Position numbers and translations under genes: made by a program | Assembly (NCBI GenBank): GCA_013335405.1 | Contig: JAAXVR010000024.1 | Coordinates: forward strand, 1 to 43,550 | Direction: 5' to 3' | Length of the DNA: 43,550 nt | Origin: Chlorobiaceae bacterium | Lineage (GTDB): Bacteria; Bacteroidota; Chlorobiia; Chlorobiales; Chlorobiaceae | Part shown: positions 1 to 43,550 of the stretch, piece by piece | Position numbering within the stretch: the stretch's first letter is position 1 | Layout of the letters: each line of letters opens with the position of its first letter | Notes under the pieces: generated by a model | The model's database searches: none | What the model saw: only the letters and a program-made list of their open reading frames with translations | What the model was told of the DNA's origin: nothing

Positions 1-350
1 GCGAAAACATCAGGGTGGTCAGCATCATCGGACGTTTTCTCGAGCACAGCCGCTGTTACTATTTTCACAACGGAGGCAGGGAGGAAATGTACCTCGGCAG
101 TGCGGACCTCATGCCGAGAAACCTCGATGACAGGGTTGAAGCGCTGTTCCCGGTTTTTGATGAACTGCTCGTTCAGGAGGTGAAATCAGATCTTGATCTG
201 ATTATGGCCGATAATGTCAAGTCCTGGGAAATGAAATCGGACGGCGGTTATGAAAAAATACAGCATACCGCTGCAGTCATAAACAGCCAGACCTGTTTTC
301 TGGTCCGGAAAGGTAAATGCAAAAAACAGGTGAAAATCAGGAAGAAATAA
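1..350 (+). CDS. ppk: Polyphosphate kinase 1, C-terminal fragment (5' end outside window)
   Basis: Only the last ~115 residues are present; the reading frame is open from the window edge (first complete codon at position 3) to the TAA at 348-350. The segment [17 protein letters not shown] followed by [13 protein letters not shown] is the highly conserved C2 domain of Ppk1, which makes and uses inorganic polyphosphate from ATP. The GTG at 15 is an internal valine codon, not a start. The tail beyond the catalytic core is short and lysine-rich. A response-regulator gene of the PhoB/OmpR class lies 232 bases downstream on the same strand, suggesting phosphate-linked control, though that link is inference. 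The 351-582 gap holds no convincing gene. Confidence 0.93.
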
Positions 351-510
351 TCCTTGCCCTGGACTGCGTTTTCTTTTTCTGTTGTTTGCAATGCCAAATA
401 CATTTGACAAGCGGGGATACCGTGATCGCAGGTACAGGGGTCCGGCCGCAACTTCTTCCTTAACGGTTTGTTACGATATTGAAAACAATTCCCTCTATCG
501 GGAGGTCCCT

Positions 511-532
511 CTGTTTTCACCGCTGAAAACAG
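511..532. terminator. Perfect 9-bp inverted repeat between ppk and the response regulator
   Basis: CTGTTTTCA at 511-519 and TGAAAACAG at 524-532 form a perfect hairpin with a 4-base loop. It lies 160 bases after ppk and about 50 bases before the next start codon. It is AT-rich and has no strong T-run, so it may be a weak terminator for ppk or an operator for the regulator gene. Confidence 0.35.
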
Positions 533-582
533 GTATTTTCAATGCTGTACGCCGGGAACAACCCTTCATGTAATTTCCCACG

Positions 583-1308
583 ATGCCTTCACCATTGCTT
601 CTTGTTGTCGAGGATGATCAGAACCTCGCCAATCTTCTGGAATACAACCTCAGCCGTGCAGGGTTATACTGTGTCCTTTCAGGAACGGGGGAAAATGCAT
701 TGCTGGAATTGCCGAAAAAAAATTTTGATCTCGTACTCCTCGATATCATGCTTCCGGGGATCGACGGGTTCGAGGTTTGCCGGCAGATAAGGCAGCACCA
801 GCTCTATATGGATATTCCGATTATCATGCTGACAGCCAAAGGGGAGGAAATCGACAGGGTGCTCGGTTTTGAACTCGGGATCGATGACTACATTGTCAAG
901 CCCTACAGTCCCCGTGAGCTTATCCTGAGAATCCGGGCCGTTCTCAAGCGTGATCGTCGAATGGGCGGAAGGGCGCAGGACAATCTCAGCCTGGGAACGC
1001 TGGAAATCGACCTGGTGAGGCACAGTGTTAAACTCGAAGGGAAGGAACTGGAGCTCACTCTTATGGAGTTCAAGCTGCTTGTCACCCTCATGAAAAGAAA
1101 AGGGGAAGTCCTTTCAAGGGAAATCCTGCTCTGCGATGTCTGGGAAGTGGAAAGGAACATCAATACGCGGACGATCGATACGCATGTCACGAGATTGCGT
1201 GAAAAGCTCGGAGACCACGGCGCTCTGATCAGGACCGTACGGGGTATCGGCTACAAACTCGACAGCGCAAGACCGGGTTGTGATGCTGCCTTATCCGATA
1301 ATTGCTGA
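583..1308 (+). CDS. Two-component response regulator, OmpR/PhoB family
   Basis: A 241-residue DNA-binding response regulator. The receiver domain (residues ~4-120) has the acidic pair D11/D12, the phospho-acceptor D54 in LLDIMLPG, T84 in the LTA motif and K106 in the IVKPYSP turn. The C-terminal winged helix (about 135-232) carries the typical recognition-helix segment with R-TIDTHV--LR-KLG and the final RGIGYKL. It would bind DNA as a phosphorylated dimer. No histidine kinase gene is adjacent, so the partner is elsewhere. Proximity to ppk suggests a PhoB-like role, but the family is broad and the target is not visible. No clear Shine-Dalgarno sequence precedes the ATG at 583. Confidence 0.92.
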   Translation: MPSPLLLVVEDDQNLANLLEYNLSRAGLYCVLSGTGENALLELPKKNFDLVLLDIMLPGIDGFEVCRQIRQHQLYMDIPIIMLTAKGEEIDRVLGFELGIDDYIVKPYSPRELILRIRAVLKRDRRMGGRAQDNLSLGTLEIDLVRHSVKLEGKELELTLMEFKLLVTLMKRKGEVLSREILLCDVWEVERNINTRTIDTHVTRLREKLGDHGALIRTVRGIGYKLDSARPGCDAALSDNC

Positions 1309-1364
1309 TCAGGTCATGTCTGGCGATGCGAGATGCCTGAACCAGGGGATCCGCTGGCCCGGAA

Positions 1365-2129
1365 CTATTCTGCAGGTCTGCCGGGAAACGCTCCGCTGAA
1401 TTGCCTGATGGCCAATTTCGAAGGGAGCAGGAAGCCTTCTCCGTACATGGCGCCGATCTGTTCGCCGAAATAGCGGGCCCTCGCTTCCAGACCGGTCAGG
1501 AATTCCTTCCGGTTGATCAGCGTGGATGGCTCCTCATGGTCCCCTTCACGGTAAAACTGCGAACCGAAAGCGAGAACGCCTTCTCTCGATTTCGCAAACG
1601 TTTCCGACACATCGACAATGACGTCCGGTTCGAGATGGGTGAACTGGATATAGTAAAGCAGATGCCCGGGCCGGTGGGGCTGTTGTTTGCGTCCGTTCAT
1701 GACGGTTTCGAGCTGCCGCAGTCCCGCATAGTAGACGGCGTCCGTAACCAGCTTCGAAGCTTTGACATGGTCGGGATGGCGCTCTTGCGGGGGATTGGCA
1801 AAAACCACGTCGGGCCGGCAATGTCGTATGACCGTTATGATTTCAGCGAGATTCTCCTCGCTGTAGAACAGTTTCGAATCTCCGAGGTCAAGCGTTGTCC
1901 GGCTGCTGTAGTGCATCACTTCCGCGGCTTTTGCTGCCTCCTTTCTGCGGATATCCGGTGTGCCGAGCGTTCCCATTTCGCCTTTTGTGAGATCGCACAC
2001 CGCTGCAGGGAACCCTTCCCCGATGATTTTCAGGAGCGTGGCGCCGCAGGCAAGCTCCACATCGTCCGGATGCGCACCGAATGCGAGAGCATACAGCCTT
2101 CCTGCCTGGTTGTCCGTCAGACTTGCCAT
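1365..2129 (-). CDS. bshB1: Bacillithiol biosynthesis deacetylase BshB1 (PIG-L/LmbE family)
   Basis: A 254-residue zinc-dependent N-deacetylase. The N-terminal AHPDDVE motif (H20, D22, D23) and the later RHPDHVKAS motif (H118, D120, H121) supply the zinc site and catalytic aspartate. Flanking signatures GTLGTPDIR and LDLGDSK match the BshB1 subgroup rather than mycothiol MshB. The enzyme removes acetyl from GlcNAc-malate to give GlcN-malate in bacillithiol synthesis. Green sulfur bacteria are known to make N-methyl-bacillithiol, which fits. The gene runs divergently from dut, whose start is 75 bases away, so the two share a short promoter region. The other bsh genes are not in the window. Confidence 0.88.
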   Translation of the reverse strand: MASLTDNQAGRLYALAFGAHPDDVELACGATLLKIIGEGFPAAVCDLTKGEMGTLGTPDIRRKEAAKAAEVMHYSSRTTLDLGDSKLFYSEENLAEIITVIRHCRPDVVFANPPQERHPDHVKASKLVTDAVYYAGLRQLETVMNGRKQQPHRPGHLLYYIQFTHLEPDVIVDVSETFAKSREGVLAFGSQFYREGDHEEPSTLINRKEFLTGLEARARYFGEQIGAMYGEGFLLPSKLAIRQFSGAFPGRPAE

Positions 2130-2137
2130 TTATGTGT

Positions 2138-2143
2138 TATATT
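2138..2143 (+). promoter_or_regulatory. Candidate -10 element (TATATT) for dut
   Basis: TATATT followed by C, 61 bases upstream of the dut ATG in the bshB1-dut divergent gap. No convincing -35 was seen. It belongs to a recurring set of such hexamers upstream of genes in this window. Confidence 0.3.
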
Positions 2144-2204
2144 CGTTTGAGTGTTCCGGAGGGGCTATCTGCACATCCGGTTGCCAATAAACCAATTCAG
2201 CCCT

Positions 2205-2651
2205 ATGCTGCAAATAAAGATTGTCAGGTTACATAAACAAGCGGTTCTTCCTGTTTATGCAACAACGCATGCCGCAGGCATGGATATTTCCGCATGCCTC
2301 GATGAACCGGTCACTCTTGAGCCCATGTCGACGGTTCTCATCCCTTCGGGGTTCGCCCTCGAGGTGCCAGAAGGTTACGAAGCTCAGCTTCGCCCGAGGA
2401 GCGGACTGGCACTTCGTTCCATGATATCGCTTCCCAACACGCCTGCGACCATCGATGCCGACTATCGCGGTGAAGTCAAGGTAATTCTCGTAAATTTCGG
2501 CAGAGAGCCTTTCACGGTGAGGCACGGAGACCGGATTGCCCAGATGGTGATTGCAAAGGTCGAGCATGTCCGGTTCGAGGAGGTCGATGAACTCTCGACG
2601 ACCATGCGTGGCGGTGGAGGTTTCGGGCATACGGGAGTGGCTATGCAATGA
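2205..2651 (+). CDS. dut: Deoxyuridine 5'-triphosphate nucleotidohydrolase (dUTPase)
   Basis: A 148-residue trimeric dUTPase that hydrolyses dUTP to dUMP and pyrophosphate, keeping uracil out of DNA and supplying dUMP for thymidylate synthesis. All five family motifs are seen in order: [32 protein letters not shown] and the glycine-rich [10 protein letters not shown] at the C-terminus. The start at 2205 gives the canonical length; an upstream in-frame ATG at 2151 would add 18 unconserved residues. The gene is followed by a long perfect inverted repeat. Confidence 0.95.
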
Positions 2652-2705
2652 GAAGGAAATCCGGTCGGTCCCCCCGGTACCGAACCAGTTTTCTCCTGTA
2701 CTGGA

Positions 2706-2747
2706 CGAAGGCGGAAAACCCTTTGGATCCGGGGTTTTCCGCCTTCG
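2706..2747. terminator. 16-bp perfect inverted repeat between convergent dut and repeat-protein genes
   Basis: The arm at 2706-2721 is perfectly complementary to that at 2732-2747, with a 10-base spacer containing GGATCC. It sits between the ends of two convergent genes, so a bidirectional terminator is the simplest reading. The T-tract lies inside the stem rather than after it. Confidence 0.5.
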
Positions 2748-2799
2748 TGCTGTTGTTCCGTTTTCCGGCATGTTTCCGGAAAGTCATCTGTTTCGATCG

Positions 2800-3378
2800 T
2801 CAGTTTTCAGCCGGATTTTCAGGTGCCGACGGTGGTGCAGGGGGAGCTGCGGACGCCTGGGGCTTGGGTTCAGGTGCATGACCGCAGAACGGTATCTGCT
2901 TGACTTCCTTTTTTTGATGCTCGTCGTGCCCTGAGCCGATGACCGGAGAAAACACCGTGTTGACAAGTTGCCCGAGACCGAAGCTCACATTGCTGAAGAG
3001 GTTCTGCACCTGACCGGAACTTACCGTCGTGTTCAGGTTGTCAAGAAGGTTCTTGAGCATTTTCCCGAATTCCTGGACCTGCTGGGAATTGATCGTGGCG
3101 TTGACGCCTTCGAACAGCTGGCCTGAAACGGAATTGACGCCTTCGATAAGCTGGCCTGAAACGGAGTTGACGTTCTGGATGATTTCCTGGAGCGGTTCCG
3201 ATTTAATCGTACTGTTGACGCCCTCGATCAGTTGCCCGGTAACTGAGCTTACCGAGTTTATCATTCCCTGTACCGACTCGATGGTCGAGTCGAGAAGGAT
3301 CCCGACATTGCCGATGAGGTTGGCGAACTCTCCCTCGCCGGCTTTCGTATCCGGTTTGTTTATCTCTTCTGCAGCCAT
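2800..3378 (-). CDS. Repeat-containing amphipathic protein, possible chlorosome-envelope protein
   Basis: A 192-residue protein with no recognised enzymatic motif. It has no signal peptide and no strong membrane span. The core (residues ~20-150) is a series of amphipathic helices rich in V, N, S, G, Q and L. It includes the unit VNSVSGQLIEGVN at 43-55, 70-82 and 81-93, the last two in tandem with an 11-residue period. A final amphipathic helix (about 130-148) precedes a charged stretch and a Pro/Ala-rich tail (170-192). Composition and size recall green-sulfur-bacterial chlorosome-envelope proteins (Csm families) or phasin-like coat proteins, but I cannot assign a specific Csm symbol. The start ATG at 3378 lies about 43 bases from a TATATT element. 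Confidence 0.6.
   Translation of the reverse strand: MAAEEINKPDTKAGEGEFANLIGNVGILLDSTIESVQGMINSVSSVTGQLIEGVNSTIKSEPLQEIIQNVNSVSGQLIEGVNSVSGQLFEGVNATINSQQVQEFGKMLKNLLDNLNTTVSSGQVQNLFSNVSFGLGQLVNTVFSPVIGSGHDEHQKKEVKQIPFCGHAPEPKPQASAAPPAPPSAPENPAEN
3101..3166. repeat. Two tandem 33-bp repeats inside the amphipathic-protein gene
   Basis: The 33-base units 3101-3133 and 3134-3166 differ at only a few positions. A diverged third copy lies at 3215-3247. They encode the 11-residue amphipathic repeat, so the protein probably grew by in-frame duplication. Confidence 0.85.
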
Positions 3379-3420
3379 ATGATTGAGAAGTTTAGAGGAT
3401 TTTTGAATTTACACTGGTAT

Positions 3421-3426
3421 AATATA
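3421..3426 (-). promoter_or_regulatory. Candidate -10 element (TATATT) for the amphipathic repeat protein
   Basis: TATATT on the minus strand, about 43 bases before the start codon at 3378, within the AT-rich stretch GTTATATTATACC. No clear -35 was seen. Confidence 0.4.
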
Positions 3427-3530
3427 ACAATCTCCTGATTCCGTTTTTTCAGAAAAACGCCGGAATTCCTCCCTGCAGCGTTTCCTGTGGTCAGCTTTTC
3501 CCCTGAAACATTGATCCGATGCGCCGCCAG

Positions 3531-5150
3531 TCAGTCCACTTCCCTTGACGGCCTGACGAACAGCACTTTTTCCCTCTCGACGATGACTTGACCCTTCGCA
3601 CTTTTTTTCATGCGGCGGACGTATTTTCTGAAGGTGTAGATGACCGGAACGAGTTCCGAATGTTTTGCTGAGGAATGCCATGCCGCGATGGATGCGGCTT
3701 TTTTTATGTCGTCGAGATGGTCCATTCCCGATCCTTTCAGCACGCAGTGCGAACCGGAAGATCCCCGTGCATGGAGCCAGATGTCGTCGGGTTTTGCGTG
3801 ACCGAACGTAAGTTGATCGTTGTTTTCGGCATTTTTCCCGATAAAAAGCGTCGCCTTCGGGGAAATCTGTACCGAACGGAAGGGTGACGCCGGTTTATTG
3901 TTCCCGGCGACAGGTTTTTTTACTTCGTGCTCTTCAAGAAACCTGCGGGCATTTTTCGGGTTTTCTATGCTTTCCAGAGTGCCGATAGTCTTTTCGAGAA
4001 CGGCTTTTTCACGTTCAAGCAGCGCATGCCGTTCTTTCATCACAGCAACCCTCGCTCTTGTTTTTGCTGCTTTCGAGAAGTATGCTTCCGCGTTTTCGCG
4101 AAGGGTGAGCGCTTCTTTGAGTTCTATGGTTTTGTCTGCGGTATCCGTTTCGAAAAAATTGCTGACCGTGATGCTTTTTCTTCCTTTTCCTTCGTTACCG
4201 AGGGATGCCATGAGCAGGTGTCCGCAGGCCTCATAATCGCGGGATAATTTTTCGAGCATTTCCGGATCGTAGGCGGCGAGCTCTTTTTTCTTTTTTCCGA
4301 GTTGCCTGATAACCCGGTCGCGGAAAATTTTCAGTTCATCCCTGGTCTCGATGAATTTGAGGGTCGAAATACTGTAGAATGCGAGCCCTTCGAGCACTGA
4401 CGGGAAGGTGACGGTGTTTTCGGGTTGTCCGGGGAGTATCGAAAACACAGGTTCTCCTGTTTCCATTTCCTTTACGCTCGCCGTCGGATCGAGCAGTTCA
4501 TAAAATACCGTACGGAACATCTCATACATGGTTTCGGGGCAGTTGCCGCCACCAGTGCTTTCAAGCAGTTTCCGGGCAAGGGAGCGGTCGAAACCAGGCA
4601 GGACGGCCGAAACAGTTTCAGCGGGATCCGTCTTTTTTTTCGATTCGAACCGTTCAATAAAGAGGTTCCTGTCGAGAGCGAGCTTTTCAAGTGAGCGAAT
4701 AATCCCTTCTCCGGCGGGCGTTTCCGGGTAGCGGGTGCCTTCGGGATTTTTTTTCTGGTGCAGGGCATCGCGGACAATATTTTCCTTTACAAGCAGAATG
4801 TTCGATTCCTGCCCGAAAAACCGGAGGATGAGATGTTCGCTCTGTTCGAGGTTAATCGATATCTCCCGGTCGAAAGGCGAGATCGAAACCCCCGACACGG
4901 ATTTTCCCGCGCACTCTTTCAGGATGCTTGCGGAGTTTTTTCCTTTTACCCGGGAGCCTTCCCTTGCAAACATGCACAGACGGCGGGATCCCGGAAAAAT
5001 GAAAAGCTGGAAGCACGTTCCGCATGCCAGGGTGAAGGCGAGCACCACCTGCTCTTTTTTCCCCGTGCAAACTTCGTCGATGCGGCTTCCTGCGAGCTTT
5101 TCGTGCAGTTCACGGGCGGCATGGTAAAGGGTGAAATAATTCCTGTGCAT
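3531..5150 (-). CDS. rqcH: NFACT-family protein, RqcH/Rqc2 homologue (ribosome quality control)
   Basis: A 539-residue protein with the full NFACT layout. It has an N-terminal NFACT-N domain (MHRNYFTLYHAARELHEKL onward), a central helical and coiled-coil region rich in K, E and L, and a C-terminal NFACT-R domain (formerly DUF814) with DDIWLHARGSSGSH-VLKG. Bacterial RqcH binds stalled 50S subunits with peptidyl-tRNA and adds alanine tails that mark nascent chains for proteolysis; older annotations call it fibronectin-binding protein A. The start at 5150 matches the family N-terminus; the 41 in-frame residues upstream lack conservation features. It lies 173 bases downstream of the J-domain gene on the same strand, possibly co-transcribed. 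Confidence 0.88.
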   Translation of the reverse strand: MHRNYFTLYHAARELHEKLAGSRIDEVCTGKKEQVVLAFTLACGTCFQLFIFPGSRRLCMFAREGSRVKGKNSASILKECAGKSVSGVSISPFDREISINLEQSEHLILRFFGQESNILLVKENIVRDALHQKKNPEGTRYPETPAGEGIIRSLEKLALDRNLFIERFESKKKTDPAETVSAVLPGFDRSLARKLLESTGGGNCPETMYEMFRTVFYELLDPTASVKEMETGEPVFSILPGQPENTVTFPSVLEGLAFYSISTLKFIETRDELKIFRDRVIRQLGKKKKELAAYDPEMLEKLSRDYEACGHLLMASLGNEGKGRKSITVSNFFETDTADKTIELKEALTLRENAEAYFSKAAKTRARVAVMKERHALLEREKAVLEKTIGTLESIENPKNARRFLEEHEVKKPVAGNNKPASPFRSVQISPKATLFIGKNAENNDQLTFGHAKPDDIWLHARGSSGSHCVLKGSGMDHLDDIKKAASIAAWHSSAKHSELVPVIYTFRKYVRRMKKSAKGQVIVEREKVLFVRPSREVD

Positions 5151-5323
5151 GGCGGTCCGGCCTTTTGTTTTCTGTGCATATGTTTCCTCTGCAGCGAGCG
5201 AACGCTCTCCATGCAGACGTTTCAAGGGGAGAGGTCCTGCCGTCAACGTATTCAGGCAGGCGGGTTTCGGCAAAAAGTGGTCAGACTGAACTGCGAACCC
5301 CTCCTGTCTGCTTTTTTTCCTGT

Positions 5324-6643
5324 TCAGGGAAACCCGGATGCAACTTTTTTCGCCGGATTTTCCGGATCCGGACCGGCGGCCCGGAGCACCGCGTTGTCAA
5401 AAACTTCTGCGGGCCACTCTGCCATTTCATTCCCTGACTCCTTTCGGTCCGGGTCTGCGGGTTTGTTTTTTTCAGATGCCGGATTGTTTTTCAGCCAGTT
5501 CATATAGGCTTTTCCGACTGGCTCGGGAAAGCTTTTCTTGAAATGAACGGTTCCGGTTTCGGTATTGTACACCCATACGGCGTTTATGAGGGAATGGATA
5601 TACCTGTTGGTCACCTTCCTGTTGAGCTGATAGAATATTTCATATTCGTTGGCATGGTTTTCCGATACGGCCTCACCTTTGCCGTTCACTTCGGGAGTGG
5701 CGATAATCAGGATGCCAAGATATTTTTTCAGCTCCCTCCCTTCCGACGGGCTGATCCGGAAAGTCAGTGCAGACGTGATGTAACGCGCAATTCCGGGTTC
5801 TTCCCTTATGTCTTTCAGGTAGTAGTTCGTGATTTCAGGTATCGTCTGGCTGCCGCTGTCCGCCGGGTGCGATGATTTTCTCGATTCGACAATCAGGGGC
5901 GCCGTATCGCCGGACTTGCTGTTGTCGGTAAACGAGATGGATATGAGCTGGCGATCTATGTCATACGACGATACCCGACCAAAGGCGGATGTGAAAAAAT
6001 ATTGCCGGTGAAAAACGGATGACCTGAACCTGGCGATGTAATCACCCAGTTTCTCGAATTCATCCTTCGGTGGAAACGACTCGAGTTCGCGGGCAAAAAG
6101 GCCCGTAATATCGTCGCTGATGAAAACCCGGGGAATGACGAGCGTTTCCGTATTCATTTCCGCCGGTGAAGAAACGGTCGAGGGGCTGTTCACGGTCTGC
6201 GGAACGGTTTTCATGCCCGGAATGCCGTATTCGCTTATCAATTGCAGCAGCGGATCGTAGACGGCTATGGCGAAGATCAGGGTGAAAAAAAGAGTGCCTG
6301 TCGTCAGAATGAATACGCTCCGGAATGAGATCGCTCTTTTTTTGTGCGCAAACGGCTGATTTTTCTGCCAGGCAGGCTTTTCGGAAGGTGCTTCGGTATT
6401 TTTCGAACCGCAGAGATCCTGCTGCCGGAGCCATTCGTCATAAAGCTTCCTTTTCAGTGGATTGCAGAGGATGTCGTATGACTCGTTGATGCTTTTCATC
6501 CGTTTGGCCGCATCGGGACTTTCCTGATGCAGATCGGGATGATGAATTTTCGACAGGGTCCTGTACGCGGCTTTTATGACCTCGTCAGGGGCACTTCTCG
6601 ATACTCCGAGGTTATCGTAATGCGTCAGGATACTCTTCATCAT
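5324..6643 (-). CDS. Membrane-anchored J-domain (DnaJ-like) protein
   Basis: A 439-residue protein. Residues ~7-72 form a J-domain with the catalytic HPD tripeptide at 35-37, which stimulates ATP hydrolysis by DnaK. No Gly/Phe region, zinc-finger repeats or DnaJ C-terminal domain follow, so this is a class III J-protein. A basic stretch (KKRAISFR) precedes one hydrophobic segment (about 108-128). The remaining ~300 residues would then lie on the other side of the membrane and match no family I recognise. Orientation is inferred. It would recruit DnaK to the membrane. The gene precedes the RqcH-type gene. No strong ribosome binding site is visible; the second ATG at 6640 is an equal candidate start. 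Confidence 0.8.
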   Translation of the reverse strand: MMKSILTHYDNLGVSRSAPDEVIKAAYRTLSKIHHPDLHQESPDAAKRMKSINESYDILCNPLKRKLYDEWLRQQDLCGSKNTEAPSEKPAWQKNQPFAHKKRAISFRSVFILTTGTLFFTLIFAIAVYDPLLQLISEYGIPGMKTVPQTVNSPSTVSSPAEMNTETLVIPRVFISDDITGLFARELESFPPKDEFEKLGDYIARFRSSVFHRQYFFTSAFGRVSSYDIDRQLISISFTDNSKSGDTAPLIVESRKSSHPADSGSQTIPEITNYYLKDIREEPGIARYITSALTFRISPSEGRELKKYLGILIIATPEVNGKGEAVSENHANEYEIFYQLNRKVTNRYIHSLINAVWVYNTETGTVHFKKSFPEPVGKAYMNWLKNNPASEKNKPADPDRKESGNEMAEWPAEVFDNAVLRAAGPDPENPAKKVASGFP

Positions 6644-6877
6644 GAACTGTGATTACGGAGCTTGAGGGATGGGGTGCACCGGAACGATAGTGAAAATAAA
6701 AAAAAAACCGCTATCAAAACGGTTAATACGGTATTATTCGCATCCGGATGGGTCGCCACTTTTCGGGTACTCCTTGTGCATCCATGCATTTCGGGTGCGA
6801 CAGGGAACCGTGGCGGAAATGTCGGCGCATTGTGTTCCGGTTGTTCCGTTCATTCTTTTTTCTCAGTAATCAGGCTT

Positions 6878-6883
6878 TATATT
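6878..6883 (+). promoter_or_regulatory. Candidate -10 element (TATATT) for the dCMP deaminase gene
   Basis: TATATT 48 bases upstream of the ATG at 6932, in the 288-base divergent gap between the J-domain gene and the deaminase gene. No convincing -35. The rest of the gap holds an A-run and a short hairpin but no gene. Confidence 0.3.
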
Positions 6884-6931
6884 AGCAGATAAACAGCATG
6901 CAACCGTTCGAATCTCAAACAAACCATCACA

Positions 6932-7465
6932 ATGCCGGAAGAAAATGTCACCGGATGCGGATGTCCGGGCAAGGAAGAAGAAAAGGGGACTGAAGGGGCG
7001 AAAAGGCTTGGCTGGCATGAATACTTCATGAGTGTGGCACACCTCATTTCCCGAAGGGCAACATGCACGAGGGGGCATATCGGAGCGGTGATTGTCCGGG
7101 ACAACAATATCCTCTCTACCGGATACAACGGGGCGCCCGCCGGGCTTCCCCACTGTAATGACACAAATTGCCGTATCTACAGGAGTACGCACCCCGACGG
7201 GACGGTCGAGGAAAACTGCGTGAACACCATTCATGCTGAAATCAACGCCATCGCGCAGGCCGCAAAGCACGGGGTTTCCATAAGGGATGCCGATATCTAC
7301 ATCACCGCGAGCCCCTGCATCCATTGCCTGAAAGTGCTTATAAACGTTGGGATCAGGACGATTTATTACGACAAACCCTACAAGATAGAGCATATAGACG
7401 AACTGCTCCGGCTTTCCGGAGTCCGTCTGGTGCAGGTGAACGTTGCGGAAAAGGAGAAGGAATAG
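6932..7465 (+). CDS. Deoxycytidylate (dCMP) deaminase, zinc-dependent
   Basis: A 177-residue cytidine-deaminase-fold enzyme that would convert dCMP to dUMP, the thymidylate precursor. The zinc site is visible as HAE (H101, catalytic E103) and SPCIHC (C129, C132). An additional HCNDTNC segment (74-80) matches the extra structural zinc site of dCMP deaminases and ComEB proteins. The N-terminal ~24 residues are charged and poorly conserved. It precedes ribD by 2 bases, so the two genes are probably translated from one transcript. Together with dut it covers two routes to dUMP. Confidence 0.9.
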
Positions 7466-7467
7466 GT

Positions 7468-8568
7468 ATGGAAGAGTCTCTCGATGCCGTTTTCATGAAG
7501 CGCTGCCTGGAACTGGCAGAAAAAGGGGCCGGGTCGGTCAGCCCGAACCCGATGGTGGGGGCCGTCATCGTGCATGAAGGCGCGATCATCGGGGAAGGGT
7601 GCCATGAACGTTTTGGCGGTCCCCATGCCGAAGTGAACGCCATCGCTTCGGTGTCCCGAAAGGAACTGCTTGTCGGTTCCACCCTCTATGTGAACCTCGA
7701 GCCATGCTCCCATTTCGGGAAAACCCCGCCCTGCAGCGATCTCATTATCGAAACAGGAATTCCGAGGGTGGTGACGGGCTGCCGCGACCCCCACGAAGCC
7801 GTTGCCGGAAAAGGGATAGCGAAACTGCTCGCGGCCGGAGTCTCCGTAACCGAAGGGGTGATGGAGCGGGAATGCATGAAACTGAACGAAGCATTCATCA
7901 AAAGCCATACCCGGGGTCTTCCGTTTGTTGCCGTGAAACTGGCAGAGACGCTTGACGGCAAGATTGCGACTTCTCTCGGAGCTTCCCGCTGGATTACAGG
8001 AGAAGAGTCGAGAAGGGAAGTGCATCGCCTCAGGGCGGTTTATGATGCGGTTCTGACAGGCGAAGCCACGGTCCGCCTCGACGACTCTCTTCTGACCGTC
8101 AGGAACTGCGAAGGACGCAACCCTTTGCGCGTGATTCTCGACCGCCGGATGAACCTTCCTCTTGACGCAGGTATTTTCAATGCGGAGGCGCCGACGATCG
8201 TTTTTGCCTCGAAGGAACGGAGAGGAGTGGGTAAGGTGCAGCAGTTGAAAGAGCTTGGCGTGGAAGTCGCTTTTGTCGCCGATCATGCCGGAGGACTCGA
8301 TCTCAAAGCCGTGCTGCAGGAGCTGCAACGCAGGAACGTTCTCTCCTTGCTTGTCGAAGGAGGAAGCCGCCTTTCTGCTTCTTTCGTCCGTGAAAATCTT
8401 GCCGACAAGCTTTATCTTTTCATAGCGCCGAAACTTTTCGGTTCCGATGCATTGAGCTCTTTTGGTCCGCTCGGCGTCAGCATGCCCGAGGAGTCCGTCA
8501 AACTCTGTTTCGAACCCCCAAGGTTTTTCGGCAGGGATATCCTGCTTGAAGCATATGTCGAACAATGA
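7468..8568 (+). CDS. ribD: Bifunctional riboflavin deaminase/reductase RibD
   Basis: A 366-residue bifunctional enzyme. The N-terminal deaminase domain (about 1-145) has HAE at 53-55 and EPC-H--KTPPC with C80 and C89 as zinc ligands. The C-terminal reductase domain begins near [17 protein letters not shown] and contains the [12 protein letters not shown] and LVEGGSRL motifs. It catalyses the second and third steps of riboflavin synthesis: deamination of the pyrimidine, then NADPH-dependent reduction of the ribose chain. The ATG at 7468, 2 bases after the previous stop, gives the canonical N-terminus. Riboflavin synthase is encoded 5 kb downstream; ribBA and ribH are not here. No FMN riboswitch precedes it. 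Confidence 0.95.
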
Positions 8569-8666
8569 CGAAATTTTTCAAGCTGGCCTGGTCGGCCATC
8601 CGGAGTTGCCGAAAGGCAAGGATGACCGGTCGGCTGTTGATGGAATCCGGAAAAAAACTCTACACA

Positions 8667-8673
8667 AAGGAGG
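8667..8673 (+). promoter_or_regulatory. Strong ribosome binding site that selects a TTG start
   Basis: AAGGAGG at 8667-8673, six bases before TTG at 8680. It is the best Shine-Dalgarno match seen in the window and supports the TTG over the ATG at 8695. Confidence 0.8.
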
Positions 8674-8679
8674 TCGCAA

Positions 8680-9096
8680 TTGATTGAACGTATCATGAAC
8701 AACAGTGATCTCGGCAAGTTGCTGCTGCGTGTTCCGGTTGGCGGTCTCATGCTGTTGCACGGCCTGAACAAACTTCAGACAGGCTACGGGTTTATTGCCG
8801 GGCTTCTTCAGAAGGCACACCTGCCGACCTGGATTTCCCATGGGATTATTATCGTCGAAATTGTCGCTCCAATCCTCATCGTGGTCGGCATTTTCACAAG
8901 GCCAGCCGCTTTTCTGCAGGCTTTCGGCATGGCGATGGCCGTTTATCTCGTTCACCGCGGTCAGCTTTATGCATTCGGAGAGCATGGCGCCTATGCCCTC
9001 GAGATCCAGGCGCTTTATTTTTTCGGAGCGCTTTCCGTGATGTTCCTCGGTGCGGGCCGCTTCAGTGCATCGAGGGGGCGCGGTCCGTGGAATTGA
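8680..9096 (+). CDS. DoxX-family integral membrane protein
   Basis: A 138-residue protein with four predicted membrane segments, starting near residues 11, 48, 72 and 107. The first helix region VGGLMLLHGLNKL and the IVEIVAPILIVVGIFTRPAA segment are characteristic of the DoxX/DUF417-like family. Its members are often linked to thiol or quinone redox chemistry, but the reaction of this one is unknown. The TTG start is chosen because a near-perfect AAGGAGG lies six bases upstream. The stop is 16 bases before the ABC ATPase start, so the two may be co-transcribed; a functional link is inference. Confidence 0.82.
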   Translation: MIERIMNNSDLGKLLLRVPVGGLMLLHGLNKLQTGYGFIAGLLQKAHLPTWISHGIIIVEIVAPILIVVGIFTRPAAFLQAFGMAMAVYLVHRGQLYAFGEHGAYALEIQALYFFGALSVMFLGAGRFSASRGRGPWN

Positions 9097-9112
9097 GAGG
9101 GGGGAGGCACGG

Positions 9113-9919
9113 GTGAGTGAGCCGGTTTTCGAAATTCGGGATATAACCGCCTACAATGGCTCTACCCGTGTTTTCCGTAATTTTTCCCTTACGGTCGAAA
9201 ACGGCAGCAACACCGTGATTCTCGGACCCAACGGATCAGGGAAGACGACCCTGATGAAACTGCTCTCCTGCGAGCTCTATCCCGTGTTCCGGGAAGGGAG
9301 TTCTGTCAGGATATTCGGAAGTGAAGGCTGGAATGTGCAAAGGCTGAGATCCCGTCTTGGCATCGTTTCCCACGATCTCCAGAAGAATTACCTTGCCGGT
9401 GCGAAGGGGGTCAACGTAGTGCTGTCGGGGTTTTACGCAAGTATCGATACCTGGCGGCACCAGCAGTTCACTGCGCATGACCGGGAAAAGGCTGAAACGG
9501 TCATGGAGATGCTCGGGATCGGACAACTCGCCCGGAGGGAGTTCGGCACGTTGTCTCCCGGCGAGCAGCGCCGTTTTTTGCTCGGCCGGGCACTTGTGAA
9601 CGATCCGGAAGCTCTCCTGCTCGATGAACCGACGTCAGGCCTTGACCTCCGGGCATCCTTCATCTATATGGAGACATTGAGGAAGCTCATGAGATCCGGA
9701 AGGACCGTGGTTCTCGTTACGCACCATATCAGCGAAATCCTGCCTGAAATCGAAAAGGCTGTGCTCCTGAAGGAGGGGCGAATAGTGGCATCCGGCCCCA
9801 AAAAAGAGGTTCTCGGTTCGGCATCGCTCTCCGCACTGTTCGATTATCCACTCGAAGTTATTTCCGTAAACGGTTATTATCAGGTCTTTCCGGCACTGGC
9901 AGGGTGCGGTGTACGGTGA
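9113..9919 (+). CDS. Stand-alone ABC ATPase (COG1119/YlmA-ModF-like)
   Basis: A 268-residue single-domain ABC ATPase. Walker A GPNGSGKTT lies at 38-46, the signature is LSPGEQRRF, Walker B plus D-loop is ALLLDEPTSGLDL, and the switch histidine is in VTHH. The segments VVLSGFYASIDTW and FGTLSPGEQRR resemble the YlmA/ModF/PhrA group more than ordinary importers. There is no permease or binding protein nearby, so its partner is unknown. The start is GTG at 9113, supported by GGGGAGG at 9101-9107; an upstream in-frame GTG/ATG region would overlap the DoxX gene. Substrate or role cannot be deduced. Confidence 0.85.
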   Translation: MSEPVFEIRDITAYNGSTRVFRNFSLTVENGSNTVILGPNGSGKTTLMKLLSCELYPVFREGSSVRIFGSEGWNVQRLRSRLGIVSHDLQKNYLAGAKGVNVVLSGFYASIDTWRHQQFTAHDREKAETVMEMLGIGQLARREFGTLSPGEQRRFLLGRALVNDPEALLLDEPTSGLDLRASFIYMETLRKLMRSGRTVVLVTHHISEILPEIEKAVLLKEGRIVASGPKKEVLGSASLSALFDYPLEVISVNGYYQVFPALAGCGVR

Positions 9920-9951
9920 TGATTTCTCTCTGCGTTCCGTTTCGGGTATGT

Positions 9952-9966
9952 TCACAATGTTTGTGA
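9952..9966. promoter_or_regulatory. Palindrome TCACAA-TGT-TTGTGA
   Basis: A perfect 6-3-6 inverted repeat, 33 bases after the ABC gene, in the 293-base gap before the L,D-transpeptidase. A second short palindrome (ATTGTT-T-AACAAT, 10177-10189) lies 24 bases before the next start. Both could be operators; nothing else was seen in the gap. Confidence 0.25.
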
Positions 9967-10212
9967 TTTACTGCCGGAACTTTTTACATTCCTCAAACGC
10001 TCTTATCCACGTGGGAATTATCCTGTATTGCCGGGGAATGTATTGTTGAGGAAAGAAGCTGAATCGCTGTACCGCTGTCAACCGGCGGAAATGCTCTGAA
10101 CGATGTTGCGTACCGGAAGTGCTGTCTGATGAATACCGGTTTGACGAGATTTTCCTTCCAAAAGAGCCCGATGGGCATTGTTTAACAATACATTCGTCAG
10201 ACAGGTGGAAAT

Positions 10213-10959
10213 ATGGCTCGATTTGCACAAGGAAAACGGTTTTTCTGCGCGGCACTGTTTTTCAATCTTGTTTTCCCCGGTACAGGGGTTTTCGCGCAAA
10301 ACGGTGGCAGCCCCCCCGTTTCCCCGCCGGTACCGCCCGCACTGACCCCTTCTGTTTCGCCCTCCCCTGCAGTTTCAAAGCCCGGGGACAATGCCTCGAT
10401 GATGATCCCTGATGGTTTCGTGAGGCGGCCGCTCATGAAAGGAGAGACATTGTCCGGCATATGCAAGGCGGATTCATCCTGCGAGATCATTCTCATGAAA
10501 GTGAACCGCATCGATCAGCGGCATCTTTCGACAGGAAGAAATATCCTTGTCCCCGTCGATAAACAGAAATCTTCACGTTATGTTCCCGTACCAAAAGTGC
10601 TTTCGGACAGCAGGGGGGAGAGGGAAATCAGGATCTTTCTCAAACGGCAGTTTTTCGGTGCCTATGAAAAAGGCCAGCTCTCTTTCTGGGGTCCGATATC
10701 GTCCGGCAAGAGCAGCAAAAGGACCCCTGCCGGAAGATTTTTCGTGAACTACAAGCAGCGTTTCAAGCGATCGATCAAGTATGACGATGCTCCCATGCCC
10801 TTTTCCATCAATTTCAACCAGGGATATTTTCTTCACCAGCAGTCCCTGCCTGGTTATCCCGCTTCGCACGGCTGTGTGAGGCTGCTTGAAGTCGATGCCC
10901 AGCGCCTGTTTTACTGGGTCAAGCTGGGTGATCCTGTCACCCTTGTGCTTGAACCGTGA
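10213..10959 (+). CDS. L,D-transpeptidase (YkuD family) with LysM-like domain
   Basis: A 248-residue exported protein. Residues 1-29 form a signal peptide ending around VFAQ, followed by a Pro/Ser/Val-rich linker (33-55). A LysM-like segment (about 75-115, MKGETLSGIC and NILVPVD) would bind peptidoglycan. The YkuD catalytic domain (about 137-247) carries the SHGCVRL motif with nucleophile C221 and H219. It would form L,D-crosslinks or attach proteins to peptidoglycan in the periplasm. AGGTGG upstream of the ATG is a fair ribosome binding site. No partner genes are adjacent. Confidence 0.9.
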   Translation: MARFAQGKRFFCAALFFNLVFPGTGVFAQNGGSPPVSPPVPPALTPSVSPSPAVSKPGDNASMMIPDGFVRRPLMKGETLSGICKADSSCEIILMKVNRIDQRHLSTGRNILVPVDKQKSSRYVPVPKVLSDSRGEREIRIFLKRQFFGAYEKGQLSFWGPISSGKSSKRTPAGRFFVNYKQRFKRSIKYDDAPMPFSINFNQGYFLHQQSLPGYPASHGCVRLLEVDAQRLFYWVKLGDPVTLVLEP

Positions 10960-11043
10960 TTCGGCAAAGAGAGTGCTTTTTTAACCAGTCAGGAAAAGCA
11001 TCGCTTTTCCCGATATCATTTCAACAACCACCAGAAAACAGTT

Positions 11044-11544
11044 ATGGCACAGATCACTTTCAAGGGCAACCCGGTTGAAACGTCAGGCTCGCTTCCCGGG
11101 ACCGGTTCGGAGGCTCCTTTTTTCTGCCTCGTGAAAACCGACCTTTCAGAAGCCGGTCCTGCAGACTTTGCCAGCATGCGGATGGTCCTCAATATTTTTC
11201 CCAGCCTCGATACTCCGGTATGTGCGTCTTCGGTGAGAAAATTCAACAGGGATGCCTCTTCGCTCGACAATACGGTCGTGCTCTGCATTTCTGCGGACCT
11301 TCCTTTCGCACACAAACGTTTCTGCGAAACGGAAGGGTTGCAGGACGTCATTCCCCTCTCTGTTTTCCGATCTCCTGAATTCGGCAGGGATTACGGTGTA
11401 ACCATTACCTCCGGTCCGCTGAAGGGACTTCTGTCGAGGGCGGTGGTCATCGTGGATTCCGACGGGATGGTCATCTATTCCGAGCAGGTTCCCGAAATTA
11501 CCCAGGAACCCGATTATGCCTGTGCGCTCAAGGTTCTGGGCTGA
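11044..11544 (+). CDS. tpx: Thiol peroxidase Tpx (atypical 2-Cys peroxiredoxin)
   Basis: A 166-residue peroxiredoxin of the Tpx class. The peroxidatic C60 lies in FPSLDTPVCASSVR and the resolving C94 in HKRFCETEGL, matching the Cys spacing of E. coli Tpx. It reduces hydrogen and alkyl peroxides using thioredoxin; a thioredoxin gene is present at 41000 in this window. A strict anaerobe would use it for protection against transient oxygen. It is monocistronic by appearance: a hairpin terminator follows directly. Confidence 0.94.
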   Translation: MAQITFKGNPVETSGSLPGTGSEAPFFCLVKTDLSEAGPADFASMRMVLNIFPSLDTPVCASSVRKFNRDASSLDNTVVLCISADLPFAHKRFCETEGLQDVIPLSVFRSPEFGRDYGVTITSGPLKGLLSRAVVIVDSDGMVIYSEQVPEITQEPDYACALKVLG

Positions 11545-11574
11545 ATCCCGCTGACGGGAAAACAATGCCTTGTA

Positions 11575-11606
11575 AAAGCCGGTTCCGTTCGCCGGCTTTC
11601 TGTTTT
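11575..11606 (+). terminator. Rho-independent terminator after tpx
   Basis: AAAGCCGG at 11575-11582 pairs with CCGGCTTT at 11592-11599 across a 9-base loop, followed by CTGTTTTTC. Confidence 0.8.
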
Positions 11607-11612
11607 TCTACG

Positions 11613-11618
11613 TATATT
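11613..11618 (+). promoter_or_regulatory. Candidate -10 element (TATATT) for the amylase gene
   Basis: GTATATTC lies just after the tpx terminator and 56 bases before the amylase ATG. The -35 is not recognisable. Confidence 0.4.
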
Positions 11619-11674
11619 CTACTTTGCCGCGCAATGGTATCTGCAATTTCCGCAAACCTGAAAAAAAAGGAACA

Positions 11675-13642
11675 ATGACCCCTGACGTGACCCAATTTCC
11701 TGACAGCCGGGTCGAAAAGCGACTCCGCGATATCGATTTCAAGGCGCTTGTCGAAAACCGGAAATTCCATCCATCCCCTGCGTCGTGGGCTGATGAAATA
11801 CTGTATTTCCTTTTTCTCGACCGATTTTCGGACGGCAGGGAGTTCGGCGGATTCGGCGATAGCGACGGAGTTCCCCTGGAATCACTTGCGAACGTCCGCA
11901 GCACGCCCCTCTTCGATCCGTCCGGAGACACGGGATCGGCAGAACGGGCATCGTGGTTCGAGGCGGGAAGGGGGTGGTGCGGAGGGACCATCGCCGGAAT
12001 GAAATCCAAACTCGGGTACCTTTCCCGTCTGGGCATTTCCGCGATCTGGGTGAGCCCTGTTTTCAGGCAGGTTACCGGCAGCAGCGATTATCACGGGTAT
12101 GGCATCCAGAATTTCCTCGATGTCGATCCCCACTTCGGCACGCGGGAGGAGTTGCGGGATTTCGTCAAAGCGGCGCATGCCTCTGGCATCAGGGTGATTC
12201 TCGATATCATCATCAACCATGCCGGCGATGTTTTCGCCTACCAGGGCAACGAGCGCTATTATTACCACGAAGGTCGTCAATGGCCTGTTGACGGCTTCAG
12301 GCTTTCAGGCGGAGAGAAGGGGAGCCTTCCTTTCTCAGGTCCTCCGGCCAGTTCCGAGAAAGGGGCCTGGCCCGAAGGAGCCGTATGGCCCGAAGAACTT
12401 CAGAATCCCGAAACCTGGACAAGAAAAGGCGAGATCAGGGGGTGGGATACCTTCCCGGAATTTCTCGAAGGGGACTTCTGCACCCTGAAGGATATCAATC
12501 TCGGTGATGCGCCGCGGGAACCTGGCGCACTGCTTGATATCGAACGCCGCGTCGCAGGGTTCGTTCCTTCCAGGGCGTTGCGCGATCTCACCGATATCTA
12601 TCGCTTCTGGATCGCCTACGCCGATATCGACGGTTACCGGCTCGATACCGTCAAACACATGGAACCGGGTGCAGTGAGGTATTTCGTGACGGGTATTCAC
12701 GAGTTCGCCGAATCGGTCGGCAAGGAGAACTTTGCGATCATAGGGGAAATTACGGGAGGACGGGCCAATGCCATGACCATTCTCGATGCCACGGGTCTGG
12801 ATGCGGCGCTCGGCATCGATGATATCCCCGACAAACTCGAGTTCCTCGTCAAAGGGCAAAGAAGTCCCGGTAACCCGGAAACGGCCGATCAGGAAGGGTA
12901 CTTCGATCTCTTCCGCAACAATATTCTCGACAATCGAAGAAGCCACCAGTGGTATTCCAGGCAGATCGTGACGATGCTCGATGACCATGACCAGGTAGGT
13001 GTGCGCCACAAGTTCCGTTTCTGCGGAGATTCGGCCCGCAGTGCCAGCCTGCTTCGGCCGGCGCTTGGACTGAACCTGACTTCTGCCGGAATTCCCTGTA
13101 TCTATTATGGTACGGAGCAGGCGTTCAATGGTGCTGACAACCGTCATGGCGATGATTCATGGAGTGACGTCTTTCTCCGGGAGTGCATGTTCGGAGGCCC
13201 TTTCGGTTCGTACCAGAGCAGCGGGAGGCATTTTTTCAATGAAGGGCATGAAGTCTACCGTTTCATCAGTGATGTTGCCGGCCTGTGCCGGCGGCATATC
13301 GCGCTTCGTCGCGGTAGGCAATTCCTCAGGCAGGTATCGGAAAGCGGGCTGGACTGGGAATTCTGTTACCCGCAGCCTGTCAACGGCGAACTGCACTGGG
13401 TTATCGCCTGGTCGAGGATTTTCGACAGGTCCGAATACCTCTGCGCGATCAATACCGATACCGAACGCGATCTGGAGGTCTGGGCAGTGGTGGACAGCAG
13501 CATACATCCATCACCCGGCATGATGGAATGCATCTATTCCACCGATCCCCAGCAGATCGGTCAAACCTCTCCGGTTTCTCCGGCGAGGGGGGCAGCCCTG
13601 CGGGTCAGGGTTCCTGCCGCCGGGTTTGTTGTGTACCGCTAA
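11675..13642 (+). CDS. Alpha-amylase family glycoside hydrolase (GH13)
   Basis: A 655-residue GH13 enzyme with a (beta/alpha)8 barrel. Conserved region I is DIIINH (177-182). Region II is GYRLDTVKH with nucleophile D324, region III is IIGEIT with acid/base E358, and region IV is LDDHDQ with H438 and D439. No signal peptide is present, so it probably acts in the cytoplasm on glycogen or malto-oligosaccharides; exact specificity is not evident. The ATG at 11675 is preferred because AAGGA precedes it; the in-frame ATG at 11624 would add 17 residues. Residues ~200-290 form a long insertion between regions I and II. No other glycogen genes are adjacent. Confidence 0.9.
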
Positions 13643-13713
13643 CCGTCATATATTGTCTGTCAAGTGATTGTTTGCCGGGGGATTTCCGTTCTTCTGAAAC
13701 GAAACGCAGTGCA

Positions 13714-14379
13714 ATGTTTACCGGAATTGTCAAGGACGTCGGCCGTGTGAGCGGTGTTTTTGCGCGAAGCGGCGGATTGAGGCTTCGGGTGCAGTACACG
13801 AATGCCGTCGAGTTTGCCGGCCTCTCGGCAGACGAGAGCGTGAGCGTGAACGGAGTCTGCCAGACGGTCGTAGCCCTCGGACAGGACTGGTTCGAGGTCG
13901 ACAGCGTAGAGGAAACCCTGTCGAAAACGACGTTCGGTTCGTTGCGCAATGGCTCGATAGTGAATCTGGAGCGGGCACTGCGGCCAACGGACCGCCTGGG
14001 TGGTCATTTCGTGCTTGGACATGTCGATTGTGCAGCATCGGTCGATGAGCTGAGGGAGCTCGGTTCGAGCCGTGAAATCTGGGTAACCTTTCCGGAAGAA
14101 TTCACTCCCTTCATCGTTTCCGCCGGCTCGATAACGATCGACGGGGTAAGCCTTACTGTCGCCAGACTCGAAAGGACGCGTTTCGCTGTCGCAGTGATAC
14201 CCTATACGATTGCTCATACGACCATCGAGCTGATTCGGAAAGGAAGCCTCGTCAACCTGGAATTCGACATTCTCGGCAAGTATGTCGCTCGACAACTTGC
14301 TTCGCACATTCGCCCGGATTCCGTGGGGCGTCCCGTTTCTCTTATCGACGAATCGTGGCTGAGGGAGCGGGGCTTTTAG
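13714..14379 (+). CDS. ribE: Riboflavin synthase alpha chain
   Basis: A 221-residue enzyme starting with the hallmark MFTGIV. Two lumazine-binding barrel domains are visible: domain one with VNGVCQTV and domain two with TIDGVSLTV. It dismutates two molecules of 6,7-dimethyl-8-ribityllumazine to riboflavin. The ATG at 13714 is decisive; 5' sequence in the same frame lacks homology features. The gene ends 2 bases before the rarA start, so both are likely on one transcript. It complements ribD located 5 kb upstream on the same strand. Confidence 0.95.
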
Positions 14380-14381
14380 CG

Positions 14382-15725
14382 ATGGCCAGGGTAAACGACA
14401 TGCAATCCGATCTTTTCGGCCTTCCGGAAACTTCGGGAACAGGGCCGCTGTACCAACCCCTGGCCGAAAGGGTGCGCCCTCGGTCTCTCGACGACATGGC
14501 AGGCCAGGAGCACCTGATCGGTCCTGATGGTCCACTCCGCAGGTACATTGCCGCAGGCCAGCTTCCTTCCATGATTTTCTGGGGCCCTCCCGGTTCAGGC
14601 AAGACCACGCTTGCAGAAATCTTCGCAACGTCTCTCAACTGCCGTTTCGAGCAGCTTTCGGCCATCGATTCCGGTGTGAAGGATGTGCGCAGGGCGCTCG
14701 AGAACGCTGAAAAATCAAGGCGTTCGGGACGCAGCACCATTCTTTTCATCGACGAGATCCACCGTTTCAACAAGGCTCAGCAGGACACCCTTCTCCATGC
14801 CATCGAACAGGGAGTGATCATCCTGATCGGTGCGACAACCGAGAACCCTTCCTTCGAAGTGAATGCCGCGCTTCTCAGCAGGATGCAGGTCTATGTGCTC
14901 AGGTCCCTTGCAGAAGAGGAACTCGATGCGGTCATTCGCCGTGCGCTCAGGGAAGACAGCTATCTGAAAGGCCGCCGGATCGAGATCGCCGATCCCGGTT
15001 TTCTCATGCGGTTTGCGGCCGGGGATGCGCGCAAGGCGCTCAATGCCATCGAGGCGGCCGTTTCGCTGCTTCCTGAAAGCGATGAAGGGGTAACAGTAAC
15101 GCGGGAGTTGCTCGAGCGAGCCGTACAGCACAGCGCGCCAAACTATGACAAGGGAGGCGAATACCACTACGATATCATCTCGGCATTCATCAAATCCATG
15201 CGCGGTTCCGATCCTGACGCAGCGCTATTCTGGCTTTCCAGGATGCTCCAGGGGGGGGAAGACCCCTTGTTCATCGCGCGCAGGATGGTTATTTTCGCCA
15301 GCGAGGATATCGGCAACGCCGATCCCTACGCCTTGACACTCGCGATCTCGGTGTTTCATTCGGTCGAGGTGATCGGTCTGCCCGAAGCGAGGATAACCCT
15401 CGCCCAGGGGGTCACCTACTTCGCTTCGGCTCCGAAATCGAACGCGAGCTACCAGGGGCTCGGTGAGGCCGCGGGGGAGGCGGAAACGTTCAGGAACCTT
15501 CCCGTTCCGCTGCATCTTCGCAATGCCCCGACAAAACTGATGAAAAATGAAGGGTACGGCAAAGGATACAAATATCCGCACAGCTACCCGGGGCATTTTG
15601 TTGAGGAACACTATTTTCCCGAGGGCATGGAGCCGAAAGCATACTATCGTCCCGGGCAAGAGGGGCGGGAAAAATATCTCCGGGAACGTCTCGGTTCGCT
15701 GTGGCCCGGACGATATCGATTCTGA
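14382..15725 (+). CDS. rarA: Replication-associated recombination protein A (RarA/MgsA AAA+ ATPase)
   Basis: A 447-residue clamp-loader-related AAA+ ATPase. The order is an N-terminal [19 protein letters not shown] segment, Walker [10 protein letters not shown] (68-76), Walker [15 protein letters not shown], sensor 1 [11 protein letters not shown], and the C-terminal tetramerisation domain including [11 protein letters not shown] and APKSNASYQ. It acts on gapped or stalled replication forks with SSB. The start is uncertain: ATG 14382 (chosen), ATG 14400, or a GTG at 14355 overlapping ribE. A short QSDLFG motif near the N-terminus resembles the end segments of SSB-linked proteins. The stop at 15725 is followed by a GAAA-loop hairpin. 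Confidence 0.93.
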
Positions 15726-15727
15726 TT

Positions 15728-15748
15728 GCCGGGAAACCGGCGCTCTTT
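15728..15748 (+). terminator. GAAA-tetraloop hairpin after rarA
   Basis: GCCGG at 15728-15732 and CCGGC at 15737-15741 enclose GAAA, followed by GCTCTTT. It is short, with a weak T-tract, so it may be only a partial terminator. Confidence 0.4.
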
Positions 15749-15749
15749 G

Positions 15750-15755
15750 TATATT
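15750..15755 (+). promoter_or_regulatory. Candidate -10 element (TATATT) for the TolC-like gene
   Basis: TTTGTATATTC lies 59 bases upstream of the ATG at 15815, immediately after the hairpin that ends rarA. No clear -35. Confidence 0.4.
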
Positions 15756-15814
15756 CATGCCGTTGAACGGAAAGGGGTTCGAACCCAGGCGTCTACATCA
15801 ACAAAGACCACGTT

Positions 15815-17188
15815 ATGAACAAGAGGATAAGACCGGTACTGTTTTTCATCTTTCTGCTTCTCGCACAGGCAGCTTCCGTCCCGCTTCATGCGGCCGAAGC
15901 CGGTGAGGGCATGCCCGTAACGCTCGATGACGCAGTACGCATAGGGCTCGAGAAAAGCCGTGCGCTCGAAATCGCCCGACTCGATCGACAGATGGCGGGC
16001 CAGAAAATCCGTGAGACCTGGTCGCAGGTGCTCCCGCAGATTTCCGCGGATTTCACCTATACCAGGACATTGCAGCCGTCAGTGCTCCTTCTTCCCCCCA
16101 GTACATTATTTCCAAGCGGTCAGCTTGAAATAAGCGCCGACAATGCGGGGATCGCCAACATCAATGTCAACCAGTCGATTTTCAATCTCGCAGCCCTTGC
16201 AGGCATCAGAGCCGCGAACGTCGTACGCAGGATGAGCGACGAGGCTTACAGGAATGCCGAAGCGGGGGTGGTTACCGATATCAAGACAGCCTATTTCGAT
16301 GCGCTTATCTCCCGGGACCAGCTCAGACTCATCGAGCAGAGCATCGCCCGGTGGGAGGAATCGCAAAAGGACACCCGGGCCATGTTCCGCCAGGGCATCG
16401 CCGCCGATATCGATACCCTGAAAGCGTTCCTTTCGGTGGAAAACCTCAGGCCGGATCTTATCCAGGCGCAGAACCGCGTTTCGATAACCATGACAAAGCT
16501 GAAGAATGCCATGGGCATCAGTCCCGACAGCAGCATCGTGCTTACAGGCAAGCTCGAAGTGCTCCCTTCGTCCTATCCATCCGATATCGTGTCCGCATAC
16601 AGCGAAGCGCTGGTTTCGCGTCCTGACCTGCGCCAGATCGAGCTCCAGGTCAAAGCCGAAGGCGAACAGGTCAACGCTGCGAGGGCGGAGCATTTTCCCG
16701 TTCTTTCAGCATTCGGAAAGTGGCAGACGCAGACCGCTTTCAATGACGATACGGCTCTCGAAGACAGCTTGTGGCCGGTTTCCTCGTCCGTCGGACTGAA
16801 AGTCTCCCTTCCCATATTCACCGGTTTCGGTATCAGTTCGAGAGTCCAGCAGGCAAAAATCGCACAGCTTCAGACCCGTACGAGGTTCGAGGATCTCAGG
16901 GCGAATATCCGTGCCGAGATGGAAATACGGCTTTCGAACTTCACCGAGTCTCGCAAACGCATCGAGGTGCAGTCGAAAACCATCAGTGTCGCAGAGCGCA
17001 GTTACCGGATCTCGCTCCTTCGTTTCAGGGAGGGGATCGGATCGAGGCTCGAGCTGACCGATGCGGAGCTGCAGCTCAACAAGGCGAAAACCAATTATCT
17101 CCAGGCAATTTACGACTATCTCGTGGCAAGCGTCCAGTTTGACAGGTCTTTGGGACGAACGGCGGCTCATGCCCCGCGTGCGAAATAG
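15815..17188 (+). CDS. TolC-family outer membrane efflux protein
   Basis: A 457-residue outer membrane factor. Residues 1-27 are a signal peptide (hydrophobic LFFIFLLLAQ core, HAAEA end). The mature part has two OEP repeats of long alpha-helices with the first beta-strands near FTYTRTLQPS and the second near LPIFTGFGISSR, consistent with a trimeric channel-tunnel. It would export substrates in partnership with an inner-membrane pump, but no membrane fusion protein or pump gene is adjacent. Its 3' end overlaps the convergent methyltransferase gene by 22 bases, so the two transcripts are antisense there. Confidence 0.9.
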   Translation: MNKRIRPVLFFIFLLLAQAASVPLHAAEAGEGMPVTLDDAVRIGLEKSRALEIARLDRQMAGQKIRETWSQVLPQISADFTYTRTLQPSVLLLPPSTLFPSGQLEISADNAGIANINVNQSIFNLAALAGIRAANVVRRMSDEAYRNAEAGVVTDIKTAYFDALISRDQLRLIEQSIARWEESQKDTRAMFRQGIAADIDTLKAFLSVENLRPDLIQAQNRVSITMTKLKNAMGISPDSSIVLTGKLEVLPSSYPSDIVSAYSEALVSRPDLRQIELQVKAEGEQVNAARAEHFPVLSAFGKWQTQTAFNDDTALEDSLWPVSSSVGLKVSLPIFTGFGISSRVQQAKIAQLQTRTRFEDLRANIRAEMEIRLSNFTESRKRIEVQSKTISVAERSYRISLLRFREGIGSRLELTDAELQLNKAKTNYLQAIYDYLVASVQFDRSLGRTAAHAPRAK

Positions 17189-18102
17189 ACGATGCCAGAA
17201 GCGGGGGAAGGGTCGTTGCAATATCCCGGAAGTGCCGCGACGGTTTTCAGTACCGCCCGGGACAGTCGCAGAGGATCGAACGGTTTCTTTTTTCCCCTGC
17301 AGGCAAGTTTTTCGCTGTATGCAAGGTTATACAGGGTGTCCGGAAAGTAGGGCATGCTCGTGAAGATGTTCAGGTTGTGTTTTTCGAGCAGTGTTGCTGT
17401 GGTTCCGGGCGTGAAATGGTAGAGATGGCGCGGCGCATCCCAGGCAATCCAGTTTTCCCCGTAGATTGCCGCATCGGTGCTTGCCGGATTCGGCAGGGCG
17501 ATGACCATGAGGCCGTCCTGCCGGAGCATCCCGAATAACATATCCAGCATTTCGCCCGCGGCATGGATATGTTCAAGGGTATGCCAAAGCACGATGCGGT
17601 CGAATTTCCTTCCTTTCCATTCATTACGGGGAACCGCGGGGTGTATTTCAAGCCCGAAACGATTTCGGGCACATTGTGCGGCGGCGTTGTTCGTCTCTAT
17701 ACCGGCGATACGATCGACGGGGATTCCTTTTTTCCTGTTGAGGAACCCGAGAAGATCCCCTGTCGAACAGCCAACCTCGAGGATAGAAAGTTCGCGAAGG
17801 GGCTTTTCATGATATTTCAGGACGATACCTGCCCGGTATCCGAGAAGCATGCGCCGGGCGGCAAGGGAGAACCTGAACCCGTTTTTTTCTGTGCCACCTG
17901 CGAGATGGGGGTCATAGAGCCCGGAAGGGTAAAACGCTTCCATCCCGGAAGCCTCCGGGCGAGGGTTGAGCATGATGAGCCCGGATTCGACCGAACGTAC
18001 GAGTTTCCACCGTTTTTCACCCGTGGAATCAAAACGGTCGGGAACCTCCATGAACGGTATGAATTCGGCCGATCCGCAGATTGGGCAGTGGGCGGTTTCC
18101 AT
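17167..18102 (-). CDS. Class I SAM-dependent methyltransferase with degenerate N-terminal zinc ribbon
   Basis: A 311-residue methyltransferase. The N-terminus starts as a zinc ribbon (CPIC, C6 and C9). The expected second pair in the family pattern RCxxCGL is RSVESGL here, with serines at 37 and 40, so a four-Cys zinc site cannot form. SAM motif I is ILEVGCSTGD (107-116), and the later LWHTLEHIHAAGEML and MVIALPNP segments match the Methyltransf_23 type. Such enzymes often modify sugars or lipid-linked glycans; the substrate is unknown. It follows the HIT gene by 19 bases on the same strand, suggesting one operon. Confidence 0.8.
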   Translation of the reverse strand: METAHCPICGSAEFIPFMEVPDRFDSTGEKRWKLVRSVESGLIMLNPRPEASGMEAFYPSGLYDPHLAGGTEKNGFRFSLAARRMLLGYRAGIVLKYHEKPLRELSILEVGCSTGDLLGFLNRKKGIPVDRIAGIETNNAAAQCARNRFGLEIHPAVPRNEWKGRKFDRIVLWHTLEHIHAAGEMLDMLFGMLRQDGLMVIALPNPASTDAAIYGENWIAWDAPRHLYHFTPGTTATLLEKHNLNIFTSMPYFPDTLYNLAYSEKLACRGKKKPFDPLRLSRAVLKTVAALPGYCNDPSPASGIVYFARGA

Positions 18103-18121
18103 AGGCCGGGTATTTTCCCGG

Positions 18122-18634
18122 TTATCTCTGTTCGAGAAGCCCGGTTATTGCCTTTTTCAGGTTTTTGTAGAGAAGCAGCATGTCATTGCTGAGTACTTTG
18201 ACATCGGCGAGTACCGGCATGAAATTCGTGTCGCCGTCCCAGCGGGGTACGATATGGAAGTGGATATGGTTGTCGACGCTTCCTCCGGCAATCCTTCCGA
18301 GATTGGCCCCGAGGTTGAATCCGTGAGGTTTGAGGGTAATTTTCAGGGCTTGCATGCACAGGTCGGTCAGGTCCATGACTTCGAGTCTTGTCTCGCTGTC
18401 GAGTTCCGAAAACTCCGGGGTCTGCATGAAAGGAACCACCATCAGGTGGCCGCAATTGTAAGGATAGAGGTTCATGATGATGAAGCACTTTTTTGCCCTG
18501 TGCAGCACAAAGTGCTTTTCATCCTCTTCCGGAGGGATATCGGAAAAAATCGATTTTCCCGATCCGCCGAGGATTTTATCATCCTTGAAAGACTGCATGT
18601 ATACTTCACGCCATGGTGAGTACATTCGCTGCAT
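18122..18634 (-). CDS. HIT-family nucleotide hydrolase/transferase
   Basis: A 170-residue histidine-triad protein. The catalytic triad HIHFHIVP has H123, H125 and H127. The MQRMYSPWR start matches the common family opening xxLWAPWR and supports the start at 18634. Relatives act on Ap4A-type dinucleotides or nucleoside phosphoramidates. The usual CxxC zinc pair after this opening is replaced by SIFS (S28, S31). It lies upstream of the methyltransferase and just downstream of two tRNA-Leu genes on the same strand. Confidence 0.88.
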   Translation of the reverse strand: MQRMYSPWREVYMQSFKDDKILGGSGKSIFSDIPPEEDEKHFVLHRAKKCFIIMNLYPYNCGHLMVVPFMQTPEFSELDSETRLEVMDLTDLCMQALKITLKPHGFNLGANLGRIAGGSVDNHIHFHIVPRWDGDTNFMPVLADVKVLSNDMLLLYKNLKKAITGLLEQR

Positions 18635-18672
18635 GGATATGTAGTCCCGGTAAATTGCGGTTTATCTTGTCG

Positions 18673-18757
18673 TACCAAAGGTGGGACTCGAACCCACACG
18701 AGTTATTCACTCACTGGATTTTGAGTCCAGCGCGTCTACCAGTTCCGCCACTTTGGC
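18673..18757 (-). tRNA. tRNA-Leu (anticodon CAA)
   Basis: An 85-base class II tRNA. The acceptor stem GCCAAAG pairs with CTTTGGT, the anticodon stem CTGGA/TCCAG has loop CTCAAAA giving CAA, a long variable arm is present, and the T-arm contains GGTTCGAGTCC. Discriminator A73 fits leucine. The 3' CCA is not encoded. It lies downstream of a second leucine tRNA. Confidence 0.96.
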
Positions 18758-18770
18758 TTATTTCGAGTCG

Positions 18771-18852
18771 TGCGAGAGAAGGGACTCGAACCCTTACGCC
18801 TCACGGCACTAGTTCCTAAGACTAGCGTGTATACCAATTTCACCACTCTCGC
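18771..18852 (-). tRNA. tRNA-Leu (anticodon TAG)
   Basis: An 82-base class II tRNA. The acceptor stem GCGAGAG/CTCTCGC and anticodon stem CTAGT/ACTAG with loop CTTAGGA give anticodon TAG. It has a long variable arm and GGTTCGAGTCC in the T-arm. CCA is not encoded. It is separated by 13 bases from the next tRNA-Leu, so the pair is probably one precursor. Confidence 0.96.
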
Positions 18853-18866
18853 ATGACAGCCTGATG

Positions 18867-18872
18867 AATATA
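18867..18872 (-). promoter_or_regulatory. Candidate -10 element (TATATT) for the tRNA-Leu pair
   Basis: TATATT followed by C on the minus strand, ending 14 bases before the 5' end of tRNA-Leu(TAG). The spacing fits a start site just before the tRNA. The region beyond is AT-rich without a clear -35. Confidence 0.5.
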
Positions 18873-18967
18873 CGTGGTTTTTATTTTAATTAAAATTATC
18901 TTTCGGGGTGCTTTTTTGAGGTTTGCCAGTAATATCACTGTTTCATTACCGATTCCACACGTTGCCC

Positions 18968-19561
18968 ATGAAGTTTGATACGCTGCGATTTGCGAACTTG
19001 GTTTCATGGGTTATCAGTCCTATTGTTGTCGCCCCTCTGGCATACATGGCGGTAGTGCTTCTCGGCTATGGCCACAGGCCGGAGAACCTGGCCTGCCTCA
19101 TGGTGCTTTTCGCTTCCAGCACGGTAATCCCCATGCTGCTAATTTACGGGCTGAAAAAAACAGGCAAGGTTTCAGATTACAATATCACATTCAGGGAACA
19201 GCGTTTTCTGCCGCTTCTCGTGCTTGTCGCCGTCAATGTTCTTGGTTACGAGTTCATGCTGCAGCTTCACCCTCCCAGGCTTCTGTCGGGCATCCTTCTT
19301 TTCAATGCGGTCAATACGGTCTTCATCCTGCTTGTCACCCTGCAGTGGAAGATCAGCATCCATCTTTTCACCTATGCTTCCGCGGTAGCGCTGCTGTTTG
19401 TGAAATTCGGCTATCAGGCCTTGTGGCTGCTGCCCGTAGTACCGCTGCTGATGTGGTCGAGAATCGTACTCAAGGCACATAATTTCATGCAAACCCTCGT
19501 AGGCAGCATTGTCGGTTTTGCTGTGGTGTTTATGGAGCTAAAATGGTGGACAGGATTGTGA
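18968..19561 (+). CDS. PAP2-superfamily-like integral membrane protein
   Basis: A 197-residue protein with about six predicted membrane helices. The C-terminal segment SRIVLKAHNFMQ follows the PAP2 phosphatase motif SRx5Hx3D, but the final aspartate is Q and the upstream KxxxxxxRP and PSGH motifs are not evident. It is probably a non-catalytic or divergent PAP2 relative. The ATG at 18968 is preferred; an in-frame TTG at 18923 is less likely. Its 3' end overlaps the next gene by 19 bases, implying translational coupling with the ferrochelatase-like protein. Function is not known. Confidence 0.75.
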   Translation: MKFDTLRFANLVSWVISPIVVAPLAYMAVVLLGYGHRPENLACLMVLFASSTVIPMLLIYGLKKTGKVSDYNITFREQRFLPLLVLVAVNVLGYEFMLQLHPPRLLSGILLFNAVNTVFILLVTLQWKISIHLFTYASAVALLFVKFGYQALWLLPVVPLLMWSRIVLKAHNFMQTLVGSIVGFAVVFMELKWWTGL

Positions 19562-20619
19562 AGAGGAAAAAATATGCTGTTGTTGTCACGACTTATGGAG
19601 AGGTCGAGGATCTGAAAATCCGAAATCTGTGGCCGAGCTCGAGAAAAATACTCAGGGTGGTCACCAGGCAGATCGTTGCAGTGCCTGATGCTCTTATTCA
19701 CGTTATAGCCGATTACCGGTCTGTCAGGCATTATCTGAAATGGAAGCGCAGCCGCTACCAATCCACGTTTCTCGCCATACATCGTGCACAGACGAAAATG
19801 CTGGCGGAAGGGATCGCTTCGGCAGATGTCCTGCCCGGGGCGGACATAACGGTACTGGATGCCTACTATTTTGTTCCCCCCTATCTCGACAGGGTTATCG
19901 AGAGTATCCATGAAAAATATGACGGTATCGTGGTTCTTCCTCTCATCCCTGTTGAATCGGCCTTCTCGTGCGGCGTTGCATGCCAGATGATCCTCGATGC
20001 CTGCAGGGAAAGCGTGTTCGGCAAGGTGAGGGTTGTAAGCAGGATGTGGAAAGACGAGCGCCTTCTGCAGATTTACGCTGACTACCTGTTCGGGGAACTG
20101 GACGAGTCGATCAAACGGGTCCGGCAATGGAAAGTGGGCCTGGTGCTCGTCATTCACGGAACACTCGTGAGGGACAGCGCGGGCAATCCTCCGACCGTCT
20201 TTACCGGTCTTGACGAAACCCTCGAGTTTTTCCGTCTCATGAAAGAGCGTATCATGTCCCGGGCGGACAATATTTTCCTTGATGTCCGTCTCGGCTGCAT
20301 CAATCATTCGAGGGGAGGGGAGTGGATGGAGGAGACCACACGCAAGGCTCTCGACGGGTTCAGAAACGAGGGGTATCATGGTGTCGTCATGTTTCCTTTC
20401 GGTTTTTTTGCAGACAACAGCGAAACCGAACTTGATTCGAAAGCAGAGCTCGCAGAATCGGCTTTCCCTGTTGCCCAGTACATTAGGTGCGTCAATGATT
20501 CTCCGGAATTCGGCAAGTGGCTCGCAGCGAGAGTTGCAGAGGAACTCCGTGCTCTGGCGAACCTGCAGACCGCCCTCGAATCCCTGGAACAGAAACCCTC
20601 AAACGCCGTGATCATATGA
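19543..20619 (+). CDS. Ferrochelatase-family protein (class II chelatase, divergent HemH)
   Basis: A 358-residue protein with the two-domain HemH fold by motif. H205 in VLVIHGT corresponds to the ferrochelatase metal-site histidine, and E294 in FFADNSETE to the conserved C-terminal glutamate (FVADCLETxEE in typical HemH). The segment between them, with CINHSRGGEWMEETT, parallels QSRxGxxxWLxPxT. Ferrochelatases insert iron into a porphyrin for heme; a green sulfur bacterium needs heme for cytochromes c and b, including HupC here. Sequence divergence leaves other tetrapyrroles or metals possible. GGAG precedes the ATG by five bases. It overlaps both neighbours (19 bases upstream, ATGA downstream). 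Confidence 0.68.
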   Translation: MVDRIVKRKKYAVVVTTYGEVEDLKIRNLWPSSRKILRVVTRQIVAVPDALIHVIADYRSVRHYLKWKRSRYQSTFLAIHRAQTKMLAEGIASADVLPGADITVLDAYYFVPPYLDRVIESIHEKYDGIVVLPLIPVESAFSCGVACQMILDACRESVFGKVRVVSRMWKDERLLQIYADYLFGELDESIKRVRQWKVGLVLVIHGTLVRDSAGNPPTVFTGLDETLEFFRLMKERIMSRADNIFLDVRLGCINHSRGGEWMEETTRKALDGFRNEGYHGVVMFPFGFFADNSETELDSKAELAESAFPVAQYIRCVNDSPEFGKWLAARVAEELRALANLQTALESLEQKPSNAVII

Positions 20620-21221
20620 GCAAGTATGCAGGAGGAACAGAGCCATTGGAGGAAGCACTCAGGCAGGTGCCGGAAGAACCGGAAAAAATGCTTGATCTCG
20701 CACTGCATCATATCGCCTGCCAGCGCAACGCTGAAGCTGTCGAACTTCTTGACAGCTGTATCGCACTCCGTCCGAGGCATGCCGCAGCGCTCTATGCCAG
20801 GGCCGTCGCCAACCTCTCACTGAACAATTACCGCAAGGCAGGCAACGATTTTCTCAGGGTGATCGTGCTTGATCCCCGTAATGTCGATGCTTACAGGCAC
20901 CTCGGGTTTGTACAGCATACGCTCGGCAAGGAGGACGCCGCAAGGAAAACCATCAGGAAGGCCCTCGCTGTCGATCCGGATTGTGCAGGCCTCTACTGTG
21001 TACTCGGCGATGTCCATCTGGATCTCTGCGAGTTCGATGCTGCGAAAGCGGCTTTCGACAAGGCTCTCGAACTTGCTCCCGATCATGCAGAACCCCACTG
21101 CAAGATAGCCATGTATTACCTGTCGAGAGGTGACATGAAAGGCCTGAAAAGGGAGTACGAGCTCCTGAAGTCGCTGGATGCCTCCATGGCAGAACAGATA
21201 GGAAGTCTTTTTTTCAGCTGA
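20616..21221 (+). CDS. TPR-repeat protein
   Basis: A 201-residue protein made mostly of tetratricopeptide repeats (about four units between residues 15 and 175), recognisable by the alternating pattern seen in ALYARAVANLSLNNY, VDAYRHLGFVQHTLGK and CVLGDVHLDLCEFDAA. TPRs mediate protein-protein contacts. It has no signal peptide or membrane span. The start codon overlaps the stop of the ferrochelatase-like gene in ATGA, a coupling signal, so a role as partner or assembly factor for its upstream neighbours is a reasonable inference. Confidence 0.82.
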   Translation: MSKYAGGTEPLEEALRQVPEEPEKMLDLALHHIACQRNAEAVELLDSCIALRPRHAAALYARAVANLSLNNYRKAGNDFLRVIVLDPRNVDAYRHLGFVQHTLGKEDAARKTIRKALAVDPDCAGLYCVLGDVHLDLCEFDAAKAAFDKALELAPDHAEPHCKIAMYYLSRGDMKGLKREYELLKSLDASMAEQIGSLFFS

Positions 21222-21227
21222 AGCGCC

Positions 21228-21512
21228 ATGATATTCTTTAAAGACAACGAAGAGAAGAAACGGTTCATGAAAGCCGGCCTTCCCTATATTCTCGGGATTG
21301 CATGGACTCCGATCATCTGGATTTTATTCATCGCAGTCATCGGTCCTCTTCTTTTTATCCTTACCGGTTCCTGGGTGGTAACACAGATTCTGATCCTCGG
21401 GTTCGCCATTGTGACCGTCTATTTTCTGCTCAGGCTTTTCAGACGGTTCAATTTTCGCTTTTACGGAGGAAAAGCTGAAGAACGAAAAGCTGATCAGGAG
21501 AGGCAGGGATAG
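21228..21512 (+). CDS. Small two-helix membrane protein of unknown function
   Basis: A 94-residue protein six bases after the TPR gene. Two hydrophobic segments (about 17-45 and 49-68) are followed by an arginine- and lysine-rich, probably cytoplasmic, tail. I recognise no family. Its tight spacing with the TPR gene suggests it is the last gene of the PAP2-like/ferrochelatase-like/TPR cluster. A 184-base gap with a TATATT element separates it from nuoA. Confidence 0.65.
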   Translation: MIFFKDNEEKKRFMKAGLPYILGIAWTPIIWILFIAVIGPLLFILTGSWVVTQILILGFAIVTVYFLLRLFRRFNFRFYGGKAEERKADQERQG

Positions 21513-21607
21513 CCGGTTGATTTTTTAGGCTGAAGTTCGTTAACGCCTTAATGCCCCTTTGCTGGAAAAAGGTATTTTATTTCTGTTACTGAAATAATTT
21601 TTTTTTT

Positions 21608-21613
21608 TATATT
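21608..21613 (+). promoter_or_regulatory. Candidate -10 element (TATATT) for the nuo operon
   Basis: TATATT at the end of a T-run, 83 bases upstream of the nuoA ATG. No convincing -35. A 14-base motif at 21538-21551 recurs with one mismatch before nuoL (27215-27228). Confidence 0.35.
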
Positions 21614-21696
21614 TTGCGCACCTGATCCGCCAGCCTTCGATTCAGAACAGGAACCGATCTGCCGGCAGGAAGGGATTAAATCTCAAAAGGCATCAC

Positions 21697-22128
21697 ATGG
21701 ATCAAACCCTGAGCAATTTTGGCAATGTTTTCGCATTCCTTCTCCTCGGAGTTGTCTTCGTGGCAGGAGGTTACCTGACCGCCCGACTTCTGCGCCCCAG
21801 CCGCCCCAATCCTGAAAAGAATTCCACCTACGAGTGTGGTGAAACTGCAATCGGCAGCGCCTGGGTGAAGTTCAACATCAGGTTTTATGTTGTTGCACTG
21901 ATCTTTATCATTTTCGATGTCGAGGTTGTCTTCCTTTTCCCCTGGGCAACAGTTTTCAAGCAACTTGGCGAATTCGCACTCATCGAGGCCCTCGTTTTCG
22001 CGGGTATCCTGGTTCTCGGGCTTGTCTATGCCTGGGTCAAGGGTGATCTCGACTGGGTAAGGCCGACTCCGAACATCCCGAAGATGCCTGAAATGCCGTC
22101 CGAAAAAACAGTCGGGCAGGGCAGATAA
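21697..22128 (+). CDS. nuoA: NADH-quinone oxidoreductase subunit A
   Basis: A 143-residue membrane subunit with three helices. The family signature NSTYECGE in the first loop is followed by [26 protein letters not shown]. It forms part of the quinone-site and proton-path interface with NuoH, J and K. The C-terminus carries a proline-rich tail (about 120-143) longer than in E. coli NuoA. First gene of the 11-gene complex I operon. Confidence 0.96.
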
Positions 22129-22159
22129 TTCTATTCATCATATTCTTACCTAAGACGTT

Positions 22160-22729
22160 ATGGGTTTACTCGATGCCTCGATATCCAGGCATAATGTGCT
22201 GGTGACATCGGTTGACAATGTTCTCAACTGGGCACGCCTGTCGTCCATCTGGCCGATGGGATTCGGCCTCGCATGCTGCGCTATCGAGATGATGGCCACC
22301 AACGCTTCCAACTACGACCTCGAACGTTTCGGTATTTTTCCCCGTTCGTCGCCCAGGCAGTCCGACCTTATGATCGTGGCGGGCACGGTAACCATGAAAA
22401 TGGCTGAAAGGGTTGTCAGGCTCTACGAGCAGATGCCGGAACCGCGCTACGTCCTTTCCATGGGAAGCTGTTCGAATTGCGGCGGCCCCTACTGGGAGCA
22501 TGGCTATCATGTGCTGAAAGGCGTCGATCGCATCATACCGGTTGACGTTTATGTTCCCGGCTGTCCTCCGAGGCCCGAGTCTCTTATCGGAGGCCTCATG
22601 AAAGTACAGGAGCTCATCAGGATGGAGCAGATCGGAATTTCACGTGCCGATGCGCTGAGAAAACTTGCGGAAAACAGCGTCGATCCGGGCAAGGTGATCC
22701 GCCGCGAGCGCCAGACTGCCGGGGCATAA
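22160..22729 (+). CDS. nuoB: NADH-quinone oxidoreductase subunit B
   Basis: A 189-residue peripheral subunit that holds the terminal [4Fe-4S] cluster N2, the direct donor to quinone. The ligands are visible as the tandem pair C39-C40 in [11 protein letters not shown]104 in MGSCSNCGG and C135 in [22 protein letters not shown] is the conserved loop facing NuoD. In complexes lacking NuoEFG, electrons reach this subunit from NuoI and an unidentified input module. It lies 31 bases after nuoA. Confidence 0.97.
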
Positions 22730-22763
22730 GTTAAGGTAAAACAAACCAAAGGTTCAGAAGGAA

Positions 22764-23282
22764 ATGGAAGAAGGAGCGGTATATTCGCAGCATGTCACGC
22801 AAAGCGCCGATGCGTATGCGATCATCCATGAAAAATTCGGCGATGCCGTCTCGGCTTTCGATGCGAACGAAACGATGCCGTTTTTCGAGGTCATCGATCT
22901 TGCCCAATGGCAGAACATCGCGCTTTTCATGCGCGACCATCCGAAACTCAGGTTCAACTACATGGCTTGCCTCTCCGGTGTAGATTATCAGGCTGAAGGA
23001 AAGGTCGGCATTGTCTGCAATCTCGAATCGCTCGGCGAACTGAATCACAGGATAGCCGTCAAGCTGAAATGCGACCGTACAGGTGGTTCCATACCGAGTG
23101 TTTCCTGTGTATGGCATACCGCCAACTGGCATGAGCGAGAGGCTTACGATATGTACGGAATGACCTTCAGCGGTCATCCGGACATGAGAAGAATCCTCTG
23201 TCCCGACGACTGGGAAGGCTTTCCTCTCCTTAAGGATTACAAGGTTCAGGAGACGTATCACGGCGTGAAAGTGCCTTTCTGA
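22764..23282 (+). CDS. nuoC: NADH-quinone oxidoreductase subunit C
   Basis: A 172-residue 30-kDa-type subunit. The signature WHEREAYDMYGMTFSGHPD followed by RRILCPDDWEGFPLLKDY is complete. It braces NuoD and NuoB in the hydrophilic arm. NuoC and NuoD are separate proteins here, not fused as in E. coli. It starts 34 bases after nuoB. Confidence 0.96.
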   Translation: MEEGAVYSQHVTQSADAYAIIHEKFGDAVSAFDANETMPFFEVIDLAQWQNIALFMRDHPKLRFNYMACLSGVDYQAEGKVGIVCNLESLGELNHRIAVKLKCDRTGGSIPSVSCVWHTANWHEREAYDMYGMTFSGHPDMRRILCPDDWEGFPLLKDYKVQETYHGVKVPF

Positions 23283-23321
23283 CAGGCGAAAGGGTTTACA
23301 ATAGATTAAAGCAGCTCAAGT

Positions 23322-24524
23322 ATGCAGGAATTAGATAAAGCTGGACAGGGTTCGATAAGGGTAACCCGGAAAAGCGCCAATGTTGTTGTTCTCGAAAAGG
23401 ACCTTGCGACCGAACAGATGGTGCTTGCCATGGGTCCCCAGCATCCCTCGACGCACGGCGTTCTCAAGCTCGAGTGCCTGACCGACGGTGAAGTGGTCAC
23501 GGAGGCGGAGCCCTATCTCGGGTATCTCCACCGATGTTTCGAGAAACACTGCGAAAACGTCGATTATCCCGGTATCGTCCCCTATACGGACAGGATGGAC
23601 TACCTGGCGGGCATGAACAGCGAGTTCGCTTTCTGTGTTGCAGTGGAAAAGCTCCTCGACATTGAAATCCCGAGGCGAGTCGAGTTCATCAGGGTTCTCG
23701 TGGCAGAACTCAACCGCATCGCTTCGCACCTTGTCGCCATCGGTACCTACGCCATTGATCTCGGTGCCTTCACACCGTTCCTCTTCTGTTTCCGCGACCG
23801 CGAACATATCCTCGGTCTTCTCGAGTGGGCATCGGGCGCACGCATGCTGTATAATTATATCTGGGTCGGCGGTCTCGCCTACGATGCTCCCGCCGATTTT
23901 CCGAAGCGGGTACAGGAATTTGTCGATTATTTCAAGCCCAAAACACGCGAACTGTTTCGTCTCCTGACCGAAAACGAAATCTTCGTGAAGAGGACGAAAG
24001 GGGTCGGCATCATGCCTGCCGACGTCGCCATCAACTACGGATGGTCAGGACCGATGCTGCGCGGTTCAGGAGTCAAATGGGATCTCAGGCGCAACGATCC
24101 GTATTCGATCTACCCGGAACTCGATTTCGACATCCCCGTTCCGGATGGCAAATTTTCCGAAATAGGAGACAGCCTCTCACGCCATCTCGTCAGGGCGCTC
24201 GAAATGGAGGAGAGCCTGAAGATCATCGAGCAGTGCCTCGAGAAGATGCCTTCTTCCGAAGGTTTCGACCCGAGGGCGGCCATCCCGAAACGCATCAGGC
24301 CGAAAGCCGGCGAAGTGTACGGACGCGCCGAAAACCCGAGAGGCGAACTGGGCTTCTATATCATGAGTGACGGAAAATCCACGAAACCGCTGCGCTGCAA
24401 GGCGCGTTCATCATGCTTCGTGAACCTTTCGGCCATGAAGGATCTTTCAAGGGGCCAGCTGATTCCCGACCTCGTCGCGATCATCGGCAGCATCGATATC
24501 GTTCTCGGGGAGGTTGACAGATGA
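23322..24524 (+). CDS. nuoD: NADH-quinone oxidoreductase subunit D
   Basis: A 400-residue 49-kDa-type subunit related to [NiFe] hydrogenase large subunits. [14 protein letters not shown] and [12 protein letters not shown] near residues 37-75 form part of the quinone pocket with NuoB. The cysteines that hold nickel in hydrogenases are absent, as expected. The first ~30 residues are a family-variable extension. Its stop overlaps the nuoH start in ATGA, giving translational coupling. Confidence 0.97.
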
Positions 24525-25639
24525 TTTTATCCGCATTATCGCAACTCAGCATGCCGCTTCTTATGGGTAATTCGCTCAATGCCTGGTCTGACTGGCTGAC
24601 AGGATTCAGCCCGATGGGCATTCCGCTCGGCCTTGTCATCATCGCAGCAATCCCGCTTGTCTTCATCGCTCTTTACGCCCTAACCTACGGTGTATACGGC
24701 GAACGCAAGATATCCGCATTCATGCAGGATCGTCTCGGTCCGATGGAAGTAGGGTACTGGGGTATCCTTCAGACCCTTGCCGATATCCTCAAGCTTCTGC
24801 AGAAAGAAGACATCGTTCCGACCCTTGCCGACAAGTTTCTTTTCGTTATCGGCCCCGGAGTGCTGTTTGTCGGTTCATTCCTGGCTTTCGCGGTGCTTCC
24901 TTTCAGCCCGGCTTTCATCGGCGCCAACCTCAATGTCGGTCTTTTCTATGCTATCGGCATCGTATCGATAGAGGTTGTAGGCATCCTCGCCGCAGGATGG
25001 GGCTCCAACAACAAGTGGTCCCTGTACGGTGCCGTCCGGAGTGTCGCACAGATCGTCAGTTATGAAATTCCGGCAGCAATCGCACTGCTTTGCGGCGCCA
25101 TGATGGCCGGTACGCTCGACATGCAGAAAATCACCCTTCTTCAGTCAGGCCCCTTCGGTTTCGCCCATTTCTATCTTTTCCAGAACCCGATCGCATGGCT
25201 TCCGTTCCTTATCTACTTCATCGCATCGCTCGCTGAAACGAACCGTGCGCCATTCGATATCCCTGAAGCAGAATCGGAACTCGTCGCCGGCTACTTTACC
25301 GAATACACCGGCATGAAGTTCGCCGTTATCTTCCTTGCGGAGTACGGCAGCATGTTCATGGTTTCGGCAATCATTTCGATTGTTTTCCTCGGCGGCTGGA
25401 ACTCTCCCTTGCCGAACATAGGAGGTCTTGAACTGAATGCCATGACAAGCGGTCCCTGGTGGGGCGCTTTCTGGATCATCATGAAAGGGTTCTTCTTCAT
25501 CTTTGTGCAGATGTGGCTGCGCTGGACTCTTCCGCGCCTCAGGGTGGACCAGCTCATGTACCTCTGCTGGAAGGTTCTCACCCCGTTCGCTTTCGTCAGC
25601 TTCGTGCTGACGGCAATCTGGGTCATTTATGTGCCTTAA
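24521..25639 (+). CDS. nuoH: NADH-quinone oxidoreductase subunit H
   Basis: A 372-residue membrane subunit with about eight helices, linking the quinone site to the proton-pumping arm. Conserved loops are [16 protein letters not shown] and [20 protein letters not shown], the charged loop lining the quinone channel. The N-terminal ~30 residues precede the first helix. It overlaps nuoD by 4 bases and is followed by nuoI after 46 bases. Confidence 0.97.
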
Positions 25640-25685
25640 TGGAAATTCAACAAGTCAAAGCCCGAACAGGAAAGACGAAGAGAGT

Positions 25686-26324
25686 ATGAGCGAGTATTTC
25701 AGCAATATAAAGAACAGTGCCGTCACGATTGCCACAGGCATGGGCATCACCCTGAAGCACTTTTTCAACGCTATCCATCGAAAGGGTGACGCGGGAGTCG
25801 CTGAGAAGGACTATTTCAGCCAGGTTGACGGTCTCTGCACTCTCCAGTATCCGAGGGAAGCGATTCCGACACCGAAAATCGGCCGTTACCGCCTCCATAA
25901 CGATATCGACGACTGCATCGGCTGCGGCCAGTGCGTGAGGGCCTGCCCGATTTCATGCATCATGATGGAGACCATCAAGGTTCTTCCTGAAGATCTCGCC
26001 GAATGCGGCAAGACTTCCGACGGCCAGCAGAAGAAGTTCTGGATTCCCGTTTTCGATATCGATGTTGCGAAATGCATGACCTGCGGTATCTGTACGTCGG
26101 TTTGTCCGACTGAATGCCTCGTGCATACTGAGGTCTGCGATTTTTCAGAGTTCGACCGCAGCAATTTCCTCTACCATTTCGGCAACCTCACAAAAGACGA
26201 GGCAGCAGGGAAGAAACGCAAACTTGCCGAGGCCCAGGCAAAAGCGGCAGCCGAAAAGGAAAAGAAGGCAGCAGAGGGAAAGCCGGCCGCAGCAGAGAAG
26301 CCGGAAGAGAAAGGCGGAGAATAA
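25686..26324 (+). CDS. nuoI: NADH-quinone oxidoreductase subunit I (2x[4Fe-4S] ferredoxin type)
   Basis: A 212-residue subunit with two [4Fe-4S] sites: C77, C80, C83, C87 and C130, C133, C136, C140, each with the fourth cysteine before proline in the adjacent motif. These carry N6a and N6b and pass electrons to NuoB. An insertion of ~20 residues lies between the two motifs. Residues 171-212 are a lysine/alanine/glutamate-rich tail, absent in short NuoI proteins. With no NuoEFG, NuoI is the likely docking surface for a donor such as ferredoxin (inference). The ATG at 25686 is chosen as the family-like start. Confidence 0.96.
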   Translation: MSEYFSNIKNSAVTIATGMGITLKHFFNAIHRKGDAGVAEKDYFSQVDGLCTLQYPREAIPTPKIGRYRLHNDIDDCIGCGQCVRACPISCIMMETIKVLPEDLAECGKTSDGQQKKFWIPVFDIDVAKCMTCGICTSVCPTECLVHTEVCDFSEFDRSNFLYHFGNLTKDEAAGKKRKLAEAQAKAAAEKEKKAAEGKPAAAEKPEEKGGE

Positions 26325-26351
26325 GCGAACCAATTAATATGCTCTATTGAC

Positions 26352-26873
26352 ATGAGTAACCCAGCGTATACAGTCATTTTTTACTTGTTTGCGGCCATCA
26401 CCGTTTTTTCCGCCGCTTTCGTGGTATTTTCCCGGAACGTCATCTATTCGGCTTTTTCGCTGCTCTTCACCTTTTTCGGCGCGGCAGCCCTCTATGTGTT
26501 CCTGAGCGCGGATTTCATCGCGGTAACCCAGGTCGTCGTCTACGTCGGCGGCATCCTCGTGCTTCTGCTTTTCGGTGTGATGTTCACGAACAGCATCATG
26601 CAGACCGATCTGAAAACCGATGTGCTGAACATGATTCCGGGCACGGTTCTCCTTGTCGGGATTATCGGCGCGATCCTGTATACCTTCTATTCGACCCACT
26701 CATGGATGCCTTCCTCGACAATGCTGCAGGGCAGCATTGTCGAGCGCATAGGTTTCGAGACCATGTCCGGGTATGTGCTTCCTTTTGAAATGGCATCGAT
26801 CCTGCTCCTTGCAGCGCTTATCGGCGCGGCATTCCTCGCGCGTTTCGACAAGCCCGGAAATAATGAAAAATAA
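26352..26873 (+). CDS. nuoJ: NADH-quinone oxidoreductase subunit J
   Basis: A 173-residue membrane subunit with five helices. The conserved third helix YVGGILVLLLFGVMF contains the pi-bulge region important for coupling, and FFGAAALYVFLSADFIAVTQ precedes it. It lies between nuoI and nuoK, ending 13 bases before the nuoK ATG. Confidence 0.95.
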   Translation: MSNPAYTVIFYLFAAITVFSAAFVVFSRNVIYSAFSLLFTFFGAAALYVFLSADFIAVTQVVVYVGGILVLLLFGVMFTNSIMQTDLKTDVLNMIPGTVLLVGIIGAILYTFYSTHSWMPSSTMLQGSIVERIGFETMSGYVLPFEMASILLLAALIGAAFLARFDKPGNNEK

Positions 26874-26886
26874 GTAGAGAGTGACT

Positions 26887-27204
26887 ATGGAACAGTTGAC
26901 AACAATAGGGATCAATCATTATCTGACGATTTCGGCTTTCCTTCTGGGGTTCGGGCTCTTCGCCGTCATGACCCGGAAGAACGCCATCGTCATCCTCATG
27001 GGGGTGGAGCTTATCCTGAATGCGGCGAACATCAATTTCCTTGCATTTTCGAAATTCAACGGCGGAATGGGCGGCGTGATGTTCAGCCTGTTCGTCATTG
27101 TGCTTGCCGCTGCGGAAGCCGCCATCGCGCTCGCAATCGTTATCAATATTTTCAAACTCTTCAAGAGCGTCGATGTATCGAGCATCGATTCCATGAAAGA
27201 GTAA
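26887..27204 (+). CDS. nuoK: NADH-quinone oxidoreductase subunit K
   Basis: A 105-residue, three-helix subunit. The hallmark is the second helix with two buried glutamates: the first in IVILMGVELILNAANINFL and the second in AAEAAIALAIVI. These carry protons in the antiporter-like chain. The ATG at 26887 is used; a GTG at 26881 in frame would add two residues. A 59-base gap with a T-rich stretch separates it from nuoL. Confidence 0.95.
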   Translation: MEQLTTIGINHYLTISAFLLGFGLFAVMTRKNAIVILMGVELILNAANINFLAFSKFNGGMGGVMFSLFVIVLAAAEAAIALAIVINIFKLFKSVDVSSIDSMKE

Positions 27205-27263
27205 TGGGCGAGCCCGTAAACGCCTTAAGGACTTTATTTTTTTCTTGTAAACACAAATAGAAC

Positions 27264-29564
27264 ATGCACAGTTTAATTCAGTTATCAATAGTCGTACTGC
27301 TGCTGCCGCTGCTCTCTTTCGTCATTCTCATTTTCTTCAACCGGAAGCTGCCGAGAAGGGGAGATTTCGTGGGAGTCGGGATACTCGGCACAGCATTGGC
27401 AATATCGCTCTACATGTTCTGGACGGTTATTGTACAGACTTATGATCCGGCATTCAAACTTGCATGGGATTTCACGTGGATCGATTTCGGCAACGTGCCC
27501 GGTGTCGGCCCGCTCGAGATCCGAATGGGCATTTTCGTCGATAACCTCACGGTCATCATGCTCGCCATGGTTACCCTCATAAGCTTCCTCGTGCATCTCT
27601 ACTCGACAGGGTACATGGCCGGAGACAAGCATTACGGAAGGTTCTTCGCCTATCTCGGCATCTTCACCTTCTCGATGCTCGGCATCGTGCTTTCGGACAA
27701 CCTGTTTTCCATCTACATGTTCTGGGAGCTCGTCGGACTTTCTTCCTACCTGCTCATCGGGTTCTTTTTCGAGAAGCAGAGCGCTGCCGATGCACAGAAA
27801 AAAGCTTTCCTTGTTAACCGTGTCGGCGATATCGGCATGTGGCTCGGTATCCTTATCCTTTATTCCCAGTTCCATACGTTCGGTTACCAGCAGATATTCG
27901 ACAACCTCGCCGCGGGCAAATTCACCATGTCCAACGCCTGGCTGACTGCTGCCGGTATCCTGCTCTTCATGGGTTGCGTCGGAAAGTCCGCACAGCTGCC
28001 GCTGCACATCTGGCTTCCGGATGCGATGGAAGGCCCCACACCGGTTTCGGCGCTTATCCATGCGGCCACAATGGTTGCTGCAGGCGTCTATTTCGTTGCG
28101 CGCATCTTTGCCCTCCTCACTCCTGACGCCCTGCATGTGATCGCCTTCTGCGGCGCTCTGACGGCATTCATGGCGGCAACCATAGCCATCACACAGCATG
28201 ACATCAAGAGGGTGCTGGCATACTCGACCGTTTCACAGCTCGGCTACATGGTACTCGGCCTCGGAGTAGGTGCCTATTCGGCAGCACTTTTCCACCTGCT
28301 TACACACGCATTCTTCAAGGCATGCCTCTTCCTCGGTTCCGGCGCCATCATCCATGCCATGCACCATGAACAGGACATGCGCTGGATGGGCGGACTGCGC
28401 AAGCATATGCCATGGACCTTCGCAACGTTCACATTCGCGACGCTCGCTCTTGCCGGTCTTCCGCTCACCAGCGGTTTCATGAGCAAGGATGCAATCCTCG
28501 CAAGCGCTATCGGTTTTGCGAAAGTTGAAGGCGGGGGTATCTACTATCTCATTCCGGTTCTCGGTTTCTTCTCGGCAATGCTGACCGCATTCTATATGGG
28601 CCGCCAGATCTGGCTTGTCTTCTTCGGAGAGAGCCGCACCCATCTCAAGCCGGCTGAAGAGCATCACGGCCATGATGCACATGCCGCTCACGGCGCGCAT
28701 CACGGTCACAACGACCATGGTCACGAAGAACACCATGGCGTGCACGAGGTTGCCTGGAACATGCGGGCTCCGCTCGTCATTCTCGCATCGCTATCCGTCT
28801 TCGCGGTCTTCTCTCCTGATCCGCTCGACGGGGCAAAAGGGTGGTTCATGCATATGGTGCAGACCCCAGAAACCGTCGTGGGGCGGTATACCACGGAACA
28901 TGCATCCGCAAACCTTTCGGCACCATCTGCTCTTATGGCGGAATCAGTGCAGGCAGAACCGGCACATCATACCATGACCGATGCCGTTCCTGCCGCAAAC
29001 CCCGCACACGGAGCCACGGAAGCAGGGCACGGGGAGTCCGCAGAGGGACATACCTTCTCCGACCACAGACAGGCAGAGCTTGCCCACGAATCTCATGCTG
29101 CCCATTACACCGCGATCATCATCTCGAGTATCATGGTCGTCATCGGTATCAGCATGGCTCTTATCGTCTATGCGTTCAGGATCATCAATCCGGAAAAGAC
29201 CTCCGAAGCCATCAGGCCGCTCTACCTCTTCTCGTTCAACAAATGGTACTGGGATGAAATGTATGAAGCGACCGTCATAAGGTTTTCCATCGTGCTTTCG
29301 AAGATGCTTGCATGGTTCGACGCGAAAATCGTTGACGGCATCGTCAACGGCGTAGCCATCATGACGAGAAATTTCGCTTTCGCAAACGGAAGCTTCGACA
29401 AGTATGTCGTCGACGGCCTTGTGAACTTCACGGCGTTTTTCGTGAACACCACCGGTGCCGTGCTGCGTAAACTGCAGACCGGCAAGGTCCAGACCTATAT
29501 CGTCATGGCCCTTTTCGCGGTCCTCGGGTATTTCGTCTATTACTTAACGAAACTGATCTATTAA
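27264..29564 (+). CDS. nuoL: NADH-quinone oxidoreductase subunit L, with histidine-rich insertions
   Basis: A 766-residue proton-pumping antiporter-type subunit, about 150 residues longer than E. coli NuoL. The core is typical: FWELVGLSSYLLIGFFF with the key glutamate, KSAQLPLHIWLPDAMEGPTPVS with the key lysine, and HDIKRVLAYSTVSQLGYM. Two hydrophilic insertions are histidine-rich. The first (about 460-495) has 14 histidines in 36 residues. The second (about 545-615) is Ala/His/Glu-rich. The lateral helix and last membrane helix follow (about 660-766). NuoL is the distal pump; the insertions may bind metal or buffer protons (inference). Confidence 0.96.
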   Translation: MHSLIQLSIVVLLLPLLSFVILIFFNRKLPRRGDFVGVGILGTALAISLYMFWTVIVQTYDPAFKLAWDFTWIDFGNVPGVGPLEIRMGIFVDNLTVIMLAMVTLISFLVHLYSTGYMAGDKHYGRFFAYLGIFTFSMLGIVLSDNLFSIYMFWELVGLSSYLLIGFFFEKQSAADAQKKAFLVNRVGDIGMWLGILILYSQFHTFGYQQIFDNLAAGKFTMSNAWLTAAGILLFMGCVGKSAQLPLHIWLPDAMEGPTPVSALIHAATMVAAGVYFVARIFALLTPDALHVIAFCGALTAFMAATIAITQHDIKRVLAYSTVSQLGYMVLGLGVGAYSAALFHLLTHAFFKACLFLGSGAIIHAMHHEQDMRWMGGLRKHMPWTFATFTFATLALAGLPLTSGFMSKDAILASAIGFAKVEGGGIYYLIPVLGFFSAMLTAFYMGRQIWLVFFGESRTHLKPAEEHHGHDAHAAHGAHHGHNDHGHEEHHGVHEVAWNMRAPLVILASLSVFAVFSPDPLDGAKGWFMHMVQTPETVVGRYTTEHASANLSAPSALMAESVQAEPAHHTMTDAVPAANPAHGATEAGHGESAEGHTFSDHRQAELAHESHAAHYTAIIISSIMVVIGISMALIVYAFRIINPEKTSEAIRPLYLFSFNKWYWDEMYEATVIRFSIVLSKMLAWFDAKIVDGIVNGVAIMTRNFAFANGSFDKYVVDGLVNFTAFFVNTTGAVLRKLQTGKVQTYIVMALFAVLGYFVYYLTKLIY

Positions 29565-29603
29565 GAGGGATTTATTTTAATCTGAAAACTACAGTCAGGG
29601 AAC

Positions 29604-31241
29604 ATGCTGAGTTTAATCGTATTTCTGCCTATTCTTGCCGGTCTGGTTATTCTTGCCGTGCCTTCATCACAAAAGCAGGTGATCAGGATCATATCGCTGG
29701 TTGCTGCACTTGTGCAGATTGTGCTCGCGATTGTCATCTGGCGAGGGTACGATCCCTCTCTGGCCGGAATTATCGCCGCGCCGGGAGGATCTCCTGCGGG
29801 ATCATTCCAGTTCATCGAACGCGTTCCGTGGATCAGTCTCGATCTGGGCGGGTTCGGCAAACTCAATATCGAGTATTTCCTCGGTGTTGACGGAATTTCC
29901 ATCACGATGGTCATCCTCACCGCACTGATTTCGACTATCGGAGTGCTGTCGAGCTGGACGATCCAGAAACAGGTCAAAGGGTATTTCATCCTCTACAACC
30001 TGCTTGCAACCGCCATGATGGGCTGCTTCGTAGCGCTCGACTTCTTCCTGTTCTACGTGTTCTGGGAAATCATGCTCCTTCCGATGTACTTCCTCATCGG
30101 TATATGGGGTGGTCCGAACCGTGAGTACGCAGCCATAAAGTTTTTCCTCTACACCCTGTTCGGCTCCGTATTCATGCTGCTCGTCATGATCGGCCTCTAT
30201 TTCAGCGTGATTGATCCGGTTACCCATAACCATACGTTCAGCCTTGTCGCGATGGCAAGCCAGGAGAACTATATCAAGGATGCTATCCTCGGACCGGACA
30301 ATGTATTCTGGCGTTATGTCGCATTCATCGTGCTTTTCGTGGGCTTCGCCATCAAGGTGCCTATGTTCCCGTTCCACACCTGGCTGCCTGATGCACACGT
30401 CGAAGCTCCTACACCGATTTCTGTCATTCTTGCAGGCGTGCTTCTGAAACTCGGAACCTACGGCATGATGCGGATCAACTTTCCGCTTTTCCCCGAAGTA
30501 TTCCAGGCTTCGCTTTTTGTGATCGGCGTGTTCGGTGCCATCAATATCATCTACGGTGCTTTCTGTGCACTTGCACAGCAGGATCTCAAGAAAATGGTCG
30601 CCTATTCTTCCATCAGTCACATGGGTTATGTGCTTCTCGGGCTTGCCGCTGCCAACAGCGAAGGTATGCTCGGTGCCCTCTACCAGATGTTCAACCACGG
30701 CACCATCACCGCCATGCTCTTCCTTCTTGTCGGTGTTATCTATGATCGCGCCCATACCCGTCAGATCGACAAATTCGGCGGTCTTGCTTCCTACATGCCA
30801 GTCTACGCCGGTATCGTGACCGTCGCATGGTTTGCTTCGCTCGGTCTTCCCGGACTCAGCGGGTTCATATCCGAAGCGTTCGTATTCGTCGGCGCGTTCA
30901 GCTCCGTTACGACCCGCAATATCGCGATCGTCTCCGTGCTCGGTATCGTTTTCGGTGCAGCTTACCTGCTCTGGTCTCTGCAGAGGATGTTTCTCGGCAC
31001 CAGAAAACCCGATGCAGCATACGACCTCGAGGTTGGTTCCGATGGTCATGAACACATTCATTTCCATGACTGGAAAGGAAAACTCGATCTCGATGGGCGT
31101 GAGCTTGCCATGCTTGTTCCGCTCACCGTGATCATCATCATCCTCGGCATCTACCCGATGCCGGTGATCGGCCTCCTGACGACCAGCATCAACAAGCTTG
31201 TAACCGTGCTGAGCCCGGTCGTCCTGACAACGATGAATTAA
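29604..31241 (+). CDS. nuoM: NADH-quinone oxidoreductase subunit M
   Basis: A 545-residue antiporter-type proton pump with about 14 helices. Key features are GVDGISITMVILTALIS, the glutamate in VFWEIMLLPMYFLIGIWGG, and PFHTWLPDAHVEAPTPISV. A small histidine cluster (HEHIHFHDW, 482-490) lies in a loop between the last helices, echoing the larger ones of NuoL. It follows nuoL by 39 bases. Confidence 0.96.
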   Translation: MLSLIVFLPILAGLVILAVPSSQKQVIRIISLVAALVQIVLAIVIWRGYDPSLAGIIAAPGGSPAGSFQFIERVPWISLDLGGFGKLNIEYFLGVDGISITMVILTALISTIGVLSSWTIQKQVKGYFILYNLLATAMMGCFVALDFFLFYVFWEIMLLPMYFLIGIWGGPNREYAAIKFFLYTLFGSVFMLLVMIGLYFSVIDPVTHNHTFSLVAMASQENYIKDAILGPDNVFWRYVAFIVLFVGFAIKVPMFPFHTWLPDAHVEAPTPISVILAGVLLKLGTYGMMRINFPLFPEVFQASLFVIGVFGAINIIYGAFCALAQQDLKKMVAYSSISHMGYVLLGLAAANSEGMLGALYQMFNHGTITAMLFLLVGVIYDRAHTRQIDKFGGLASYMPVYAGIVTVAWFASLGLPGLSGFISEAFVFVGAFSSVTTRNIAIVSVLGIVFGAAYLLWSLQRMFLGTRKPDAAYDLEVGSDGHEHIHFHDWKGKLDLDGRELAMLVPLTVIIIILGIYPMPVIGLLTTSINKLVTVLSPVVLTTMN

Positions 31242-31280
31242 CCAGAATTGAGAGAGGTAAAAGAATAAACGAAGAGAATT

Positions 31281-32816
31281 ATGTTCGAGCTGCCATCAGG
31301 TGCTGAAATTCAGGCTATCATCGCAAGTCTCAATGCAAGCGTCGGGTATTTCATACCCGAGATATACCTCTCCGTGCTTTTTATGCTCCTGATCGTGATC
31401 GATCTCGTCGCAAAAGGCAGGAAAAACAATCTGCTTTCCCTTACGACCCTCGCAGGTCTGGCGGGAAGTATCTTTTTCATCGTTCCCCAGCATTCGATGA
31501 AGGCAGGGGAGTTCTTTTTCGGGATGTATGTCCTTGACGAGTTCGGACTGTTCTTCAAATATTTCTTTGTGATTTCGGGAATGCTGACCGTCATCGTCAC
31601 CATGGCGGACGAGCAGTTCGACAGCGAGACGAAGAGCATGGGCGAGTACTATGCACTCGTGGTCGCCATGGTGCTCGGCATGATCATGATGGCCTCGTCG
31701 AACGACCTCCTCATGATTTTCCTTTCAATGGAGCTGGTGAGTTTCTCCGCATACATTCTCACCGGTTATTACAAAAGAAATCTCCAATCCTCCGAAGCCG
31801 CGCTGAAGTACCTTGTCTACGGGGCCGTTTCCTCAGGCCTGATGGTTTACGGATTTTCGCTCATCTACGGAATGACCGCCCAGACGAACCTCATCAAAAT
31901 CAGCGCATCGCTTGCCGCCAACGGTTATGATCCCCTGGTGATGATCCTTGCCACGCTGCTCATCATAGCAGGTTTCGGATACAAGATCGGTGCGGTGCCA
32001 TTCCATTTCTGGAGTCCCGACGTTTACGAAGGAGCACCCACACCGATCACCGCCCTGCTTTCCGTCGCATCGAAGGCGGCCGGTTTCGCGCTTCTCGTGC
32101 GCTTCTATTTCGTTTCCGTTCCTCACAGTCTCCAGCCGTATGAGGATATCGTCGGCATCGACTGGCATTCGCTCCTCATCGTCATCGCCGCGGCCTCGAT
32201 GATCTACGGCAACGTCGTTGCGCTCTGGCAGAAAAATGTAAAGCGGCTTCTCGCCTATTCATCCATCGCACATGCCGGTTATCTCCTTCTCGGGATCATC
32301 GTTATGGACAAGTTCGGAACACAGGCGACACTTTTTTACCTGCTTGCCTACTTCCTCATGAACTTCGGCGCCTTCTACATCGTCATTCTCATCGCCAACA
32401 AGACCGGCAGCGAGAACCTCGACGATTACCGCGGACTTGGAAAGAGCATGCCTCTTGCAGGCGGCGCACTGACCGTCTTCCTCATTTCGCTCGTCGGCCT
32501 TCCACCGACGGCAGGATTCATCGGAAAACTGATGATATTCGCCGCCATGCTGAACAAGGGGGATCTCTACATCGTCCTTGCTCTCATCGGTATCCTGACA
32601 AGCGTGATTTCGCTTTATTACTATATGCTTATCCCGCTCAACATGTTTCTGCGCGATTCGCCGCACTCCGAGGAACGGTCGATGGAGCTCTCCTTGCCGT
32701 CCCGCCTGATCATGATCGCTCTTATGGTCCTGACGATCTACTTCGGACTTTACTTCGCGCCGCTTTCGGATTTCGCAAAGTATTCATCGGCACTGTACGG
32801 CATGTCCTTCCAGTGA
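31281..32816 (+). CDS. nuoN: NADH-quinone oxidoreductase subunit N
   Basis: A 511-residue antiporter-type proton pump. It contains FLSMELVSFSAYILTGY (key glutamate), PFHFWSPDVYEGAPTPITA, and VKRLLAYSSIAHAGYLLLGI, all standard for the family. It is the last gene of the operon; a strong terminator follows 23 bases after the stop, before the hydrogenase genes. Confidence 0.96.
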   Translation: MFELPSGAEIQAIIASLNASVGYFIPEIYLSVLFMLLIVIDLVAKGRKNNLLSLTTLAGLAGSIFFIVPQHSMKAGEFFFGMYVLDEFGLFFKYFFVISGMLTVIVTMADEQFDSETKSMGEYYALVVAMVLGMIMMASSNDLLMIFLSMELVSFSAYILTGYYKRNLQSSEAALKYLVYGAVSSGLMVYGFSLIYGMTAQTNLIKISASLAANGYDPLVMILATLLIIAGFGYKIGAVPFHFWSPDVYEGAPTPITALLSVASKAAGFALLVRFYFVSVPHSLQPYEDIVGIDWHSLLIVIAAASMIYGNVVALWQKNVKRLLAYSSIAHAGYLLLGIIVMDKFGTQATLFYLLAYFLMNFGAFYIVILIANKTGSENLDDYRGLGKSMPLAGGALTVFLISLVGLPPTAGFIGKLMIFAAMLNKGDLYIVLALIGILTSVISLYYYMLIPLNMFLRDSPHSEERSMELSLPSRLIMIALMVLTIYFGLYFAPLSDFAKYSSALYGMSFQ

Positions 32817-32839
32817 CAGATGATGGTACACTTCAACAG

Positions 32840-32877
32840 AAAATCCCGTCGCGATCTCTCATACGACGGGATTTTTT
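32840..32877 (+). terminator. Rho-independent terminator of the nuo operon
   Basis: AAAATCCCGTCG at 32840-32851 pairs perfectly with CGACGGGATTTT at 32864-32875 across a 12-base loop and runs into a T-tract. Confidence 0.92.
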
Positions 32878-32897
32878 GTTGGAGAAATAATAAACGA

Positions 32898-32927
32898 TTG
32901 TTACATTGGCTGTAACTATGCTGTATT
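32898..32927 (+). promoter_or_regulatory. Candidate hup promoter with overlapping palindromic operator
   Basis: GTTACA-TTGGC-TGTAAC (32900-32916) is a perfect 6-5-6 palindrome. It overlaps TTGTTA (32898-32903), a possible -35, with CTGTAT/TGTATT as possible -10 at 17-18 bases spacing. It lies about 100 bases upstream of hupS. A dimeric regulator bound here would block or modulate RNA polymerase; the regulator is unknown. Confidence 0.4.
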
Positions 32928-33011
32928 AGCCCCGCTTCTCTTTTCAGAGTATTCCTTTTTTTGTTAGATTTCTTCTTGCGTGTTTTTCATATAAACCGAT
33001 CCTTTCAAAAC

Positions 33012-33016
33012 GGAGG
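33012..33016 (+). promoter_or_regulatory. Strong ribosome binding site of hupS
   Basis: GGAGG five bases before the ATG at 33022, fixing the start of the Tat-signal-bearing small subunit. Confidence 0.8.
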
Positions 33017-33021
33017 TAGTA

Positions 33022-34101
33022 ATGCAAAGCAACCAGACCTTTGCCGAACTGTTCAGGGCCAGGGGTGTAAGCAGGCGGGACTTTCTGAAGTTCTGCTCAC
33101 TTACCTCGGTCTATCTCGGCCTTTCGCCGTCGATGGTACCAAGTGTTGTACACGCCATGGAAAACAAGCCGAGAACTCCGGTACTCTGGCTTCATGGGCA
33201 GGAATGCACCTGTTGTTCAGAATCGTTCATCCGATCCTCCCACCCCACCATCGAGGACCTGCTTTTCAACATGATCTCGCTCGATTACGATGACGTCCTC
33301 AGCGCCGCAGCAGGGCACCAGCTCGAGGCCGTGCGGAAGAATATCATGAAAGAGTACAAGGGTAAATATATTCTTGCTGTCGAAGGAAACATCTCGACAA
33401 AGGATGACGGTGTTTACTGCATGGTTGGAGGTGATTCCTTCCTGAACATCATCAGGGAAACCGCCGCTGATTGCGCAGCCATCATTGCATGGGGCGCCTG
33501 TGCTTCGTTCGGTTGCGTACAGAATGCCGACCCGAACCCTTCCGGTTCGAAACCAATCCATGAAGTCATCAAGGACAAACCGATCGTCAAAGTGCCGGGA
33601 TGTCCTCCGATTTCTGAGGTCATGACCGGTGTCGTCGCCCATTTCCATACCTTCGGAACCCTTCCTGAGCTCGACCGCTTCGGACGTCCGAAAGCTTTCT
33701 ACAATACGAGAATCCACGACAAGTGCTACAGGCGAGCTTTCTTCGATGCCGGCATGTTTGTCCGGAGCTTCGACGATGATGCCACAAGGAAAGGGTGGTG
33801 CCTTTACAAAATGGGATGCAAAGGGCCGACCACCTATAATTCCTGTTCGAAAATCCAGTGGAATGGAGGCACGAGTTTCCCTATCGGTTCAGGCCATCCC
33901 TGCATCGGATGTTCCGAGCCGAATTTCTGGGACAGGGGACCGTTCTACAAGAGGCTTGCTGAAGTTCCGTTCCTCGGAAGCGACAGCAATGCCGACAGGA
34001 TCGGCATGATCGCCGTTGGCGCCGCCGCCGCCGGAGCAGCAGCACATGCTGCCGTGACAGCAGTGAAGAAGACGAAGGAAGAAAAGCACGAAAAAGAATA
34101 A
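33022..34101 (+). CDS. hupS: Uptake [NiFe] hydrogenase small subunit, six-cysteine proximal cluster
   Basis: A 359-residue Fe-S subunit. A Tat signal (SRRDFLKF, 17-24) ends near VVHA (45). The proximal-cluster cysteines are C62, C64, C65, C160, C165 and C194. With cleavage after residue 45 these become 17, 19, 20, 115, 120 and 149, exactly the six positions of O2-tolerant Hyd-1/MBH enzymes with a [4Fe-3S] cluster; standard enzymes have glycine at 19 and 120. Distal ligands are H232, C235, C260 and C266; medial [3Fe-4S] ligands are C275, C294 and C297 with P287. A small-residue hydrophobic C-terminal helix (about 327-348) would anchor it to the membrane. Confidence 0.97.
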
Positions 34102-34122
34102 AGCATAACCGGGAGTCAGCAC

Positions 34123-35841
34123 ATGGCTAAAAAAATTGTTGTAGATCCGATTCCTCGTATCGAGGGTCACCTCAGGATCGAAGCGAAACTGAACGACAGC
34201 AACGTCATAGAAGATGCATTCAGCAGCGGCACCATGTGGCGCGGTATCGAACTCATTCTCAGGGGACGCGATCCGAGGGATGCATGGGCATTTGCCGAAC
34301 GTATCTGCGGTGTCTGCACGACGGTGCATGCCCTCGCTTCGGTCAGGTGCGTCGAGGACGCCCTCGGCATCACCATTCCGACAAACGCGCGCATCATCCG
34401 GAATCTCATGAACGCGACGCAGCAGACACAGGATCACCTGGTGCATTTCTACCATCTGCATGCGCTCGACTGGGTTGACGTGGTCAGCGCCCTGAAAGCA
34501 GATCCGCAGCTTGCATCGGCTATTGCGCAGAGCATATCCAACTGGCCGAAATCTTCCGTAGGCTATTTCAAGGATCTGCAGAAGAAACTGATCGGTTTTG
34601 TCGACAGCGGACAGCTCGGTATCTTCACGAACGGCTACTGGGGTCATCCGGCCTACAAGCTTCCGCCGGAAGTGAACCTTATCGCGGTCGCTCATTACCT
34701 TGAAGCGCTCGATTTCCAGAAGGAGATCGTGAAAATCCAGACCATTTTCGGCGGCAAGAACCCGCACCCGAACTACCTTGTCGGCGGCATGGCCTGCGCT
34801 ATCGATCCGAACAGCGATACTGCGATCAACATCGAGCGCCTCGCGATGATCAAGAAGATTATCGACGAAACGAAAACCTTCATCGAACAGGTCTATATTC
34901 CCGATCTCATCGCCATTGCCGGATACTACAAGGGCTGGCTCTACGGCGGCGGTCTCGGAAATTACCTGACCTATGGCGATTTTCCCGAAACCTCGCTTTC
35001 TGATTTCAAGACACTGCTGTGGCCGAGAGGAGCAATCCTGAACAAGGACCTCTCCACCGTGATCGATGTCGATCCGAGGGAAGCGTCACAGATCACCGAA
35101 GAGGTAAGTCACAGCTGGTACACCTATTCGAAAGGCGACAACAAGGGTCTTCATCCGTGGCAGGGCGAAACGAAGCCGAGCTACACCGGACCGAAACCGC
35201 CTTTCGAGCACCTCGATACGGACAAGAAGTACAGCTGGCTGAAAACTCCGCGCTGGAAAAACCACCCGATGGAAGTCGGTCCCCTTGCACGCGTACTCGT
35301 GGCTTATGCGAAAGGCGATCCGATGATCAAGGAGACCGTCGGCATGGTGCTCTCGAAACTCCAGGTCGGTCCCGAAGCGCTGTTCTCGACGCTTGGCCGT
35401 ACAGCCGCGAGAGGTATCGAGTGCCTGCAGACTGCCGGCTTCATGGGTCGTTTTTACGATCAGCTTATCGCCAACATCAAGACCGGCGATTACCGTACCT
35501 TCAACAGTGAACGGTGGGAGCCTTCGACATGGCCTGCGGAGTGTAAGGGTTTCGGCTACACCGAGGCTCCCAGGGGTGCGCTCGGCCACTGGATCCATAT
35601 CGAAAAGAAATTGATCAAGGAGTACCAGATTGTCGTCCCTTCGACCTGGAATGCTTCCCCGAGGGACAGCAATGGCAATGCCGGTGCTTATGAAGCCGCT
35701 CTGAAAGGTACACCGATGCATAATCCCGAGCAACCGCTCGAGATCATCAGGACGGTGCACTCGTTCGACCCGTGCCTTGCCTGCGCATCGCACGTTTTCG
35801 ATATGAACGGCAATGAGATCACGACGGTCAAAATCGTTTAA
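34123..35841 (+). CDS. hupL: Uptake [NiFe] hydrogenase large subunit
   Basis: A 572-residue catalytic subunit that oxidises H2. The nickel ligands are in the L1 motif RICGVCTTVH (C62, C65) and the L2 motif DPCLACASH (C551, C554). Maturation by an endopeptidase would cut after H557, releasing a 15-residue C-terminal peptide. This matches hupD encoded in the same unit. Together with HupS it forms the periplasm-facing heterodimer exported by Tat. It starts 21 bases after hupS. Accessory hyp genes are not in the window. Confidence 0.97.
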   Translation: MAKKIVVDPIPRIEGHLRIEAKLNDSNVIEDAFSSGTMWRGIELILRGRDPRDAWAFAERICGVCTTVHALASVRCVEDALGITIPTNARIIRNLMNATQQTQDHLVHFYHLHALDWVDVVSALKADPQLASAIAQSISNWPKSSVGYFKDLQKKLIGFVDSGQLGIFTNGYWGHPAYKLPPEVNLIAVAHYLEALDFQKEIVKIQTIFGGKNPHPNYLVGGMACAIDPNSDTAINIERLAMIKKIIDETKTFIEQVYIPDLIAIAGYYKGWLYGGGLGNYLTYGDFPETSLSDFKTLLWPRGAILNKDLSTVIDVDPREASQITEEVSHSWYTYSKGDNKGLHPWQGETKPSYTGPKPPFEHLDTDKKYSWLKTPRWKNHPMEVGPLARVLVAYAKGDPMIKETVGMVLSKLQVGPEALFSTLGRTAARGIECLQTAGFMGRFYDQLIANIKTGDYRTFNSERWEPSTWPAECKGFGYTEAPRGALGHWIHIEKKLIKEYQIVVPSTWNASPRDSNGNAGAYEAALKGTPMHNPEQPLEIIRTVHSFDPCLACASHVFDMNGNEITTVKIV

Positions 35842-35853
35842 ACGGAGTCACTC

Positions 35854-36537
35854 ATGGGCAGATTAATCGAAGAAATCTACGTCTGGAGGCTGCCGGTCAG
35901 GTTTTACCACTGGGTAAACGCCATCTGCACGGTATTACTCCTTCTGACGGGGCTTTACATTGCCGGCCCTGTTCTGAACCCGCCTCTCGGCGAGGCGGTC
36001 TGGTACAAGGGGATGTCGTGGTGGCGCTACGTGCATTTCGCTGTGGCATTCATTTTCATCGCGAACTTTCTGTTCCGCATGTACTGGGCTCTTTTCGGCA
36101 ATGACAAATATGGCCGTTTCGGCGGATTCAGGCCCTGGTCACCTTCATGGTGGGGACAACCGTTCAGGGAGCAGGTCGAATCATACCTGTTTCTTCGTTC
36201 GGACGAACCTAACTATGTCGGCCACAACCCTGTTGCTGCACTCGCGCACTTTCTGTTCATTTTCTGCGGGTCCAGCTTCATGATTCTGACAGGACTGGCG
36301 ATGTATGGAGAGAACAATCCCGGCGGATTCACCGGGACTCTGTTCGGCTGGCTCCTGCCGTTGTTCGGAGGCAGCTACACCCTGCATTTTTCGCACCACC
36401 TCATGGCATGGATTTTCCCGCTCTACCTTGTCGTGCACCTCTACGCGGTTTTCCGCCACGATATCGTCGACCGCACGAGCGTGACCTCTTCTATCGTGAC
36501 AGGGTTCAAGCACAAGGTCGAGGAGGAGCCTGTCTGA
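35854..36537 (+). CDS. hupC: Hydrogenase cytochrome b subunit
   Basis: A 227-residue diheme cytochrome b with about four membrane helices. Candidate heme histidines are in FYHWVNA, YVHFAVAFIF, HFSHHLMAW and LVVHLYAVFRHD. It anchors HupSL and passes electrons from the distal Fe-S cluster to menaquinone. It follows hupL by 12 bases. Confidence 0.95.
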   Translation: MGRLIEEIYVWRLPVRFYHWVNAICTVLLLLTGLYIAGPVLNPPLGEAVWYKGMSWWRYVHFAVAFIFIANFLFRMYWALFGNDKYGRFGGFRPWSPSWWGQPFREQVESYLFLRSDEPNYVGHNPVAALAHFLFIFCGSSFMILTGLAMYGENNPGGFTGTLFGWLLPLFGGSYTLHFSHHLMAWIFPLYLVVHLYAVFRHDIVDRTSVTSSIVTGFKHKVEEEPV

Positions 36538-36577
36538 AGGCCTGTGGCCGGGAGCTTTCTGTTTTCAGCTCGAATCG

Positions 36578-36622
36578 ATGCCCGTTGAAGGGATATGCAT
36601 CTCCCGCAACGGGCATTTTCTT
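36578..36622 (+). terminator. Hairpin between hupC and hupD
   Basis: ATGCCCGTTG (36578-36587) pairs perfectly with CAACGGGCAT (36607-36616), followed by TTTTCTTT. The loop can form a further GGGA/TCCC helix. It resembles a terminator or partial attenuator placed inside the hup unit. Confidence 0.65.
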
Positions 36623-36636
36623 TGTACCAGATAACC

Positions 36637-37128
36637 ATGACTGAAGTGAAGTATAACCGTATCAATGTCCTTGGGCTCGGCAACGTCCTCTACGGAGATG
36701 AAGGTTTCGGCGTGGAAGCCGTGAAAAGCTTCCAGGCGTCGGCCGATTATCCCGATATCGTCCAGTGTATCGATGGAGGCACCCAGGGAATCTACCTGCT
36801 CGACTACCTTGAGTCGTGCGATGCCCTGATTGTTTTCGATGCCCTTATCCCGCTCGAGTATGAAACAGGGGTTTATGTCTACAGGAACGATGAGCTGCCC
36901 GGATTCATCCACCGCAAGATGTCCTCACACCAGATGGGCTTCAGCGAGCTTATAGGAATCGCCAGACTGCAGGGCAGGATGCCTCTCGAGATTGCGCTTA
37001 TCGGTGTTCCTCCGCGTAATCTGGATCTCGGTATAGGGTTGAGTTCTGAAAATGCGGCACTGCTTCCCGAAGCAGTCATGAAGGCAAAGACTCTGGTCGA
37101 TGAATGGCTGAAGGCTTTTCAGTTCTGA
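36637..37128 (+). CDS. hupD: Hydrogenase maturation endopeptidase
   Basis: A 163-residue protease of the HybD/HupD family. It has the GLGNVLYGDEGFGV N-terminus with E22, D67 in IVFDALIP and H97 in MSSHQMGFSE, matching the three nickel-sensing ligands of HybD. It cleaves the C-terminal peptide of HupL after nickel insertion. The ATG at 36637 is preferred over an upstream ATG at 36595, which lies inside a hairpin. Separation from hupC by a 99-base gap with a hairpin suggests lower or separate expression. Confidence 0.95.
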   Translation: MTEVKYNRINVLGLGNVLYGDEGFGVEAVKSFQASADYPDIVQCIDGGTQGIYLLDYLESCDALIVFDALIPLEYETGVYVYRNDELPGFIHRKMSSHQMGFSELIGIARLQGRMPLEIALIGVPPRNLDLGIGLSSENAALLPEAVMKAKTLVDEWLKAFQF

Positions 37129-37207
37129 TTGCCCGAAGGGGATCCCTTTGAGCCCCCCAGTTATCCTGTACTGACGAGAGAAGAGAAGCCGGAAAATACC
37201 CCGGGAG

Positions 37208-37238
37208 CAAAACTGTCCCGGGAGAAAAACCGGGACAG
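37208..37238 (-). terminator. Terminator downstream of folE (minus strand)
   Basis: CTGTCCCGG (37213-37221) and CCGGGACAG (37230-37238) form a 9-bp stem with an 8-base loop. Read on the minus strand it is followed by TTTT, placing it 20 bases after the folE stop. Confidence 0.65.
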
Positions 37239-37257
37239 CCCCCTCGGGAGTGGTGCT

Positions 37258-37950
37258 TCAGTGGCGGATCAGGCGAAGGAATTCGTTCCGTGTCGACTGT
37301 GATGCGATGAACTGGCCCGACATGGCAGACGTAGTGGTCACTGAATTGAGCTTTTCAACACCGCGCATCACCATGCACATGTGACGTGCCTCGATAACGA
37401 CGCCGACACCTTTCGGGTGCAGGACGTGCTCGATGGCATCCCTGATCTGTTGTGTCAGCCGTTCCTGGACCTGAAGGCGTCTTGCGAAAACTTCCACGAC
37501 CCTTGCGAGTTTCGAGAGCCCGACGATTTTACCGTCAGGTATGTATGCGACATGGGCTTTTCCGAAAAAGGGGAGCATATGGTGTTCGCACATGGAAAAA
37601 ATATCGATATCCTTGACCAGCACCATCTCGTCGTACGTTTCGGTGAATACGGCATTTTTCAGAAGTTCTTCGGGGTTCTGGCCGTAGCCGGAGGTCAGGA
37701 ACCGCAACGATCTCGCAACGCGTTCCGGTGTCTTCAGAAGCCCTTCCCTTGAAGGGTCCTCCCCGACACCTTCGAGTATCATTCCGACAGCTTCGTCGAG
37801 TTTTTGCATGATCGCGGGGCTGGTGTCCTGTCTGGTTTCGCCGCAGTCGTCGTCATCACAGCAGCTTCCGGAAGAGCAGCAGGAGATCTGATGATTATTC
37901 TCCAAGGTAGGTGACGGTGTTTTTTCCTGTTTCGTGTATTTTGACTTCAT
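37258..37950 (-). CDS. folE: GTP cyclohydrolase I
   Basis: A 230-residue enzyme (from ATG 37950) making 7,8-dihydroneopterin triphosphate from GTP. Zinc ligands are C121 and H124 in MCEHHMLPF and C192 in [20 protein letters not shown] closes the active site. An unusual N-terminal segment (24-36) is cysteine/aspartate-rich ([13 protein letters not shown]). The start is uncertain: ATG 37950 overlaps the upstream PTPS gene by 56 bases; a TTG in the overlap or an internal ATG at residue 48 are alternatives. It lies in one minus-strand unit with the PTPS homologue, with which it makes the first two steps of biopterin or queuosine-type synthesis. Confidence 0.92.
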
Positions 37951-38344
37951 AGAGAGAGAATTCGCGGTTATTGATGGTATTGAATCGTTCTTCGAGTATG
38001 TCCCAGACCAGCACGGCGAGCACTTCGGTTGTCGGTACGCACCCCGAAAGCTCCGGCACGTCATGGTTCAGGTGTTTGTGGTCAAACCTTTCGGTGATTT
38101 CCTTCTCGAGTATCGTTTTCAGCTCTTTAAGGTCGAAAAGGTAGCCGGTGACCGGATTGACGAAGCCTGAAAGCGTTATTTCGAGCTGGTAATTGTGCCC
38201 ATGCCCGTAAAGGCTGCCGCATTTGCCGTATATCCCGGCGTTATCGGTTTCGCTCAGTTCGGGATTGAAGAGGCGGTGTGCCGCATTGAATTCGATCGTC
38301 CTGGTGACGTAGATTTTTCTCGGTTTTTTCAGAAGATCGTTCAT
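37895..38344 (-). CDS. 6-pyruvoyl-tetrahydropterin synthase homologue, PTPS-II-type motif (QueD superfamily)
   Basis: A 149-residue protein. Zinc ligands are H23 in FNAAHRL and H48/H50 in GHGHNY. The catalytic C42 lies in [10 protein letters not shown], giving the CxxxxxHGH spacing of eukaryotic-type PTPS-II; bacterial QueD has CxxxHGH. It would convert dihydroneopterin triphosphate to 6-pyruvoyltetrahydropterin. Green sulfur bacteria make biopterin glycosides (limipterin, tepidopterin), and the adjacent folE supplies the substrate, so that pathway is a likely role. 6-Carboxytetrahydropterin formation for queuosine remains possible. The start at 38344 gives the usual length. Confidence 0.88.
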
Positions 38345-38547
38345 GAAAAGACGATGTCTTGTTCTTCGGCTGTCGGGGTGGACAGAAAAAAGTGATTGCA
38401 TGAGCCTGTTTTCGTTTCAACCAACCTGACCTTTCTCCAATAAGTTTCAATACGGCAGAGATCTCTTCTGCTGATGAGTTCCGGAATTATATGAAGGGAT
38501 CAACGTCCTGATCTGACTGTTTCATCAACATTCACCGTATCGATCTC

Positions 38548-38961
38548 ATGCAGGCAAAAGTAACCTTCAATGGAAAAATGCCGCTTGTCGGTGTCAACGA
38601 CAAGGGCCATGAAACCTGTTTTGACGCGTCAATGGATTTTTCAGGCCCCGCAAAGTACGCATCACCAATGGATACGGTACTCGAGGCGCTTGGAAGCTGT
38701 TCCATGATGGATATCATCTCGATCCTCAGGAAAATGAGAAAAGAAGTGACACGGCTCGAAGCACATCTCGACGCGGAAAGGTCTGACGCGCATCCGAAAG
38801 TCTTTACCTCAGTCCAGGTGAACTACCGTCTCAAAAGTCCCGACTGCACCCTCTCCGAGTTTGAAAAAGCGGCTGGCCTCTCGATGGAGAAGTACTGCAG
38901 TGTCGCGGCAATGCTCAAGGCTTCGGGCTGCAGGATAACCTGGTCGGCGGAGCTGACCTGA
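38548..38961 (+). CDS. OsmC/Ohr-family peroxidase-like protein
   Basis: A 137-residue protein with the OsmC fold and both redox cysteines: C51 in ALGSCSMMD and C117 in KYCSVAAML. Family members reduce organic hydroperoxides with dithiols; this one is nearer the YhfA-like branch by its short length. It is transcribed away from the PTPS gene across a 203-base gap that contains no other gene. No substrate is evident. Confidence 0.88.
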   Translation: MQAKVTFNGKMPLVGVNDKGHETCFDASMDFSGPAKYASPMDTVLEALGSCSMMDIISILRKMRKEVTRLEAHLDAERSDAHPKVFTSVQVNYRLKSPDCTLSEFEKAAGLSMEKYCSVAAMLKASGCRITWSAELT

Positions 38962-39053
38962 CCTGACTGACAGAAATGCGTTGTGAAGGATTTTCCAGCC
39001 CGTTCCTCCCAACAGAGTCATCGAGCAGTTGAAGCCAGTAAAACCACATACCC

Positions 39054-40712
39054 ATGAATGCCGCAATCTATTACCATCCTGAGGCATATACGACAAACAG
39101 TCCAAAACTCATGGGACGAAATGCCGCAGGCGAGTCTTTTCTTCGTGGTTATCTGCAGTACGCCAGGGCCGACTCTTTCTGGACGCAGGTGCAAATCCCT
39201 GAACATGCGCAATCCTTTGCGCAAGCCGTTAAAGCAGCAGGGCGCAGCGAACCTGTCACTATGGTTGACAAGAACAGTATTGGAAGGTTATCCCAACCGG
39301 GAGTGGTCTATCATCCCGGACCGGGAATCGGAGATCATGCCTGGCAGCGGTCATTTTACGGCCATGGGGCATGGAGTCTTTGCGGTATCACCCATACGAC
39401 AGCATCAGCAGGGGCGATGGATGCTCTCGCTCAGTTGCTTGCCGTTCCGGTACAGCCATGGGATGCGGTGATATGCACCAGCAATGCGGTAAAAAATCAG
39501 GTTATCCGCCTGCTTCAGGCGCAAGCCGACTATCTCGTGCAACGGTTTTGTGCACAACGTTTCGTCATGCCACAGTTTCCGGTGATACCTCTTGGAATCC
39601 ATACAGGGGATTTTCAGTTTTCAGAGCAGGAGAAAGCCGCGGCCCGGGCTGCAGTAGGCGCGGATGAGGATACCCTTGTGGTGCTCTATGCCGGACGGCT
39701 TTCTTTTCATGCAAAGGCGCACCCTCTTGCAATGTACCAGGCACTTGAAATGGCCCTGACCGTATTGCCTGAAGGAAAACGTGTTTTGCTTGTGGAATGC
39801 GGATGGCACGCAAACGACTTTATTGCGAAAGCTTATTCGGATGCAGCCAGTCAGGCGTGCCCGGGCGTTCGGGTTGTCAGCCTCGATGGTCGCAACATGG
39901 AAAGTCGAAAGATTGCCTGGGCATGTGCCGATGTGTTCTGTTCACTTTCCGACAATATCCAGGAGACGTTCGGGATAGTTCCTGTTGAGGCGATGGCTGC
40001 GGGACTGCCTGTGGTTGTTTCCGACTGGGACGGCTACAGGGATACGGTTCGTCATGAAGTTGACGGGTTCCGTGTCCCTACACTTATGCCCGGGGCGGGT
40101 ACGGGAAGGGCCCTCGCGTTGCGTCATGCGCTGGAGATCGATACCTATGACGTCTACTGTGGCTTCACCTGCTCGTTTGTCGCAGTTGACGTCCATGCTG
40201 CAGCAGATGCATTCCGGCGCCTGTTCGAGTCTTCGGAACTTCGTAAAACGTATGGTGAAGCAGGGCGTCGGCGTGCCGGGGATGTTTATGACTGGGCAGT
40301 GATCATTCCGCAATATGAAGCCTTGTGGGAGCAGCTGAAAGAGACCCGCAGGGCAAAATCGAAGGAGTTGACACGATTACCGCATCCGTGGCCTGCAAGG
40401 ATGGATCCGTTCGATGGCTTTGCCGGATATTCGACTCGACAGCTTGCCCCCCATACCATGCTGGGGACCGATGAACGCGATCCGGTTTCAGCGATGCAGC
40501 GGGTAAGCGAATACAGACGACTCGCGATGGTGAACTTCGCAGGGCCGGTGTTACCGACAGCGGATGAAATAGAGGTCGTTCTCTCAGCGGCATTCAACAA
40601 GCCGAAACCTGCCGGGGAGTTGATTCAGGAGATCCCTGCCGACAGGCAGTCATTTGTTTTCCGCTCGCTTGTCTGGTTAGTCAAACTCGGTATTCTGAAC
40701 GTTTATTCATGA
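39054..40712 (+). CDS. Glycosyltransferase, family 4 type, with C-terminal extension
   Basis: A 552-residue GT-B protein. The C-terminal Rossmann domain begins around VVLYAGRLSFHAK (209-221) and has the EX7E motif (E304 and E312, in QETFGIVPVEAMAAGLPV), which binds the sugar nucleotide. The first domain (1-180) is acceptor-specific and not recognised. About 110 residues after the GT-B fold (440-552) match nothing I know. There is no signal peptide. It stands alone, without other polysaccharide genes, and no clear ribosome binding site precedes the ATG. Recent acquisition is possible but not shown. Confidence 0.82.
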   Translation: MNAAIYYHPEAYTTNSPKLMGRNAAGESFLRGYLQYARADSFWTQVQIPEHAQSFAQAVKAAGRSEPVTMVDKNSIGRLSQPGVVYHPGPGIGDHAWQRSFYGHGAWSLCGITHTTASAGAMDALAQLLAVPVQPWDAVICTSNAVKNQVIRLLQAQADYLVQRFCAQRFVMPQFPVIPLGIHTGDFQFSEQEKAAARAAVGADEDTLVVLYAGRLSFHAKAHPLAMYQALEMALTVLPEGKRVLLVECGWHANDFIAKAYSDAASQACPGVRVVSLDGRNMESRKIAWACADVFCSLSDNIQETFGIVPVEAMAAGLPVVVSDWDGYRDTVRHEVDGFRVPTLMPGAGTGRALALRHALEIDTYDVYCGFTCSFVAVDVHAAADAFRRLFESSELRKTYGEAGRRRAGDVYDWAVIIPQYEALWEQLKETRRAKSKELTRLPHPWPARMDPFDGFAGYSTRQLAPHTMLGTDERDPVSAMQRVSEYRRLAMVNFAGPVLPTADEIEVVLSAAFNKPKPAGELIQEIPADRQSFVFRSLVWLVKLGILNVYS

Positions 40713-40855
40713 ACATTTTTTTTCGGATTCTCTCTGGTCAATTCATGTTTTGCAGAGCCGGATTGACTTCACAAGCACAGAGAGAGAGTCTTTAATGACA
40801 TAGCCGAGGTTCAACGCAGTTTTTTTTCATGTTTTCCTGTCAGCAAGTCCGGTTG

Positions 40856-40861
40856 TATATT
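40856..40861 (+). promoter_or_regulatory. Candidate -10 element (TATATT) in the gap before trxA
   Basis: TTGTATATTC lies 138 bases upstream of the thioredoxin ATG. The same 287-base gap holds a CCCGGCA-T-TGCCGGG inverted repeat (40890-40904) and two T-runs but no gene. No clear -35. Confidence 0.3.
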
Positions 40862-40999
40862 CCCACCCCGGGAGCGAATTTTCCGTTAACCCGGCATTGC
40901 CGGGCGACACGCTTAACTCCTCGATCTGCATATGGTTCCGAGGGTCAGGCCCGACAAAGCATGCGGGATTCTTTTCGATAACTCTCAAACGGTAACGTC

Positions 41000-41308
41000 A
41001 TGAAAAAATCTTTTGAAGACCTCATAACAACCAGTCCGGTTCCTGTTTTCGTGGATTTCTGGGCAGACTGGTGCGGCCCCTGCAAAGTGATCGCTCCATC
41101 GGTCAAAAAGCTGGCGGAAGAATTCAGCGGAAAGCTCGCTGTCGTGAAAGTCGATATTGACGAGCAGCCCGGTGTTGCCGGTCACTACAAGATACAGGGT
41201 GTTCCGACCCTTATGATTTTCAGGGATGGTGAGATCATATGGCGAACAGCCGGAGCGATGCCCTATTCCCAGCTCAAGACCGAGGTATTGAAAGCGCTCG
41301 GTTCCTGA
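41000..41308 (+). CDS. trxA: Thioredoxin
   Basis: A 102-residue thioredoxin with the canonical WCGPCK active site (C25, C28), the cis-proline in GVPTLMIF, and usual length. It reduces disulfides in cytoplasmic proteins and is a probable electron donor for the Tpx peroxidase encoded at 11044. No reductase gene is adjacent. It converges with the MutT-like gene, 26 bases apart. Confidence 0.96.
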   Translation: MKKSFEDLITTSPVPVFVDFWADWCGPCKVIAPSVKKLAEEFSGKLAVVKVDIDEQPGVAGHYKIQGVPTLMIFRDGEIIWRTAGAMPYSQLKTEVLKALGS

Positions 41309-41334
41309 ACGGCTTTTTTGTCAGGGCTGACTGC

Positions 41335-41754
41335 TCAGGATGGATGCCTTCTTGAAGCGAGATATTCATCGAGAACCGGCAGATCGGCGGCAGGGAAACT
41401 GCAGGAGGGCAGATCATCCGGGCTTATCCATCGCAGCGCCGTGTGCTCGAGCGCCCGGGGCTCGCCTTCGGAGAGCAAACAACGGAAAGGGATGAGGGTG
41501 AGGGAAAAGTCCGGATAAGCATGAAAACGCGGGGTAAGACGCTGCATGATTGTTACGTTTACGCCGAGTTCCTCACGCAGTTCCCTCTGCAGTGCGGTTT
41601 CTTCCGGTTCATTTTCCTGTACTTTTCCTCCGGGGAATTCCCACAGGGAGGCCATCGTTTTTCCTTCGGGACGTTGAGCCACGAGGAACAGTCCCCCCCT
41701 TTCGATAATCGCGCAGACGACCTTGCCGATATGCGGGAGTTCTATTCCTGCCAC
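41335..41754 (-). CDS. MutT-like Nudix hydrolase (probable 8-oxo-dGTP diphosphatase)
   Basis: A 139-residue Nudix protein. The Nudix box GX5EX7REUXEEXGU is complete from G43 (E49, R57-E58, E61-E62). The preceding LWEFPGGKV is typical for MutT/CTP pyrophosphohydrolase proteins, as is the C-terminal LRWISPDDLPSCSFPAADLPVL. It probably cleans oxidised nucleotides from the pool. It has the divergent arrangement with the 292-base gap before the VWA gene, which holds a TATATT element (41948-41953) and no recognised gene. Confidence 0.9.
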   Translation of the reverse strand: MAGIELPHIGKVVCAIIERGGLFLVAQRPEGKTMASLWEFPGGKVQENEPEETALQRELREELGVNVTIMQRLTPRFHAYPDFSLTLIPFRCLLSEGEPRALEHTALRWISPDDLPSCSFPAADLPVLDEYLASRRHPS

Positions 41755-41947
41755 AGCGCAAGCCCGGTTTCTTCGTTGAATTCCGCTTCGTATGACGTTT
41801 CATGCAGGCTGTCCCGGCGTTTCAGCCCACCGTTGCAGTGCGGTCGTGAACTCACCTTGTGTATGGTTTCCATGAATTATGCCTGACGGAGTGTCGTGAT
41901 GTGATCCTGATTGCAGCGCATGATACGAAATCCGGATCAACTGCAGA

Positions 41948-41953
41948 TATATT
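41948..41953 (+). promoter_or_regulatory. Candidate -10 element (TATATT) for the VWA-protein gene
   Basis: GATATATTTC lies 93 bases upstream of the ATG at 42047. No clear -35 was found. Confidence 0.25.
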
Positions 41954-42046
41954 TCAGGCGTTCAGGATAAAAAAACAGCAAGAAATGCACGCTGACGGCG
42001 TCATTACAAGAGAAACGCGCCTTTTCAACACTCCATGCTGCCTGCC

Positions 42047-43273
42047 ATGAAAAAACACCTGCTGCCATTGCTCGTTGCCGCTATCGTTCTCCCAGGAAAC
42101 ACACCGCTTGAAGCGAAATCCACAGCTTCCGCAAACAACGTCCGGCCCGAAGGTGCATCACTGAAAAAGGTCATGGACGGCTATGCGCGTCAGTATGATA
42201 ATCTCAGGCCGGTTACCGGCAGATGTCCCCATGATTACCGGCTGATCCAGATCTGCCTGCTGCTCGATACGAGCAACAGCATGGACGGGCTGATAAACCA
42301 GGCAAAAAGCCAGCTCTGGCAGATCGTGAACGATCTTTCGAGGATGCAGAAACGGGGTGAACCTATCCAGCTCGAGGTGGCACTGTATGAGTACGGCAAC
42401 AACGCACTCTCGCTCTCTTCAGGCTATGTCAGGCAGGTTTCGCCCTTTACCCGTGACCTCGACCGGATCTCCGAAGCGCTCTTCTCCCTCGATACCAACG
42501 GCGGTTCGGAGTATTGCGGGCACGTTATCGGCAGCAGTCTGAACCAGCTCCGCTGGAACAGCTCCCGGGAAGGGCTGAACATGATTTTCATTGCAGGAAA
42601 CGAGCCGTTCAATCAGGGGTCGGTGAATTACGAGGCGGCCTGCCGGTGGGCTCTGGAAAAGGGGATCACGGTCAACACCATTTACTGTGGTGATAACCGG
42701 TCGGGGGAGGAGACGTACTGGAAGAGAGGCGCACTGCTGGGTGGAGGAAGCTATTTTTCCATCGACAGCGACAGGATGCCCGTCGATATACCGACGCCCT
42801 ACGACGATGATCTCGTTGTGCTGAACAGCCGGATCAACAAGACCTATATCCCTTACGGCAGAGCGGGAAAGGAAAGCTTTGAGCGCCAGTCTGCACAGGA
42901 TATGAATGCGGCGAAACTCGCCGCTCCCGTTTCAGCCGCAAGGGCTTCGACGAAAGCTTCGGGCCTCTATAAAGCATCCGAATGGGACCTTGTCGACGCC
43001 CTCGAGGATAAAAAAATCACGACCGCCAAGCTCAGGAAGGAAGAGCTGCCCGAAGAGCTCCGCAGCATGAGTCCCGCCCAGCTGGATGCTCACGTGCAGC
43101 AGAAAAAGAGCGAGAGGGCCCAGGTGAAGGCGCAGATCGCCGACCTTGGCCGCAAGCGAGATGCTTACCTCATCGAAAAGCGGAAGGACACCGCCGGCGA
43201 GGAGAGCCTCGGTTCGGCCATCCAGAAAAACCTCCGCACCCAGGCCGAAGCGAAAAAGTTCACCTGGAGGTAG
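42047..43273 (+). CDS. Exported von Willebrand factor A domain protein
   Basis: A 408-residue protein. Residues 1-23 form a signal peptide (MKKHLLPLLVAAIVLPGNTP, then LEA). The VWA domain (about 66-250) has the MIDAS motif DTSNS (D74, S76, S78), which binds Mg for ligand contact. The C-terminal third (about 300-400) is charged and alpha-helical, with a likely coiled coil. The ATG at 42047 is chosen for its Lys-Lys signal-peptide start; ATG 42035 would add four residues. Partners are not evident and no MoxR-type ATPase is nearby. A terminator follows. Confidence 0.85.
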   Translation: MKKHLLPLLVAAIVLPGNTPLEAKSTASANNVRPEGASLKKVMDGYARQYDNLRPVTGRCPHDYRLIQICLLLDTSNSMDGLINQAKSQLWQIVNDLSRMQKRGEPIQLEVALYEYGNNALSLSSGYVRQVSPFTRDLDRISEALFSLDTNGGSEYCGHVIGSSLNQLRWNSSREGLNMIFIAGNEPFNQGSVNYEAACRWALEKGITVNTIYCGDNRSGEETYWKRGALLGGGSYFSIDSDRMPVDIPTPYDDDLVVLNSRINKTYIPYGRAGKESFERQSAQDMNAAKLAAPVSAARASTKASGLYKASEWDLVDALEDKKITTAKLRKEELPEELRSMSPAQLDAHVQQKKSERAQVKAQIADLGRKRDAYLIEKRKDTAGEESLGSAIQKNLRTQAEAKKFTWR

Positions 43274-43292
43274 CCTCCATTCCGTTGGAATT

Positions 43293-43317
43293 AAAGCCCC
43301 GCATGCCGGGGCTTTTC
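43293..43317. terminator. Terminator after the VWA gene (also faces the HigA remnant)
   Basis: AAAGCCCC (43293-43300) pairs with GGGGCTTT (43308-43315) around a 7-base loop, followed by T. It is nearly symmetric and may serve both convergent units. Confidence 0.8.
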
Positions 43318-43476
43318 ATTTTGGACGAAAGCTTTTGATTCCATTGATCCGCTGAAAGGGAACATGGATGGCATTGGCAAGCCTGCGCTGCGTAATCCCC
43401 ATAGGTAAAAGGAAAATTCCTCGAGCAGCATCTCTCCCGGATGCGTCGGGGTTCTGTCTGTCGGTATGCGTGGCAT
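43316..43476 (-). pseudogene. higA: Frameshifted, truncated HigA-type antitoxin
   Basis: The reading frame starting at 43476 encodes MPRIPTDRTPTHPGEMLLEEF, the standard N-terminus of HigA (plasmid-maintenance antidote, XRE-type). The homology then continues in another frame as MGITQRRLANAIHVPFQRIN, the helix-turn-helix, after a frameshift near 43408-43417. It stops at 43316, short of the usual ~95 residues. HigA represses and neutralises HigB RNase toxin. No higB is visible in the 74 bases upstream to the window edge. It is a decayed gene, not functional as read. Confidence 0.72.
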
Positions 43477-43550
43477 GGTATTGAAATGTTATTACTGCTG
43501 CAAATACAGCCAACTGGCTACCAAGGATTTTTACTGTCATCCTGAATGAA

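Follow-up and report, generated by a model that had tools for sequence, protein, structure and literature searches.

A csmH gene with an additional 11-residue repeat in a Chlorobiaceae green sulfur bacterium, and a possible role of its product at the chlorosome lipid monolayer

The window, that is, the whole analysed stretch of 43,550 nucleotides from a Chlorobiaceae bacterium, contains exactly one open reading frame (ORF) in the interval 2800-3378. It encodes 192 amino acids on the minus strand, with the ATG start codon at 3378-3376 and the stop codon at 2802-2800, while a plus-strand reading across the same interval meets four stops. The first-pass annotation had proposed a gene here and given no strand; the gene is real, and its strand is minus. 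The features of the gene and its product are listed in Table 1.

Table 1. Features of the csmH gene and the encoded protein, in positions of the window.
Feature	Position	Strand	Remarks
csmH ORF	2800..3378	-	192 aa; TIGR03058 rpt_csmH 85 bits vs cut-off 60; orthologues throughout Chlorobiaceae
N-terminal leader, residues 1-18 (MAAEEINKP...GEGEF)	3325..3378	-	Conserved start MA[AT]EE; leader ends in the conserved motif G-[ED]-[MF]-A
Amphipathic helix 1 (residues 15-57)	3208..3336	-	AlphaFold2 helix, pLDDT <50 throughout; hendecad hydrophobic face
Best-scoring 27-residue CsmH unit (residues 34-60)	3199..3279	-	
Amphipathic helix 2 (residues 61-94), comprising the second unit with its extra hendecad	3097..3198	-	
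11-residue tandem NSVSGQLIEGV/NSVSGQLFEGV (residues 71-92)	3103..3168	-	TRF array 3101-3172
Amphipathic helix 3 (residues 99-118), with the highest moment	3025..3084	-	
Amphipathic helix 4 (residues 122-143)	2950..3015	-	
C-terminal part, residues 144-192	2803..2949	-	KKEVKQIPF-containing stretch, then Pro/Ala-rich tail; tail length varies across family

The ORF is almost certainly csmH, coding for chlorosome envelope protein H, and its product in this member of the Chlorobiaceae almost certainly sits in the envelope of the chlorosome, the sac with which green sulfur bacteria harvest light. The NCBIfam model TIGR03058 (rpt_csmH, chlorosome envelope protein H), which has 27 positions and a curated cut-off of 60 bits for the whole-protein score, matched the protein in three stretches, with 85 bits and an E-value of 2.1e-24. 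The primary source on CsmH of Chlorobium tepidum is reportedly the work of Vassilieva et al. from 2002. In C. tepidum, ten proteins have been assigned to the envelope of the chlorosome, CsmH being one of them; the chlorosome is enclosed by a protein-lipid monolayer, and the reported CsmH size of 21.6 kDa is about the same as that of the 192-residue protein described here (PMC3175400). The initial suggestion of a chlorosome envelope protein, to be checked against models of Csm proteins, was thus right, the protein in question being CsmH. Both this identity and the organelle are established knowledge, and the protein, having been described already, is not new; the envelope location is likewise established for C. 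tepidum and would be transferred to the present protein by orthology.

CsmH matches were found in 84 of the 86 Chlorobiaceae genomes that were sampled, in none of 12 genomes from other families of the class, and in none of 14 control genomes. CsmA was present in 96 of 98 genomes of the class, 11 of the 12 genomes from outside Chlorobiaceae included. The closest csmH relatives in public genomes all come from Chlorobiaceae, and a profile of ten orthologues, applied to the other families of the class in search of distant CsmH, yielded only weak matches in long frames (E 0.004 or worse). Of the two Chlorobiaceae genomes lacking a CsmH match, G040 is 77% complete and consists of about 460 contigs, and G075 is 99% complete. 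The protein shares with the family described by TIGR03058 both the 27-residue repeat, scoring above the curated cut-off, and the occurrence in Chlorobiaceae alongside CsmA; the window's genome encodes CsmC and, directly behind csmC, CsmA.

The gene order beside csmH is largely kept: of 56 loci, 54 have dut there and 49 a gene for a PIG-L deacetylase. This conserved order supports the orthology of the present csmH with the other members of the family. On the upstream side of csmH, the window carries NFACT-like and DnaJ-like genes (3531-6643), which occur beside csmH in only three of the 56 loci, many of these loci being cut to a few kilobases. As these genes are rare beside csmH and the dut/PIG-L side is conserved, the gene order directly upstream of csmH seems to have changed.

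The first-pass annotation described the gene as built of tandem 33-bp units encoding an 11-residue repeat. Such a tandem is present: Tandem Repeats Finder (TRF) reported one array, at 3101-3172, with a period of 33, 2.2 copies, 92% matches, and a score of 123. It is not the main repeat of the protein, however. Self-identity of the CsmH sequence peaks at offsets of 38 (that is, 27+11), 27, and 11 residues (24, 20, and 19%, respectively); in shuffled sequences, the maximum over all offsets averaged 16% and was at the highest 26%, which makes the bare scan only modestly significant on its own. The three offsets point to a 27-residue repeat with 11 extra residues in one copy, and the spacing of motifs in the orthologues settles the matter. 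Among 63 distinct orthologues, successive motifs of the GQLIEGV type are 27 residues apart in 99 cases and 11 residues apart in 16, and 15 of the 63 have at least one 11-residue step. Judged from these spacings, the unit of the CsmH family is 27 residues long, and the 11-residue tandem arises from a hendecad that has been duplicated within a single unit. A periodicity of 11 residues does exist in the helical register of a hydrophobic face, but what had been taken for the repeat was a lineage-specific duplication rather than the family unit. The CsmH of this lineage thus consists of 27-residue units plus one extra hendecad; in other species, the number of GQLIEGV-type motifs ranges from two to four, and the tails vary.

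Duplicated hendecads are seen in other genomes as well. The locus L016, from the sister genus, has NTVSGQLIENV followed by NTVSGQLIEGV where its near relative L021, from that genus too, has a single copy, a difference that suggests a separate gain of the duplication. Three hendecad copies in a row occur in L060. On a dUTPase tree, the 11-residue duplication needs four changes, only one of which is forced by strongly supported branches, so that it may have arisen once or several times.

The middle of the protein had been described as amphipathic helix without a membrane span, and this was confirmed. The hydrophobic moments of residues 18-58, 63-96, and 101-119 were reached by none of 2000 shuffles and that of residues 124-143 by 14 of 2000, with the helix periodicity peaking at 97-99.5 degrees per residue. 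No membrane span was predicted, the best 19-residue Kyte-Doolittle window scoring 1.14, below the requirement for a span. The AlphaFold2 model divides the region into four helical stretches with short polar breaks between them. This model has a mean pLDDT of 38 and lies below 50 everywhere, and from it we used only the agreement of the helix limits with the sequence pattern; a comparison with solved structures gave nothing better than E 0.39.

The hydrophobic face proposed for these helices is conserved and free of charge across the whole family. At 39 of the 126 positions in the region 18-143, at least 95% of the 63 aligned sequences have Val, Ile, Leu, Met, Phe, or Trp, and none of the 39 ever carries a charge. 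In the first long helix, the conserved hydrophobic positions fall at 0, 3, 4, 7, and 10 of the 11-residue register. The remaining positions, forming the polar face, are rich in Ser, Gly, and Asn, and on average 15% of them are charged. Since one hendecad corresponds to three helical turns, an inserted hendecad keeps the face aligned, which, we infer, would account for the tolerance of insertions of precisely this length.

CsmH probably binds flat to the lipid monolayer with these helices. The protein would most likely lie in the chlorosome monolayer as a chain of amphipathic helices, with the hydrophobic face turned to the pigment and lipid interior, the face rich in Ser, Thr, Asn, Gln, and Gly turned to the cytoplasm, and the Pro/Ala-rich tail outside. 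Together with other Csm proteins, it would help to coat and shape the envelope. Strong amphipathicity is also reported for CsmA, the best-studied envelope protein, which is found in the baseplate (PMC4992139). Against simple lipid binding, the CsmH helices are net neutral or negative, and a standard lipid-binding discriminant favours only the third helix, around residues 104-123. Mutants in a single csm gene are reportedly viable, csmA excepted.

A less likely, though possible, arrangement is that CsmH resides in the envelope with its helices packed not on lipid but against further Csm proteins, or against one another in a hendecad coiled coil. Hendecad registers are found in coiled coils too, and the register 0, 3, 4, 7, 10 is compatible with either packing or lipid binding; moreover, envelope proteins were reportedly examined by cross-linking by Li, Frigaard and Bryant in 2006. 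The composition of the polar face, poor in charge and rich in Ser, Gly, and Asn, would nevertheless be unusual for a coiled coil, and no confident helix packing was predicted by AlphaFold2. Monolayer binding is the reading that we prefer.

The first-pass annotation compared the protein to lipid-binding families outside the Csm proteins, but the Pfam search revealed no kinship with phasins, perilipins, apolipoproteins, or synucleins. Among these families, the only match was to synuclein, at E 0.055, and its 14.1 bits stayed below the threshold of 23.3; perilipin and apolipoprotein gave no match. That the protein is a phasin, or coats some other granule such as one of polyhydroxyalkanoate, with no link to the chlorosome, is very improbable. 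A broad resemblance exists, as phasins too would be amphipathic helices without a membrane span, but no phasin family appeared among the Pfam matches up to E 5, while the CsmH model scored above its own cut-off and the distribution is confined to chlorosome-bearing Chlorobiaceae. Finally, the notion that the ORF is a chance frame across repetitive DNA, which the partly open remaining frames might favour, is refuted by the conservation of the protein with its fixed hydrophobic positions in 63 distinct orthologues and by the kept dut neighbourhood, and has a negligible probability.

Strong homology to an unrelated soluble family had been named in advance as a sign against an envelope protein, and no unrelated Pfam family passed its cut-off. 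Matches to LPD38 (E 0.00017) and Focal_AT (E 0.0025), both of an unrelated kind, were below the gathering cut-offs and were treated as composition effects of a repetitive amphipathic helix. CsmC (PF11098) is likewise a protein of the chlorosome envelope, and this genome encodes it too, but homology between the two was not supported, either by the Pfam match (E 0.41, 11.1 bits against 26.3) or by hhalign against the genome's own CsmC (probability 3.6%).

As a gene, csmH is ordinary, since both the envelope protein that it encodes and the organelle are known already. Perilipins, apolipoproteins, and synucleins have an 11-residue amphipathic register, keep the hydrophobic face free of charge, and lack a membrane span; CsmH is like them in all three respects and differs in having no sequence kinship with them. 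Tentatively, CsmH might be regarded as a bacterial counterpart of perilipins and apolipoproteins, similar in mechanism and not by descent: a helical monolayer coat of adjustable length, whose reach could have been tuned in evolution by gain and loss of 27-residue units and of single 11-residue hendecads that keep the face in register. If the hendecad reading is true, CsmH would be a simple system for studying how monolayer-bounded organelles are coated, because the length varies within the family in steps of entire 27-residue units and of single insertions of 11 residues.

The window's genome also encodes a 66-residue protein (G000:C21:130537-130734, equivalent to L002:1459-1656, plus strand) that is named by no Pfam or NCBIfam model. 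By hhalign, it matches the N-terminal helix of CsmH (probability 88.6%, E 2.6e-6, 49 columns); this match covers most of its length, and it differs from CsmH in being a single unit without the repeat array or the tail. Orthologues are present in all 18 other sampled genomes of the same genus. In G075, a 99%-complete Chlorobiaceae genome with no detectable full CsmH, we found only a short relative of 66-70 residues (L072:1498-1707, minus strand). CsmB and CsmF are proteins that resemble part of CsmH. Judged by size, the 66-residue protein is probably CsmB or CsmF, which in C. tepidum are of 7.5 and 7.6 kDa, respectively (PMC3175400). In two genomes, its gene comes after a mannose-1-phosphate guanylyltransferase-like gene.

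Follow-up and report, generated by a model that had tools for sequence, protein, structure and literature searches.

A predicted six-cysteine, group 1d-type [NiFe] uptake hydrogenase in a Chlorobiaceae bacterium and its possible link to a cbb3-type oxidase

Results

Organisation of the hup locus

The window, that is the whole stretch of 43,550 nucleotides analysed here (Chlorobiaceae bacterium, GCA_013335405.1, contig JAAXVR010000024.1), shows the gene order nuoL-nuoM-nuoN followed by hupS, hupL, hupC and hupD (Table 1). Of 74 green sulfur loci, 51 have a NuoN match upstream of hupS; the rest include truncated loci as well as some with long flanks and no NuoN. In 32/74 of these loci, many of them with short flanks, hupSLCD is followed by folE and queD. 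The folE ORF of the window (37258-38064, minus strand) carries extra N-terminal sequence that includes a Cys/Asp-rich run; a wrongly assigned start codon or a metal-binding tail may account for it. NuoL (27264-29564) contains a long His-rich stretch, HHGHDAHAAHGAHHGHNDHGHEEHHG, possibly metal-binding. Upstream of hupS, at 32900-32916, lies a perfect inverted repeat, GTTACA-N5-TGTAAC. As a conserved regulator site it was rejected, since the 78 upstream regions compared show it nowhere but in the source genome itself (L001, L002); the fetched hyp and cbb3 regions do not contain it either.

Table 1. Coordinates of the hydrogenase genes, the proximal-site codons and the oxidase cluster (window positions unless a contig is named)
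Feature	Position	Strand	Basis
nuoN, immediate upstream neighbour of hupS	31281..32816	+	profile match
hupS (hyaA/hoxK type), [NiFe] hydrogenase small subunit	33022..34101	+	translation, NCBIfam profiles, alignment, tree
hupS codons 62-65 (C-T-C-C), proximal ligands including extra Cys C64 = mature 19	33205..33216	+	sequence, alignment
hupS codons 160-165 (C-A-S-F-G-C), proximal ligands including extra Cys C165 = mature 120	33499..33516	+	sequence, alignment
hupS codon 194, sixth proximal Cys, mature 149	33601..33603	+	alignment
hupL, [NiFe] hydrogenase large subunit	34123..35841	+	alignment to HyaB, HoxG, HybC
hupC, b-type cytochrome subunit (membrane anchor, expected electron transfer to quinone)	35854..36537	+	TIGR02125 229.9 bits over 121.5
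hupD, hydrogenase maturation endopeptidase (HyaD/HybD family)	36595..37128	+	TIGR00072 120.8 over 47.45; TIGR00140 129.6, under cut-off 151.8
cbb3-type oxidase cluster	G000 contig C14, L125:2298-9512	-	profile search and CcoN structure-sequence match

The proximal site of HupS

HupS comprises 359 amino acids and is matched by TIGR00391 (513.8 bits over 179.5) and by the Tat profile TIGR01409 (25.2 over 16.7); its C-terminal region contains a hydrophobic stretch. In a phmmer search of PDB sequences, residues 46-354 aligned without a gap to residues 1-309 of HoxK of C. necator (chain S of 5mdj/3rgw; E 1.5e-139), with about 64% identity, and residues 46-353 were paired with residues 1-308 of E. 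coli HyaA. Because mature HupS aligns gap-free with HoxK, the precursor number minus 45 gives the HoxK mature numbering. The Tat signal takes up about residues 1-45 and, by homology, is presumably cleaved after residue 45.

Cysteines stand at precursor positions 25, 62, 64, 65, 133, 151, 160, 165, 194, 235, 260, 266, 275, 294 and 297, and a proline at 287. The first-pass annotation had proposed a proximal site made up of C62, C64, C65, C160, C165 and C194, with C64 and C165 at the mature positions 19 and 120 of O2-tolerant enzymes. Translation confirms the six cysteines, and a four-way alignment with HyaA, HoxK and the O2-sensitive HybO of E. coli upholds their placement and did not give the refuting outcome named in that annotation, C64 or C165 away from 19/120: at positions 17, 19, 20, 115, 120 and 149 HupS, HyaA and HoxK have Cys throughout, as compared to C/G/C/C/G/C in HybO. 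Position 76 is Glu in HupS, HyaA and HoxK, and Asp in HybO. The distal (H187, C190, C215, C221) and medial ligands (C230, C249, C252, P242; mature numbering) do coincide with those of HyaA and HoxK, as had also been claimed; since HybO has distal and medial ligands too, they do not discriminate and carry no weight for O2 tolerance.

Conservation was followed in 111 loci (L001-L111) picked by closeness to the query, the first two being the window's own and many organisms being present twice. Fifteen ligand and neighbour positions, the six cysteines included, are identical in all 111 of these close relatives among the matches listed. One scan of named genomes took the best 80 of 578 relatives, and a draw of 198 genomes from the phylum contained 56 with a HupS match at E 1e-20. 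The green sulfur set of 71 rows represents 54 distinct proteins, all of which have Cys at C64 and C165. The codons vary (TGC/TGT 33/21 at C64 and 24/30 at C165), so that a chance origin is rejected; as 163 of 282 core positions (58%) are invariant in this set, invariance alone is modest evidence. Homology is strong evidence for the predicted six-cysteine site of HupS. The nine distant contrast rows (HybO, Alteromonas, Azospirillum, five rows of the phylum from four genomes, and a regulatory-type subunit of Afipia) all have Gly at both 19 and 120. Four of them have Asn in the C65 column, for which the label 'four-Cys' is therefore loose, and six of these rows without the two extra cysteines have Glu76, which is thus no marker of six-Cys enzymes.

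The large subunit HupL

HupL carries the four active-site cysteines, and in the alignment its Glu59 and His215 correspond to E73 and H229 of HyaB. The top NCBIfam model, HyaB-type NF007550, scored 733.7 bits, under its cut-off of 1101. Position 73 is Glu in HupL, HyaB and HoxG and Gln in HybC; H229 is the His of GGKNPH, common to all four aligned large subunits. According to the available part of PMC3940037, O2-tolerant enzymes strongly conserve Glu73, sensitive ones mostly carry Gln in its place, His229 is invariant, and the Hyd-5 variants E73A and H229A each lose H2 oxidation in air. Among six-Cys enzymes, Gln73 was found in 9/9 Marinimicrobia/FCB loci, in 3/30 other loci and in two of the 74 green sulfur loci, both from one Chloroherpetonaceae genome represented twice; the remaining 72 have Glu. 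The large-subunit tree requires five E/Q changes at this position, and Chlorobiaceae may consequently have kept or regained Glu73.

HupL residue 206 (window 34738-34740), the HyaB 'KIH' position, is Gln and differs from HoxG and HyaB, which have His there. With Gln in 32, His in 41 and one unread among the 74 green sulfur loci, it was rejected as an O2-tolerance marker, a use for which we know of no basis in the literature.

Phylogeny and class of the enzyme

A tree of 60 small subunits groups all 51 six-Cys rows, HyaA and HoxK among them, in a single clade (99 bootstrap/99 SH-aLRT) and leaves out the nine that lack the extra cysteines, so that a single change between six-Cys and non-six-Cys is required; the alignment took in both extra-Cys columns, and long branches meet among distant rows, including beside this clade. 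The reference hydrogenases were compared under the group names 1d and 1c, which we take to be theirs. Green sulfur bacteria are monophyletic (99/98), the window enzyme lies inside their clade, and its first split separates Chloroherpetonaceae. Together with Marinimicrobia/FCB rows they constitute a wider group (99/90), the inner order of which is partly unsettled. These Marinimicrobia/FCB hydrogenases (L061, L068, L073-L079), at 71-76% identity, are the closest outside Chlorobiales among the fetched loci and keep the six cysteines. The eleven six-Cys rows that come from other parts of the phylum cluster apart (100/100), so that an ancient transfer may have linked the Chlorobiales line with that of Marinimicrobia. 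Within Chlorobiales, the tree fits inheritance of the six-Cys site.

Six proximal cysteines, a clade shared with HyaA and HoxK, a b-type cytochrome subunit, and E76 together with E73, both typical of group 1d without defining it, were found together. We consider it highly probable that hupSLCD encodes a membrane-bound group 1d [NiFe] uptake hydrogenase with a predicted [4Fe-3S] site; alignment and phylogeny thus agree with the first-pass annotation, which had called the enzyme six-Cys and O2-tolerant in type and had put group 1d against other groups.

Concerning known systems, C. necator HoxKGZ (group 1d; PDB 3RGW, 5MDJ) has the same subunit set and shares with HupSLC the gap-free mature small subunit, the six cysteines, E76, H187 and P242, and E73 and H229 of the large subunit; the host of HupSLC, unlike C. 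necator, is a phototroph regarded as anaerobic. E. coli hydrogenase 1 (HyaABC, group 1d; PDB 3UQY) is alike in its ligands and in the operon plan S-L-C-D. E. coli hydrogenase 2 (HybO/HybC, group 1c) has homologous subunits with the same medial and distal ligands, but differs from HupSL in Gly at 19 and 120, Asp at 76 and Gln at large-subunit position 73.

Maturation genes

The hyp genes A, B, F, C, D and E are found on contig C14 of the source genome (locus L116). Homologues of HoxO, HoxR, HoxT and HoxV were sought in the window, the hyp region and the fetched flanks; in contrast to C. necator, neither these four nor HoxQ gave a match in the window or the hyp region at E 1e-4, whereas the Halieaceae locus L111, searched likewise, contains all five. 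Unlike E. coli, the source genome has no match to the HyaE or HyaF family; HyaE gave one partial match just over the cut-off among 61 Chlorobiaceae. Accessory genes of the HyaE/HyaF/HoxR type, which are common in group 1d and do not define it, were thus not found in the source genome where sought. The HyaF/HoxQ family is missing from all 61 Chlorobiaceae and all 198 phylum genomes; its lack therefore seems characteristic of the enzymes of this phylum, and the idea that it marks an anaerobic mode of assembly peculiar to green sulfur bacteria was rejected.

A cbb3-type oxidase in the source genome

About 16 kb from the hyp genes, contig C14 also carries ccoN, ccoO, a single-haem ccoP, ccoG, two ORFs in the place of ccoH and a copper ATPase. 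CcoN matches the CcoN chain of 3mk7 over 20-478 (E 4.3e-146) and ccoO exceeds its model NF011055 (244.7 over 218); CcoN, CcoP and CcoG score under the NCBIfam cut-offs (for CcoN that of an equivalog), and the ORFs in the ccoH place have no family match. With CcoN, ccoO, ccoP and assembly genes side by side, we regard the cluster as that of a cbb3-type oxidase. The available portion of PMC10158934 describes a comparable arrangement in coral Prosthecochloris, where CcoP is short and a further CcoH-like gene is present. In E. coli the hya genes are followed by a cytochrome bd gene; here the oxidase lies on another contig than hup and is of the cbb3 type. CydA was rejected as partner oxidase, since no cydA match exists in the source genome; 31 of 61 genomes of the family have one.

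Of 86 Chlorobiaceae genomes, 71 have a ccoN match, which is clearly broken in one, and 75 have a hupS match. The six-Cys site had been presented as an oddity in a presumed strict anaerobe. The site is there; the puzzle weakens, as the source genome encodes a cbb3-type oxidase cluster, as most genomes of its family have a ccoN match, and as six-Cys organisms include anaerobes, if in smaller numbers than four-Cys organisms do (aerobe/anaerobe comparison, available text of PMC4486115).

Co-occurrence of hupS and ccoN

From the 86 genomes, 19 were dropped as under 90% complete. Eight of the remaining 67 were excluded, having no full rpoB match or being left out (G110, G193, G199, G204, G220, G228 and G229 with both genes, G201 with hupS only), which leaves 59 that are at least 90% complete and have a usable rpoB. 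Both genes are present in 45 of them, hupS only in five, ccoN only in two, and seven have neither (missing or broken). The association is marked when kinship is ignored (Fisher p 7e-5). On the rpoB tree there are six independent pairs, about three pointing the same way, none the opposite way and three showing no difference (sign test p 0.25), so that once relatedness is counted the link between hupS and ccoN across Chlorobiaceae is a lead and suggestive only.

In this count G218 (7% contamination) was retained, and the partial genes of G213 (ccoN, 171 aa) and G225 (hupS in two pieces) were scored present. Thirteen other ccoN matches contain in-frame stops in the matched stretch, with open frames of 469-674 aa next to them; these too were scored present. 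G205 and G207 are assemblies of 130 and 290 contigs, and their apparent lack of hupS could reflect gaps. In G048, of a second Chlorobiaceae genus, hupS and ccoN are both broken by stops or splits (C1:1361948-1362975 and 1691888-1694560), possibly a joint decay; it was scored as lacking both. For the epibiont Chl. chlorochromatii, the part of PMC4053972 available to us gives no uptake hydrogenase.

Discussion

Group 1d hydrogenases in Chlorobia are already published. The accessible sections of PMC8125076 report group 1d HyaB in 82% of Chlorobium mOTUs, as a monophyletic Chlorobia radiation in which H2 metabolism is ancestral. The window enzyme, alike in family and class to the HyaAB of these freshwater Chlorobia and placed in the green sulfur clade, is one more member. 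Hydrogenases of Chlorobium and Prosthecochloris were also included in the survey of PMC2974642, as its available part indicates. Neither proximal-site residues nor an oxidase are discussed in the sections of PMC8125076 on Chlorobia HyaAB that were accessible, and a literature search, mostly of titles and with thin coverage of subscription journals, found no paper treating the six-Cys site in green sulfur bacteria.

H2 would be oxidised at the periplasmic face. From the active site, electrons would run through a proximal [4Fe-3S], a medial [3Fe-4S] and a distal [4Fe-4S] cluster, reach haem b in HupC and end up in menaquinone. They may feed photosynthetic CO2 and N2 fixation, with recycling of the H2 from nitrogenase. 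HupSL might also oxidise H2 in O2: upon O2 intrusion a second electron from the proximal cluster would let the NiFe site recover rather than remain trapped. The most speculative step is that quinol electrons could reach the cbb3 oxidase through cytochrome c, so that H2 burns off traces of O2. A further reading, which we think rather improbable, is that hydrogenase and cbb3 oxidase together make up, in most Chlorobiaceae, a single path from H2 to O2 maintained by selection; it would burn H2, including nitrogenase waste, to take O2 away and give these 'strict anaerobes' a Knallgas-type protection of photosystem and nitrogenase.

Alternatively, the six-Cys site may have come from an ancestral group 1d gene and been locked in, kept for the protein pocket rather than for O2 exposure, and we find this quite plausible, if short of probable. 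The single six-Cys clade and the Chlorobiales clade with Chloroherpetonaceae as first split argue for it, as do the five of 59 genomes that retain the enzyme without a ccoN match. In the C. necator MBH, Cys120Gly alone lowers yield and anoxic activity to about a tenth, and the available part of PMC10583674 gives activities of 53% for C19G, 13% for C120G and 52% for the double variant; with Cys120Gly costly on its own, a stepwise reversion to four cysteines may be costly too. Against this, E73 varies among six-Cys enzymes, being Gln in all nine Marinimicrobia/FCB loci, yet is Glu in nearly all green sulfur loci, and the source genome has an oxidase. The six cysteines may thus have been retained either because the enzyme works at the oxic edge, aided by the cbb3 oxidase, or because losing Cys120 first would be costly.

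Conceivable, and in our view doubtful, is that the site serves H2 uptake at high potential or in one direction only, feeding the menaquinone pool while redox conditions fluctuate, and that O2 tolerance is a by-product: the partner HupC is present, and O2-tolerant enzymes need an overpotential that is lost in Hyd-5 H229A (PMC3940037, in the part available), but no sequence feature separates such a role from one in O2. The three purposes offered by the first-pass annotation (high-potential operation, survival of oxidative stress, inheritance) are likewise not told apart by the sequence. That the six cysteines hold a normal [4Fe-4S] cluster for want of chaperones of the HyaE/HyaF/HoxR kind, families indeed absent where sought, is very improbable, as HyaF/HoxQ is equally missing from a 198-genome draw in which six-Cys enzymes also occur outside Chlorobiales (of 13 strong matches there, 11 were fetched, all of them six-Cys) and the six ligands are conserved in every one of the 111 loci among the matches listed.

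Classification alone adds little beyond PMC8125076. HupSL offers a natural experiment on the purpose of the Cys6 proximal cluster, since it pairs the O2-tolerance residues considered here with a group treated as strictly anaerobic. If the enzyme is not O2-tolerant or not linked to cbb3, the cluster would be kept for other reasons. If it is both, H2-driven O2 removal would become a testable part of the ecology of green sulfur bacteria at the oxic edge.
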